From NCBI RefSeq assembly GCF_004193775.1, contig NC_041004.1:8641309-8705308 (forward strand): 64,000 bases of DNA, given 5' to 3'. This stretch comes from Glycine soja (taxonomy: Eukaryota > Streptophyta > Magnoliopsida > Fabales > Fabaceae). The position numbers were made by a program, and so were the translations under genes. Positions 1-64,000 of this stretch are shown piece after piece (the stretch's first letter is position 1; each line of letters begins with the position of its first letter). The notes under the pieces are model-generated. The model saw only the letters and a list, made by a program, of their open reading frames with translations. It was not told where the DNA came from and ran no database searches.

Positions 1-361
1 AATCTAAGGAAAACTTCCACATGATCATGGCCACTGGTTGACGACATTCGAATAATGTGCCTTGAAAAATAATAATAATAAATGAATTACATATAATTTT
101 ATACATTTTAATATATATTTTTTAATTTTTTTATCACATCATAAATCTTAAAATACTTATGTTACGTGTTATTTATGAGTGAGAGGGTTCTCTTTCTTAA
201 CTAAGTGTTAAAATACTTATGTTATGTGTTATCTATGAGTGAGAGGGTTGTCTTTCTTAACTTAGTGTTGAATTCTATTTTTATAGACTTGTCTTTTACT
301 AAAATGTTTAAAGCTGTTATGAAACAATTGATTTGAACTTCAAAGGAATTTTTGGGGGTCT
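1..361. other. Flank left of the CACTA element, no gene seen
   Basis: AT-rich sequence with no convincing reading frame or splice-site-bounded exon. It is the chromosomal flank into which the large CACTA element inserted. Together with the sequence from 18503 onward it should rebuild the empty site. The only internal structure is a 60-bp direct duplication. Confidence 0.6.
148..269. repeat. 60-bp tandem duplication
   Basis: Two adjacent copies with a period of 60 bp, 148-207 and 208-267, share TTAAAATACTTATGTTA and GAGTGAGAGGGTT and differ at only a few positions. The high identity suggests a fairly recent duplication. No function is visible. Confidence 0.9.
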
Positions 362-364
362 AAT

Positions 365-572
365 CACTACTACAAAAATAGTTTTTTACGACACCAATTT
401 TACGATGGTTATACAGGAATCGGCTTAGAAAGTGGTGCGGTGACATTTTTGTAATTATTGTAAAAAGTAGAGCATTTTACAACACACAAGATGATTATTG
501 AAAACCGCCTTAGAATGTTATATGTAATTAAAATTACTACTGGTTTTAATAAAAAACCGTCGTAATTAAAAA
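365..572. repeat. Left terminal and subterminal repeats of the CACTA element
   Basis: Starts with CACTACTACAAAAATAG. It continues with TTTTACGATGGTTA, AAAACCGCCTTAGAA and AAAAACCGTCGTAATT, variants of the same short motif seen at the right end. Such motifs are the transposase-binding regions in characterised CACTA elements. Binding here is inferred. Confidence 0.8.
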
Positions 573-854
573 AAAAAAAAACCAAAAGCCGTCCTCCCAC
601 CTTCTCCTTTCACATTGAACCCTAGTCTGTTGGCCTCCACTCACTCTCACACTCATACTCATAGACATTCGAATTTTGTCAACCCCGCCACCTCCAACCC
701 CGCTCCCTTCCCCCGCCGCTGCTCCTACGCCGTCCACCCCCACAACACCCTCTTCGATCTCTTCACCCCGCAACACCCTCACCTCTTCCATGCCGTGACT
801 AGTTAGATAGTTCCAACCTCCAACTTCCAAACGACGAGTCATCTGGTTAGTTTC

Positions 855-1207
855 ATGGAACCACATTCGGTTCGGCGAATCATCGTGTTCGTAACCGTAA
901 TCGTCTTCTCCCTCGCACTCCTTGCCGTTTTGACAGGTGCGTGTTGTTCACCTACAATATGTGCTTGTTTCATTTTCTTTGTACAACAATAGGTGCATTA
1001 ATTAATGTTATGTGAATGATTGTTAATAACTTCTTTAATTGTTGTCTTTTTTTTTTTTGGTTCTTCCTTGCGTTGTTAATCGCGTTTGTAGGTTTTGGTA
1101 GTGGTGGGACTCTTACCGTAGCCATGGTGGTGTGCGTGACGCGTGGTTCGGAGAAAAGAACCATGGCTAGTTCGCATCGCAAACTCAACATGGAGGCAAT
1201 TCATTAA
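855..1207 (+). pseudogene. Candidate two-exon small ORF inside the CACTA element, unidentified
   Basis: Exon 1 (855-936) starts at an ATG in good context and encodes about 27 residues, MEPHSVRRII followed by a hydrophobic run (VFVTVIVFSLALLAVLTG) that could be a membrane anchor or signal peptide. It ends at ACAG|GTGCG. A possible acceptor TTTGTAG at 1085-1091 opens a second exon that stays in frame and stops at 1205-1207, giving about 65 residues. The GC-rich, C-rich stretch at 650-860 upstream looks like the 5' UTR and promoter-proximal part of a captured plant gene. I do not recognise the product. It may be a truncated 5' end of a host gene rather than a working gene. Confidence 0.35.
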
Positions 1208-1289
1208 CATAGACATAACATTTTTTTATTTTTTTTAATTGCGTGGCTCCTGTCTGTTTTTTGTTGATGTTGCAATGCAATTTTTGCAG

Positions 1290-1400
1290 GCAAGAAAATA
1301 TGCCACTTAGATTGTTGCAAATTTACAGAGGCAGCAGGTTTAGTCCAAGCTCATCGCCTCTAATTACTTGGATACTAATTTGGATCTTATGGATGTATTG
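1290..1400 (+). other. Possible captured exon, unidentified
   Basis: Bounded by TTTTTGCAG (ending 1289) and GTATTTG (from 1401). It may belong to the same captured gene as 855-1207 or to the MO25 fragment just downstream. Coding potential is weak and there is no recognisable domain. Confidence 0.25.
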
Positions 1401-1683
1401 GTATTTGGGTAACCACCAACATTTTGGACCAACTCTAAATTTCATTTTCTAATGTATGTGGATTCTATCAATTGTTCTTCATTGCTACTTTTTATTGTCA
1501 TATTGCGTGTTGATATCTTCCTATGTGAATGTGACTTCTGTATATTGTTGTGTTCTTTGTGAAATTATGCTTTCCTTCGGGTTGATTCTAGTATGCTATT
1601 GACTGAACATTGTTTCTTTTTGTAGATATGAAAACACAGACATGGCTTTACACTACGCTGCAATGTTGAGGGAGAGCATAAGA

Positions 1684-2130
1684 TGTAAAAAATTCTCAAG
1701 GGGTTTCCTAGACTATCAATTATAGGAAACAACAGGATCTTGAAACCTATGATTCTCACAAACAATCAATAAACAATAGATAATGATGTTTTGTGTACCT
1801 TTCTCCATAGGAACTTCTCTCCGGTGCACTTTGATTTCCTTGAAAGAGGAGAGAAATAAGATTTCACTTCCTTTGACCTTTCTTTTCTGCCTCTCTCCGT
1901 TAGTGATGGCTATGAGTGAGAGAGAACACTTTTCTGGTCAGGAAGGGGACCTTATTTCACGTTAGTGGGTATTAACCCCCTTTTATAACCACTACTCTCA
2001 TCAAGTAGTAGTTAGCTCTAGAAACTTCTCCTATTAAGCCCAGTTACAATTTAGCCCTTAATCGTTAATTATTTACTTATTAGTCCCTACGTAAGTCACA
2101 TGCCTCTCACATGAGACATTAATTCTTACA
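1684..2130 (-). repeat. 3' LTR of copia 1
   Basis: 447 bp, TGTAAAAAATTCTC...TAATTCTTACA on the plus strand, with TG...CA ends. It is collinear with 7608-8054 and flanked on the left by TAAGA. Confidence 0.95.
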
Positions 2131-2141
2131 TTCTCCCACTT
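2131..2141 (-). promoter_or_regulatory. Polypurine tract of copia 1
   Basis: The minus strand reads AGTGGGAGAA immediately before the 3' LTR, the position where plus-strand DNA synthesis is primed during reverse transcription. Confidence 0.7.
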
Positions 2142-2539
2142 GGCTCATGTGACATTAATAAACATTATGGACTAAATAAATAAATAGATTAACTAACATA
2201 ATGCGCATTAAAAATGATTAAATTGTTATGTACATTGGGTACATCATAATTTCATGATTAAGAATATGAACCAATTCGAGTCATGGCGGTTGTACATCAT
2301 CTAATCGACATAGTCCCTTCCATGTACTACAAATTAGTCTTCTCCTTAATATGACCATTTGTTAGGAGTTCATAATTGGTCCAACATAATGTCTTTCATT
2401 CAAGACAATACCTGTTAACATTACTCTAACGCAAACATGCATGCAAACATAGAGAACAGCTAATCAGAAACATATCATAATTGAGCTCAGAGTGTCACTA
2501 AAATGCATAAGATAAATTACACTTAATGATCATCAATAA

Positions 2540-5310
2540 CAATAATGCCCATACTTTCAACATGTTCTATAATGTCTTGGGCGATAATCCCTTATTCAAA
2601 GGATCAATTATCATAAGGTTTGTGCTAATTTATTTTATTGACACTCTTTGTTTCTGAACTTCTTCCTTCACGACAAAGCACTTCAATTTCATATGCTTAG
2701 CACCCTTAGAGTACTTGTCGTTCTTACAAAAATATTGTTGTGGAGTTATCACAATACATTTTTCAGCGGCTTAGCAATACTGTCGACAATTCCAAGCCCT
2801 GAAATAAAGTTCCACAGCCAATTAGCCTGAATTGTAGCCTCAAAACATACTACAAATTCAGCTTTCAGATGCAACAACAACTGATGCATAAAAAATTACT
2901 TTCATTTGTTTTTGTTCCATATCATTTCTAGGACATTGTGCGAGACTAACTTTATCTCATTTCTAAATTAGAATAGGTGATGTTAAACACCTTTCCATCT
3001 TGAATCTCTCTAGTACTTTATCGATATATACTTTCTGAGATAAGCCTAACAATCCTTGTGATCTATTATGGAATATTTCTATCCCTATCACATAGCTTAC
3101 CTCACCCATATCTTTCACTTCAAAGTTTCTAGAGGGAAATTTCTTAGTCTCATGAAGAAGACCAAGATCGTTAATTGCAAGCAAGATATCATCAATATAC
3201 AAAATTAGAAAATAACCTTACTCCCACTGACCTTCAGATACATACATCGATAAACAATATTTTCCTTAAATCTAAAGGAAACAATGGTATCATTAAACCT
3301 CAAATACCATTGGTGGGAAGCTTGCTTTAAGACTGTATATTGATTTCTTTAGTTTGCACACCATGTGTTCCTTTCCTTTAACTGAGAACCCCATTAGTTG
3401 GTCCATATAAATATTCTCCTCTAAATCTCCATTTAGAAAGGCAGTTTTCACATCCATATGATGTAGCTCCAAGTCATAATGGGCTACTAATGCCATGATA
3501 ATCCTGAAAGAATCCTTTCGTGAGACCGGTGAAAACGTCTCTTTATAATCAATGTCATCTTTCTGAGCAAATTCCTTAGCAACGAGTCTAGCCTTGTAAC
3601 GTTCAAGGTTGCCATGAGAGTCACGCTTAGTCTTGAAGACCCACTTACAACCAACTCTCTCACAATCCTTTGGTAATTCTACAAGGTTCCAAACACCATT
3701 ATGTTCCATGGAATTTATCTCTTCTTTCATGACATTAAACCACTTCTCAGAATTATCACAAATTATAGCTTGTGAAAACAAAACAGGATCATTATCATTA
3801 ATGCTTAAGTTTGTTTCTGTTTCATGTAGGTATACTACATAATCATTCGAAATAGCTGGTCTCCTTTCTCTTTGAGACCTCCTTAATGCTACTTCTTATG
3901 GTTCTTCCATAATAGGTTCATCATGCATCATGGGTTCATTATTGTGTAGCTCCTCTTCATTAATTTTATAACAATAATAAAATAAAAAACAATCACCTTA
4001 CTGCTAGAGGCCCAAGCTAAAAGGACTTGCACCCTAACTTCTTTAATTTCCACTTCTCGTGGAACTGTATTCCCACTGATTTCACTATTTTCAATTAACA
4101 TTACATGTCCAGTTTCGACAATTCTCATACTACAATTAGGAAAATAAAACATATACCCCTTTGATTTTTCTGGATAACCAATGAAATATCCACTGGTTGT
4201 TCTTGTATCCAATTTTCTTTCTTGCGGATTATAAATCCTTATTTCTGCCTAGCAACCCCAAACATACAGGTGCTTTATACTAGGTGTCCTATTTGTCCAC
4301 AGTTCAAAGGTGTCTTTAGAACTGCCTTACTAGGAACCCTATTCAACAAATACATGACAATTTTCAAGGCATACATCCACATAGATACGGGTAAAGTCAA
4401 ATTGATTAACATACTCCTAACCATATCCATTAAAGTTCTATTATGCCTTTCTGATACACCATTTTGTTGTGGTATACTGGACATTGTGTATTGTGCACAA
4501 ATGTCACGTTTCTGAAGAAGCTTAGCAAATGGACCTGGGTGTTGCCCAGTTTCATCATATCTTCCGTAATACTCACCACCTGTATCATATCTAATAATTT
4601 TCACATTTATGTCTAATTGCCTTTTTACTTCATTGTAGTAAATTTCTAAGGCATCCATTGCCTAAGAAATCTCGGACAATAAGTAAACATAACAATAACG
4701 TGAATAATCATCAATAATGGTGATAAAGTATCATTCCTTTCCGAAAGAACTAACATAAAAAGGTCCACAAATATTAGTATGCACAATTTCAAGAAGCTGA
4801 GTGCTTCTTGTAGCTCCTTTCTTTGTATGTTTTGCTTGTTTTGCCTTAATACAACCCACACAAATATTTAGATCCGTAAAATCTAGATAAGGAAGAATAA
4901 TCTTTCTATCCTTTCTCTAGAAATGTGACCTAAACGTTTATGCCATAAGAAAGCAGATCATTCATTCACTAAACTATGTTTAGTGCTAACATTATGATGC
5001 TGAGTTAAAACAGTTTCAGCATACAAACTGTCTATTTCCAATTTATATAAATCATCACAAGAATATCAGTACCAATGAGATGATTATGCTTAAATAAATT
5101 GAAACATCCATTACCAAAATTAAAAGAGTATGCAGTAACATCAAGTTTAGATAATGAAACTAAATTCCTAGATAAACTAGGTACATAAGGAGTTTCCAGT
5201 AAATCTAAACGATGTCCAGTGTTGAGTTTTAAACAATAAGTCTCAACTGTTTCCACTGGAGCTTTCACTCCATTCCCTATGAAAAATGAACTTCTCATTT
5301 GGGCTTATGG
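2540..5310 (-). pseudogene. copia 1 pol (GAG-pre-integrase, integrase, RT, RNase H), broken
   Basis: On the minus strand from right to left: a GAG-pre-integrase-like stretch (5032-5298); an integrase core with YDTGGEY and QQNGVSERHNRT, including the catalytic-type aspartate and glutamate (4275-4658); an integrase C-terminal piece ending in SGYFIGYPEKSKGYMF (about 4060-4212); RT N-terminal half with WVFKTKRDSHG and YKARLVAKEF (3293-3781); RT catalytic region with MYIDDILLA (2963-3202); and a decayed RNase H with FVVCFEATIQA (about 2550-2900). Each block is separated by stops or frameshifts, so no polyprotein can be made. The enzymes would process, copy and integrate the element's own RNA. Confidence 0.9.
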
Positions 5311-5399
5311 TTTAGATTGTAAGGAATCTTTGCATAATGTTAGAAACATGAGTCATACATCCAGAATTAATCCATCATGTATCATGGGAAACTACAGTT

Positions 5400-6260
5400 A
5401 AGTTTGATTCAAAACATACATGAGCATTAAGCTCACCATTCTTTTCGAACCAAGACTTACACTTTAGGCAATCCTTTCGGAAATGTCTTAATTTCACAAA
5501 ATTGACAATTATTGCCCTTTGATACCTTTCTTCTGGATTTGCAAAGAGTCGTCATTGTTCTTTAATGACTCTTTGCCTTTATCATGCTTCTTCATAAATT
5601 TATTTTCAAGCTCCTTGATTCCCTTGGTGGCTAACATAATGAACTAAGTGACTTCCTTGATTCTTAAGCCTCGTTTCTTCCTGAACTAACATATTGTGCA
5701 ATTCATGCACATTCCATTTATCTTTCTTGGTATTATAGTTCATTTAGAACAGGCCAAACTCATACGGTAATGAGTTTAGAATAAACTAAACAAGAAAGTT
5801 CTCATTCTCAGCCATTATATTCCCAAGGTCTTAAGTCTTGCTGCAATGTTTGTCATCTCAATGACATGTTCATACATAGTATGTGAGCCATCAAACTTCA
5901 TGGTGGTCAATGTACTCATTAATGTCCCAACAACAGACTTATCAGTTGTTTGAGAATACTCTCCCACTAATCCCATAAACTTTTCAGCACTTTCGATTTT
6001 AGGGAGAGTTGTCTTAATACTGTCTGCAACAGTCATTCTCATCAACATTAGGCCGAGTCTGTTAGATCTTTCCCAAGCTTTATAATGAACTTTCTCTTCA
6101 TTGCTACTAGCATCAATAATAGTAACAAACTTCTCTTCCAACATAACAAGATCATGATCCAAAACACCGAGATGAAATTGGACTTGCTCATTTCAGTCAG
6201 AGAAGTTAAGCCCATTAAAATTGGCACATATGATACATAAGAATCCAATGAATTCAAAAC
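5400..6260 (-). pseudogene. copia 1 gag, broken
   Basis: The open stretch at 5815-6162 and its frame-shifted extension to about 6257 resemble the UBN2-type copia capsid protein (KAWERSNRLGLMLMRMTVAD...). A degraded CCHC zinc knuckle appears near 5430-5520 on the minus strand (CQFC...FPKGLP). Stops and frameshifts separate these pieces. Confidence 0.8.
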
Positions 6261-7593
6261 ATGTATTACATAATAAAATTCACATAAGTGTTTTGAGACA
6301 TAGAATACATGTCATACATATGATTCATTCAGATAATGGTCAATGTATATTGATGTTCTCATTTGGGTGATACACCAACGCACAACATACAAACATAATG
6401 ATGCTAATAAAATTTTAACATTATTTGGCAATTAAATATGTACCAATCAGTAGTATCTATTTCCTTTGGGCATATAAATAAAACTAATGATACACACAAA
6501 TCTCCTACAATTATATTCATTAATTATAAGAACAACTAATCAACCTTTGGGCGATCCATAAATGCCTTATAACAATGAATTTCAATTACCCATAAACCAA
6601 TAACCATATAATTTAGCATCCATTATTCTATGAGTAATCAAAATAATCATTAATTTTGGAATTAAATAACCTTACAAATTTGGCCACTTTGGTGACTAAC
6701 AAATTCAACATACATTTAATTCCAACCAAATATAATTGAAATATCATTAATTTGGAATTAAATAACCTTACAAATTTGGCCACTTTGGTGACTAACAAAT
6801 TCAACATACATTTAATTTCAATGAATTATATATGGCCTGCACATACTTATTGCTATTAACAATTCATAGCCATTCTATTAATTTCATTCCAGGCCATAAA
6901 ATAATATTTGCATTTATTTGTGTTTTTGCATTCAAACACGTTCAAGCAAATATGTAACATATACATATATTTATTGCTACCAATAATTTCAAAACATTCA
7001 CGTTAATTTAATTACAAAACATAAACTTTCAATACTTTAATCACGTTCAACAATAACATTAAAAAAAAAACAAGTGGGATTGGAAATTGCAAACATGCGT
7101 TGCAAATAACAATTTCCAACATTTCTATCTTCCCTCTTCTAGGAACGTAATGCAGCGCCAACTTTTTCAATTGCAAAGTAAGGAAGCGTACTGCGGAGGC
7201 TTTCAACGTGAATATATATACTTTCTCCATATTCAATATATACAATTCAAAGTGTCCATTATTTACAAACATCACAAGTTTTCTTCATTCAACACAATCA
7301 AAATAATATGATTTTACGCATTCATACATATGATTTGAAAGCCAATTTAATTGATATTCTTTTCAATATAAAATTTCATACTTGCAGCGGAAAAACATAA
7401 TTAATGCCAAAAACATATTATCGAAACATGTAATTGAAAATACATGTAAAGAAATTAAAATTCCTAAATTTCATAATTAGGGTTTATACATAATTGAGTG
7501 AAATTAAATCATCCATAAATTTCATAATTAGGGTTCACACATAATTAGGAGAAATTAAGTCATTCTTGGAGAATCATAAATTTCATAACACAT
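6261..7593 (-). other. 5' leader region of copia 1, with a 68-bp direct repeat
   Basis: AT-rich untranslated stretch between gag and the primer site. It contains a near-identical duplication at about 6655-6722 and 6751-6818 (shared core AACCTTACAAATTTGGCCAC, period 96 bp). No gene is visible. The start of the retrotransposon transcript would cross this region. Confidence 0.6.
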
Positions 7594-7605
7594 GCTCTGA
7601 TACCA
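7594..7605 (-). other. Primer binding site of copia 1 (tRNA-Met type)
   Basis: The plus strand GCTCTGATACCA is the reverse complement of TGGTATCAGAGC, the usual plant copia primer site complementary to initiator tRNA-Met. It lies two bases from the 5' LTR. Confidence 0.92.
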
Positions 7606-7607
7606 CA

Positions 7608-8054
7608 TGTAAAAAATTCTCAAGGGGTTTCCTAGACTATCAATTATAGGAAACAAAAGGATCTTGAAACCTATGATTCTCACAAACAATCAATAAACAA
7701 TAGATAATGATGTTTTGTGTACCTTTCTCTATAGGAACTTCTCTCCGGTGCACTTTGATTTCTTTGAAAGAGGAGAGAAATAAGATTTCACTTCCTTTGG
7801 CCTTTCTTTTCTACCTCTCTCCGTTAGTGATGACTATGAGTGAGAGAGAACACTTTTCTGGTCAGGAAGGGAACCTTATTTCACGTTAGTGGGTATTAAC
7901 CCCCTTTTATAACCACTACTTCCATCAAGTAACAGTTAGCTCTAGAAACTTCTCCTATTAAGCCCAGTTACAATTTAGCCCTTAATCGTTAATTATTTAC
8001 TTATTAGTCCCTACATAAGTCACATGCCTCTCACATGAGACATTAATTCTTACA
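7608..8054 (-). repeat. 5' LTR of copia 1
   Basis: 447 bp, collinear with 1684-2130, differing at about 12 positions by eye. Followed by the second TAAGA target duplication (8055-8059), after which the MO25 codons resume. Confidence 0.95.
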
Positions 8055-8320
8055 TAAGACACCAAACATTGTTTCTTTTTGTGTTTTTTTCTTTTAATTT
8101 CAAATTTAAATTAGTCAATGTTGAAAGGTGGAAACACAATCATTTTGGTCATGGTTTTATATCAAATATGTTCTAGACTCACCTCATATGAAGAAGTTTT
8201 TTTACTACATTCAGCTTCCAAATTTTGACATAGTTGCAGATGCCACAACAACTTTTAAGGTATATTTTTTTTCGGTACCATACCCATTTTTTGGGAAAGT
8301 TGAAAGTTATATATGTCTTT

Positions 8321-8531
8321 TATCAAGAATGAAAGAAATGAATGATAGTTTTTGAATTCATTCATCAAAGTATTACAAAGGTGGTTTATTTATACAAATA
8401 TAGAGAATAACCAACTTCTAGTAACTCCTAGTAACTAACTTCAATAACTTCTAGTAACATAACTAAGTAACTATTCACCTAACTTCTAATAACTCCTAGT
8501 AACTAACTTCAACCGTCGCTTAATCGTGATA
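8321..8531 (-). repeat. 3' LTR of copia 2
   Basis: 211 bp, TATCAAGAATG...TTAATCGTGATA on the plus strand. It contains repeated CTTCTAGTAACTCCTAGTAA-like strings. Flanked on the left by TCTTT. Confidence 0.95.
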
Positions 8532-8540
8532 CCCCCCCTC
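8532..8540 (-). promoter_or_regulatory. Polypurine tract of copia 2
   Basis: The minus strand reads GAGGGGGGG directly before the 3' LTR. Confidence 0.85.
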
Positions 8541-9144
8541 AAGTTGGCGAATAGATGTTAATCATTCCCAACTTGGCAATGAATTTACCAAAAATCGGGC
8601 TTGGAAGTGCTTTTGTAAAAACATCTGCAACCTGGTGTTGGCTCTTGACATGGACAAGCTTGACTACTTTGGACTGAACATATTCTCTAATGAAATGATG
8701 ATCAATGTCTATGTGCTTGGATCGTTCATGATGAGCAGGATTTGAAGCAAGACTTATAGCAGATTTATTATCACAAAATAACATCACAGAGGGCACATAA
8801 ACTTCAAAGTGAAGAAGTAACTTGCGTAACCAATCAATTTCACTAGTAACAGAAGACAAGACACGATATTCAGCTTCAGTGGATGATTTTGAAACAGTGG
8901 GTTGTTTCTTAGAACGCCAAGAAAGAAGGCTATTTCCCAAAATGACACAAAAGCCAGAAGTGGATCTTCTGGTATCAACACAACTGGCCCAATCAGCATC
9001 CGCAAAGGCAGTGAGGTTGAGAGAGTTCTGAGCAGGGAAAAACAAACCTTGTCCAGGAGCAAATTTGATATACTGCAGAAGATGATGAACAACATGTAGG
9101 TGAGGAACTCTAGGTGCTTTCATAAATTGACTTAAGCGATTCAC
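8539..9144 (-). pseudogene. copia 2 RNase H and C-terminal pol segment
   Basis: 201 codons continuing the pol polyprotein in another frame. It shows FADADWASCVDTRRSTSGF, SSTEAEYR and LFCDNKSAISLA, the conserved blocks of the copia RNase H that removes RNA from the RNA/DNA hybrid. It overlaps the RT frame at 9141-9144 because one base is missing near 9155: the expected [11 protein letters not shown] needs one more base. Otherwise it runs intact to its natural stop at the polypurine tract. Confidence 0.92.
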
Positions 9145-10061
9145 AGCAAAGGTGATATCGGCCGTGAGATGGTCAAATAAAGCAATCTACCAATTAATCT
9201 TTTGTACATTGATGGATCAGGGAGTAAGTCTCCATCATGAAGATTGAGTTTCAGATTGGGATCCATTGGTAAATTGGAAGGTTTGCAGGCCAAGAAACCT
9301 GTATCTTCCAAAAGAGATAGATCATACTTTCGTTGAGATAGTGAGATACCTCTACTGGATTTGGCTATTTCTAAGCCAAGAAAATATTTCAAAGGGCCAA
9401 GGATCTTCAATTGAAACAAAGACTGTAATTTGGTCTGAACAGCTTGTACGGAGGCAATATTGGGCCCTGACAGGATGATGTCATCTACATATACTAGTAA
9501 AATGACTAAGGAATTGCCTGAGCCAATGGTAAAAAGGGAGTAATCATGTTTGGATTGATGGAATCCATGACTAAGAAGAGTAGTGGAGAACTTACATAAC
9601 CATTGTCTAGAGGCTTGTTTTAGGCTATATAATGATTTGTTCAATTTGCATACCAATGAAGGATTGGATGACTTGTATCCCTTGGGAAGTTCCATATAAA
9701 CTTCTTCAAACAAATCACCATTCAAAAAAGCATTGTTAACATCCAATTGTAGAAGGCACCAATTTCTAACAGCAGCAACATAAAGCAGAACTCTCACAGT
9801 GGTAAGTTTGGCTACTGGAGAGAAAGTATCAGAGAAATCGATCCCAGCTTGTTGTGTATAACCTTTGGAAACCAATCGTGCTTTGTATCTATCTACAGAG
9901 CCATCCATTTTGTATTTAACTTTATACACCCATCGACATCCTATACAATGCTTACCAGGTGGTAATGGAACAAGTGTCCAAGTGGAATTTGCTTCAAGAG
10001 CTTGGATTTCCTCATGCATTGCTTGACGCCATTCAGGATAAGGAACAACTTGATGATAAAA
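9141..10061 (-). pseudogene. copia 2 reverse transcriptase segment
   Basis: Begins in frame after the stop at 10062-10064 and contains [20 protein letters not shown], the FLNGDL block and the YVDDIILSG catalytic motif (YxDD), followed by the conserved [10 protein letters not shown]. The length and order match a complete copia RT. It ends at 9141 through the single-base frameshift into the RNase H frame. Two copies of catalytic aspartate are present, so the RT itself looks intact. Confidence 0.93.
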
Positions 10062-11378
10062 CTAAGGTTCATAGACAGAAGAGATGTGATTAATGAAAGT
10101 TCTGTAAGGAGGGCTAAGAGGCAATAGGGAACAATGATGTTGGATGGGATATGCAGCCTGAGATTGTGATATTACATAATCAGACAAGTATAAGGGATGC
10201 TTAGAGTGGCGTGTACTCCTTCTTAAGGTGACAGAGGGCAAAGTGTGAGGATGATCTAAGTCAGGGATTGAGGATGAATCAGTTGGGTCATGGTTAAAGC
10301 GATTAGTTGGTTGTGGTGATTGGCTACTAGTCTGGTTAGGGTTAGGTAAGGTATTAGTTATGGGAATGGGAATAACCAAATCAAGTAAAGGATCCGAAAT
10401 GACCTGAGGCTGTGAAATGGTTTGAAAAGGAAAAATGGATTCATGAAAGACAACATCTCTAGACACAAAAAATTTCTTAGTGTCTAGGCTATACAATTTG
10501 TATCCTTTATAACCTTGGGGATAGCCAACAAAAATGGCAGGCACTGCTCGAGGAGAAAACTTGTTCCTTGAGGATGGAAGAGTAGAAGCAAATGCTAAAC
10601 ACCCAAAACTTCTTAAGGCATGATAGTCAGGTCCCTTTTTGAACAAAATATTGTAGGGTGAGCAGTGTTGCAGTAATGGTGAAGGGGTTTTGTTGATAAG
10701 AAAACATGCAGTGGTAACACAATCACCCCAGAATGAGATAGGAACTTTAGACTGAAAAAACAAAGCTCTTGCTACATTGAGCAAATGTTGATGCTTCCTT
10801 TCCACTACTGAATTTTGTTCTGGCCTTTCAACACAGGAAAATTGATGAAGAGTGCCCATGGAAGCCAAAAACTGAGTGAGAGCAAGTTCCTTAGCATTAT
10901 CAGATCTGAGGCATTTGATAGATACACCAAACTGAGTCTGAACCATGGTGAAAAATTGTTGCACATAGATTGAAGCTTCAGATTTGTTCTTAAGCAGAAA
11001 TAGCCAAGTGAATCGTGAGCAATCATCAACCAATGTAAGGAAAAATCTCTTTCCCTCATAGGTAGGGTGAGCATAGGGACCCCATATATCACAGTGAATA
11101 AAGTCAAATGGTAATTTAGATAAATGGTTAGAGTTAGGAAAAGATAATCTTCTAAATTTAGCAAGAGGACAAACAAAACAATTAGAAGAAGAGAAATTAG
11201 GAGAAAGGTGCAAACCAATTTTATTATTCAAATGTTTGAAAACTTTGTCTGAGATATGACCAAATCTAGAATGCCAAATATGAGCATTTTTACAAGGAAT
11301 GGAATTTGGATGGGAATTGATAACAGGAAAAGTAAATTTACAATCAAGAGTGTCCTTGAGATCTAAGACATAAAGGCC
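10062..11378 (-). pseudogene. copia 2 integrase segment
   Basis: Starts just after an in-frame stop (11379-11381). The zinc-binding region shows HIWHSRFGHIS and CFVCPLAK (HHCC type). The catalytic core has the HCDIWGP aspartate, RSDNAKE aspartate and VVERKHQ glutamate, the D,D-35-E triad that joins the cDNA to the host chromosome. A C-terminal GYPQGYKGYKLY block and a Pro/Ser-rich linker follow. It ends at a second in-frame stop (10062-10064). Apart from the two stops it appears full length. Confidence 0.93.
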
Positions 11379-12806
11379 TTAGATGAGAGCCCCTCTACCA
11401 ATCCTCTTGCAAGCTTGCTTCTCCTGAATATCAAATGCATTTTGGGAAAAAGAAATGGACAAATTAGGATTGGTTAGAAGAGCACTAACTGAAATTAAAT
11501 TGAATTTGAATTTAGGAATGTAGGCAACATTATGCAAGAGTAAGGTATTGGTTAAGCAAACCGAACCAATGACAATGATAGGTATAACATCATTGTTAGG
11601 CAGAGTGACAGTTTTATCAGAAACAAGTTGGTAAGATAAAAAATGATGAAGAGAACAAGAAATATGAATGCTGGCACCAGAATCTAAAAGCCAACAATCA
11701 TGAAGAAAATTAGAAGTGGATATAGAAAGGATCATACCACTGGCAGAAGAAACACCTTGAGGAATGACAACATTGGTAGCATGACTTTCTAAAAGATTCA
11801 TCAATTGGCTATATTGTTGGGCAGTAAGTTGAAACTGGGAACCCGAGTCACCAGAGGAAGATGGTGAGTGAGACATATCAACAGATACTTGTTGAGCAAC
11901 CTTGTGTGGTGGTTCAGAAGATGAAGAATGTTTCTTGACTTCTGAGGAAAAACTAGTCCTCGGATAATTTGGAGGATAACCATGCAACTTGAAGCAACGA
12001 TCCTGAGTATGACCCAACATACCACAATGAGCACACAAGGGGCGATTCTTGGAAGATCCTTTGAAGCGATTGGTAGGATGATTGCGTGCAACAGAAGAAG
12101 GCTTCAAGGCAAAAGCATGTGAAACTTCACGAGCAGAGGTGGAAGCACCAACTTCCTTTTGCTTTTCTTCTTGAACAACTAAGGAAAAAACCTTAGTTAC
12201 TGAGGGAAAGGGATCCATGGATAAAATTTGACCTCTGATAGTAGAGAAGGATTCATTCAACCCCATCAAGAACTGCATAGCATACTCCATTTGTTCAAAA
12301 TCGCACCAAGGTTTAATTCCTCCACATGTGCAACTATGTGAGGGCTTCAGTTCTGATAATGACTCCCACAGAGAACGAAGCTTGGAGTAGAAAGAGGAAA
12401 CATACATGGAACCTTGTTGCAGAGTGATCAATTCATGCTTAAGTTGAAAAATTAAAGGACCATTTCGTTGCTCAATACGTTCTTGAAGATCATCCCAGAT
12501 TGCTTTGGCAGAAGAACAATGTAAGATACTGACTTGCATTTCTTTGGATAAAGAATTAATGAGCCAGGAAGAAACGATACTATCGTTGCGATGCCACAAA
12601 GCATGAGTGGAGTGACCTAAAGCAGGTTTAGGAATTGAACCATCAACAAACCCATATTTGTTCTTCCCATGAAGAGCCATGCACATTGCTTTCTTCCAAG
12701 AATTGTAGTTATCACCGGTAAGAGGATGAGAAACTAAGGCAATGTCAGGATGGTCGGAAGAATGAAGAATGAAGGGGTTAGAATCATCAATGGCAGCCAT
12801 GGTCAT
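11379..12806 (-). CDS. copia 2 gag-protease ORF
   Basis: 475 codons from an ATG (12804-12806) to a TAA. The N-terminal part has the UBN2-type capsid signature LTGDNYNSWKKAMCMALHGK. A CCHC zinc knuckle (CAHCGMLGHTQDRC, about residues 255-268) is for RNA binding. The aspartic protease active site is WLLDSGASIH (about residue 370). The frame continues into integrase after a single TAA codon, so gag-protease could be made but not the whole polyprotein. The start is the first ATG after the primer site and about 65 bp inside the 5' LTR. Confidence 0.93.
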   Translation of the reverse strand: MTMAAIDDSNPFILHSSDHPDIALVSHPLTGDNYNSWKKAMCMALHGKNKYGFVDGSIPKPALGHSTHALWHRNDSIVSSWLINSLSKEMQVSILHCSSAKAIWDDLQERIEQRNGPLIFQLKHELITLQQGSMYVSSFYSKLRSLWESLSELKPSHSCTCGGIKPWCDFEQMEYAMQFLMGLNESFSTIRGQILSMDPFPSVTKVFSLVVQEEKQKEVGASTSAREVSHAFALKPSSVARNHPTNRFKGSSKNRPLCAHCGMLGHTQDRCFKLHGYPPNYPRTSFSSEVKKHSSSSEPPHKVAQQVSVDMSHSPSSSGDSGSQFQLTAQQYSQLMNLLESHATNVVIPQGVSSASGMILSISTSNFLHDCWLLDSGASIHISCSLHHFLSYQLVSDKTVTLPNNDVIPIIVIGSVCLTNTLLLHNVAYIPKFKFNLISVSALLTNPNLSISFSQNAFDIQEKQACKRIGRGALI

Positions 12807-12860
12807 GAGATAAAAAAAGAAATAACTTCAATAGGAAGAAAGAAGTACGAAAGCAAAAAC

Positions 12861-12871
12861 TTCTGATACCA
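12861..12871 (-). other. Primer binding site of copia 2 (tRNA-Met type)
   Basis: The plus strand TTCTGATACCA is the reverse complement of TGGTATCAGAA and directly abuts the right LTR. This confirms that the LTR starts at TATCAAG. Confidence 0.88.
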
Positions 12872-13082
12872 TATCAAGAATGAAAGAAATGAATGATAGT
12901 TTTCAAATTCATTCATCAAAGTATTACAAAGGTGGTTTATTTATACAAATATAGAGAATAACCAACTTCTAGTAACTCCTAGTAACTAACTTCAATAACT
13001 TCTAGTAACATAACTAAGTAACTATTCACCTAACTTCTAATAACTCCTAGTAACTAACTTCGACCGTCGCTTAATCGTGATA
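12872..13082 (-). repeat. 5' LTR of copia 2
   Basis: 211 bp, identical to 8321-8531 except for about three positions (two adjacent near base 34, one near base 192). Followed by TCTTT. Confidence 0.95.
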
Positions 13083-13157
13083 TCTTTATTGTTGCAAGAG
13101 CTAATGACAAGGATTAAATCTACTATAGCTAATTTCCTTAGCAATTATTATGAATGG

Positions 13158-14464
13158 GTAGTTTTGACACTTGTTGATTGAGATGACACTTTTTGTCATA
13201 TTCTTAGCATGGGTGTTATGCTTGATTTGTGAAGGAGAAAAAAAGTTTTTTTTCTTTTCATGATGAAAGTTAATGACTTGGCTTGTGAGTGTGTCAGCTA
13301 CTAGGTATTGTGTTCAAGGATGTAAAATATTAAATATCACTCAAAGCTTTCAGAACAATGCGGTCATTAATTGCTGATTTCCTGCTTTTTGGTTTGGTTA
13401 CTGGAACATGATGAATTGTTCTTATGCTAGGTATAGTGTTTCATTTTTAAAAGCCATGTATGAGTCGTAGTCAACACTGCATTCTAAATTTGTAATAGAA
13501 AGCATATTTTCTAAGATGCTTTGTATATAATCGTGTTCTGCTCATGCAATTTTCTTTCTGTGTCTGTCTAGTCTTTGTTCCTTGACATGATATTAGATTC
13601 CATTGCATTTTATAGTAAATTAATTTGTTGTCACATTATATTTATGTGATGAATTTTATCATCCATCAACATATAGAATCATTGAATGAATAAAATGTAA
13701 ACAATAGAAATTTTCAGAGTTAGTGTCTTTCTATTTCATCAAAACTTACATGGAATTTTCTTTAGTGTGAATTGTTCATGAGATACATCTTTTTAGTGAT
13801 CCTCTAGTAGCATATGAGAGAGAAAATGGTCTACCAAAATAATAGTTTATCACCTTCGACCAATTGGTGAACCACTAAGGAGCCTTGAAAGTGGTCAGGC
13901 GGTCAGTTTTGTTGATCCTATATACTCAGCAGAATCCTGTATACTGGTTAATTGGATTCTGGAAATGTGTTTTAGCTGGACTTGTTTCCTTGCTAAAATG
14001 GATGAATTTGTCTAGCCAAGCCATGTCTTTAGAGGAATTACTTTACATATTTGTTTCTCATAGCCAAGCCATGGTCATTGCATGATGTCCCTCAGTCCCT
14101 CTGCGTGTGTGTTTTTTGTTTTTTAACTTTCCTTTTTTTCTTTTTCTAGGCCCTTAAGCCAGTGAAACTGTTTTAACATTCTTTTTCATATTATTTGTTA
14201 TAAAATGTCTCAGATTATGAATAAGAATATTATTTTTTAAAAATTCTCATACCATTCATTTGCCTTTTAAACTGATAGTAATAAAAGGCATTAAATTGCC
14301 ATCAATATTCCTCAAAGATTATTATAATTGTGCACGTCTCGGCTTCATATGTGCTATCAAAATTCTTGAGTTTCATTATTCAAGCTAGTCCACATAATGT
14401 CTATGATATGATTTTTCTTGTTTTTCTTTTTTACAAATGAAATTTTTTCGTTGTGTTACTGCAG
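13158..14464 (+). other. CACTA interior between captured MO25 and prolyl oligopeptidase fragments
   Basis: About 1.3 kb of AT-rich, intron-like sequence. No exon with recognisable product was found. The open stretch near 13885-14085 has no homology I recognise. Confidence 0.5.
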
Positions 14465-14704
14465 GAATGGGGTGATCCTAGAAAGAAGGAATTCTACTTC
14501 TACATGAAATCATATTTCCCCGTTGATAACGTGAGAATCGTATGACTGTGCTTGATGCCTTGTATTCTTTCATTGGCTATCATTTATTTCAGTCCGAGCA
14601 TAATTTTTATTTTCTTATTCATGAAATGAGTTTTAAATCCTGCCATTTTCTGAAGGTGAAGGCACAGAATTATAGACACATTCTTGTTACAGCATGATTA
14701 AATG
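14465..14704 (+). pseudogene. Captured prolyl oligopeptidase (S9) gene fragment
   Basis: Two exons with canonical borders. Exon 1 (14465-14530) follows a TGCAG acceptor and encodes EWGDPRKKEFYFYMKSYFPV then DN; GTGAG follows. Exon 2 (14656-14704) encodes VKAQNYRHILVTA and, after a stop, LN, and ends at GTAAGC. Read together they match the conserved DNVKAQNYPHILVTAGLND region of plant prolyl oligopeptidase/protease II-like serine peptidases. The stop replaces the glycine codon of VTAGLN (GGA to TGA). The catalytic Ser and His lie outside the captured piece, so it cannot be an enzyme. Confidence 0.85.
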
Positions 14705-15002
14705 GTAAGCACATTTGATTCATGTCACTAAACTGTTTTTGTTTTGAACTTTAATATTTAAAGCTAGAAAATTCTTCCTCTCATTTTTTCTTTTAATTAT
14801 ATATGATCATGAGATTAATTTTTAATTTTATGTATGAAAAAATATTTATTTAAGAAATTTATAGCTTAAATGAATCTCAAATGGAGTGCTAGTACTAATT
14901 AATAAAATCACTCCTTTTCTTGAAAAAATAATAAATCATTACTTTCTTTCTTTTTTTTATTTTATTAAATTAGAATAATAATAAATTTCGTCCTCTTCGA
15001 GG

Positions 15003-15093
15003 TTGGGGACCATAACACGAGTGTACTGTATGCACTACACGGACCTATGAAGTCGATAAGCTCAAAATTGGTGGAGGCAACTTTTTAACCAAG
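15003..15093 (+). other. Possible captured exon, unidentified
   Basis: One frame reads RTYEVDKLKIGGGNFLTK up to a good donor (AAG|GTAAGC at 15093/15094). The upstream acceptor is unclear. I do not recognise the product. It could be a further exon of the neighbouring captured gene or of another one. Confidence 0.35.
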
Positions 15094-16596
15094 GTAAGCT
15101 TTCTTAAATTTCTCTCTATTTTTATTTTTATTTGGTTGGTTGTACACGGTTAGATTTTCTTTTGTAGTTAATTAAATTAACTCTTAATTAATTTAGCAGA
15201 TTAGTTTATTGATAATTTTGCAACCGAGTTCCTAAAATGTTACTTGTCTCCATTTTAATATTGTGCAGGTCATCTAAGGTATATATAAATTATCCATTAA
15301 ACTTTTCTAAAATATATCATTCACCTAGGAGTATTAGCAACATTATCTCTAACACACATTTTATTATTATTTAAAATTTATTAAAAACTAAAAAATTTAG
15401 AAGAAACACTCATTAAATAAGAGTCTCTAATTAAATATTTTTTTATAAAATATTATGTATAAATATTTATTGCCAAGGATACCATTCACCTAAAAACGTG
15501 AGAAATGAGATTCTGTAGCTCAATTTTTTTGAAGAGTTTCTTTCGTAATTTTGATTAATAATAAAATGTGTTATTAACATTTTTTTCCCAACAATATATT
15601 TTTCTAAACTAATTCTTTATTATTCAATAAAATATATTAAAAATTACTAAAATTTGTAAATCTTATTTCTTTATTTAATAATGTATTTTACTTATAATTT
15701 TCAAACCTCTAATAAATCTGAATTAATAAAGTGTGTTGGGAAAATAAGGTAGAGAATGTGTTGAAAGGTTATATCTTCCATTTTTTTTTTGTTACAAGTT
15801 AAACCTAAGCACATCGACCTCAAAGGATATCTATTTCAGACTTCAAAATTTTCCTTTCCGAGGTGTCTTTCGCTTAATTTATTTTTTTTTTTTATAAAAA
15901 AAAGAATAAAGAAAGAACTAAGGTCTGGTAGGTTGCATATAGGGGAAAAGAAGAATGAATATAGCTTGCAATTTCAATGCAGATCCAAATACTATTCCAA
16001 ATACTATTACAGTGACAAGAATAATATGCTCTATCAAAAAGTAATCACTTTCTCAGAACATAGAGGAGAGAGAGAATTAGGGACACAAGACAAGATTTAA
16101 CACATGAAAGTTTTAATTTAGCCATTCATTTTAAAAAATCATCCCAAACTTTAGGTGTAAGAGAAAAAAAAAATCAAAGTCACCTTAGTCAACTAACAAT
16201 ATTAATCTAGAGTCCAATTGATCATATACATGATAACACACCTTCTCATGATGTAAAACCGTGCTTTCTGTTCCTTAGCTAATTTGGTGCATTTGCACCC
16301 ATTTTCCCATTCATGTATGTAGCTTTATTTTCCTTAGCCAAAATATGTTTTGGCCACATTACCATAGTGTGGATAAATTTTGTATGGTTCGGGATCATCT
16401 GTCTCTAATTTTGGTTTTAAGATTTTGAACGTGAAACATGATCAATTTTTTTAATTTATGAGTTAACTGTGTATCACATAAAAATTATTAAAATCATTTG
16501 AATTCTATCGTTACTTCATAAATTAATATTAAAATTTAAAACTTGGAAGAGATATTCTTGACAATAGTGTGTGAATTTGCTAATTACTATTTTCAG
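15094..16596. other. CACTA interior, no gene recognised
   Basis: AT-rich sequence. The open stretch at 15789-16100 has no homology I recognise and spans T-rich tracts, so I do not call it a gene. Confidence 0.45.
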
Positions 16597-16758
16597 TTGC
16601 GGGAGCGCAATCCAGAGATGTACTTGGATCTCCAAACCAGATCACTACTGGATCCACTTCTGTTAGAAGAGAATGATCTCAAGTGGCAGCCCAACAAGCT
16701 ATATGAGAGGAAGAGAGATTCTTGGCTTTTTGATCGATTCTTTTATTTGACTTTTTGA
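16597..16758 (+). pseudogene. Captured terminal exon, unidentified hydrophilic protein
   Basis: Begins after TTTTCAG and encodes LRERNPEMYLDLQTRSLLDP then LLLEENDLKWQPNKLYERKR and a short tail, with a stop at 16756-16758. The charged, well-conserved-looking composition and good acceptor suggest a real protein exon captured by the CACTA element. I cannot name the family. Confidence 0.45.
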
Positions 16759-17881
16759 TCGATTTTTTTTTTACTTTTTGACTTTTATTCTTCTATTTTT
16801 TTAGGGATTTTGGTTCTAAGTGTCTAAATATTGATTCCTCTATAGTATTTTTATTGTATGATATTTGCTCATTGTTGATGGAATAACTATTCCTCTTATT
16901 ATCCCTAACTAAAAAAGTTTAATCGTATAGGAAATCATATAGGAAATCCTGTATGATATTTGCAGATTTCTTTAAAAAGCTGCAAGTAAGTTTGTACTTC
17001 GATCTTTGCCTCTGGCATAAATGTATATAATTTTTTGCTTTTGTTTTTTATTTAGACCCTATTTTTCTCTTTGCATCTGTTGTCTGTTGGAACATGGTTA
17101 AGATTGTTCATGGTCCTTTCTTTAGTGTTAAGTTTTCTTACCATCACTTTGGTTTTGTTATGTATAGAATGCTAGCTTATCTTGTGCAAGCAATGAGCTG
17201 AAGAGCATTGATTTGTATGTCTGTGTGTGTATGACTGAAAATAAGAATATCTATGTTATTTGGTTTACTGTCAATATGCTGGAGAAGTTTGAATATAGCT
17301 GACACAGTCTTCAATGATTTGCCATTTTTGTGTTAGATATTTGTATACACATGATATGAATAATGAGACCTACATGCATAAATTCAAGATTGTGTTTGAT
17401 TTAATATATTTTGAATGGTAAGGATGGATTCTTGGTGAATGACTTACCAAATTAGTGCTTATTAACAGCTTTCACCAATGAATTCACTTTCTGAAAGAAC
17501 ATAATATTATTTCCTCAATTTATGTGCTTATTGAATATTGATTCATGTGGGTCTTAAATTCTTGTGTTCTCTTGTTACTAACATGAACCTATAATGATAC
17601 AAATCTTGAAGTTTCAAGATAGCATGCTTAGTATCATGCATTTAAATATTCAGGATGATGTAATATTGATTTTTTGTATGTTAATATTCAATAAACCATA
17701 GGAGGTATTTTTGGAACTTGTTTCTGCACCTGAATTTTTCTGTTTTGGATATTTTTTCCTGAATGGTTTCGGTTTTCTCAACATGGAAGGCAGGTTGGGT
17801 TCCTCTAAATAAATTTCATTTTCATTCTCTTGACTTTATCATTATTGTGTTTAAAATTCTCTTACTTTGCTGGTTATGCAG

Positions 17882-17950
17882 TGCTCATACTGAATGCATT
17901 GTTACAGAAGATAGTGAAGTTATTGAGACTTTCTTAATTCAAGTTGACAG
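17882..17950 (+). other. Possible captured internal exon, unidentified
   Basis: Flanked by TATGCAG and GTATGT. It encodes AHTECIVTEDSEVIETFLIQ then VDR. Both splice sites are good. Product unknown. Confidence 0.4.
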
Positions 17951-18117
17951 GTATGTCTAGAAATTTGATTAAATGTTTGTCTTTTTCACACTTCTAGATG
18001 ATGATACTTTTTATAATTGGTGAAAATGATTTTATAATTGTTGAAACTGATGATACTTTTGGTTGCCATCAATGTCTTATTTAAAAATACCAGAGACCAG
18101 CAAAAAAAAATAAAAAT

Positions 18118-18499
18118 TGAACACATACTAAGACGGTTCTAGGATTAACCGTTTTAGTATGTAGTGACAATCTAAGACGGTTACAAGATAATCGTCTTAA
18201 TATGTATGACTTTTTAAGACGATTATGATATAACCGTTGTAGAAAATCATTTATTTAGCATACTTACTAAGACGGTTTATGTAGCGACCGTCGTAGAACG
18301 ACAAATAAGTCTTAGATTCTGAGGACTTTCTATGACGGTTATTCCAATAATCATCGTAAAAAAGTTTGACATATAAAGACGGTTTTTAAAATCGTTGTTG
18401 TATTTTTTGTACTTTTTATGACACCCGTTTCTACGACGATTCATAACCGTCGTAAAATGGGCTATTTAACCGACTTAAAAACCACTAATTCCAGTAGTG
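18118..18499. repeat. Right subterminal and terminal repeats of the CACTA element
   Basis: At least ten variants of AAGACGGTT / AACCGTCTTA / ACCGTCGTAG in alternating orientation, ending in CCAGTAGTG (inverse of CACTACTGG) at 18499, then the AAT target duplication. Adjacent copies pair into imperfect hairpins. Confidence 0.85.
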
Positions 18500-18502
18500 A
18501 AT

Positions 18503-19131
18503 GGCTATAATTAAGGAAGATCCCTTAAACCATGATGGAAAAAAGTGTGCAAACCAAAGAAGCTAGGGGCTTATTAACACTTTTTTTGTTTTAATTCTTG
18601 TACGAGATAGCCTTCATATATTTTTGTCCTTAAAATCAATGCATAAATGGATTAAGCGAAATGGGTGTTTATATATTACCATTGGTTTTGAGACTTAAGA
18701 AATGTAAGACTTTTTGTTGTTGTTGTAGAGCAAAAATATTAATATGTCACAACACGCATGAACATATGTCCCATTAATTTCTTGTTTGGGTAAATATGAA
18801 TGTTAACTACACATATAATTTTCAAATATACTGTTTATTATTATTAGTTGAGATTTATTAAAAATTACAAATTTGTTATAGTCTCCCTTTCTATTTAAAT
18901 GTTTTCTACTGATCATAATTTTATAATTTGTAATACATTTGAGATATAAGGAAAATATATTTTTAAAAAATAGAATTTACTATCTGTTTTGTCCTAAATT
19001 TTTTCAATTTTATGCTTTTATCCTTAATTTAAATTTTAATTGATGAAAGTGTCTAATTTTTTTTTCTTTTATCACTTTTAGTTTTTATTATCAAGTAATA
19101 GTGTTAACTCATGATGTAGTGACTCTCATTA
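18503..19131. other. Flank between CACTA element and gypsy fragment, no gene seen
   Basis: AT-rich chromosomal or old-repeat sequence continuing the CACTA target site. No coding signal. Confidence 0.5.
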
Positions 19132-20182
19132 GTTAGGTCATTGTAAATAATCTTCCTATCAAATTGTCATGGTCTTCCTAAGAGAATATGATCTGCCTCC
19201 ATGGAAACTATATCACAATTAACTTCATCCTTATATGTCCCAATGGAGAAAGGTACCTTTACTTGTTGGTTAACTATCATTTCCCCTTTCTCATTAAGCC
19301 ATTGAAGTTTATAAGGTTTTAGGTCAGGAGTGATAGTGAGGTTCAACTTGGAAACTAATCTTGTGCTACAACAATTGCAACAATATCCACTATCCACAAT
19401 GAAAGAACAAGTTTTATCTAAAATTTTGCATCTTGTATGAAAGATATTTTCTCTTTGAGATTGGGATAGATCACAAGATTAGCCTTCAAGGAGCCTTCTA
19501 ACCATTAGGAGGTTACCTTCTTTATGGGGGTAGACTTCCTTACTAAACTCTTCACCCCTTACTTCATCTTCACTTCCACTAGAGGAAGGGGAAGAAAGTA
19601 GTCTCCTCTTAACTACTATAAATGTCTTGACTCCTCATAATCATGATTTTCTTTGAAGGGTATTGAGAGGTAGTGTGACCTCTCCCAAAACATTTGAAGC
19701 ATTTAATGTTGCTAGTCTTTGCTTCGGAACTAGTCTTAGGAGTGGATTTCTCTATGGTCTTACCTTTATCTTCCTTGGGTTTTGAAGGTGCAGCCCCCAA
19801 AATTCCTTGGGCTTGGTCCTTCCTTGGATAAGAGTGAAAGCCATAAGATTTTGAAGAAAACTTTCTTTTAAGTTGTTGCTCCACTCTTATACAAAGTTGG
19901 ACTAACTCATCTAGGTCCATATATAGAAGGAGTTCAACCTTGGATAAGAGTGAAAGCCATAAGATCTTAAGAGTTGTTGCTCCACTCTATGCTTATTCTT
20001 TCCTCCTCCCTAAGTCCATCTCTTAAAAGGAGTAATTCCATTTGTTGTCTATATTTTTCAACACTCATACTCCCTTCTAAGCCTTTGGAGCTTCTCCATA
20101 AGTTCTCTTTCATAGTAGGAGGGAATGTGTCTCTTCCTAAGGACACTCTTAAGATCATTCTAATACTTTACTAGAGGATCCC
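19132..20182 (-). pseudogene. Gypsy gag C-terminal part and protease, broken
   Basis: Minus strand: a capsid end (YRQQMELLLLRDGLREEERI, 19967-20158), RVEQQLKRKF and a degraded CCHC-like knuckle CFKCFGRGHTTSQYPSKK (19609-19920), then the protease region DSGYCCNCCSTRLVSKLNL...HILLGRP (19167-19397), where DSG is the aspartic active site. It continues to about 19132 and then stops. Several frameshifts and stops are present. Its N-terminal half lies at 28646-29194. Confidence 0.88.
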
Positions 20183-21598
20183 TGTTAGTCGGTGAAAACG
20201 ACTAACTTTTGTGTATAAAATTTGTGTAAATTGTATCAAACTCTTCCAAATTATGGTTATTTTGTAGTGTTATAAGTATTTTCTATTAAATATAGGTAAT
20301 AAATACTTAGTACTTCCATTTTGTGTGTTTAATAATCATTTTATCTTAATTTCAGGTTAATTAGGCAAGCTTTGAAAAGTGTTGTTTTTCACCTTCTCAC
20401 TAAGCCAATCTGCTGGCCTAGCAAGCATTCGCTAAGCGTAACACTCATGGGCTTAGCACGAGGAAGACTCTGGAAGAAGATGAACTGTATAGGTTCGCTA
20501 AGCGCACCGCTTCATCTCACTAAGCGCACCGTTTCAATTCATCCGCTAAGCGAAAAAGGCGCGCTAAGCCAAAAATCATTAATGTGCGCTAAGCGGTCCA
20601 TAAGTGCGCTAAGCGCACGAGCACGAACAAGGCCACCTATTTAAGCCTGAAATCAGATTTTAGAGGGAGAGTTTGGAATGGGATTCAGAGCTTTGCATGT
20701 CTAGGGTTTCTAGAGAGAGAAAGGTCCAAGTTCCAGAGAGTTTTGAGAGATTTTTCTGTGTGAAGATTTGCAGAAACCAGAGCTTGAAGCAGAAGCCGGT
20801 TTGAGAGCTTGAGATGAGTTTGTGAGTGATTGTGAGATCCTAGAGATGAAGGAGACATCCTCACCACTTGTATTTTTGCAATCTTTCATCTTGTTCTTCT
20901 CTTTGTTGTTAAGAAGGCTTCCTGGTATGGAAAGCTAAATCCTCTATTGGATCTTCCCTGTAGGTACCTGATGTAAATATATTTCTATCTATTTAATAAT
21001 GTTTTGTGTGTTCTCTGTGCTATCTGCTTTTCATTCCAATATGCCTTTACCTTGATCACGTAAATGCATGCTTTGTTAGGGTCATTCAACAGTGGAAACT
21101 GGTCTGACTCTAAAGTCCTTGATAGTACAGGGCTGAGTTGTCGTGCTTTCACGAGGAATCGGGGCGCAATAATTTAGTTGTGTATGTGTGTCTTAATGCG
21201 GTCCTGGTTGAGTTTAGTCTTACAAGAAGAATCTACAGACGATGCTTGATCAGGATTAGGCTAAACTATCATGAGGAATTAGGGTTTAGTATCTCAAGAG
21301 ACACCATAAGAACACATGAGCACTGTTAGATAAAGAATATCTTTTTAGCATCAGGCACCTATTAGGAAGGCCAACATGTTCTCTACTTGTTTTTACACAT
21401 CATTTCTCTCGCGTGATTTTCTTTCTTTTTGCACAGATAGTTTATACACCTGTTCATATTCACACTTACCTTTACACACCAGACACCTATTTGCTGAAAT
21501 AGCTTACCAAATAACACAAGTTCCCTGAGTGTTTGATACTCGAATCTTACCATTTTATACTACTTGTACGATCCGGTGCACTTGTCGGAAGCCGAACA
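20183..21598 (+). repeat. 5' LTR of element A
   Basis: 1,416 bp from TGTTAGTCGG to GCCGAACA. It starts with the inverted repeat GTTAGTCG...CGACTAAC (20184-20191 / 20199-20206). It carries about ten GCTAAGCG-type motifs at 20400-20625 and a TATTTAAG box near 20638. Homologous to 45202-46611 and, inverted, to 30381-31895. Confidence 0.9.
20636..20646 (+). promoter_or_regulatory. Putative TATA box of element A LTR
   Basis: CCTATTTAAGC lies in the middle of the LTR, after the GCTAAGCG cluster. The same box is conserved in element C (about 45656-45665). Promoter activity is inferred from position. Confidence 0.5.
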
Positions 21599-21604
21599 AG
21601 TTTT

Positions 21605-21623
21605 TGGCGCCGTTGCCGGGGAA
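21605..21623 (+). other. Primer binding site of element A (tRNA-Asp type)
   Basis: TGGCGCCGTTGCCGGGGAA, complementary to the 3' end of plant tRNA-Asp, six bases after the LTR. This is the primer site typical of the Athila/Calypso branch. Confidence 0.92.
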
Positions 21624-21754
21624 CTTCTTTTTAGTTGGGAAGTTAGTTCGTCTTTAGGTGTCTATTCTTTAATTGTTTTTGTGAATATTTGTTCATAATT
21701 TCTATTTATCTTTTCTTGTTAAACTGGATAATCACTGTTCTGCTAGTGTTGTAT

Positions 21755-23623
21755 ATGCATAGATCTCCCACAGGTAATTTAGTTCCTCTGGACTTAGAAA
21801 TTGAAGCTACATTGCGAAGGAACAGGGCCGAGAGGAGAAGGAAACTTCTGCAAGACAGAACAGTTGCATCCATTCTTAAGGAGGAGACTCATTTCTTTTA
21901 CTTATTATCACCTGATTCACAATCATCAAGGGAATCCGCCACTCAATTACCTGAAGTCATTATCATGGCAGAAGAGCATGACCAGAGGATTACCCTTGAG
22001 GATTACTCAAGTAGTTAAGTACCATAATTTTTCACCAGCATTGCACGTCCTGAAGTGCAAGCTAACAACATCAACTACCCACATTCCTTAATTCATTTAA
22101 TACAGGGGAACTTATTTCAAGGATTACCTAATGAAGATCCCTATGCACACTTGGCAATGTTCATTGAAATATGTAACACTATTAAGATCACCGGTGTACC
22201 AGATGAAGCTATTAGGATCAGCCTTTTCTCATTCTCATTGGCAGGAGAAGCCAAGAGGTGGCTTCACTCATTCAAGGGCAACAGTCTGAAAACCTGGGAA
22301 GAAGTTGTCGAAAAGTTCTTAAAGAAATACCTCCCAGAGTCCAAGACTGCGGAAGGGAAAGTTGCAATCTCTTCATTTCATCAGTTTCCTGATGAATCTT
22401 TGAGTGAAGCATTGGAGAGGTTCAGAGGCTTGTTGAGAAGAACTCCCACTCATGGGTTTTCCGAGCCAATCCAATTGAATATGTTTATAGATGGGCTGAG
22501 ACCACAAACCAAGCAACTATTAGATTCTTCTGCAGGGGGAAAGATAAAACTGAAGACCCCGGAAAAAGCAACTGAGCTAATTGAGAACATGTCAGCTAGT
22601 GATCATGCCATTCTATGAGACAGAACCCATCAACCCACGAAGAAAAGCTTGATAGAGTTATCATTACATGACGCTTTATTGGCACAAAACAAGTTGCTTT
22701 TTAAGCAACTTGAGATTTTAACAGAAACACTTGGTAAGCTGCCAACTAAGTTGTTTATGGGTCAACCTACACACTCTTCTGTTTTGTAGGTTACAGGTTG
22801 TACCATCTGTGGTGAGGCTCATGAAGCAGGCCAATGTATTCCCACTGAAGAAAACACTCAAGAAATTCATTATATGGGAAATCAATAGTGACAAGGGTAT
22901 ACTCAAGGAGGATTTTCAGGCTTCCAACAGGGTCCCTATAATCAACAAGGACAGTGGAGGACACACACTGGCAACCAGTTCAACAAAGACCAGAGTGGGC
23001 CTTCAAATAGGCCAATCCAACAAGGACCTAACATATTCCATAGGACTACTAAGCTGGAGGAGACCTTGACTCAGTTTATGCAGGTAACAATGTCAAATCA
23101 TAAAAGCACTAAGTCAGCACTGAAAAACCTTGAGGTCCAGGTGGGACAATTGGCCAAGCAGATAGCTGACAAGTCATCCAACAGTTTTGTGGCAAATACA
23201 GAACAAAATCCCAAGGAGGAATGCAAAGCTATGATGAAAAAGAGTAAAAGGTTTGTGGAGGCTAAGGATGAGGATAGTGTTGTGCATAAGAAAAAAACTG
23301 TTGACAAGAAAGGTATTGATGACAAGAAACATGAGGTGAGAGGTGAAAGTAATCAAGAAAAAGGGGAACAAATAATGGTCAAGAATAAAGAATTGAAGGA
23401 CCAAGAAAAAGAAAAAGAAGTAGAAAATGAAAAAAATGAAAAAGAAGAAAAAAATAATAAGAATGCAAAGAAGAGTAGGAGTGAAAAAGTTGTGGATGAA
23501 GGTGTGGAAGTACCATATCCTGTGGTACCTTCTAAGAAAGAAAAAGATCGTCATCTAGCGAGATTTTTAGATACTTTCAGGAAACTGGAAATAACCATGT
23601 CCTTCGGAGAAGCTTTGCAGTAG
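21755..23623 (+). pseudogene. Element A gag, broken
   Basis: Starts at ATG 21755 (MHRSPTGNLVPLDLEIEATL). The capsid region shows EICNTIKITGVPDEAIRISL and AKRWLHSFKGNSLKTWEEVV (about 22055-22618). A Gln/Gly-rich segment follows, then a long Lys/Glu-rich segment (23210-23510) that is probably a coiled or disordered linker. Stops at 22016-22018 (TCA to TAA compared with element C) and 22616-22618 (CGA to TGA) plus frameshifts near 22790-23060 break it. The last stop, TAG at 23621-23623, is shared with element C and is directly followed by ATG. Gag would package the element RNA in virus-like particles. Confidence 0.88.
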
Positions 23624-24226
23624 ATGCCACTCTACTCTAAATTTTTGAAAGATATGTTAATAAGGAAGCATAAATATATTCATCAGGAAAACATCATAGT
23701 GGAAGGAAACTGCAGTGCTGTGATCCAGAAGATCCTTCCACCCAAGCATAAAGATCCTAGGAGTGTAACTATTCCTTGTTCAATTGGAGAAGTCAATGTG
23801 GAAAAAGCTCTTATTGACATGGGAGCCAGTATCAATTTGATGCCACTCTCCATATGCAGAAGATTGGGAGAGTTGGAAATAATGCCCACTCGAATGACTT
23901 TACAATTAGTTGACCGCTCCATTACCAGGCCATATGGAGTAATTGAAGATGTGTTGGTCAGAGTAAAACATTTTATCTTCCCGACAGACTTTGTGGTAAT
24001 GGATATCTCTAAAGATACAGACATCCCTGTAATATTGGGAAGGCCATTCATGTTGACCACCAGCTGCATAGTTGATATGGGGAAGAGGAAGCTGGAGCTA
24101 GGTTTTGAAGATCAGAAAATTGATTTTGATTTGTTTGTTGAAGACAAGCCTGCTCCAGAACACAATGTTTGCTTACAGGTAATGGAAGGAGGTCAGGAGG
24201 TTTTGAAAGTAAGAACCAAAACATAA
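23624..24226 (+). CDS. Element A protease-domain ORF
   Basis: 200 codons from the ATG that directly follows the gag TAG. It contains an aspartic-protease-like fold with LIDMGASINLMPLSICRRLG as active-site region (DMGA where many plant gypsy elements have DLGA or DSGA) and the second conserved block DIPVILGRPFM. It is undamaged over its whole length, unlike the gag upstream. In autonomous relatives reverse transcriptase would follow; here a stop and non-coding sequence follow. The start by reinitiation or readthrough is inferred. Confidence 0.8.
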   Translation: MPLYSKFLKDMLIRKHKYIHQENIIVEGNCSAVIQKILPPKHKDPRSVTIPCSIGEVNVEKALIDMGASINLMPLSICRRLGELEIMPTRMTLQLVDRSITRPYGVIEDVLVRVKHFIFPTDFVVMDISKDTDIPVILGRPFMLTTSCIVDMGKRKLELGFEDQKIDFDLFVEDKPAPEHNVCLQVMEGGQEVLKVRTKT

Positions 24227-24270
24227 TAAGATCACCCAGTGAGGTAAAAGCATCAAGCTAATGACGTTAA

Positions 24271-24298
24271 AGAAGCGCTTCTTGGGAGGCAACCCAGT
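24271..24298 (+). ncRNA. AGGCAA-loop hairpin, copy in element A
   Basis: After GACGTTAAAGAAGCGCTT, the bases TTGGG (24282-24286) pair with CCCAG (24293-24297), leaving the hexaloop AGGCAA. AAGCGCTT just before it is an 8-bp palindrome. The same block follows the protease ORF in element C and the ORF3 of the Ogre-like element, with stem changes that keep pairing. Confidence 0.65.
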
Positions 24299-24465
24299 TT
24301 TAATTTTTGTTATTTTTTTTCATGCATTTAATCATTTGGAACTTGTTGTATGATTTGTACATAGGAGTATATTAGCCTATCTTTGAATGTTAAGCAAAAG
24401 GGTTTCAATTTATTGGAAAAAGGACTGAAAAAAACTTAGAAAACTTTTTTTTTCTAAAAAATTGT
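24299..24465 (+). other. Non-coding spacer of element A
   Basis: AT-rich spacer between the hairpin and the GCTAAGCG-rich region. No coding signal is seen. Confidence 0.5.
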
Positions 24466-25960
24466 CCTTTCGCTAAGCGCATCTCTGTTCATGCGCTAAG
24501 CTGCGAGTGTCAAGTGCTTAGCACCCAACCCTTGCAACTAAGGCTGATTTGGTCCGGTAAGCTGGCCAAGGTTGAGCTAAGCTAACTTCAATTCGATCTG
24601 AATTCGGCTAAGCTTAAGCCTGATCGCTAAGCGACAACTTATCCTTGGCTAAGCGTGACCTATTGTCGCCAAGTGCAATTCCTTACGGCCATAACTGAGG
24701 TCCATGAAGCTAAGTGTCAGTCATGGCAGCTAAGCGAGATTCATTGCGGCAATGTGAGCGCTAAGCGAGTCCTTATCAACTAAACGCATGCTCCTCTGTA
24801 CTTAAGATGCATCATTTTAGCTAAGCCAGCCAGAGTTTGGCTTCGTGAGAGTTGCAGCTTTTCGGATTTGCAAACCTCGCTAAGCGGTCTGATCCTCGCG
24901 CTAAGCCAAGCCTGTGTTAAAAAAAAAAAAACTGATTTTGAATTTGAAACGTCGGCTAAGCACGCGTATCCGCTAAGCGAGTCTTGTTGAGAAACCAAAC
25001 GTCTCTCTGGCTTGCTTAGCACAGCTTTTCGCTAAGCGAAAGTGTCGAAACATGCTTAAGTGAGTGTAACGGCAGTTACACTCACAATTGCCAGATTTTG
25101 CCTACCCTTTCTATGCACTCTCTCTCTCCCAAAATTTACACATTTTGCATCTGTGCTTTCTCTTCGCGTTGTCTACTTCCAATCCTAAAGCATTAACAAT
25201 CTAAGTAAGTTCCTTGATTTTTTTTCTCTTTTTCTTGTCTAAAATTTAGGGTAAAAGACTTCAACTGTAGTTTTAGATTTTTAGAGTTTTTATGTTTTGT
25301 TAGAATTAGTTTAAGATTAGGGCTATATATGCTTGTATACTGAATTGAGTATGATGCACACATTGCATGTCTGATATGCCTTTTAGAGGCTTGAAAAGTG
25401 CAAGAAAACGAACTACATTTTCTGCGTTTTCTGGAAAACGCGATGAACTCGCTAAGCGAGTATGCTGCGCTAAGCGAGTTCATCAATAGTCATTGTGTAT
25501 AAAGGCGTTCTCGAAAGAACTCGCTAAGCACACCTACCGCGCTAAGCGAGTTCATCCTTTGAGGATGAACACTCATCCTCTTGTTGAGCTACTTGTGGCT
25601 AAGCGAGGCTGAATCGCTAAGCTCAGGTAACTTAGACAATTTTTTTGTTGATAGCCGTGCGCTAAACCGAGCTTTCCTAGGCCAAGCACGATTTATTGCG
25701 GCATCCGCTGAGCTAAGCGAGCTTCGCTCGCTATGCTCCCAACACTTAGTGAAATTTTTGAAGAGTTGGTGCTGCTAAGTGCAAACCTTTAAGGAGCTTA
25801 GCGCATATCCTGGCGGCAAATGTTCAGCTTAGTGGGCGCTGTCCAGCTAAGCCAATTATGTAGAAGCTAAATTTCTGCAACTTCCGCTAAGCGGCTTCAC
25901 CTGTCGCTAAGCGATAGTGTTTTTTTACAAAGGCCAGCTAAGCGGACCATGTCTCGCTAA
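24466..25960 (+). repeat. GCTAAGCG motif array in element A
   Basis: More than 30 dispersed copies of GCTAAGC or its inverse in 1.5 kb, separated by unrelated 10-40-bp spacers. Many copies have symmetric flanks that extend the self-complementarity, for example TTTCGCTAAGCGAAA (25027-25041) and ACTCGCTAAGCGAGT (25447-25461). Longer inverted repeats link neighbouring copies, for example 25442-25452 with 25474-25484. The same motif occurs in the LTRs of the family. Confidence 0.85.
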
Positions 25961-26019
25961 GCAGCTAGTGTCTTTTTCAGTTTTTGAAATTTGAATAACT
26001 TGTGTCCTGATTAATTGTT

Positions 26020-26037
26020 TGGTTCCTGTATATGCAG
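26020..26037 (+). promoter_or_regulatory. Possible 3' splice site before ORF3
   Basis: GGTTCCTGTATATGCAG directly precedes ATG 26038. In the Athila/Calypso lineage the env-like gene is thought to be expressed from a spliced RNA, so this TGCAG|ATG is a plausible acceptor. Not shown experimentally here. Confidence 0.4.
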
Positions 26038-27489
26038 ATGGCTTCTAGGAAACGTAAAAGTATTGGTTCAAGACCCACATCTCAGTATGACACAAGGAGA
26101 TTCTCTTCCTTAGATGCTTGGACCAGATACACAGATAATGTTCTGGGGAGAAATATTTTACCTGAGAGGAAGGTAGAGCTCTATCATACTGAGCGAGATG
26201 ACTTGAAGGCTGAATTGGAGAGGCGTAATTTCCATAAATGCCTCACCAATTTAGTCGATGGGAGCATAGACCTGGCTTTGATGAAAGAATTCTATGCAAA
26301 TTTATACAGTTCTAAGGATCATCCACCAAAGCAGTCTAGAGTCAAAGGTCATTTGGTGAAGATTGATGCTGACAGTCTCAACACATTCCTGGAGACACCT
26401 GTGGTATTAGCTGAGGGAGAGACTCTACCCACATACTCTAGATATTGCAGGTTTCCTACAGACTTCAGAGAGATAGAGGCTGCCTTATGCATACCTGGCC
26501 GAGGGTTCATTTTGAACTCTGAGGGCCATCCTGGGAAGATTCTCAGGAAGGATTTGACTACACTAGCTCAGGTGTGGAGTGTCCTCTCATACTCCAATTT
26601 GTCCCTCACATCACATACCTCTGATCTGACAGTGGACAGAGCTAGGCTAATCTTTGGCCTAATCTCTCACTTGGATATGAACATAGGAGCATTGATCTCT
26701 GGCCAGATGACCTCTATAGCCCAGTCTAACACTTCTAGACTTGGGTTCCTTGCTCTGATCATCGCATTATGTAGGGCCAGAGGGGTTGTCTCTGACAGCC
26801 TTACCTTTGAGCGCCTGAGCCGGGTCATTAACTTGGCCTACATCAGGAAGAACTGTTGGAATCCCAACGATCTAACAGTTTCTATCCGAGGGGCAAGGAG
26901 GGCGAAGGCAAGGCCAGCTGAGCTTCCTTCTACAGCATCTACTTCAGCAGCCCTTTCTGTCCCAGTTCAGACAAATTTTTAGCGTTTTGAAGCTATGCTT
27001 CAGAGCATTCATCAGGGACAAATCATTTTACTGCAAAGTTTACAGATGGTGGCACCTCCAGACTCTATCCCTTCAATAGAGTAGTTTAATGAGATGGTAG
27101 CCTGGCCCGGGCCTAACCTTCTTTTCATAGGGAAGACGAAGGTCTCACAACCCAGGTACCTCAGCATATGGAGGATGAGTCATCTGAGGCCACCATCCTA
27201 GAGTCATTTGATATAGGAGAAGAAGTAGAGGAGACACAGGTGAGACAGGTAGCTACTGCCACTCGTGAGCGATCCCTTGAGGCTACTTCAGAGCCTTCTG
27301 CACCAGTCGTAAACCTACCCTTACCTTAGCCTGTAGCAGACCCCTCCACTCCTCTTCTACAGATGCCAGAGGACCCGACTACACCAGTCCTAGCTGTGGA
27401 CACTTCTCCTCCAACTACTCCAGTGCTTCAGCTGACATATGAGGAGGATGGTCAAACACAGGACACCCAGAACCAGTCACAGGAATTTT
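26038..27489 (+). pseudogene. Element A ORF3 / env-like protein (plant-transposon-protein domain)
   Basis: The intact first part runs from ATG 26038 to TAG at 26980-26982 (314 codons). It starts Arg/Lys-rich (ASRKRKSIGSR) and contains YANLYSSKDHPPKQSRVKGH, CRFPTDFREIEAALCIPGRG and LGFLALIIALCRARGV. This is the conserved plant domain annotated as putative plant transposon protein, found in the env-like position of Athila/Calypso elements. Coding similarity continues with another stop and a frameshift to 27489 (Glu/Thr/Pro-rich tail ending near TYEEDGQTQDTQNQS). I see no signal peptide or clear membrane helix in the intact part. A related but broken copy lies at 58869-59608. Confidence 0.8.
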
Positions 27490-28645
27490 GATTCCTGATG
27501 ATACTTTTTTTTATTATTATTATTTTAATTATGGTTTTAGTACAATAATTCCTTTTTGTTAGTTTTATTTATGAATCGTTGGTTTGCTTATTTTGAAGCA
27601 TTTTGAACAGTTTAACTTGGTTTTTAATGATATAGCAGTGAAGCACTTTTATTGACTTATGAAAATGGTTGTATGCTTTTATGAGTTTGAGCAAATGTGT
27701 ATGTTAGACAAAGAAAGAACAAGAATGTGAACTTGCAATTAGAATTGTTAGTCAGTAGATAGATTGATTGTGAAAGAAAAGCTTGAACCAAAACCGGTGA
27801 GAGTGTGACCTTAAACTGTGAGTGAATGACTAGCTGTGAGTTATAATCTTTGCATGAATCTCTGAATTTTAGAATGAAATGTATAAATGAGGACATGATG
27901 AAGGCCATGATTGTGCATACACAAGCCTTTTGACCAAAAAGCTTACCTTGAATGATAATTATATCCTTTGCACCCTTTTTGAGCTGAATGATTTTGTCAT
28001 AAATCAAACCTTAAGCTTAAATAATTATCTCCTGATACCTTGCTTAGATTCTAGGAGAGCATATGGTTCAAGGCAAAATTTACCCCAAATTTGGGGGAGT
28101 AAAGTTAGTTAGAATGCAAAGAAAAAGGTAAAGCATCAGCACACACAACAAATAAGTTATATGTTAAAAAAAAGAAGAAAAGAAAAGAATAAAGTGTGTT
28201 GATGTACCAAGGTTAAAAGCAAATGAAAGTGAAAAGCTAGTGAGCAAGCTAAACGCATGAAAAAGACCATTGGGATAAGTCTAGGATTTGTGCTCTCTTA
28301 GAATCTAAGCCTTTGAATCCTAGAAAAACCAATGAATTTTGGTACCCAAGCCTCACTACAAGCCTGAGAAAGTCCTTCTGATTCTATTTATACATTTCTG
28401 ACTTTATGGCATGAGATGAAATTCAAAGATTGGACCTCTTACTAGTTGTTATTAATGAATAGCTTAAACAATGGTGCTTGAGTGAAACAGTAGCCGTGAG
28501 ACTGTGGTTTAAGCTACTTTCCTTAATATTTGTCTTATGATTAGCTCTATCTAATTGTTCAGGTTACATTTTATTCTTCTCTTTGGATAACTGCATACCT
28601 TGTGAAACACAAGTGATGAGGGCATTTTACTCCATTATCTTATCA
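27490..28645 (+). other. 3' untranslated region of element A
   Basis: No reading frame of note. TTTGGGGGAG at 28090-28099 looks like a polypurine tract, but no LTR like 20183-21598 follows. The insertion ends at 28645 (...TTATCA) followed by the ATCCC duplication. Confidence 0.6.
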
Positions 28646-29194
28646 ATCCCTATGAATCCTTCTTTCCCTAACAAGGGAAGTCCACCAATAGAGGGCATAC
28701 CCTTGAAAGCTAAGGGTAGCCAATGGAACTTTTCTCTTTTCACTAATATGACGGCAAGCAAAAAGTTGTTCAACCTTCATTTTACAATCTAGGTAGGCCT
28801 CAACATTATCTTTTCCATGGAAATATGAGAAGCTAATGTTAACCTCTTAAGGCATTCTATCCTTTTCTCATCTTTGGGAGTGATGTTTAGTATGTGACCT
28901 ATGTCACCCTCCATAATAGTCGCTAAGTTCTTCACTTAAACTCTTGCAAGAGTCATGACTACTATAGGAGACATGTTTTTCTCTTTTCATTTATTTCATT
29001 ATTTTTGTTCTTTCTTTCTCTCTTATTTTCTCTCTTTCATCTTGACTTATTTCTTCCACTTTTTTTCCTTTTTATTTTTTCTCTTGTTTTTGTTTCCACA
29101 ATTTAAGGGATCTCAACTCATCTAATATCCTATATAAGGGGTCCTTAGGAGTAGAACCCTCACCATTAACACTAGATGAAGAATGAAGACTCAT
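28646..29194 (-). pseudogene. Gypsy gag N-terminal part, broken
   Basis: Minus strand: begins at ATG 29192-29194 (MSLHSSSSVNGEGSTPKDPL), continues through a Lys-rich segment with stops and a typical gypsy capsid region (near AYLD..., LATLSFQGYALYWWTSLVRE, RRIHRD), and stops at the element A insertion. It continues at 20182 on the other side of that insertion. Confidence 0.85.
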
Positions 29195-30380
29195 GTTGGT
29201 TCCTAAGTTGTGGTTGTTGGGGGTTTGAAAATAAAAGGTAAAAGAAACTATGGTTGAAACTAGCCAAAATAAACACTAAAAGAGGTGTGAAAAATAAGGT
29301 AAAAACTAATTGATAAAAAGCAAGCTATCTAGGCGGTTTGACAATGGAAGGTAAAGGAAATTTAAAGCAAGCTAGACGGTTTCCTATGTGAAGGCTTGGA
29401 TGACCCTTTAGAGGTCCCAATTGGCTCTTCAGTTAGTCTACACGGTTTACACTAAGATATTACACACAAATAGAGGTTTGGGTGGTCTCTTGGAGACTCA
29501 CAATACACCCCTGAAGAATTTCCAAATACAAGGAATTGCAATAAAAAAAATTCAACACTCAATTGTTCTATTACAACAAATTTAACAAAGCAATTAAGGT
29601 CCTCAAATTTGTCTTCAATGCTTGTTTGTTTTCTCAAGAATTTCACTCAAAATTTGGTGAGGCTTTGGTTGCTTCGAATCCAATGGTGCTCCCAGGATGG
29701 ATAACCTCCAAGACTAAAAAATCTTCCTTCAAGAAATGCACCAATTTCCTCCTCCAATCCTTATTGTAGGAAACACTTAAACACAAAAGAAAAAGAAGAC
29801 AAGCAAGACACCAAAAGATGAAATGAAATCTAAACCAAAAGGAAATTTAACATGACATTAACTCAATGAGATTCAAGGAAAAATAAAGCAAAAGAACAAC
29901 ACCACAAGCCAAGGTGGAACACAAAGGAAGTCCTAGAATGGCACTAGATTAGATTGACAAATTAAAAATAAGAATCAAAGCAAAATTCTAGTTATGTCAA
30001 TTTGGAAACAAATCTAAAAAATGAATAACTCCAAGAAGTCAAATAGGCTTGTAATACAACTCAAAATAATGAACAATTTTCAAGCAAATCAAGCATACAC
30101 ATTTTTTGTTGTTGTTCTGGACATGTATTTTGACGTTAATCTTTATCACCTTTTCTTGATCATTTATTTTTTGTTTTTGTTCATTCTTTTTACATTGTTT
30201 TTGTCCACATGTCTATTTTATTAATTTAAAATTTCAGCTCAAAACTTGAAGTCTTCAAGACATAGAAGAGTTAAGAAGATAGTGTCCCAGAACTGACAGC
30301 AACCACAATTTTAACCTAGAAATCAAGAGTAGTGTTTATGTTGCTTAAGGCTTAGATAGTTACAATTTATGTTTGCTTAT
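29195..30380 (-). other. Leader of the minus-strand gypsy, part 1
   Basis: Untranslated leader between gag and the solo LTR insertion at 30381. AT-rich, no gene. The ORFs here have no homology I recognise. Confidence 0.55.
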
Positions 30381-31895
30381 TGTTGGGATTTCCCCTGCAA
30401 TTACTTTTTGATCCACTTTTTCTTTGTACAAATATGTTCAAGGGAAATCCAGTTTGTCGGAAAGCGCACCGGATCATTAAGTATTTAAAATTAAAACGGA
30501 TGAATCCGAGTACTCAAGGAACTAGTCTAAGATAGGGTTAAATTCAGAAATAAGGCATTGTTGAAAGAAACATTGATAATTGATGATTTAGAACAAAATT
30601 AAACTAAGTCTAGGATAAAAACAATAAAAATGCAAGCAAGTAAAATTGACAACAGTAGGTAAATATGTTGGGCCTTTCTAACAGACCAGCTGATGTATAT
30701 AAAGATATTTCTCTAATCAATCATGCTTTTGTGTTCTATGTTGTAGCCTAAATTACTAAACCTCGATCCCTAGTTGGACTGAATCAATCCAAGTTTCGTC
30801 CTTAGATCCCTCTTGTTGGACTAGGCTCAATTTAGGCAGCCCTCCTAGGTTTAGACTAACTTAAACTAAGCTTCATCCTCAGATCCCTCTTGTTGGACTA
30901 GACTCAGCTTAAATAGCTTATGAAAGTTTAGACTAATTTAGCCTAAGTTTTGTCCTCTGATCCCTCTTGTTGGACTAGACTTAGACCAAACAACATTATT
31001 GTAACAGGATACTTATAACCAAAACTTAATTCGTAGATCCCTCTTGTAAGACTAAGTTTCAATTCTGCTTTATTCAAGTTCTAAGGCAACAATACATTTT
31101 CCAATGTTAAAATCACCTAACTAGGCACACAAATGGCTGATCAAACCAAGAGCATACAAAATTTAAGCACTGAAAGAAGCATTGAACACAAGAAACACAA
31201 TCAATTAGATATGCAAATAATTACATCAGTTGTTCAGTAGAAATCCCCAACAAGGGTGTTTAGCCAGCCATTACAGAAGAAACCCTAACAATAATAAGCT
31301 TACAAAACCTAGGTATCTCTACAAAAAGCTGCTCATCTTACTGCCTCCAGAGCTCTTTTCTTGAAATAGGCACTCTGGTGTGTTGTGGAATTCAGTGCCC
31401 TGGGCATTGTCTGCCCTAATTCTGCACAAGACAGGCTTTAAATAGGCTTTGAATTTGTAACGCTATGCTTAGCGCCACCCTCGCACTTAGCGCGAGTAAG
31501 TGGATTTGAGCTTAGCGCCAGTCGTGCGCTGAGCCTAGCTGAAGACAATTACTGCGCTTAGCGCACTGATCTCGCGCTTAGCACGCAACCTTGGTATCGA
31601 TGCTCTGCCAAGTTCTTATGTCGCGCTGAAGCTGCGCTTAGCGGTGGATGCGCGCTTAGCCCACTGATGAGTTAAGTTCAACTGTCACTTTTAGCACTTC
31701 ATGACTTAGCCTCATTTTCACCGGATATTGCACATATTTCATCATTAAATCCAATGGACATATTCTAGAGATAGCTTTAACCATAAAACAAGATTTATTT
31801 ACAAAAATCACTATAAAATAACCATAAATTGGGGAACTATACAAGTTTTGAAAAATGTTTTCTATACAAAAGTTATTCGTATAAGACGACTAACA
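30381..31895 (-). mobile_element. Solo LTR of a Calypso-like element
   Basis: 1,515 bp in reverse orientation. The right end is the inverse of TGTTAGTCGTC and the left end is TGTTGGGATTTCCCC. CTTAT is duplicated at 30376-30380 and 31896-31900. The reverse strand is collinear with the element A LTR (TAGTCG start, TTTATGGTTATTTT, GCTAAGCG cluster at about 31460-31665, CCGGTGCGCTTTCCGACA near the end). No internal sequence or second LTR adjoins it, so it is a solo LTR left by LTR-LTR recombination, inserted in the gypsy leader. Confidence 0.88.
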
Positions 31896-32604
31896 CTTAT
31901 GCTTAACTATCTTGGCTAATAGAATTCAAGAGATCTTAAGACTTATTTTGATTCACAAATCCAGCCACAACACAACACCACAACTTAATTTCTTCATAGG
32001 CATCATATAAGAAACTTAAAAAACAAAAAAAAAGTTCAACAATAAGACTATTTCTGGGAATTGATTTAGAACATGTTATGAACTAAATAACATGCATGAA
32101 TTAGACTCAAAATTCAAATGATGGGCTAAGAATTGCAATAATACATGAAAAAATGTATCTAGAATTCAATAAAAAAATCAAAATTCAACACAAACTTAGA
32201 ACATAATGTGACAATTATTATGACTAAACATGACTCTAGACAACAAGAATGAAGTTATTTATACTTAGATTTTATTTTTTTTCTTTTATAATTAATATTT
32301 TTCAAGAAAATTGAGATCTAAAGGTTTAACACAAGAAGATTATGACTGAAAAAGATAGAACCTAAAATCAACACACAAACATGATTCAAGAGTAGATCTA
32401 TAAAATTTGAACCATAGAAATGCAAGAACAAGTGTAGATCTAAGATTTAATCGGTTTATTTATTTTTTGAATCTACTCTAAATAGAACCAAACCACAAGA
32501 AAATGGAGGAGATACATGGAAAAGAAGATGAAGAACAAGGAATTAAAGTGAATTGATCGAACAAAAAGATAGAGGAAGCAACAGAACATCACCTAGAGGA
32601 AAAT
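31896..32604 (-). other. Leader of the minus-strand gypsy, part 2
   Basis: AT-rich untranslated sequence between the solo LTR and the primer site. No gene seen. Confidence 0.55.
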
Positions 32605-32616
32605 GCTCTAATACCA
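32605..32616 (-). other. Primer binding site of the minus-strand gypsy
   Basis: The minus strand reads TGGTATTAGAGC, one change from the common TGGTATCAGAGC tRNA-Met site, five bases from the LTR end. Confidence 0.8.
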
Positions 32617-32621
32617 CATAA

Positions 32622-35600
32622 TGTAGCTCCATGTGGAGCTTGTAGGTCTTGGATCTTCTTCATCAATGGAGTCCTTTACTTCTTGAAGATCAATGGTAGC
32701 AGAATAGAGAAGGAGGAAAGGTGATTGGAGATTCCACTTCAAGGAGAAGATGAGTCAAGAACAAGCTCACCACCATTAGAAGCCAGGGATATGAGCTTCA
32801 AGGTAGGAGAAGATGAGTGAGAGGGGGGCACGAAATTTATGCCTCAAATGAGGTCTGAACTTTGAAGTCTAATTTCTCAAATGATCAAAATTGAAAAAAA
32901 TGCACACACAAGGCCTCTATTTATAGCCTGTCACCAAAATTGGAGGGAAATTTAAATTTCTATTCAAATTTCACTTGAATTTGAATTTGAATTTGTGGAG
33001 CCAAATTTGGAGCCAAAATTTCACTAATTATAATTAGTGAATTTCTGCTATGGTTTAACCCACTAATCCAAGATCAAGTCCAAGATTCTCCACTAAGTGT
33101 GCTTAGGTGTCATGAGGCATGTAAGGCACGAAGGACATGCACAAAGTGTGACTATATGATGTGGCAATGAGGTGTAGCAAGCAAATTCTCACCTCCCCCT
33201 TAGGCTGGTCCTAAATTTAATTGGATTGAGATTCTCCCAATTCAATTAAATTTATGTCCCAACATGTGACACCCTCTACCCCTCACATATATACTAATAA
33301 GGAATAAAAAAAATTCAAATATTAATTAAAAGTATTTTTAAAACATTTTTTTTACAAGTCTTTCAAAGGGGAAAAAAGGCTCACATTCATTTTCTTCTAT
33401 ATCATATTCAAACTTGTCCAAATAAATAATAAAGTATTCTCGACTCAACAAGGTCGTCTAAGCTTCATACAATTAATATAGAACCTATATCCTAATGTCA
33501 CATCCTATCAGAGCGTTGTGTTCCTGTGTCCTCTAGCATGAGGTTCTTCATTGTTATCCACCTATTCATCTGGTCCCCCGAACACAAGTTCAAGATCATC
33601 ACAGGATCCAAACACAACAACACATAGGGAGTGAGTTATCACATTCCTAGCTAATAGAGAAACAAGACAATTAAATATGCATATTATATAAATAAGATAC
33701 CACTTGCTTAAACATAGCTCACGTAACTTCACCACTTCGTCATTCAAAATTCACTTTTCAATCATCAATCACATTACACATGAATCCCACACTCCGATCA
33801 AGATATAATAACACATCAATTAGCAAGCATATGCAACAGTTATGCTAAGACTCAATCCTATATGCAATGTGGTACCATGTCTGTGAAAAATCACCCTGAG
33901 GCGCTTAGGAGTACATAACAAGACACACCACACAATGGGTTTGTCAGGTCACTCTCACTAAGTAAGATCATAGGGAGACCAGTCAGGGTCACGATGTTTT
34001 GCGAGAATGCTCCAACCATATGAGATCAGCATAGGCTTAAAGGAGCACTTAAACCCGGTGACCCCCAAGGCTTACACTCCGAAGAGTCCGTCAGGGTCTC
34101 TCCCTCCTGATTCATGTCCAACCCCTAAAATATTTTTTTTGCATGCAGGCACTGCTTATGAATTATACAATACCCACGATCTTACACTCGTGTTTTAAAC
34201 ACGTTCAACACAATTGCGCTACGATTTAACACTGGTTCCTAAATAGGAAACCTACATTTTCTCTTTAACACTGCGCATCAACGCTTTTCTCAAGATAACA
34301 CTGGTTGGGTTATTGTACAATTCATAGCTTACAACACAAGTAATTTCACATCAAGTGTTAACTACACACTTATCCACAACTAAAACTCATTCACAATTTC
34401 ACATCTCATAGTGTCACAATCCATCATCACATGTTTACACGTATCTCACAAATTAACACATGTTCAACTTTACACTTATACTCAATCTCAATAACAATAT
34501 TATAATCTCAAAGCAACATATTATTCCACAATTCATCACATACTCACAATTTGAATCATCATTTCATATCCTCAATATAACAATTTATACAAAAGACTAT
34601 CACAACTTGAGGACTAAAACCACTCAAATAATATTACACAATTATATCAAAATCATAGGTTGAAATATACAAATATCAAGAGCATAATTTATCAAGCAAT
34701 TTTCATTAGGACATCAATATTTTATTTATAATCATAAAGGAAAAATTGCAATTTAATAAACATCCCAAAATAAAACCCAAATTTAGTTCTCTAAGGATCC
34801 CTACACATGTTCATTCTAACCCCCAATTGCAATAAACTCATCCCTTACCTCTGAGCGGACTCACGTGTCTTCAGCCAGCGATAGTAACATCTCTAGCGGT
34901 TCCTTGAGATTCCTTCAATTATTCCTCCGATTGCTCCGATAGAGTTCCCAAACGTCAGAGAGACGGAGAAGAGATTGAAACCTCCACTTGTACTGTCTTC
35001 ATGCGATTCCTTTTTCTCCCTACAAGAATATTATCTCCAAAATCCCAACGGTGAAAGTGTGCGCAATTGAATTTCAAACAACATATCCAAATTTCATGAA
35101 CATCCAACGGTTAAAGAAACTGGGATCATAGTTTTAACGAGACAGTTTTGAGTTTCTGCGGGAAATTAAAATGTTACAATGCGAAGGGTTTTCCTCTAAG
35201 CTCAGATATGATTTTGAAATTCCCAACGGTTAGAATGTTTGTAATTGGGTTTTGAACGAGTTAATAAAATTTCACGACGATCCAACGGTGAACGAGTCCA
35301 AGATTGTCGTTTTTCTGAGACAGGTTTGGTGAGCTGCGGGAAAAAGAAAGGGTTTTGAGAGGAGAAGAGGAAACCGAAAATGAGGCCAAAAAGAGACACC
35401 TGACTTAACATAATTATTTATACCTAGGCACTCAGCCTATTATTTGCTCTATATATATTTTTTTATTTATTTTATAAAAACAAACTCTATTTTATTTTCT
35501 ATCAAACAAATAAATGAAATACCCTTTTTATTTTCTCTCAAATCATTATTTTAATTAATAATTATATCTCCTTATTTATTTATTTATAAAATCTCATCAT

Positions 35601-35779
35601 TTTTCTAAAACTCTATTTATTTATAAATAACAATCCTTTTTAATCTAGATTACAAAAATTGAGATGTTACATAACACACATATCAAAAAGTGCACTTAAT
35701 GCATATGGAATTACAAAACTACCCATAATACAAAAACTAGTCTAGGTGCCCTAAAATTCAAGGACTGAAAAATTCTACA
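32622..35779 (-). repeat. LTR of the minus-strand gypsy, split by an insertion
   Basis: The LTR parts are 32622-33264 and about 35677-35779, together about 746 bp. On the minus strand it starts TGTAGAATTTTTCAG and ends GGAGCTACA, with inverted TGTAG/CTACA ends. It contains CTATAAATAGAGGCC as a good TATA region (minus strand, about 32920-32934). The primer site follows its left end. A pol C-terminus lies beyond its right end. Confidence 0.82.
33265..35671 (-). mobile_element. LTR-like insertion (probable solo LTR) in the gypsy LTR
   Basis: 2,407 bp, on the minus strand starting TGTAACATCTCAATTTTTG and ending GGGTGTCACA. It is flanked by CAACA (33260-33264) and TAACA (35672-35676), a 5-bp duplication with one C/T change. 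A minus-strand TATAAATA near 35413-35422 lies about 250 bp from the start, as in an LTR promoter. An internal diverged duplication with the repeated string CCAACGGT occurs at 35035-35170 and 35215-35345. No coding region, so probably a solo LTR of a family with long LTRs. Confidence 0.65.
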
Positions 35780-35877
35780 TCACTAGGGTATCCTCCCTAC
35801 ACTATGGAGCCCTAAATACAAGGCCCAAAAATAATGAAACTCTAATCTAATATATACAAAGATAAGTGGGCTCATAC

Positions 35878-36000
35878 TTAGCCCATGGGCCCAAAATCTA
35901 CCTTAAGGCTCATGAGAACCCTAGGATCTTCTACTATATCTCTAGCCCAATCTTCTTGGAGTCTCTTAGCCATGGCTCTGGTGATGGGTCCCTTCTTTAG
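35878..36000 (-). pseudogene. C-terminal end of a gypsy pol frame
   Basis: The minus strand encodes KKGPITRAMAKRLQEDWARD...VDFGPMG and a stop, the typical end of plant gypsy polyproteins. It is cut near 36000 where plus-strand Tat gag sequence begins. About 100 bp separate its stop from the LTR, as expected for a 3' end. Confidence 0.75.
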
Positions 36001-37188
36001 GAGGATTGCATCACTTAAGGACAAGATCGAGGAACTCGTACAAGTCGGATACCTAGCCCAGTTCATAAAAAAGTCTGATGACAACAAACTGGAGGCCAAT
36101 ATAGATCGAATAAATAAGGACCATCGCAGGAGAAGAGATACTAATAGAAGGAGGGACTGAATGGAGGATAGAGGGAGGCAGAGGCATCACCCACCAAGGC
36201 GTGAACACCAACCCGAACAATAACAGGAAGACGAGCCCGCCCAGCAGATTAAAGGTGTGATCAACACTATTGCAGACGAATTTTCCTATGGAGGGTTATC
36301 TAGTCAATCCCAAAAGCGTAATCTCCACACCATCAAAGATATTGATGTCAACTGTGTCGACATAAAACCGCCAAGGAGTCTTTCTCCCATAACATTCATA
36401 GACAAAGATGTCAAAGGCATCCACCCCATCAACTAGAATGACCTTATGGTTGTCTTCATTGTCATTGCCAATTTCATGGTATCTAAAGTCCTTATCGACC
36501 AAGGCAGTTCCATAGATATACTCTACTGGAAGAATTTCAAAGGCTTGAAATATCACCTATCGCGATTTAACCACACTACTGACCACTCCTTGGTTTTGAA
36601 TGAGAAAGAGTGGAAACTATAAGTTACATGGACCTAATGACCACTTTTGATCAGGGCAAGCTCTCATAGAGTGATACTGTAAGGGATTTAATTGTTGATG
36701 TAGATACTTCTTATTTTTCTTTGATTGGCAGTGAAACATTGAATAAGCTTGGAGACATAGTCTCTAAACCACACCTCAAAATGAAGTTCTCTACCTTGAT
36801 GGGAGAAATCGTCACTGTCAAGGTAGATCAGAAGCAAGCCCACATTTATATGCTAATAGCCTGAAAGTGGCTCCTTATCCTTTTATCAAAGAGCCAGGCA
36901 AGCCTTATTCCTCCACTGGTGGCAGCAGTAGTCAAGTCATAAGCATTATCGAAGAATTCCCAATAACAACCCTGACTGTCTATTACACAACCAGGGGAAG
37001 TCAAGACGATACATTTGACATGGATCTTGGGGTGACACCATCGACAAAGGCCAAACACCAATCAAAGAGCTCATCAAGTTACAACTTGGAACTAAACCCA
37101 TGCAATGCACACAACTCAATAGAGACCTCGCATGTCACTAGTACAAACATATAGTCGAAGTCCTATAAAGGAATGAAAATTTGTTTGC
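36001..37188 (+). pseudogene. Tat-type gypsy gag end and protease, broken
   Basis: From about 36005 the plus strand reads IASLKDKIEELVQVGYLAQF, the usual end of a Tat/Ogre-type gag, followed by an Arg-rich stretch. Protease traces follow at 36245-36860: VNCVDIKPPRSLSPITFIDK, the active-site region KVLIDQGSSIDILYW (DQGSS type) and later DTSYFSLIGSETLNKLGD-like blocks in shifted frames. Multiple frameshifts and stops are present. Runs into the RT fragment. Confidence 0.78.
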
Positions 37189-38568
37189 TTGGCACTAGCT
37201 GATATGCCAGGCATCTATCCTAGCATCATATGCCACAAATTGGTTGTTTTCCCTCAACCTAAACCAGTCTCACAAAAGAAGAGAAAGATAGGAGAAGAAT
37301 TACATAAGGTGGTTAGGGAAAAGCTTGACAAGCTTCTCAAGGCCCAATTTATCAGAGATGTCAGACACTCAACCTGGCTGGCCAACGTTGTCATGGTGAA
37401 GAAGGCTAATGGGAAATGGCGTAAGTGCACTGACTACACCAACCTCAACAAGGTGTGCCCCTGGGATGGATATCTCCTGCCTAGCATCGACAAGCTCGTG
37501 GATGGCGTGTCTGGATTCCAGTTGCTAAGCTTCCTGGATGCTTATTCAGGATACAAGCAAATTAAAATGCATCCTCCAGATGATGAAAAAACCTCCTTCA
37601 TAACGAAAGATGCCCATTTCTATTATTGGGTCATGCCTTTTGGACTCAAGAACGTTGGAGCTACATACCAAATGCTCATAGACCGAGTCTTCAAATGGAA
37701 TATAGGACAAAATTTTGAGTTGTATATGGATGATATGGTCGTCAATTCTCATAGCATAGCCCAACATGTAGCAGACTTAGAGGAAATGTTGGGAGAGATT
37801 CGCAAGTACGACATGTACCTCAATCCTGAAAAGTGCACCTTTGGGGTTGGCAGCAAAAAAATTTTGGGCTTCATGATCACCCAATAGGGGATCAAAGCCA
37901 ACCTTAACAAGTGTATGGCGATACTGGAAATGCACAGCCCTACCAACATCGAAGAAGTTCAGAAGCTGAACGATAGATTGGCGTCTTTGTCCAGGTTCCT
38001 CTCGAAGCTCACAGGAAAGGCGAAGCCGTTCTATAGGATGCTTAGGAAAATTGAGTCATTCCTATGGGACGAGGCTTGCGAGCAAGCTTTCTTAGATTTT
38101 AAGAAAACTATTGCAACACCACCAGTTCTAATTCAACCAATGTCAGGAGCACCCTTAGTCCTTTACCTTTTACTAGCAAAAGAGGCCATTGGCTCAGTCG
38201 TCGTCCAAGAGGATGAAAAGCACCAAATACCTATCTATTTTGCTAGCCGCGTCATTCATGATGCTGAGAAGCGATACCAAATGATTGAGAAGGTGGCATC
38301 GACACTCATAACCTCTGTTTGATGCTACAAGCACTTTCAGACTCACCACACAGACCACCCCATCAGGCAAGTATTGAGAAAGCTTGATCTAGCAGGAATA
38401 ATGGTAGTGTGGTCAGTAGAACTATTAGAATTTGATCTCCAATATGAGCCTTATGACCCTATGAAAACCTATTTCATGGCAGACTTTCTAGCAGAGTTTG
38501 TTGACAATGTTCAAGCTAACTCAGACTAGTGCAACCTATATGTAGATGGTGCATCCAATGCAACCTTA
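37189..38568 (+). pseudogene. Tat-type gypsy reverse transcriptase and RNase H, truncated
   Basis: Plus strand. RT blocks: MALADMPGIYPSI, VVMVKKANGKWRKCTDYTNL, FLDAYSGYKQIKMHP, MPFGLKNVGATYQ and the catalytic LYMDDMVV. A TAG stop at 37885-37887 interrupts just after GFMITQ. The RT end and RNase H domain follow from 37915 to 38322 (LSRFLSKLTGKAKPFYRML, VLYLLLAKEAIGSVVVQED) and continue with stops to EFVDNVQANSD and LYVDGASNAT, where homology ends at about 38568. Integrase is missing. Confidence 0.9.
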
Positions 38569-38761
38569 ATAATTTATGTATATGTTAAATTTTTATTAAT
38601 ATTATTTTTTCGTTAATGTTTATAAAAATTAATGTTTTAATCTTTAAAATTGTCATTAAATCTTAATATTTATTATTTTTAATTAATTATTAATTGTAAA
38701 TTTGATTCTTTTGTTTTCTTATGAATTTTGAATCTAATTGTGTGTGTTTTTTTTTTTGCAG
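38569..38761. other. AT-rich junction sequence
   Basis: Extremely AT-rich stretch with no coding signal after the truncated RNase H. It ends in a pyrimidine tract and TTTTTTGCAG, which could be the intron before the exon at 38762. Confidence 0.4.
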
Positions 38762-40270
38762 TTTCTTCATGGCCCGTATGAAGTGGACATCGTATAATTT
38801 TTGTGACCCCCTATTTGAGGAAATGGGTGATGTTGTTGAGCCTATTGAGCAATTCAGGGCTCGATGCACGGCAACATCAACACATCAAGTTGAGGACATA
38901 GCTCGATTAGTGACATTGCATGAGCAACAACAATACGAACATGATGAGGATGTGTAGGATGAGCTTCAAGTACCAAAAGCTAAGGAATAGGTACCATATG
39001 CTAATTGAATAATTGGATTGTCATTTGGTGAAGGTTCTATGGACTTAACTCTCATTAGGTCCTATAACAGTCATCTAGGAAGGCATGCCAGTAGTTTATG
39101 GTCTTAAACCAAAGATTAAGTTGGTTAGCAACAATGGAAAGGTGTTAAATTACCCTACCCATCCCCGAGTGAAGAGATACATGGACGACTCAAGGCTTGT
39201 CGACCTTTATTATGTGTTGTATGTATACTTTCTTGCATAAAGGTTTGGTGAATGCCTTTTTTAAGAGCTGGCATGAAGCTACACCGTATTTCCACCTTTG
39301 GGCATGTATAGGCTGCTAGAGCATATCTATTGCACTTTATCACAAATACATCACTATGGGTTATTCCTATGGGTTGCTAGAGCATATCTATTACACTTGC
39401 TCAACTATACGATAATTGCTGACAAAAGCTCGACGCATGTACTAGTTGGACACCCTTAGTACCCCAGTGATGAAAATCTCTTTTCACGGATCACACCTCA
39501 ACATCTTAACAAACCAAAATTAACAAAAAATTTGTAGAACCAAAAGGAATAAGATGGATCAATTGAGGCCAACAAAGAAAAAAACAACGCCACAATCCCT
39601 AAGGATCAATAAGTTGATGAGAATTAGTTGAAAAGAAAGAATTCTTTGATAAAAATTTAGGATTTTACACAAGAACCAAAGAGAAACCAATTCTCACACA
39701 AATGCTAAAGCTAATTTTGATTTCATGTAAATCTCCTTACAAATATGTCTTTGGGCCTATTTATACTATCATTGAGAAAAAAGACCAAAATAAGAGGAAC
39801 ATGACTAAAAACATAAAAGGCCCAATAAAGGCCACAATAAGATTTAAATTGCATAAATTTCTATTCTAAAAGAAAAACTTGAAGTCTCCTCCATAGTCCT
39901 TAATCCCTTGGGGAGTAGTTGCATTGGTCTACCTGTATTAGAAGTACCTTATGCGAGGCTGCGACCAAGCCATGTGCAAGTTATATGACTCTGCTAATGG
40001 TAAGGAAATTTCATTTTTTCTATATAAGTGTTTGTTAATTTTCATTTATTTCTGTGAGTAAAAATATTTCTATGTTGTTTTATAGACATGGGTATACGAG
40101 CATCTGCCTACCATTGGTTGTCAAGAGCAGCTGGAAGATTATGATCATCACCTAACTATTCCAATTCATTTTATTAGTATTATTATTTGGAAGAAAGATG
40201 AGATATGTTTATCCATGTTTTAGCTACCTCCTGTGTATAAGTAAATGTCTATGTGAAGGGATGGGTTTTG
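38762..40270 (+). pseudogene. Decayed plant mobile domain (PMD) gene, MAIN/MAIL or phosphatase-7-like type
   Basis: A possible exon at 38762-38957 (ATG 38769, MARMKWTSYNFCDPLFEEMG, not itself recognised) precedes PMD-like blocks: KIKLVSNNGKVLNYPTHPRV and DDSRLVDLYYV (about 39110-39220), KGLVNAFFKSWHEATPYFHL (about 39240-39300, frame-shifted), ATKPCASYMTLLM before a GTAAGG donor (about 39965-40004), and TWVYEHLPTIGCQEQLEDYD after a TATAG acceptor (from about 40085). These are the usual order of the domain whose members act in transposon silencing and genome maintenance in plants. Frameshifts, a local 62-bp duplication (39312/39374) and an insert at about 39460-39905 disrupt it. Confidence 0.6.
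39460..39905 (-). mobile_element. Possible small insertion in the PMD pseudogene
   Basis: Sequence unlike the flanking PMD blocks. It contains a minus-strand TATA-like GATAGTATAAATAGGCCCAA near 39758-39777, as in an LTR or a small element. No target duplication could be fixed. Ends are approximate. Confidence 0.3.
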
Positions 40271-40809
40271 TGAAGTTTTATTATCAGTTGTGAGATACAT
40301 CCATTAACTCATAATGATGTTGCACAGATGTTGTAGACAAATTTGCTGGGGAGGATCTGGATCCTATCAAGATATTGAAGTCACTTCCTGCAATATGAAT
40401 GAGTTGTAGCAAGTAAAAAACCAAATAAGATGTGGCAAGTAAAAGAGTGTGTTAGGCTTTTTATTCCCTTACTATTTGAAGTTAAAAAAGTGCAAAAATT
40501 GAGGAGTAAGGCTGAGTTTGTTTAAACTTATAAAAGGTAATTTAAAAATAGATGCTTTTTAAAAAAAGCGCATATTCAATAAGCATATAATATTTCCTTA
40601 TCAAAATAAGCCAATTCTTTTTATTAAGCAAAAATTATTTAGACAAACAAACGAAAAAAATAGAAAACTGCTTATTTTATTAAAATAAGGATTTTTTTAA
40701 CAATCTAACAAATAAGTTTAGAGAATCTGGCCCTAACTTTAGGACTAAAATCACTTTCTTATATAAATTTCAGGGACTAAACCACACAATATAAAAGTTT
40801 GGAGACTAA
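40271..40809. other. Intergenic, no gene seen
   Basis: AT-rich sequence containing only short ORFs. No element boundary identified. Confidence 0.5.
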
Positions 40810-41110
40810 CACAACTACATAAAAAGGACTTTAACATTGGTTATTTAGGAGTTTTAACATCGGTTTTAAAATCGATGTTGAAATGACCGTCGTTGAAAGT
40901 AAGCACTTTCAACATCAGTTTTTAAAATCGATGTCAAAAATCATTATCTACATCGATTTTAGATGAAATTGATGTAGAAATGTAGTCAATATTGTGTATT
41001 CTGAAGCACTTTCTACATCAATTCTAAAAAAACCGATGTTGAAAGTCATATACAACATTAGTTTTCGCCAAAATTAATGTTGTATAGACACTTTGTACAT
41101 TGATTTTAGA
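40810..41110. mobile_element. Left end of a second CACTA-like element
   Basis: CACAACTACATAAAAAGG at 40810 resembles a CACTACTACAAAAAGG terminus with two or three changes. It is followed by many copies of AACATCGGTTTTAAAATCGATGTTGA-like inverted motifs, the subterminal repeats typical of another CACTA family. No right end or 3-bp duplication was found in the window, so the element may be truncated by the copia remnant near 43450. Clathrin exons lie inside. Confidence 0.6.
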
Positions 41111-41131
41111 CCAACCAATGTTGTTTGTTGC

Positions 41132-41132
41132 A

Positions 41133-41189
<57 letters not shown>
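41132..41189. repeat. (AAT)n microsatellite
   Basis: About 19 uninterrupted AAT units next to the CACTA subterminal repeats. Likely length-polymorphic. Confidence 0.95.
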
Positions 41190-41356
41190 TAATGATCAAA
41201 GAATTAATCACTACATCCGAAAGTAGCTACATGCTAAAATAATACAAGCAAGAACCTAAATTTTAATTACTAAATAGTGAACATAGAATGCAATACTAGA
41301 AAGTTGTTAGAAAATCATCTAGATCTAAATCTAGTATAATAACAAGTTTTAAATGT

Positions 41357-42260
41357 TTATATTACAGGTATGTATGCATATGCTTCAGTTTCTTCCCTAT
41401 GAAAGAGATACTTTACCAGGTCATGGTATATGTTTGCATCTTTAGCAACCTTTATAACCTCTAAGAAATGAGTTGAATCATTTGCATGAATGAATGATTC
41501 AATTGCATCACTCACTAAGCCTTTTCTAAGTTGTGCTTTAGCCACTTGGCTCCAAACAACATCTTCTTCAACCTGGAAAGCAAACTCCATAGCACGATCA
41601 ATAGTTTCAAGGTTATCCAATAGAACATTAACAACCTGAACATTCAAATTAAATTTCTTGAAAGTAAAAAATGCATGCATCAACACCTATCTGCTCAGAA
41701 TATTCCCTAGTAATCTGTAAATCATGTACTAGTAAGTTTCTCATATTGATGAATTACGAAATTCAAAAAATAAAATAGAACATGAATCTTATGGCAACGT
41801 TATCCAAAAACAGTACCTGCATAATTATTTAAAGATTGCCCCTAAGATTAACAAGTAAAAGATCTTTCATACACTCAAGTGCCCATGCTCGAGAAAGGGT
41901 TCCAAAGAACTCAACTAAAACCTGAAATACTATATATAATCTAATCATATATGTATATATATATATATGATAGATTGCCATTTGAGCAGTTATAATCAAA
42001 ACCTGTGGCTCAATGGCATATGTATTCACAATGATATGTTTGATGTCAGGCAAGTGGATATAATGTTGTAGAATACACATACAAGGTTCAATGAACATTC
42101 TAACAAGAGATCATTATATTGTCAGAACTTGAAGAGACCATATGAATAGGCCATCATTTTCACATAGTTGTTCAATATGTGGGTGATCATAATGACTAAA
42201 CATGCCATTGGCCAATATAGCATCAACAACATTTGGAAAGGTCATAAGATTAATTTCCAG
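41357..42260 (-). pseudogene. Captured clathrin heavy chain gene fragment
   Basis: Minus strand, right to left, with intron-like gaps: exon at about 42119-42258 ([38 protein letters not shown]); exon at about 42001-42095 ([23 protein letters not shown]); exon at about 41836-41923 ([30 protein letters not shown]); and, after skipping many codons, 41357-41680 ([49 protein letters not shown]). These are ordered segments of the clathrin heavy chain leg, the vesicle coat protein of endocytosis. Large parts between them and both ends are missing, so this is a captured fragment. Confidence 0.88.
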
Positions 42261-43440
42261 AACCTACAAATAAAATGGAGAAAATTATGATTTGAAAAAA
42301 AATCTAAATATATCACCATCTGGTTTAGTTCAGGGACAAAGATAATGCCACAGAAAATAAAAAGAACCATTGTTTGAAGATATCCATGTTCAGGAAGATT
42401 TGGCTTTATCACATGCAACAAAAAAGTTGTTCCCTCACAAATCAAATTCCTCTCAAAAGTAACATAAGAAATATATAGCAAGAATTCCAATTCACAAATA
42501 ACCATAAAATGGGTACGATTCTTAGGCGACGTCCTCAAACCTGACAGCTTCTTGGATGGGATCCCTAATGAGGTTGTACAATGGGAACATTAGTTTTAGA
42601 ATGGGTTGCACGATGCATGTATCAACTACACCATTAGATTTTGAGATAAATATGGGGTTACCATAGAACTACCCACTCTAGATTTATTCTCTTTACTTGT
42701 CTCTCGTGGAACACTATTCTTCCTCTGTACCCTCCTCTCCTCCTCCTAAACAAAAATTAAACTCAAAACATTAAGATATAAGAAATCAATACAAAAAATC
42801 AACAAAAGTACAAAAAACAAGTCTTTAATACAAAGAACAATTAAAATTGTAGGTATTGTAACCATCGTATATCTACATACATATGATAAACTATGGGTAT
42901 AACATATAGATACATATGTTTAATTTTTATCAATATTTGTTTTAGTGATGAATTTGAAATCATGGGTATATATAACATATACTGATAGATTTCTTTTTAC
43001 TTGTCATGGTTGCATTTGATACACACCAAAATACAAGACAAGAAGAACAACATAGATCAATGACACAAATTAAAGGAAAAGTTTTTATCATATCATTTTC
43101 TTTTTAAAATGATTACGTTGGTTAATTACTATTTTTTTGGTTATTAAAGAGAAAGAAGTAAGGATATATGTATCTTTTTAATACTTTGCATACAAAAAAT
43201 TGTCTCATGATTTTCTGAATAACAAAAATTAGAGATTTTGTCTTGTACTTGTATGCTTTATTTGTGTTGTCCCTTAATCCTTTATTCTTCAAATCAAACA
43301 TAAAACAAAAATATTTATCCTCCAACACCATATTGTTTAACGAATCAAATGAACTTTATGTTTTAGTTATAATTTTTAAAATTACTAACTACTATTAGTT
43401 AATAACTGCATAACTACCCACTAACAAAATTAACTACTCA
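42261..43440. other. Interior of second CACTA and old copia LTR remnant, no gene recognised
   Basis: AT-rich; no recognisable protein. Part of 43080-43452 is probably the decayed 3' LTR of the copia remnant to its right, because a purine-rich tract (minus strand AAAGGGGAG near 43460) separates it from RNase H. LTR limits could not be set. Confidence 0.4.
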
Positions 43441-43452
43441 TATTTGGATTAT

Positions 43453-43966
43453 TTCACAAAACTCCCCTTTAATCCAAATGTTCTATTGAGATCACACCAA
43501 AAAAAAATCCTTAATAGTTTGAATCTCTCTAGCTTGACTGATTTAGTAAACACATCATCAACTTGCAGTTTTGTACAACAATATACAAGTTCTAGTCTTC
43601 CCTTGCTTACTCGATCCCTAAGAAAATGGAACATAGTCTCTATGTATTTGCTTCTTCCATGTGAAACTGAATTCTTGGCTAAGCTTATTGCTGACTTATT
43701 ATCGATAAACAGATGCACTGGAATTTTTTAATTTAATTTCAATTCTTCTAGCAATGATTCTAACCATAGAATCTGACAAGCAACTTCTGATGAAGCTAAA
43801 TATTCTACTTCACAAGTGTCGAGTGCCACAACACTTTGTTTCTTTGAACACCAAGATACTGATGCATTCAAAAACAGAAATAGGTAACCAAATGTGCTCC
43901 TCCTATCCACTTTGTCACCACACCAATCAGAATCTGAGTAAGCTTCAATTAATGTTCTTCTCTTCA
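43453..43966 (-). pseudogene. Copia RNase H remnant (third copia)
   Basis: Minus strand: EAYSDSDWCGDKVDRRSTFG, SVVALDTCEVEYLASS, LFIDNKSAISLAKNSVSHGR and CTKLQVDDVFTKSV, the end of a copia polyprotein, in two frames. Everything upstream of RNase H is lost at about 43966, where Calypso gag sequence begins. Confidence 0.85.
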
Positions 43967-45201
43967 TTTATTTCTTTCTTTTCATCATTTATTGATTCCT
44001 CCTTCAACTGGTCCAGTTCCTCTTCCTTCTCTTCTTCCTTCTCTTCTTCTTTCTCTTCTTTAATAACTAATTCTTGGTTCTCATCAACTAATCTCCCCTC
44101 ATCTTCAGCAATGATGGCCCTCCTACCTCTGGTCATGACAACCTTACACTCTTCCTTCGGATTCTTTTTAGTATTCGCTCCAAAACTGCTAGAAGGCTTG
44201 TCTGCCAATTATTTGGCCAACTGTCCCACCTGGATTTCAAGGTTTTTGATGGCTGACTCTATCCTTTTATGATTTGACATAGAAACCTGCATGAACTGAG
44301 CAAGAGTCTCTTCCAGCTTGGTCGTCTTTTCGTAAAGGTTAGGCCCTTGTTGTTGCGGCCTATTGGATGGCCCACCCTAATCTTTGTTTGAATTGGTTCC
44401 CTGGGTAAGTCCTCCACTGTCCTTGCTGTTGGTTGTAATTCTGACCATGTTGAAATCTTGAGTATCCACCTGCATTAAAATTTCATCATCAGTGGGAATA
44501 TAGCAACCAGACTCGTGAGCTCCACCACAAATACTGTAACCTCCAACCTGCAAAATAGTAGAATGTGAAGGTTGACTAACATGTAATTGAGTTGGCAACT
44601 TACTTAATGTCTCAGTTAAGGTCTCAAGTTGCTTGGTCAGCAACTTGTTCTGTGCCAACAAAGCGTCCTGTGATGAAAGCTCTAGCAGACTTCTTTTGGT
44701 GGGAATATGTGTCCTATCACGCAAGATAGCGTGATCACTTGCAACCATGTTTTCAATCAATTCCATGGCTTCTTCTGGGGTCTTCAATTTAATTTTTCCC
44801 CCAGCAGAAGCGTCAAGTAGTTGCTTTGATTGTGGCCTTAACCCATCAATGAAGATATTAACCTGAATAGGCTCGGAGAATCCGTGAGTTGAAGTTTTCC
44901 GTAGCAAGCTACAGAATCGTTCCAACGCTTCACTCAATGACTCATCAGGAAACTGATGGAATGAAGAAATGCTAGCTTTTCCCTCTACAGTTTTTGACTC
45001 GGGAAAATACTTTTTCAGAAATTTTTCAACAACCTTATCCCAAGTCTTCAAACTGTTGCCCTTGAATGAATGTAGCCATCTCTTGGCTTCTCCAGATAGT
45101 GAAAATGAAAACAAGCTCAGCCTAACTGCATCTTCCGGCACACCGGCAATCTTGACAGTGTTACATATTTCAATATATGTTGCCAAATGTGCATATGGGT
45201 C
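43967..45201 (-). pseudogene. Calypso-like gag fragment D, opposite orientation
   Basis: Minus strand: starts at DPYAHLATYIEICNTVKIAG beside the element C insertion and runs through AKRWLHSFKGNSLKTWDKVV, GFSEPIQVNIFIDGLRPQSK and a Glu/Lys-rich segment ending at 43967. It is a homologue of the gag of elements A and C but on the other strand. The N-terminal gag end and LTR should lie beyond element C, outside the window. It is the oldest layer of the nest that fills the right third of the window. Confidence 0.85.
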
Positions 45202-46611
45202 TGTTAGTCGATGAATACGACTAACTTTTATGTATAAAACCTGTGTAAATTGTATAAAACTCCTCCAATTTATGGTTGTTTTGTAGTCTTGTAATTACTT
45301 TTTGTTAAAGATAGGTAATAAATACTTAGTATGTCCATTTTGTGTGTTTAATAATCATTTTCTCTCAATTTCAAGTTAATTAGGCAAGTCTGTGAAGTGC
45401 TGATTTTCACCCTCTTGCTAAGCCAATATGCTGGCTTAGCGAGCCATCCGTTGAGCGCAACACTCCTCGGCTGAGCGCTAGGAAGAATCTGAAAGAAGGA
45501 TGAGCTGTGCATTTGCGCTAAGTGAAGGGTCATCCAACGAAGCGCACCGCTTCAGTCCATCCGCTGAGCAAGAAAAGCACGCGCTTAGCCGAAATCCACT
45601 AATGAGTGCTAAGCGGTTCAGAATTGCGCTAAGCGTGCAAGCACGAACAAAGCCACCTATTTAAGCCTGAAATCAGATTTTGAAATGGAGTTTAGACCTT
45701 TTCTTGAAGCTTCTGCATGTCTAGGGTTTTCTAGAGAGAGAAAGGTCCAAGTTCCAGAGAGTTTGAGAGATTTTGCTATATGAAGACCTATAGAGAATTG
45801 AGCTTGAAGAAGAAGCCGTCTTGAGAACTTGAGATGCGTTTGTGAGTGATTGTGAGGTTCTAGAGGTGGAGGAGACATCCCCACCACTTGTATTTCTTCA
45901 ATCCTTCATCTTTCTCTTCTCTTTGTTGTAAAAGAAGCTTCCAGTTATAGAGAGCTAAATCCTCTGTTGGTTCTTCCTTGTAGGTACTTGATGTAAATAC
46001 CTACATATCTATATAATGATGTTTTGTGTGTTCACTATGCTATCAGAACTTCATTCTACCATGCTTTTGCCTTGATCACATAGATGCATGTGTTTTTAGG
46101 ATCATTCAACAGTGGAAACTGATCTGATTCTTAGAACTTGATAGGACGGGGCTAGTTTATCGTAATATCACGAGGGATCAGGGTACAGTAATCTAGTTGT
46201 TCTATGTTTGTCTTAATGCGGTTCTGGTCGAGTTTAGTCCAATAAGAGGAATCTGCGGATGATGCCTAATCAGGATTAGGCTAGACTATCATGAGGAATC
46301 AGGGTTTAGCATTTCAGGAGACACCATAGAACACATGAGCATTGTTAAGTAGAGAATATCCTTTTAACATCAGGCACCTATTTGGAAGACCAGCGTGTTA
46401 CCTACTTGTCTTTACGCATCATTACTCACTTGATTTTCCTTTTTCATAGTTAGTTACACACCTGTTCATAGTAAACACATCACTTTTTATACTAGACACT
46501 TATTCATTGAAGTAGCTTTACCAAGTAACACAAGTTCCCTGAGAGTTCGATACTCGTTTCTTATCGTTTTATACTACTTGCATGATCCGGTGCACTTGCC
46601 GTGACCGAACA
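45202..46611 (+). repeat. 5' LTR of element C
   Basis: 1,410 bp from TGTTAGTCGATG to ACCGAACA, homologous to 20183-21598. The terminal inverted repeat GTTAGTCG...CGACTAAC (45203-45210 / 45218-45225) is kept although its loop differs. A GCTAAGCG cluster lies at about 45415-45640 and a TATTTAAG box near 45658. Confidence 0.9.
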
Positions 46612-46617
46612 AGTTTT

Positions 46618-46636
46618 TGGCGTCGTTGTCGAGGAA
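46618..46636 (+). other. Primer binding site of element C, degraded
   Basis: TGGCGTCGTTGTCGAGGAA, three changes (C to T or G to A) from the tRNA-Asp site in element A. The changes are of the methyl-cytosine decay type and suggest a silent copy. Confidence 0.85.
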
Positions 46637-46771
46637 CTTCTTTCTATTTGGAAAGTTAGTTCAATCCTAGGTGTCTATTCTTTATTCTTTGATAAATTGT
46701 GTTTATTTACTTTCGATTCATATTTGTTTTCCTCTTGAAATGGATAACCGTTATTTCTGTTAGTGTTTTAT

Positions 46772-48636
46772 ATGCATAGATCTCCCACAGGCAATTTAGT
46801 TCCTATGGACTTGGAGATTGAAGCTACGTTGAGAAGGAAAAAAGATGAGAGGAGAAGAAAATTATTACAAGACAGGACAGTAGTGTCCATTCTTGAGGAA
46901 GAAACTTTTTTTTTTCTAATTCTTCATCACCTGATTCACCATCATCAAGGGAATCTACGACCTATTTGCCAGAAGTCATTTCCATGCCAGATGAGCATCA
47001 GCAAAGGGTTACCCTTGAGGACTATTCAAGCAGTTCAGTGTCGCAATTCTTTACTAGCATTGCACGTCCCAAAGTGCAAGCTCACAACATAAACTACCCT
47101 CATTCTTTGATTTATTTAATACAGGGGAACTTATTCCAAGGATTACCAAATGAGGACCCCTATGCATATTTGGCAACATTCATTGAAATTTGTAACACTG
47201 TAAAGATTGCAGGTGTGCCAGATGAAGCCATTAGACTTAGTCTATTTTCATTTTCCTTGGCAGAAGAAGCCAAAAGGTGGCTCCACTCATTTAAGGGTAA
47301 CAGTCTGAAAACCTGGGAAGAAGTTGTTGAAAAGTTTATGAAGAAATATTTCCCAGAGTCAAAGACTGCGGAAGGGAAAGCTGCAATCTCTTCATTTCAT
47401 TAGTTCCCTGACGAGTCCTTGAGTCAAGCATTGGAGAGGTTTAGAGGTTTATTGAGAAAGACTCCCACCCATGGGTTCTCGGAGCCAATTCAATTGAATA
47501 TTATAGATGGGTTGAGACCACCAACCAAGCAATTGCTAGATGCTTCAACAGGGGGAAAAATAAAGTTGAAGACCCCTGAAGAGGCAACTGAGCTAATTGA
47601 GAATATCTCAGCCAGCGATCACGCCATTCTGTGCGACACAGTTTATCAACCCACAAAGAAAAGCTTGTTAGAACTATCATCACATGACGCTTTATTGGCA
47701 CAGAATAAGTTGCTTTCTAAGCAACTTGAGATTTTAAAAGAAACACTTGGTATGTTGCCAATTAAACTGTCTATTGGTCAACCTATGCATTCTTCTGTTT
47801 TGCAGGTTGCAGGTTGTACCATCTGTGGTGAGGCTCATGAAACAGGCCAATGTATTCCCAGTGAAGAACACACTCAAGAAGTTCACTATATGGGAAATCA
47901 ACAAAGACAAGGATATACTCAAGGAGGATTTTCAGGCTTCCAGTAGGGTCCTTATAACCAACAAGGACAGTTGAGATCACACCCTAGCAATCAATTCAAC
48001 AAAGACCAAAGTGGACCTTCTAACAGGCCAATCCAACAAGGGCCAAATATCTTTCAAAGGACTACTAAGCTGGAGGAGACTCTGACTCAGTTTATGCACG
48101 TAACAATGTAAAATCATAAAAGTACTGAGTCAGCACTAAAAAACCTCGAGGTCCAGGTGGGACAATTGGCCTAGCAGATAGCTGACAAGTCATCCAACAG
48201 TTTTATGGCGAATACAGAAAAAAAATCCCAAGGAGGAATTCAAAGCTGTGGTGACAAGGATAAGAGGTTTCTAGAGGCGGAGGATGAGGATAGTGTTGTC
48301 GTGCCCAAGAAGAAAGCTGCTGAACAGAAAGGTATTGATGATACGAAAGATGATATGAGAGGTGAAAGCAATCAGGAGAAAGAAAAAAATATAATGGTCA
48401 AGAAAAAGAAATTAAATGACCAAGAAAAAGAAAAAGAAAATGAAAAAAATAAGAGCGAAGAGAGGAGTAGAAGTGAACAAGCTAGAGAGAAGAGAGAAAA
48501 AGCTGTGAATAAAAGTGCGGAAGTACCATATCTAGTGGTACCTTCCAAGAAAGAGAAAGACCGCCATTTGGCGAGATTTTTAGATATTTTCAGGAAACTG
48601 GAAATAACCATGCTCTTCGAAGAAGCTTTACAATAG
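46772..48636 (+). pseudogene. Element C gag, broken
   Basis: ATG 46772 (MHRSPTGNLVPMDLEIEATL), a frameshift in a T-run near 46910, then the capsid region (AKRWLHSFKGNSLKTWEEVV) and a stop at 47401-47403 where element A keeps Gln (CAG to TAG). The next segment runs to 47946, followed by a Lys/Glu-rich segment 48205-48633 and the TAG at 48634-48636 shared with element A. It is more intact than element A at the SSSVSQFF position and less so elsewhere. Confidence 0.88.
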
Positions 48637-49245
48637 ATGTCACTCTACTCCAAATTTTTAAAGGATATGTTAACAAGGAAGCACAAGTATATTCACCAGG
48701 AAAACATTGTCGTGGAAGGAAATTGTAGTGCTGTGATTCAAAAGATCCTTGCACCCAAGCATAAAGACCCTGGGAGTGTAACCATTCCTTATTCAATCGG
48801 AGAAGTCACTGTGGGAAAGGCTCTTATTGACCTGGGAGCCAGTATTAACTTAATGTCGCTCTCTATGTCCAGAAGGTTGGGAGAGTTGGAGATCATGCCC
48901 ACTAGGATGACTTTACAACTTGCTGACTACTTCATTACCAGACCATATGGAGTAATTGAAGATGTGCTGGTCAGAGTAAAACATTTTATCTTCCCGGCAG
49001 GCTTTGTGGTAATGGATATCTGTGAAGATAATGACATTCCTGTAATATTGGGAAGGCCATTCATGCTAACTGCAAGTTGCATAGTGGATATGGGGAGAAA
49101 GAAGCTGGAGTTGGGCTTTGAAGATCAAAAAATTGATTTTGATTTATTTGTGGAAGACAAGCCTGCTCCAGAACAAAATGTTTGCTTACAGGTAATGGAA
49201 GTGAGTAAGGAGGTTCTGGAACCAAAACGTGATTTTGCCCATTGA
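48637..49245 (+). CDS. Element C protease-domain ORF
   Basis: 202 codons starting at ATG directly after the gag TAG. It carries LIDLGASINLMSLSMSRRLG (active-site region) and DIPVILGRPFM. It is intact, very like the element A ORF, and ends just before the conserved AGGCAA hairpin. The same relative damage pattern (gag broken, protease open) in both copies is notable but may be chance. Confidence 0.8.
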   Translation: MSLYSKFLKDMLTRKHKYIHQENIVVEGNCSAVIQKILAPKHKDPGSVTIPYSIGEVTVGKALIDLGASINLMSLSMSRRLGELEIMPTRMTLQLADYFITRPYGVIEDVLVRVKHFIFPAGFVVMDICEDNDIPVILGRPFMLTASCIVDMGRKKLELGFEDQKIDFDLFVEDKPAPEQNVCLQVMEVSKEVLEPKRDFAH

Positions 49246-49267
49246 GGTATAAGCGTCAAGCTAATGA

Positions 49268-49301
49268 CGTTAAAGAAGCACTTCCTGGGAGGCAACCTAG
49301 T
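49268..49301 (+). ncRNA. AGGCAA-loop hairpin, copy in element C
   Basis: GACGTTAAAGAAGCACTT precedes CTGGG (49285-49289) pairing with CCTAG (49296-49300) around the loop AGGCAA. One pair is G-U where element A has G-C. Confidence 0.65.
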
Positions 49302-49477
49302 TTTAATTTCTGTTATCTGTGTTTTTCTTATGCATTAAATCATGTGGAACTTGCATCATATTCATTACATTGGGGTATATCAGCTTGTTTTTGAATCATA
49401 GATATAAGGGTTTCATTTTCTTAAGGAAAGGACTGAAAAATAACTTAGAAAACTTTTTCTGAAAAACAGTCCTTTCG

Positions 49478-49607
49478 CTAAGCGCAAGCCTCTCGCTAAG
49501 CGCATCTTTGGTCATGCGCTAAGCTGAAAGTATCTAGCGCTTAGTGCTTAACCCTTGCATCTCATGTTGATTTAGTCCGCTAAGTTGGCCAAGGGTGAGC
49601 TAAGCCC
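49478..49607 (+). repeat. Start of GCTAAGCG array in element C
   Basis: Several GCTAAGCG motifs as in element A (CGCTAAGCGCAAGCC and others), cut by the insertion at 49608. Confidence 0.75.
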
Positions 49608-49659
49608 TGTGGAAGCAAAGCTTCATGATGGTGTTTTGATGATAAGAATGATAACAAAG

Positions 49660-49860
49660 GTGATGAACAAAAAGCTCAAAGATCAAAGAACAACTCAAGT
49701 GAATCAAAGAGCATCTCAAGTGAATCAAGAACAAGTCAAGAGTTCAAGAATCAAGAAGAATTCAAGACTCAAGAAGAAAGTCTAGAATCAAGAATCAAGA
49801 TTCAAGATTAAGATCAAGATTCAAGAATGAAGAAAAGACTCAATCAAGATAAGTATTAAA
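49660..49860. repeat. TCAAGA-rich low-complexity stretch in LTR E
   Basis: Many variants of TCAAGA, GAATCAAGA and ATTCAAGA in tandem, about 200 bp. Purine-rich on the plus strand. Confidence 0.8.
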
Positions 49861-49930
49861 AAGTTTTTTCAAAACTTTGAATAGCACATGAGTTTTTGAC
49901 AAAACCTTTACCGAAGAGTTTTTACTCTCT

Positions 49931-50175
49931 GGTAATCAATTACCATATTGTTGTAATCGATTACCAATAGCAAAATAAGTTTGAAAAAGTTTTCAAACTG
50001 AATTTACAACGTTCCAAAAATTTTCAAAAGGCTGTAGTCGATTACAATGTTTTGGTAATTGATTACCAGTGCCCTTGAACATTGAAATTCAAATTTAAAT
50101 GTGAAGAGTCACATCCTTTCACTCAAAAGCTTTGTGTAATCGATTACACTTATTTGGTAATCGATTACCAGTGAC
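49931..50175. repeat. Palindromic TAATCGATTA motifs in LTR E
   Basis: Copies include GTGTAATCGATTACAC (50134-50149) and TGGTAATCGATTACCA (50155-50170), both perfect palindromes with different outer bases, plus diverged copies near 49932 and 49955. The same motif recurs in the solo LTR at 56790-57648. Confidence 0.85.
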
Positions 50176-50297
50176 TGTTTTTGAAAAATCTAAAGATGTA
50201 ACTCTTCAAAAAGGTTTTGACTTTTTCAAATGGGTTTTAAGTTTTTCTAAAAGTTATAACTCTTCTGAATGGCCTTCTTGACCAGACATGAAGAGTC

Positions 50298-50305
50298 TAT
50301 AAAAG
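50298..50305 (+). promoter_or_regulatory. Putative TATA box of LTR E
   Basis: TATAAAAG within GAGTCTATAAAAGCAAGG, located between the palindromic motifs and the stem-loop array. Transcripts starting about 30 bases downstream would include all the stem-loops. Confidence 0.6.
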
Positions 50306-50450
50306 CAAGGCTTTGTTTTGCATTTTCAAACAATCTTTTTAATAAATCATTCCAATCTTGAACACTTTTCCAATTCATTCAAACAATCCTTTACAAGCCT
50401 TGAATCTCTTTGAATTTATTCTTCTTCTTCTTTGTACCAAAAGCTTTCTA

Positions 50451-50971
50451 AAGTTTTCTGGTTTTCAAAAACTTGAAAACTTGTGCTATTCATCTTTTCA
50501 TTCTCTTCTCCCTTTGTCAAAAAGAATTCGCCAAGGACTAACCGCCTGAATTCTTTTTGTGTCTCTCTTCTCTCTTTTCCAAAAGAAGGAAGGACTAACC
50601 GCCTGAATTCTTTTGTGTCTCCCTTCTCCCTTGTCAAAGAATTCAACACGACACAGCTTGAGAATTCTTTTGATTCTTCCCATTCCCTAATACAAAAGCG
50701 TTCAAAGGTTTAATCGCCTGAGAATTCTTTTGTATCCCCATTCACAAAGTATCAAAGGTTTAACAGCCTAAGATCTTTGTCTCAACACATTGGAGGGTAC
50801 ATCCTTTGTGGTACAAGTAGAGGGTACATCTACTTGGGTTTGACTGAGAACAAGAGAGGGTACATCTCTTGTGGATCAGTTCTAGTGGAGGGTACATCCA
50901 CTAGGGTTTCAAAGAGAACAAGGGAGGGTACATCCCTTGTGGATCTTTGCTTGTAAAAGGATTTTTACAAG
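50451..50971 (+). repeat. Array of about twelve consecutive stem-loops in LTR E
   Basis: Adjacent hairpins with perfect 6-12-bp arms, except one with a 2-bp mismatch. Arms: 50451-50458/50475-50482, 50518-50529/50548-50559, 50580-50587/50608-50615, 50636-50644/50662-50670, 50690-50698/50727-50735, 50744-50749/50775-50780, 50786-50793/50803-50810 (mismatched), 50814-50820/50830-50836, 50850-50856/50866-50872, 50882-50888/50898-50904, 50918-50924/50934-50940 and 50950-50958/50963-50971. Loops of four of the hairpins from 50518 to 50780 share AAGG..TAA.CGCCT. The five hairpins from 50786 to 50940 all have the loop AGGGTACAT while their stems differ. Lies downstream of the TATA box, so it would be in the transcript. 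Confidence 0.85.
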
Positions 50972-51228
50972 GTTGAAAGAAATCTCAAGGACCGCAGGTC
51001 GCTTGGGGACTGGAGGTAGGCACGGGTTTGTGCCGAACCAGTATAAAAACTCTTGTGTGTTTGTTTCCTTCTTCCCTACTCTTTTACTTTCCGCTGTGCA
51101 TTTTAATTTCTGCTTTTACTTTCTATTAAGTTTCTCTTCTACTCCATATTCTCTTAACAACATAAGTAAAAGCCTTAGAAGAGTAATTTTTTTAATTAGT
51201 AAAGGTTTAGGAATAATTAATTCAACCC

Positions 51229-53060
51229 TGTCATACCCTAATTTCGTCCGGGGATTATTACTTGATAATATGCAACCTTTGATCGGCCGCTTTGAGATAC
51301 TTGGCATCCTTTGTTTCACAATATGTGAAGTCCCGAGACATGCCGGAAATCAAAAGGAAGCAGGCTTACGCGATCCGTGAAATTCCGTAATGTGGCAGAA
51401 ACCAAAAGGAGGTGTTGTTACGCAATCCGTGAGTTTCCGTAACTTCTTCGAAAGCTAAAAAAGAGTAAATACATGATCCGTAAGGATCCGTAACCTTACG
51501 GAAAGAAAATAAGTATCGTTACGAAATTCGTAAAGTTTCGTAACGTTACGGAAAAATAATCACCAAAAATGGTAAAGGGGGGTGAACTTATCAAGATAGG
51601 GGTGTAAATAGCAATTCAAATCTAGGCCTTTCCGGAACATTTTGGAAGTTGGGTTGCTTAAGGAGGAAGCAACTGGGCGGCAAGCTCCTCCACGTTTTTG
51701 AAAAATGGTTTCCGGGGCTTCCATAATACTTCCGTAAAATTTCCGAAAACCTTGGGTAAGCATATTCCACTTAACATTGGTGAAAGGGAAGAGAAAAAAG
51801 ATGAAAATCAAATTCAAAAACACTTCCGAAAGGCTTCCGTAACTTTTCCGTAAAATACGAAAAGGGGGGTGAACTTAGTAATTTGGGTGCGCTTAGAAAT
51901 CTTCTTCATTAAGTCTCTGGGCGACAAGCTCCTCCCTTTTTTTCTATAAATAGGGGAGGGGGAGCTGTTTCAAAAGGTTCAAGACCCCTTTGGCTATGCA
52001 TTTCGGCTATTTTGGGCAAAAAACACGTTTTCGTGAAGAAAAATCGAGTCGAAGTGCTTCCGTAACGCTTCCGTAAGCGATTCTGTGGAAATTCTTCATC
52101 GTTCTTCGTCGTTCTTCACCGTTCTTCATCCGTTCTTCATTCGTTCTTCATTCTTCAACGGGTAAGTTTTTGAATCCGAGACTTTGAATTCATTTCTTGT
52201 TTTGTGTACTTTCACTTTAATTTCGTTTACTTTCAGTTTTCTTTTCTTCCGTTTTTAACGTGCTTTAACCGTTTATTTAAGCCGTTTTCTCGCCTAATAA
52301 ATGATAAAATGAATTTCAACCGATCATTTGTGTTGTAATCTCGTTTAATCACTGTTAAAACAAAATCTAACCGATCGTTCACGTTGTAACCACGGTTAAA
52401 CCAAAAAGAGGTAAAATAATAATATAATAATCAAAAAATATCTTTTAGTAAAATAAACCAAAAAAAATCAATCGGACGTTTTCTCTTTGGAATTTCTCAT
52501 TCTTAATTGAATTGACTAATAACTAAAGTGAAACTAAGGCTAAAATCAATTCGCCAAGTCAAGCTCGTCCACAAAAATATCACTAAAAAAAGGGATTTGA
52601 AAGTTTATTATCTTAGTCTTTCTTACCAAGTTAATGGATCATTTTTAAGGTCCAACACCTTTAAATGGTCACCTTTCAAGTAAAAAGAAATCGTGTGATT
52701 CACCCTTAAGAAAGAACTATGTAGGTCTGATTTCCTCTTCGATGGAGGGTACGTAGGAGCAAGAGCCCCGCTTTTGTCGACCTCAAAAAATAAAAAGAAC
52801 TAAAAGTTAAGATAACACAATTTCCACAATTCTGAAAAATAGGTTGTTGTCCTTTGAGACAAACGTAAGAGGTGCTAATACCTTCCTCAAACGTAAATAC
52901 AACTCCCGAACTTAGAATTTTCATTTCGACCGATTTCCTTCGGTTTTTCCGACGTTTCCCACAAATAAACGTTGGTGGCGACTCCGCGCATCTTTCCTCC
53001 TTTGGAAAGCGCACCCGTGAGCCTCGCCTTCGCTCGCCCGCAAAAGGGCATGTTGCAACA
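51229..53060 (+). repeat. 5' LTR of element F
   Basis: From TGTCATACCCTAATTTCG to ATGTTGCAACA. It contains many TTCCGTAAC/GTTACGGAA variants at 51370-51860, often as palindromes (TCCGTAACCTTACGGA, CGTAACGTTACG). A TATAAATA box is at 51945-51952. A repeated GTTCTTC stretch lies at 52090-52160, and TACGTAGGAGCAAGAGCC is near 52750. Confidence 0.88.
51945..51952 (+). promoter_or_regulatory. TATA box of element F LTR
   Basis: TATAAATA within TTTCTATAAATAGGGGAGGG, a strong match to the plant TATA consensus about 715 bp into the LTR. Confidence 0.7.
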
Positions 53061-53062
53061 GT

Positions 53063-53080
53063 TGGCGACTCCACTGAGGA
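53063..53080 (+). other. Primer binding site of element F
   Basis: TGGCGACTCCACTGAGGA, two bases after the LTR. This is the form of primer site reported for Ogre/Tat-lineage elements and thought to pair with tRNA-Arg. Confidence 0.82.
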
Positions 53081-54673
53081 CCTTTTTGTGAGTTAGGCCT
53101 ATTCTAAGGAATTGTGGAATTGTGAGACCTTGTGTGTGCATTTATTGAACTATGTAAAGTGTAAATAACTGCTATCTTTTTTCACATTTTTACACTAAGC
53201 ACCCACGAGTTTGAGTAAAAAAGGGGGCCCTATACCCGGGTTCATGGGAATTTAAGGAGTGGAGGTGAATCTATGATCATGTTAGGTCTCCGACTTGCTT
53301 GATAATAGTGAAACCTCGTCTAGAGCTTTCTCTCTTTATAATATGTTGTCGCTGGTATTCCATACCGCCACAATATTATTATCTTGAGTGATGATACCTC
53401 TAGAAAATAGCCATGTAAGTTATGAATCGTTGGGAGTAGTTATTAGAGACCCCTAGATATTATCCCATGGGTCCCTAAAATTGGGGCACGAAGCGAACAC
53501 GCTGCGTGCCTTTTAAACACTGCCATGCATGTAGTCCAAAATTTCATATACGCCTTTTCTTGTAATTATTTATGGATATTGTCGTACTCTGTGCATCCCC
53601 CTGTTGCGCTTTTGCGCATCTGCATCATGCCGTCACACATGTGTTGTATGTGGGTCTTGTCTTTTGTCGTGGGAAGTCGAAAGATCCATATCATTTTCTT
53701 AACTGCACACATGGGGCACTGCGCCCCCAAATGCGCAGTAAGGAGAGATGATTTTCCGGGCCCTCGTGTCCGTAAATGCATTCATATCATGCACCACATA
53801 AACATCTCTTCAGCATCATAATGAACATATCGTTCCTGCATTTGTCCGTTATCACATTCCCATTTTGCATGAGTCATTGCATCATCATGCATATGCGTTC
53901 AACATACTTTTTGTTCTACATGTTTGCTCATACATGATCCTTGTATTTTCCTCTACAAAACAAAAACAAAAAAAGGGAAGCATGAAAATTCATGATGCAT
54001 TCTTAGTTGCATGTGTTAGGTACCATGAGCCAACCATGTTGGGATCATAAACCCATTTCTAAAATAAATAAAAAAACACAAACAACAAAACAAAATGATT
54101 GAGCATGGTACCTAATGCGTGGTTAATTAAGAAAGGATGTCTCTTCGGGCATCTCAATCTCATAATTACATTTTCCATGCATAGCATGCGTATTCTCGAG
54201 TCTTTCATCCCTATGAAATGTTGTTGAAGTATTGGCGATCAAAATTGCCATTCCCTGGGTTATGGGATTGAACCAAGCTCGCGCTTTTACGAAAAGGTTC
54301 ATCGAGTCAAGTTGAAGCATGGAAGTAACCATCTTGCAAAAATTGGGGCAAAAGATGGATCGTGTTACATCATTGCTTCGTCTACTGCCAAACACGTTTA
54401 GGATTGTTGATATCCTTGTTACTTCCAGCTTCACCTTGACAAAGATGTCATGGACCATGTTGAAAATCTAAATTGATTCAACCCCATGTCCTGCGTAAAA
54501 ATTCGCAATACTTCAACTATGCATCATTCGCGTACATCCATACTTTTCATTGGTTGCATTGCTCATTACATTCTTTCCTTGAAAAATAAAATAAAAAAAA
54601 AGAACTTAATCATTGTTATAAAAAAAAACATGCTTTACGGTGCCCTTATCGAACCCGTGCTAGAGCTAGAGTA
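53081..54673 (+). other. Leader of element F, no intact gene
   Basis: About 1.6 kb between the primer site and gag. Tat/Ogre elements may carry an extra ORF here, but none is recognisable. Short ORFs on both strands have no homology I recognise. Confidence 0.55.
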
Positions 54674-56424
54674 ATGGGTAAAGCGGAGGAGGTACAAGAG
54701 TAGATGGAGGCTGACATGGAGGCCATGAAAGAGCAAATGGCCGCAATGATGGAGGCCATGATGAGCGTGAAGAAGATAATGGAAGCCAATGCGGTTGCAA
54801 TTGCCGCTACCAGCGTTGTTGCTAAGGTGAACCTGATGTCCCCATCTGGCATCAACTAAATGAATCATCCAACCTCAGATATGGTAGGCAAAGATTTGGG
54901 AAGTACGGGCGGCCCCCATGATGTGCAAATTCAAAACGAGCACGCCTTCCCTCCATATGGCTTGCCTCTCAACTATACGCCACCCAATGTGGCGTACACT
55001 CCCAATAAGAATGTCAATAACTCCACTCCTATACCCATTGAGAGCCAACAACCCCGAACTGATCATGCACATGTCTCTTAAACCGTGGGGGAGACACATG
55101 AAATTCCCCATCACAATCTAGCCGACTTCGAGCCTTGGCTCGAATATGCCACTGAAGGGCAAGCAGTTGGTGGTATACCCCTTGAAAACACTTCGGAAGG
55201 CCCTCAGTGTCACCCCCAGCTACACCTCTTGCATTCCACGACAAGTAAAAACCCTCATGCTATGGCAGAAATGGGAAAGTTGGATCATCTAGAGGAAAGG
55301 CTCAGGGCCATTGAAGGAGGTGAAGATTATGCCTTTGCTAACCTAGGAGAGTTGTTCCTAGTACCCAATATCATCACCCCTCCCAAGTTCAAGGTGTTGG
55401 ACTTTGACAAGTACAAGGGGACTACTTGCCCCAAGAACCATCTAAAGATGTATTATCGGAAGATGGGGGCATACGCAAAAGATGAGGAATTGCTGATACA
55501 TACCTTCCAAGAAAGTCTTACTGGGGTAGCTGTTACCTGGTACACTAACTTGGAACCTTCCCGAGTTCATTCTTGGAAGGACCTAGTGGTTGCCTTCGTT
55601 AGGAAGTGTCAGTATAATGTCTTCAGATAGGGTGCAACTACAGAACATGTGCAAAAAGGGGGCACGAATCTTTCAAAAGAATACGCCCAAAGGTGGAGAG
55701 ACCTGGCAGCTCAAGTGGCACCTCAATGACGGAGAAAAAAATGATGACAATGATAGTAGACACATTACCAGTATTCTACTATGAAAAGATGATGGGCTAC
55801 ACACCTTCAAGCTTTGATGATATGGTCTTCACCGAAGAAAGGATCAAAGTGGGTCTAAAAAGAGGCAAATCTGATCATCATGCTTTGATAAATGCAAAAA
55901 AAAAAAAAACTAGGGCAAATGAAGAGGGTGAGAATGAGGGAGAAGCCCATGCTGTGACTGCCATTCCTATACAGCCAAGTTTCCCACCAACCCAACAATG
56001 TCATTACTCAGCCAATAAACAAACCTTCTCCTTACCCACCGCCCAGTTATCGACAAAGGCCATCCCTAAATCAACCACAAAGTATGTCTACCGCACTTCC
56101 AATGACGAACATCACCTTTAGCACAATCCAAAAACACCCGCCAAGAAATGAGTTTTGCAGCGAAAAAAAAAACCTGTAGAATTCACCCAAATTCCGGTGT
56201 CCTATGTTGACTTGCTCCCATGTCCACTCGATAATGCAGTGGTAGCCATAAACCCTGCTAGGTTTCCTCAATCTCCATTTTTTCGAGGATACGACTCGAA
56301 CGCAACGTGTGCTCATCATGGAGAAGCCCTGGGGCGTTCCATTGGGCATTGTAGGGCCCTGAAGCGTAAGGTGCAAGGTCTAATTGATGCGGGCTGGCTG
56401 AAATTTGAGGAGAATCGCGTGTAA
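54674..56424 (+). pseudogene. Element F gag, broken
   Basis: ATG 54674 (MGKAEEVQE, stop, then MEADMEAMKEQMAAMMEAMM, a coiled-coil start). Capsid region at 55085-55630: PPKFKVLDFDKYKGTTCPKN, HLKMYYRKMGAYAKDEELLI and VAVTWYTNLEPSRVHSWKDL. After a stop at 55628-55630 it continues in other frames with VDTLPVFYYEKMMGYTPSSF, a Lys-rich run, and CRALKRKVQGLIDAGWLKFE before the stop at 56422-56424. These are typical of soybean Ogre-like gag proteins. Several stops and frameshifts are present. Protease and RT do not follow. Confidence 0.85.
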
Positions 56425-56789
56425 ATCCTGACATTGACAAGAGATGCCACACATGGGGCAATTTTGAAAGTTGTTGTTAGATGTCTCTAATGACTCATCA
56501 GGATTTTCAAGTGCAAGTCATTGGTCAGTTTGCTCAAGCAACCTGTGCTCCTGAGTTTGGACTTCCAAGACCGTTCAATCATAGATTACTCGTCTTGCAC
56601 GTTGGTGGGGGTGCCGTAAAACAACGAGTAAAGTTCAAAACAAATAAGTTCCAAAATAAAAAGAGGGTTCAAAAAGAAAAAGAAAAAAAAGCATTTGATT
56701 GACTGTGTTTTCAAGACGTTCATGTGACCTCATTTTATCATTCCAGAAAGTTTGTCTTTTTAGAGAGAAGTGAGTTATCAAGAATAGGA
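56425..56789 (+). other. Element F sequence after gag, no gene seen
   Basis: No protease or RT motif found where the pol gene would be expected. The short ORFs have no homology I recognise. Confidence 0.5.
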
Positions 56790-57648
56790 TGTTGGACAAA
56801 TGGCCTCAGTTACCTTAAGAAAAAAAAGGGGGTTGAATTAAGATACAAAGATTATTCCCCAATTAAACTTTCACTCTCTCTTTACGGATTAACAACGCAC
56901 ACAGGGACAACCCTTCCCTTGTGTTCAAGAATCCCCTACAACAACAGACCCACGGTCTCTTAATCCCTTTTCAGAAATAAGAAGAAGAGAAGAAGAAATC
57001 TCTCTTAAAAGAGATGGATTGTAAAATGAAGATCAATCAAAATTCCTTATTAAATATGCAAGTGGTTGACCAAGGAATCTTTTTGAGGGGATAAGACATT
57101 TCAGTTCAGAAAAACTCTCTTAATCTTTTGAGAGGATGAAACTTTTTGGGCAATAAAAGCTCTCTTTAAATTCGTGTTTCCAAGTCACATATAAATAGAC
57201 CTTTGATGGCCATTCATAAACCATTTGAACAAATGTGACTCTTGGAAATTATATTCTGAAAATCCCCTCTGGTAATCAATTACAAGACTTGTGTAATCGA
57301 TTACAGGTTTTAAAATTTTGAATTAAAACGTTCAATAAACTGCTGGTAATCAATTACCGTCCATGTGTAATCAATTACACGTTATAAATTTTGAATTCAA
57401 ATTTCTAGTGACTGTTATAAACATTTTTCAGCTGCTGGTAATCGATTACCAGAGAGCAAATCTCAATTTGAAATGATAGAATTCTTTGGTCAAACCTTTT
57501 GTTTTTTCAATTTGGAAACTTCTTCCTAAAGATTCTAGAAATCAACTTGATCATATATCTTGATTTTCTTGGATTCTTGTCTTGAATAAAACTTAGAAGC
57601 ACTTGATCCTTTAGCATCATCAAGACATCAAAACATCTTGCTTCTACA
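56790..57648 (-). mobile_element. Solo LTR of a TAATCGATTA-family retrotransposon
   Basis: 859 bp in reverse orientation. The minus strand starts TGTAGAAGCAAGATG and ends TTTGTCCAACA. TAGGA is duplicated at 56785-56789 and 57649-57653. It contains GGTAATCGATTACC-type palindromes, including the 18-bp CTGGTAATCGATTACCAG (57435-57452), and AACCCCCTTTTTTT near its end as expected for this family. Related to LTR E but with only one clear hairpin of the E type (about 56895-56921). Confidence 0.92.
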
Positions 57649-57751
57649 TAGGAGTCATTTGACTTAAATCCATCAACTGAAAAATCCTTCAACTATTTCT
57701 CGTCCTTGGAAAATTCTTTTTGCAAGAATCAACTGCTTCTTTCATTCTTCC

Positions 57752-58125
57752 TCACTACGAGGTTGTGAAAACAAGACAACAATTGGTACCTCTAAGCCCT
57801 ACACTGGGGCAATGAAAGGCACCATGCATAAACCTCAAATGAACCTAGGGGCAGATTAGAAGTTCTCACCCAATAGGTTCCTTGCTACAAGGTCATGACG
57901 AAAGACAACGATTGTACCTCAAAGCCTTACACTGGGGCAATGAAAGGCACCTTGCAAAAAACCTCAAGCGAACCTAGGGGCAGATTAGAAGTTCTCACCC
58001 AATAGGTTCCCAGCTACAAGGTCATGATGAAAGATAACAATTGGTACCTCAAAGCCTTACACTAGGGCAATAAGGGGCATCGTGCATGAGCCTCAAGTGA
58101 ACATAGGGGCAGATCAAAAGTCCTC
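57752..58125 (+). repeat. Three tandem copies of a 128-130-bp repeat in element F
   Basis: Units starting near 57752, 57884 and 58012. They share TACCTC.AAGCC.TACACT.GGGCAAT, GAACCTAGGGGCAGATTAGA and AGTTCTCACCCAATAGGTTCC. Copy 3 is the most diverged. Non-coding. Confidence 0.9.
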
Positions 58126-58868
58126 ACCCGTCGATGTTTTTAAACAAGAAAAAAAAGGGGGGGAGACAAACCCTGGAATTTCAATAGATTGATTAAACGT
58201 CAAACGGCTCCATTGCCGTCACTCCAAAATGGTCAAGTGACTAAATCAAATAGAACATACACTCTGAGGGAGTTCCCGGAGAGATTTGCAAAAGATAGGA
58301 TAAGGTTGCATGAATTATCACCTTTTTCAAAAAGACAGTCAATCTGTGTTTTCCAAAAAAATTAAATCAAAATCAAAATCACAAAATAGGGAAAGAATGT
58401 CCTGAACATTGTACAACTTTCCATTGCATTGCATTGTTTCATGTGTGGTCAGCATTACCAAATTTCACAACAAAGGTTGCATGCGTCTGCATCCCTAAAA
58501 ATCATGTTAACTGCATAGATTTCCTACATCTCGTGTCCAATCTTTTTGGATGACCTGCCCTCTCGATGAGTCAATCTCTTGCTTTCTCATAAAGGTGGAC
58601 CCTTGGGTACTAGTACCTATCACCTTTAGAGGACTATATGTCTTCGCCATCAGAGGACTGCACATCCTCGCCTGCAGAGGGCTGCACGCTCTCGCCTTTA
58701 GAGGGCTACGCGTCCTCATTTTCAGTGTGCTCCATATCCACACCTTAAGAGAATATAAGGTCCTTTGCCCTTAGATGCTTAACCGAGACTTGCGCTCCCG
58801 GTTAAGGGGCCAGTAGTTTCCTTTTATCGGTTCCTGGGCCACCCCTTGATATTGGAGGGCAACCAACT
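58126..58868 (+). other. Element F non-coding region with short repeats
   Basis: Contains repeated AGGGCTGCACGCTCTCGCC-like strings at 58625-58735 (units of about 24 bp: AGAGGACT..., AGAGGGCT..., each followed by CTCGCC or CTCATT). No conserved gene visible. Confidence 0.5.
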
Positions 58869-59608
58869 GTGCGAGCACATCCAGAGAGGGAGACTATCAC
58901 GAATCTACTATGCATACCGGGGCAAGATTTCACCCGTGCCGCTGCAAAAAGACGAGTGCGGATCATGCGCACCAACATGACCAATCTTACATGGATATGG
59001 ATGACGTTGCTATTTAGCAACATTCTGCCCAGCGACCACAATGCCAATCTCCGCCTGCAGATGTATCAGTTGGTCTATGCCGTCATGACATAGGTAAGTA
59101 TGCACATGGCTCAATTGATTTCTGATGTCATCTATTGTTTGCAGGGATCACGCCCACAAGACGCCCAGTGGACCCGAAGAAGTCCAACAGGGCCCTGGGG
59201 TTTCCAGATTTGGTTATGGGCCTCTATAGTCCTACAGGGTGCCCGTTCCCCCGGCAAGGTCACATCATCATGGCATAGGTAAGTATGCACATCGCTCAAC
59301 TGATTTCTGATTTCATCTATTGTTTGCAGGGATCGCGCCTACAAGACACCCAGTGGACCCGAAGAAGTCCAGCAGGGTCTTGGAGTTGTCAAGCTCTAAT
59401 TACGGGTCTCTGTCAGTTCTACGGAGTGCCTGTCACCTCCAGCAAGGGCATCAGGCCCCCTACTAATCGAGCTTTCATCAAGAAGTACTGCGTCCCCAGG
59501 CAGGCACAGGGCGAAATACCACAGCAGCCTGGGGATGGCCGGCAGCGGGCAACAGACGCACCGCCATCACCTCTAGAGTTCACCTCAGCTCATCCACAAA
59601 AAGGTTAG
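58869..59608 (+). pseudogene. Element F ORF3-like remnant (plant-transposon-protein domain)
   Basis: Reads in two frames PGQDFTRAAAKRRVRIMRTN, TLLFSNILPSDHNANLRLQM, YQLVYAVMT, then after a TAG (Gln to stop) VSMHMAQLISDVIYCLQGSR, and after a second TAG ITGLCQFYGVPVTSSKGIRP and PPTNRAFIKKYCVPRQAQGE to a stop at 59606-59608. The blocks match the conserved domain found in the env-like position of soybean gypsy elements and are related to 26038-26982 of element A (LxALIxxLCxxxGV). A 185-bp tandem duplication (59093-59210 / 59278-59394) disturbs the middle. Confidence 0.7.
59093..59394 (+). repeat. 185-bp tandem duplication inside the ORF3 remnant
   Basis: GTAAGTATGCACAT...TTTGCAGGGATC.CGCC and the following CCAGTGGACCCGAAGAAGTC occur twice, 185 bp apart. 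Both copies stay open. Confidence 0.88.
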
Positions 59609-59713
59609 AGCGTTGCTTACGACCCATGGCCGACCAATAGGCGACCAAGTCCAAAGCCAAAAGTAAGCAAAGTACTAGGTTCGTGACCGACAAGCCATCA
59701 GGCGTCCAGCTCA

Positions 59714-59751
59714 AGACGTTAAAGAAGCGCTACTAGGAGGCAACCTAGTAC
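59714..59751 (+). ncRNA. AGGCAA-loop hairpin, copy in element F
   Basis: AAGACGTTAAAGAAGCGC is followed by TACTAGG (59731-59737), loop AGGCAA (59738-59743) and CCTAGTA (59744-59750), a perfect 7-bp stem. It follows the ORF3 stop by about 105 bases. Confidence 0.7.
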
Positions 59752-59867
59752 CTTTTAAATCTCTGCTTGTTATTTGATCACTTTTGTTTCTCAATTCATA
59801 GTAGGACACACCTAGTTGCTCATGATCCTAGGAATTTAAATAAAACAAGCACAAGCTCGGAAGGTAA

Positions 59868-60180
59868 TCATACCTCACAAAATATATATATGTATGATTA
59901 GGTAGTGAAAATACCTAAGATATGCATGTATGTAAACAAAAATACTTCACAAAATATATATATGTATGTTTAGATATGCATGTATGTAGCAAAAAGATAT
60001 CTCACAAAGTATATATATGTATGTTTAGGTAGCAAGATACCTTGGATATGCATGTATATAGCAAAAATATCTCACGAAACATATATATGTATGTTTAGGT
60101 AGCAAGATACCTTGGACACGCATGTATATAGCAAAATGTCTCACAAAAATATACATATGTTTAGGTATCAAATACCTCAT
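59868..60180 (+). repeat. Five tandem copies of a 55-70-bp repeat in element F
   Basis: Units begin with TCTCACAAAATATATATATG and contain GTATGTTTAGGTAGCAAGAT and TATGCATGTATATAGCAAAA. Successive units vary in length and differ at a few positions. Confidence 0.88.
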
Positions 60181-60259
60181 GGAAAACAAACAAGAAAAAG
60201 AAATAAACAAATGATAAAAAAAAGAAAAAAGAAAAATAAGTTGTCTAGCTGAAAAACCA

Positions 60260-61400
60260 ACATGCTTTTAAAAAGAGATGACTTCCAACTTTTCTTTGAA
60301 AAAATTCACTGATCATGACTAGTTTTTGAAAAAAATGTGTATACACCTTAAGGGTGAATGCTGTGAAAATTTTCCCAGACGCCCAAAATGGACTCAGATG
60401 AATGCACAAATTGATAAAAGAACATATTTTTGGAAACGTTGGGTTGACTAAAAATAGAGGAAATGAATCCTGAGCCCTAGCATCACATGACCATAAAAAT
60501 TTGACACTTGAGCGTCCACGTAGATGCCAGCATGACCAGTTTTGCATAAAATTTCCTAATCATCATTGTTGCATGTGTATCATGGAAATAATGTAGGACA
60601 TCCCTTTTATCCCCGAGCCGCTGGCCAAACCTTGACATATATCATGACCATTCGTTCTACAAGCCTTGAGCCAAAATCCCAACTTATCATAAACCTTGAC
60701 CCAGGGTGAGAATGTCAATCCTCGCCCTCGGAAGAAAACAAAAAAAAGAAGAAAAAGAGAAAATTCCCAATCAAAGAAGGGGAGAAAGCAAAAAAAAAAA
60801 GGAAAGAAAATTCCCGATCAAGGATCGGGAGAAAACTGAAGAAACATCCAGAAAGGTCTTTGGGCCAGACAATATCTAAACAATACAGAATTGTCACCAA
60901 GTGAACAAGAAAAAGGAAACCACAACCTAAAGTGGTCTTCTCCCTTTGATTGCCGACAAAATCCTGTGCGCTAGCGACTTTCTCGCCACGCACTAAACAA
61001 AAACAGAAAGGAAAAGGAAAAAACACTCAAAGCCAAAATTCCCCACCTAAAAACCATTCCTGGAAAAAGTCCTATTGATCCATGATCACGCATGAAATCT
61101 TTGATTTGATAGGAAATGATTTGCAAAATCAAGTCATGACATATCTATGGTTCGGAATTAGGATAAAACACTTACATGTGTGAGATTGATACACTTTGAG
61201 TGATTTTCTTCTATTTTTGTTGAACCCAGTGCTTCGTCTAAATGGTCATTTAGAAACGAAATGCTAATATCCAAAATCTCATTTACGGTTATGAGAAAAT
61301 TTCATCAGCATACTCTCCTTCCCCGATAGACACATCATTTTTCATCCAAAAAACATTTGATGCTCTGATCAGTTGGAAGTTTTTTGTCTCTTTACTAAAG
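60260..61400 (+). repeat. Diverged 1.9-2.0-kb duplication, copy 1
   Basis: Matches 62270-63330 in order: AACATATTTTTGGAAACGTTGGG / AACATAATTTGGAAACATTGGG; ATGACCATAAAAAT...GCATGACCAGTTTTGCAT; TCCTATTGATCCATGATCAC. Both copies include a purine-rich AAAGAAAAG stretch and a TTCCCGATC motif. Homology is patchy. Non-coding. Confidence 0.7.
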
Positions 61401-61439
61401 CATGTTTGCATTTTAGTGAAGAAAACACTGAGACTATTT

Positions 61440-61545
61440 TTAGTCTCACATTTATCAAGAACTACGTAGGTCTAAGTTCCTCATCACAAATTGAGGATAC
61501 GTAGGAGCAAAAGCCCTGCTTTTGTCGACCACCCCACCTTTTGTT
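61440..61545 (+). repeat. LTR-like segment inside the element F 3' region
   Basis: AAGAACTACGTAGGTCTAAG...GATACGTAGGAGCAAAAGCC...TGCTTTTGTCGACC matches 52712-52783 in the 5' LTR (AAGAACTATGTAGGTCTGAT...TACGTAGGAGCAAGAGCC...GCTTTTGTCGACC). A fragment of LTR or a motif shared by LTR and 3' region. Confidence 0.72.
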
Positions 61546-62269
61546 ACCATGACCCGAGAGTCCAGGGGCATGCGGAGCCACATGACCGTGGGATCCCTAA
61601 ATTCGTATGTTCCATCATTTATCATTTGTATGCTATCTCATTTTTTTAAACTGGGGGACTAACGTTTGTTTTGTTTTGTGCATACATGTCATTTGAACTG
61701 TTACGTTAGTATTTACTTCATTGTTGTCAATAGTGTTTGTTGAAGTTCCGGAATCGTGTAGAATTTTTCATTTTTAGGAACATCGTCCAAAATAAAAATA
61801 AAATGAACCAAAATCATGATAAAAAGAAAGAAGCGTTGTGAATAAAATGTCTACGTATATAAAGAAAAAGAAAAATGTTTCTCATATATGTATGTAGAAG
61901 GAAAATGTGTATAGAAGGATTTTTGCGTGTGTAAATAATGTGTGAAAAGAAATCCTTGTGGGTGTGAGCAACGAGTGTATATAAAGAAATTTTTGTATGA
62001 ACCACAGGTGTGTGTTGGGAAAAACCAAAAAATCTTTGAACATGAATAGGGTTTGTATATAGACCGTGTGACGTAAAGAGAAAGAGTTCTAATGCATGTA
62101 TAGAAAAAGTTCGTCATGTATAAGAATGTAGATGTACAAAGAAAAGTTTTGTGAATATAAAAATGAAACAAAAAGGAAAAAGAAAGGAAGACCTCGAAGG
62201 TCGATATGTTATAGTTAAGAAGCATAAATCATTCGTAAAAGAGAAAACATATCTTCTGGAAACAAGGGA

Positions 62270-63330
62270 CTGACGCTAAGAGTTTATTTTCCGAAATAAC
62301 CGAAATAAGAATGGATGAATTCATTGAACTGATGGGAGAACATAATTTGGAAACATTGGGTCTGTTTGTGTAAATTCCCAACCGTAGTATCATAAGGCCA
62401 TAAATGGAATGCTTGAGTGTCCACCAGGATGTAGCCATGACTAATTTTGCACGTTGTTTTCAAATCATCATTGTCACGCGTGCCTTGTGGAATAATATGG
62501 AAGTTTGGCCCGAGACCGACACCTTGACACCCAAATTTGTTTTGCCCCCGATATCGAGATCGGGCTCCCACGATAAAAACCCCCATTGAGACGCAACCTT
62601 AGAATCTTTTGAACCTTGGCCTATCAAAAGAAATCCCCATCCTTTCCCCCGAAGCAAAGGATAGTGGAATCTCCTCAAGGGAGGGCGAATAGAATGCTAA
62701 AACCAGATTTCCCAAAGAAAGGAATGGAGAAGGAGAAAATAGAAAGAAAGAAAAGAAAAAGATGAAAATAAAGAAAAGAACAATGAAAAAGAAAGAAAAA
62801 GAAGGATTCCCGATCGAAGATCGAAGGGAAATAAAAATGGAAAATCGGAGGAAAACAGAGTAATTCCCAATTAATGCAAGAAAGAGAATAGAGAACCTTC
62901 AGACCAGATAAATTTTCGGCAAGATAAGTGACTGTCGGCAAAGGAAAACCCATTTTTGGTGTCTCTTCCTTTCGAATTGCCATTCAAAGTCATTCTCGAC
63001 TGGCGATATCCCACCCCACATAAACAAAGAGGAAAAGACCGGAACACCCAGTTTCCTCTCAAAAAACACTACCCTCGAGAAAATCCTATTGATCCGTGAT
63101 CGTACGTGTGATCTTTGATTCAATAGGAAATCGTGTGCAAAATAAAGTCATGGTGCAGTTATGGTTTGGGATTAGGGTAAAACACTAGCCTGTGTGAGTT
63201 TTTATACACTATGAGTGATTTATTCCCAGTTTCAGCTTAACCTGATGTTTCCCCTGAATGTTCATTCAAAAGCTAAAAGTTGACATCCTGCCATTCATTT
63301 TCGGGTACAGGGAAGATTACCCTTGGCAGA
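62270..63330 (+). repeat. Diverged 1.9-2.0-kb duplication, copy 2
   Basis: Collinear with 60260-61400, most clearly at 63077-63230 (TCCTATTGATCCGTGATCGT ... TAGGGTAAAACACTAGCCTG). No gene visible; the ORFs are low-complexity. Confidence 0.7.
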
Positions 63331-63461
63331 AGTATATTGTTTTTCTAAGATATGGTGCTTTCGCGAATGATTTATTTTTCTTTGCAAAAAAAAAAAAAAC
63401 ATGTTTGCCTTTTTTAAGTGGAAAAAACCCGGCGGACCATTTGGTCCTGCCTACCCTTTTT

Positions 63462-64000
63462 GGAGCCATGCGTAGTCATTGCTTAGTGCAATTCTCCATC
63501 CTCGCCTTTTTTTCGGAGCCCCATGAATTGCGTTTTCGTTCATGCATCCTCCACCCACGAGTTTGGAGCCATGCGTAGTGATTGCTTAGTGCAATTCTCC
63601 ATCCTCGCCTTTTTTCGGAGCCCCATGAATTGTGTTTTCGTTCAAGCATCTTCCACCCACGAGTTTGGAGCCATGCGTAGTGATTGCTTAGTGCAATTCT
63701 CCATCCTCGCCTTTTTTCGGAGCCCCATGAATTGCGTTTTCGTTCATGCATCCTCCACCCAGGAGTTTGGAGCCATGCGTAGTGATTGCTTAGTGCAATT
63801 CTCCATCCTCGCCTTTTTTTCGGAGCCCCATGAATTGCGTTTTCGTTCATGCATCCTCCACCCACGAGTTTGGAGCCATGCATAGTGATTGCTTAGTGCA
63901 ATTCTCCATCCTCGCCTTTTTTTCGGAGCCCCATGAACTACGTTTTCGTTCATGCATCCTCCACCCACGAGTTTGGAGCCATGCGTAGTGATTGCTTAGT
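63462..64000 (+). repeat. 102/103-bp satellite-like tandem array, continues beyond the window
   Basis: Units start with GGAGCCATGCGTAGTGATTG at 63462, 63565, 63667, 63769, 63872 and 63975, with spacings 103, 102, 102, 103 and 103. The difference is one T in the CTTTTTTTCGG run. Copies are nearly identical. The array is cut by the window end. Confidence 0.95.

Follow-up and report, generated by a model that had tools for sequence, protein, structure and literature searches.

A constant-loop hairpin array in the presumed leader of a Sirevirus-type LTR retrotransposon family of Glycine soja, with stem pairing that seems to be kept in transposing lineages

Introduction

Between the cap and gag, retroviral leaders that function in packaging and dimerisation carry hairpins whose exposed loops are conserved. 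In plant LTR retrotransposons, to our knowledge, cis-acting RNA signals have hardly been mapped. Among the counterparts in plants are the repeated motifs of Sirevirus LTRs (Bousios et al. 2010, PMC2829016), which lie upstream of the TATA box, consist of one palindrome repeated per element, and are given for 13 elements of the set, SIRE1 not included. Palindromes of maize Sireviruses are attributed to Bousios et al. 2016 in PMC10760457. In satellite tobacco necrosis virus, dispersed hairpins with a common loop motif have been proposed to bind the coat protein, although the same paper states that its data argue against a packaging role of the motif in vivo (PMC6475782). In barley, a copia form without Gag synthesis, one of the pair BARE1/BARE2, depends on the Gag of the other (PMC3735527), and a 2008 paper on the soybean Rps1-k locus lists anonymous tandem repeats, with no structural reading in its available part (PMC2330051).

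Here, we describe an array of predicted hairpins inside one LTR of the window, by which we mean the whole 64,000-nucleotide stretch of Glycine soja DNA analysed. As in the Sirevirus motifs (PMC2829016), many short palindromic units lie within an LTR, which here has a U3 cluster of its own as well; unlike those motifs, the array lies downstream of the TATA box, and its arms vary by unit while the loop is constant. The array resembles retroviral leaders in having predicted hairpins with constant loops between the presumed start and gag, and differs from them in that there are about a dozen hairpins, five with one loop, and in that packaging is here only a proposed role. With satellite tobacco necrosis virus it has in common several hairpins with one loop motif, the type of virus being different. 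A likeness to BARE1/BARE2 lies in a related copy (L016) without the gag region that another copy (L031) has, whereas the available text of PMC3735527 contains no hairpin array. Two of the Rps1-k repeat units printed in PMC2330051 match C and B units of the array in reverse complement, by eye.

No description of such an array was present among the literature matches listed for hairpins or palindromes in Sirevirus or other LTR leaders, for packaging signals, or for the motif, and the matches for soybean autonomous and non-autonomous pairs included nothing on the present family. The available part of a paper on minisatellites in soybean retrotransposons mentions neither a hairpin nor SIRE1 (PMC3305785). 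The reading that we favour, tentatively and as close to but short of probable, is that the array forms an RNA structure within the 5' leader, with C and D arms kept by selection, that would act as a multi-site packaging or dimerisation signal.

Results

Layout of the array

Downstream of the TATA box, twelve hairpins can be distinguished (A0, B1 to B5, C1 to C5 and D; Table 1), in agreement with a preliminary description of this DNA that had reported about a dozen consecutive stem-loops in one LTR. That description had also given the preceding units longer arms, four of them with AAGG-type loops, and the last hairpin 9-bp arms with a 4-base loop, and both readings hold for B1 to B5, with four loops of the AAGGnnTAAnnGCCT kind, and for D. 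Its four perfect 7-bp units with a common nine-base loop are indeed perfect and alike in their loop, but the arms of these units (C2 to C5) are 8 bp long around the 7-nt loop GGGTACA, with the terminal A and T of AGGGTACAT paired. The outer 6-bp stems of C3 and C5 have a sequence of their own in each unit and are followed by the same GA/GGA internal loop before the inner stem. The 68-nt units at 50811-50878 and 50879-50946 differ at 11 positions. Each of the 11 is paired in one unit or in both (hypergeometric P = 0.005), 10 of them in both, and the remaining unpaired positions are identical. In the single-sequence MFE structure of the window copy, B2 and B3 are not formed as drawn. In the B loops (50533-50779), CTAAC or a similar form is present, with pyrimidine-rich spacers after it, an arrangement that may resemble a branch point with its tract.

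Table 1. Predicted features of the array-bearing LTR, in window positions
Feature	Position	Strand	Remark
LTR, Sirevirus-type copia element (5' or solo)	49608..~51223	+	3' end apparently cut by another insertion
U3 palindrome cluster, variants of GGTAATCGATTACC / TGTAATCGATTACA	49931..50173	no strand	
TATA box TATAAAAG	50298..50305	+	read in sequence
Presumed transcribed leader without ATG	50326..51223	+	start assumed ~30 nt after TATA box
Hairpin A0	50461..50480	+	
Hairpins B1 to B5	50520..50780	+	longer arms; four loops of AAGGnnTAAnnGCCT kind
Hairpin C1	50786..50810	+	loop GGGTACA; 2x2 U.U mismatch
Hairpin C2	50814..50836	+	8 bp
Hairpin C3	50842..50881	+	8-bp inner stem and 6-bp outer stem
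Hairpin C4	50882..50904	+	8 bp; second pair T-A or A-T by subfamily
Hairpin C5	50910..50949	+	8-bp inner stem and 6-bp outer stem
Terminal hairpin D	50950..50971	+	9 bp here, 8 bp in other subfamilies; loop GGAT

Identity of the element

The LTR is classed as Sirevirus-type Ty1/copia by the PPT, PBS and domain features of PMC2829016. Similarity to several other copies runs over 49608-51228, and in a related copy the LTR start TGTGGAAGC comes after a terminal PPT AGGGGGAG followed by AT. From 51224 onward, sequence beginning TGTCATACCC cuts the LTR, apparently as a nested insertion. Several identical PPTs before the 3' LTR, a Sirevirus feature, are present in related copies: among 30 loci examined, in which a flank counts as element only where the LTR is a 3' LTR, three AGGGGGAG PPTs lie upstream of the LTR in L020, L027, L028, L032, L033 and L034, one lies there in L012, and none was found upstream of the LTR in the remaining loci, L032 to L034 being copies of one duplicated region. 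These three loci lie on contig C6 and match each other completely or almost completely along 3.56 kb; the duplication is a recent one. Positions 633-644 of L033 read AGGGGGAG-AT-TG, and an inverted repeat, TCATCATCA / TGATGA, can be seen by eye around the junction, which is another Sirevirus feature. The PBS motif TGGTATCAGAGC after the LTR, which we take to be a further Sirevirus feature, is exact in L016, L029 and L031 (3/30 loci) and altered in L011, L015, L032, L033 and L034, with neither an exact nor an altered form in the other loci of the 30. Copia-type gag-pre-integrase and integrase, and a gag with a CCHC zinc knuckle, are likewise Sirevirus features, and they are found in L016, which has copia-type Pol domains, and in L031, which has the gag with the CCHC knuckle. 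The palindromes in U3 have a core AATCGATT rather than the CGG-CCG of the Sirevirus motif upstream of the TATA box; in PMC2829016, this type of core is that of the exception Tnd-1 in Table 3. Within the U3 cluster, three palindrome pairs of the form GTAATCGATTAC recur at a spacing of 102 nt. Across the span 49600-51300, Rfam gave four matches up to E 1, each far below the gathering score and none in the array.

Other repeats are present in the window. A copia element on the minus strand at 8408-13061, with gag, integrase and RVT_2 ORFs, has on either side, at 8408 and 12959, an array of 24-nt repeats, the consensus being the same in both, and a tandem array of a 103-bp unit occupies 63459-64000, with 5.3 copies in the window and reaching its end. 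A further LTR, at 56780-57600, is in reverse orientation and Sirevirus-like by eye. The preliminary description had called it a related solo LTR with one clear equivalent of the array hairpins. One hairpin is present, so that this part of the claim is fair (at ~56.8-57.6 kb, stem ACACAAGGGA/TCCCTGTGT with one bulge, loop AGGGTTG), and U3 palindromes are in common with the array LTR, but the LTR belongs to a different family.

Copies and sampling

The loop core GAGGGTACATC occurs 29,095 times (14,603+14,492) in the 1.01-Gb genome, compared with 725 (358+367) for a reversed control. Copies came from two sources, a listing on C1 and the best matches to the window, and the first alignment comprised 60 rows, the window and 59 loci, after exclusion of repeats of one place, of L009 (the window itself) and of L064 (no match); L032, L033 and L034 form three rows in the 60-row analyses and are counted once in later ones. 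The sample was enlarged by 40 copies chosen by an intact C4 (20 per state), and L032, L034, L064 and L102 were dropped, giving 97 rows. All copies in the 60-row alignment carry five C units, in part because the copies were found through that motif. Many of the sampled copies are close relatives, and most fall in few subfamilies within each of which the stems are nearly alike.

An ATG-free presumed leader

The presumed leader of the window copy, 898 nt long, contains no ATG, compared with 7.2 expected, 0/500 shuffles as low, and 15 on the other strand. There is likewise no ATG in the 931 nt of L016 up to the PBS, while L029, L031 and L005 have one each and L001 has two (L008, in which the TATA match is absent, is left out of this count). 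Across 50690-50990 in the 60 rows, one ATG column is common to at least three copies, sitting in the C3 loop of L004, L042, L044 and L053, and another 17 occur rarely; GCT and GCA, each with a single shared column, are no commoner than ATG on this measure. The gag ORF of L031, in which Retrotran_gag_2 (3.6e-27) and zf-CCHC (3.8e-6) are recognised, begins at the first ATG past the PBS. L016 passes directly from the PBS to Pol, without the gag region present in L031, and L029 looks alike by reading. As some LTR pairs are, in addition, only ~5.3 kb apart, a gag-less partner form seems to exist.

The main rival to our reading is that the hairpins serve translation, with an AUG-poor structured leader pacing, shunting or recruiting ribosomes to the gag start. 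The lack of ATG over the leader of the window copy, the opening of gag at the first ATG after the PBS in L031 and the pyrimidine-rich spacers between the B units all speak for such a role. Mere scanning, however, needs neither constant loops nor second-tier stems, and we consider this explanation unlikely.

Pairing on tip and shared branches

When the 3' letters were shuffled among copies, the observed share of paired cells and the observed number of both-side changes were never reached (0/500 each; 60 rows), while the number of pair types was not above that of the shuffles (361/500 reach it for C+D; 60 rows). As relatedness alone can inflate both the paired-cell share and the both-side changes, branches were compared instead, with tip branches taken as mostly post-insertion decay. 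In the 60 rows, pair-breaking changes in the stems of C1 to C5 and D numbered 0 on internal branches and 59 on tips, whereas unpaired sites of the same stretch gave 20 or 27 internal and 85 or 78 tip changes on two trees (P = 9e-5 and 3e-6). The result stands when duplicates (58 rows) or the search motif are removed, and when 31 rows comprising the window and the C1-listing copies are used (P = 1e-6 to 3e-5). With a tree built from a separate upstream region, the internal/tip counts were 0/58 for breaks and 25/99 for unpaired sites (P = 4e-5), and a tree-free count of variants common to at least three copies gave 2/49 for pair-breaking and 25/63 for unpaired-site variants (P = 5e-6).

The 97-row result is weaker than that of the first sample and has the same direction. 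With C4 left out, three trees gave 2, 5 and 1 internal breaks against 114 to 119 on tips, the clades with internal breaks comprising 2 or 3 copies in every case but one, which has 6, and unpaired sites gave 22-27 internal against 144-171 tip changes (P = 1e-4 to 2e-3 over the three trees). Pair-keeping against pair-breaking changes alone, in C and D without C4, gave P = 0.0076, 0.079 and 0.13 on the three trees. For B4 and B5 together, compared with unpaired sites, P was 1.0 and 0.02 in the 60 rows and 0.028, 0.013 and 0.26 in the 97 rows, under a pairing model taken from the window copy, which some subfamilies may not follow; these upstream B hairpins thus appear much less constrained, with little or weak constraint. 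As breaks in C and D are common on tips and nearly absent on branches common to several copies, the pairing of C and D seems to be kept by selection in transposing lineages.

These counts bear on the possibility that few founder lineages, together with sequence constraint, account for the pattern, the pairing being inherited from old palindromes and not maintained. The small number of subfamilies with stems hardly different within them and the pair types not above shuffles are as expected from such inheritance. Stem sites, however, break freely on tips and almost never on shared branches, unlike unpaired sites, and the subfamily changes in C4 and D affect both arms, so that we hold this explanation to be improbable.

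Compensatory states and persistent mismatches

At the C4 pair 50883/50903, 60 of the 97 copies have T-A, 36 have A-T and one has T.G; among the 58 copies not chosen by C4, the states are T-A in 40/58, A-T in 17/58 and T.G in one. Genome-wide, the perfect form with loop GSGTACA occurs 2,868 times as T-A (1,434+1,434) and 1,863 times as A-T (912+951), while the mixed form with T in both arms, one of the two mixed states, occurs 28 times (13+15). The arms of D, by exact pattern, are 9+9 in 45/97 copies and 8+8 in 26/97, with no mixed form among these 71. Of the 26 copies not cleanly readable, 11 have 22 nt (the 9+9 length) and 12 have 20 nt (the 8+8 length), among the latter L089, which is not D sequence; the others are L047 (21 nt, possibly mixed), L040 (cut by the locus end) and L070 (not D sequence). 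The B4 pair 50691/50734 is T-A in 55 copies, A-T in 30 and other in 12 (97 copies), and the B5 pair 50751/50774 is A-T in 49, T-A in 17 and T.T in 27 of the 97, so that conservation of B5 is not strict. There are few independent compensatory events, namely C4, D, one B4 pair and the differences between paralogous units. Non-pairs persist as well: TT opposite TT in C1 (U.U/U.U) is found in 93/97 copies, the other 4 being gapped at these positions, and 91/97 copies retain the GA/GGA internal loop of C3 and likewise 91/97 that of C5.

The preliminary description had offered two explanations for arms that change together, selection for the fold or a copying mechanism that regenerates one arm from the other. 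Independent mutation of the arms, which it had named as a refuting observation, does occur in single copies, where 59/82 tip changes in the C and D stems break a pair, but hardly on shared branches. Selection for the fold is upheld for the C hairpins and D by the branch tests and by the C4 and D states, and hardly or weakly for B4 and B5. Copying, in which template switching within a hairpin during reverse transcription or replication would regenerate arms with no selection on the fold, could account for the paired length change of D and the double change of C4 with almost no intermediates. An arm-rewriting mechanism should, however, erase mismatches, and those of C1, C3 and C5 persist; on tips, in addition, double paired changes number only 2 against 59 single breaks. 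Copying is thus disfavoured and quite improbable, though a variant with repair confined to reverse transcription keeps a slim chance, whereas selection on a specific fold would explain kept pairs and kept non-pairs alike.

Hairpin excess, folding energy and strand

Counted as perfect stems of at least 7 bp with loops of 3-15 nt, hairpins in 50451-50971 number 6, whereas 300 dinucleotide shuffles averaged 0.68 and never exceeded 4. Among 245 segments of 521 bases over the 64 kb, the top count was 6, at 50701, followed by 5 at 50441 and 5 at 40561. The MFE z-scores, sense / antisense, were -6.8 / -8.1 for the C+D part and -4.6 / -2.0 for the B part, and about -9 on both strands for the U3 stretch 49850-50296. 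As the antisense of C+D folds at least as well as the sense, folding energy alone picks no strand for C+D, and a strand test by G.U against A.C gave no strand information. All five AGGGTACAT in the window are on one strand. The position downstream of the TATA box, as the preliminary description had it, stands; its placing of the array in the RNA is probable from that position and from the lack of ATG on the same strand. Together with the one-strand AGGGTACAT, these favour a function in sense RNA, with a presumed start site.

A reading at the DNA level, with the hairpins as dyad sites for regulators in a downstream version of the Sirevirus repeated motifs, can point to the palindromes in the U3 of the same LTR, to those for which Sirevirus LTRs are known (PMC2829016), and to the good folding of C+D on both strands. 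We regard it as very unlikely, since the array lies downstream of the TATA box with all five AGGGTACAT on one strand and since an asymmetric loop is constant while the arms vary. Chance is an unlikely source of the hairpin cluster.

Discussion

In our preferred reading, an RNA structure serving as a packaging or dimerisation signal, the array would belong to the 5' leader that a Sirevirus-type retrotransposon has in its RNA, genomic as well as messenger. Selection would keep the C and D arms complementary in lineages still transposing, and inserted copies would then decay freely, two steps to which the comparison of copies lends support. That constant, exposed loops recur on stems of varying sequence suggests that the loop is what is recognised, and as the Gag of the element has a zinc knuckle, packaging is the first role that comes to mind. 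The five GGGUACA loops and those of the B units, all exposed, would most likely be recognition sites for the element's own Gag with its CCHC zinc knuckle; alternatively, two RNAs may contact each other loop to loop through the self-complementary GUAC of the loop. In either case the array would act at multiple sites, in packaging or in dimerisation, and the leader may be kept nearly AUG-free so that ribosomes scan to the gag start just after the PBS.

A more specific proposal, which we consider doubtful, is that the array represents a novel cis-element, in which one constant loop with a self-complementary core would be presented in multivalent form, for Gag binding or RNA loop-loop contacts, and the arms would diversify in step so that the units stay independent in folding and reverse transcription.

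A family of thousands of copies that records compensatory changes amounts to a natural mutational scan, in which single copies show the effect of mutation and shared branches show what transposition tolerates. In this way, the leader structures needed by a plant retrotransposon become directly testable from genome sequence, and in the present family the folded shape of the array seems to matter for the copying of the element.
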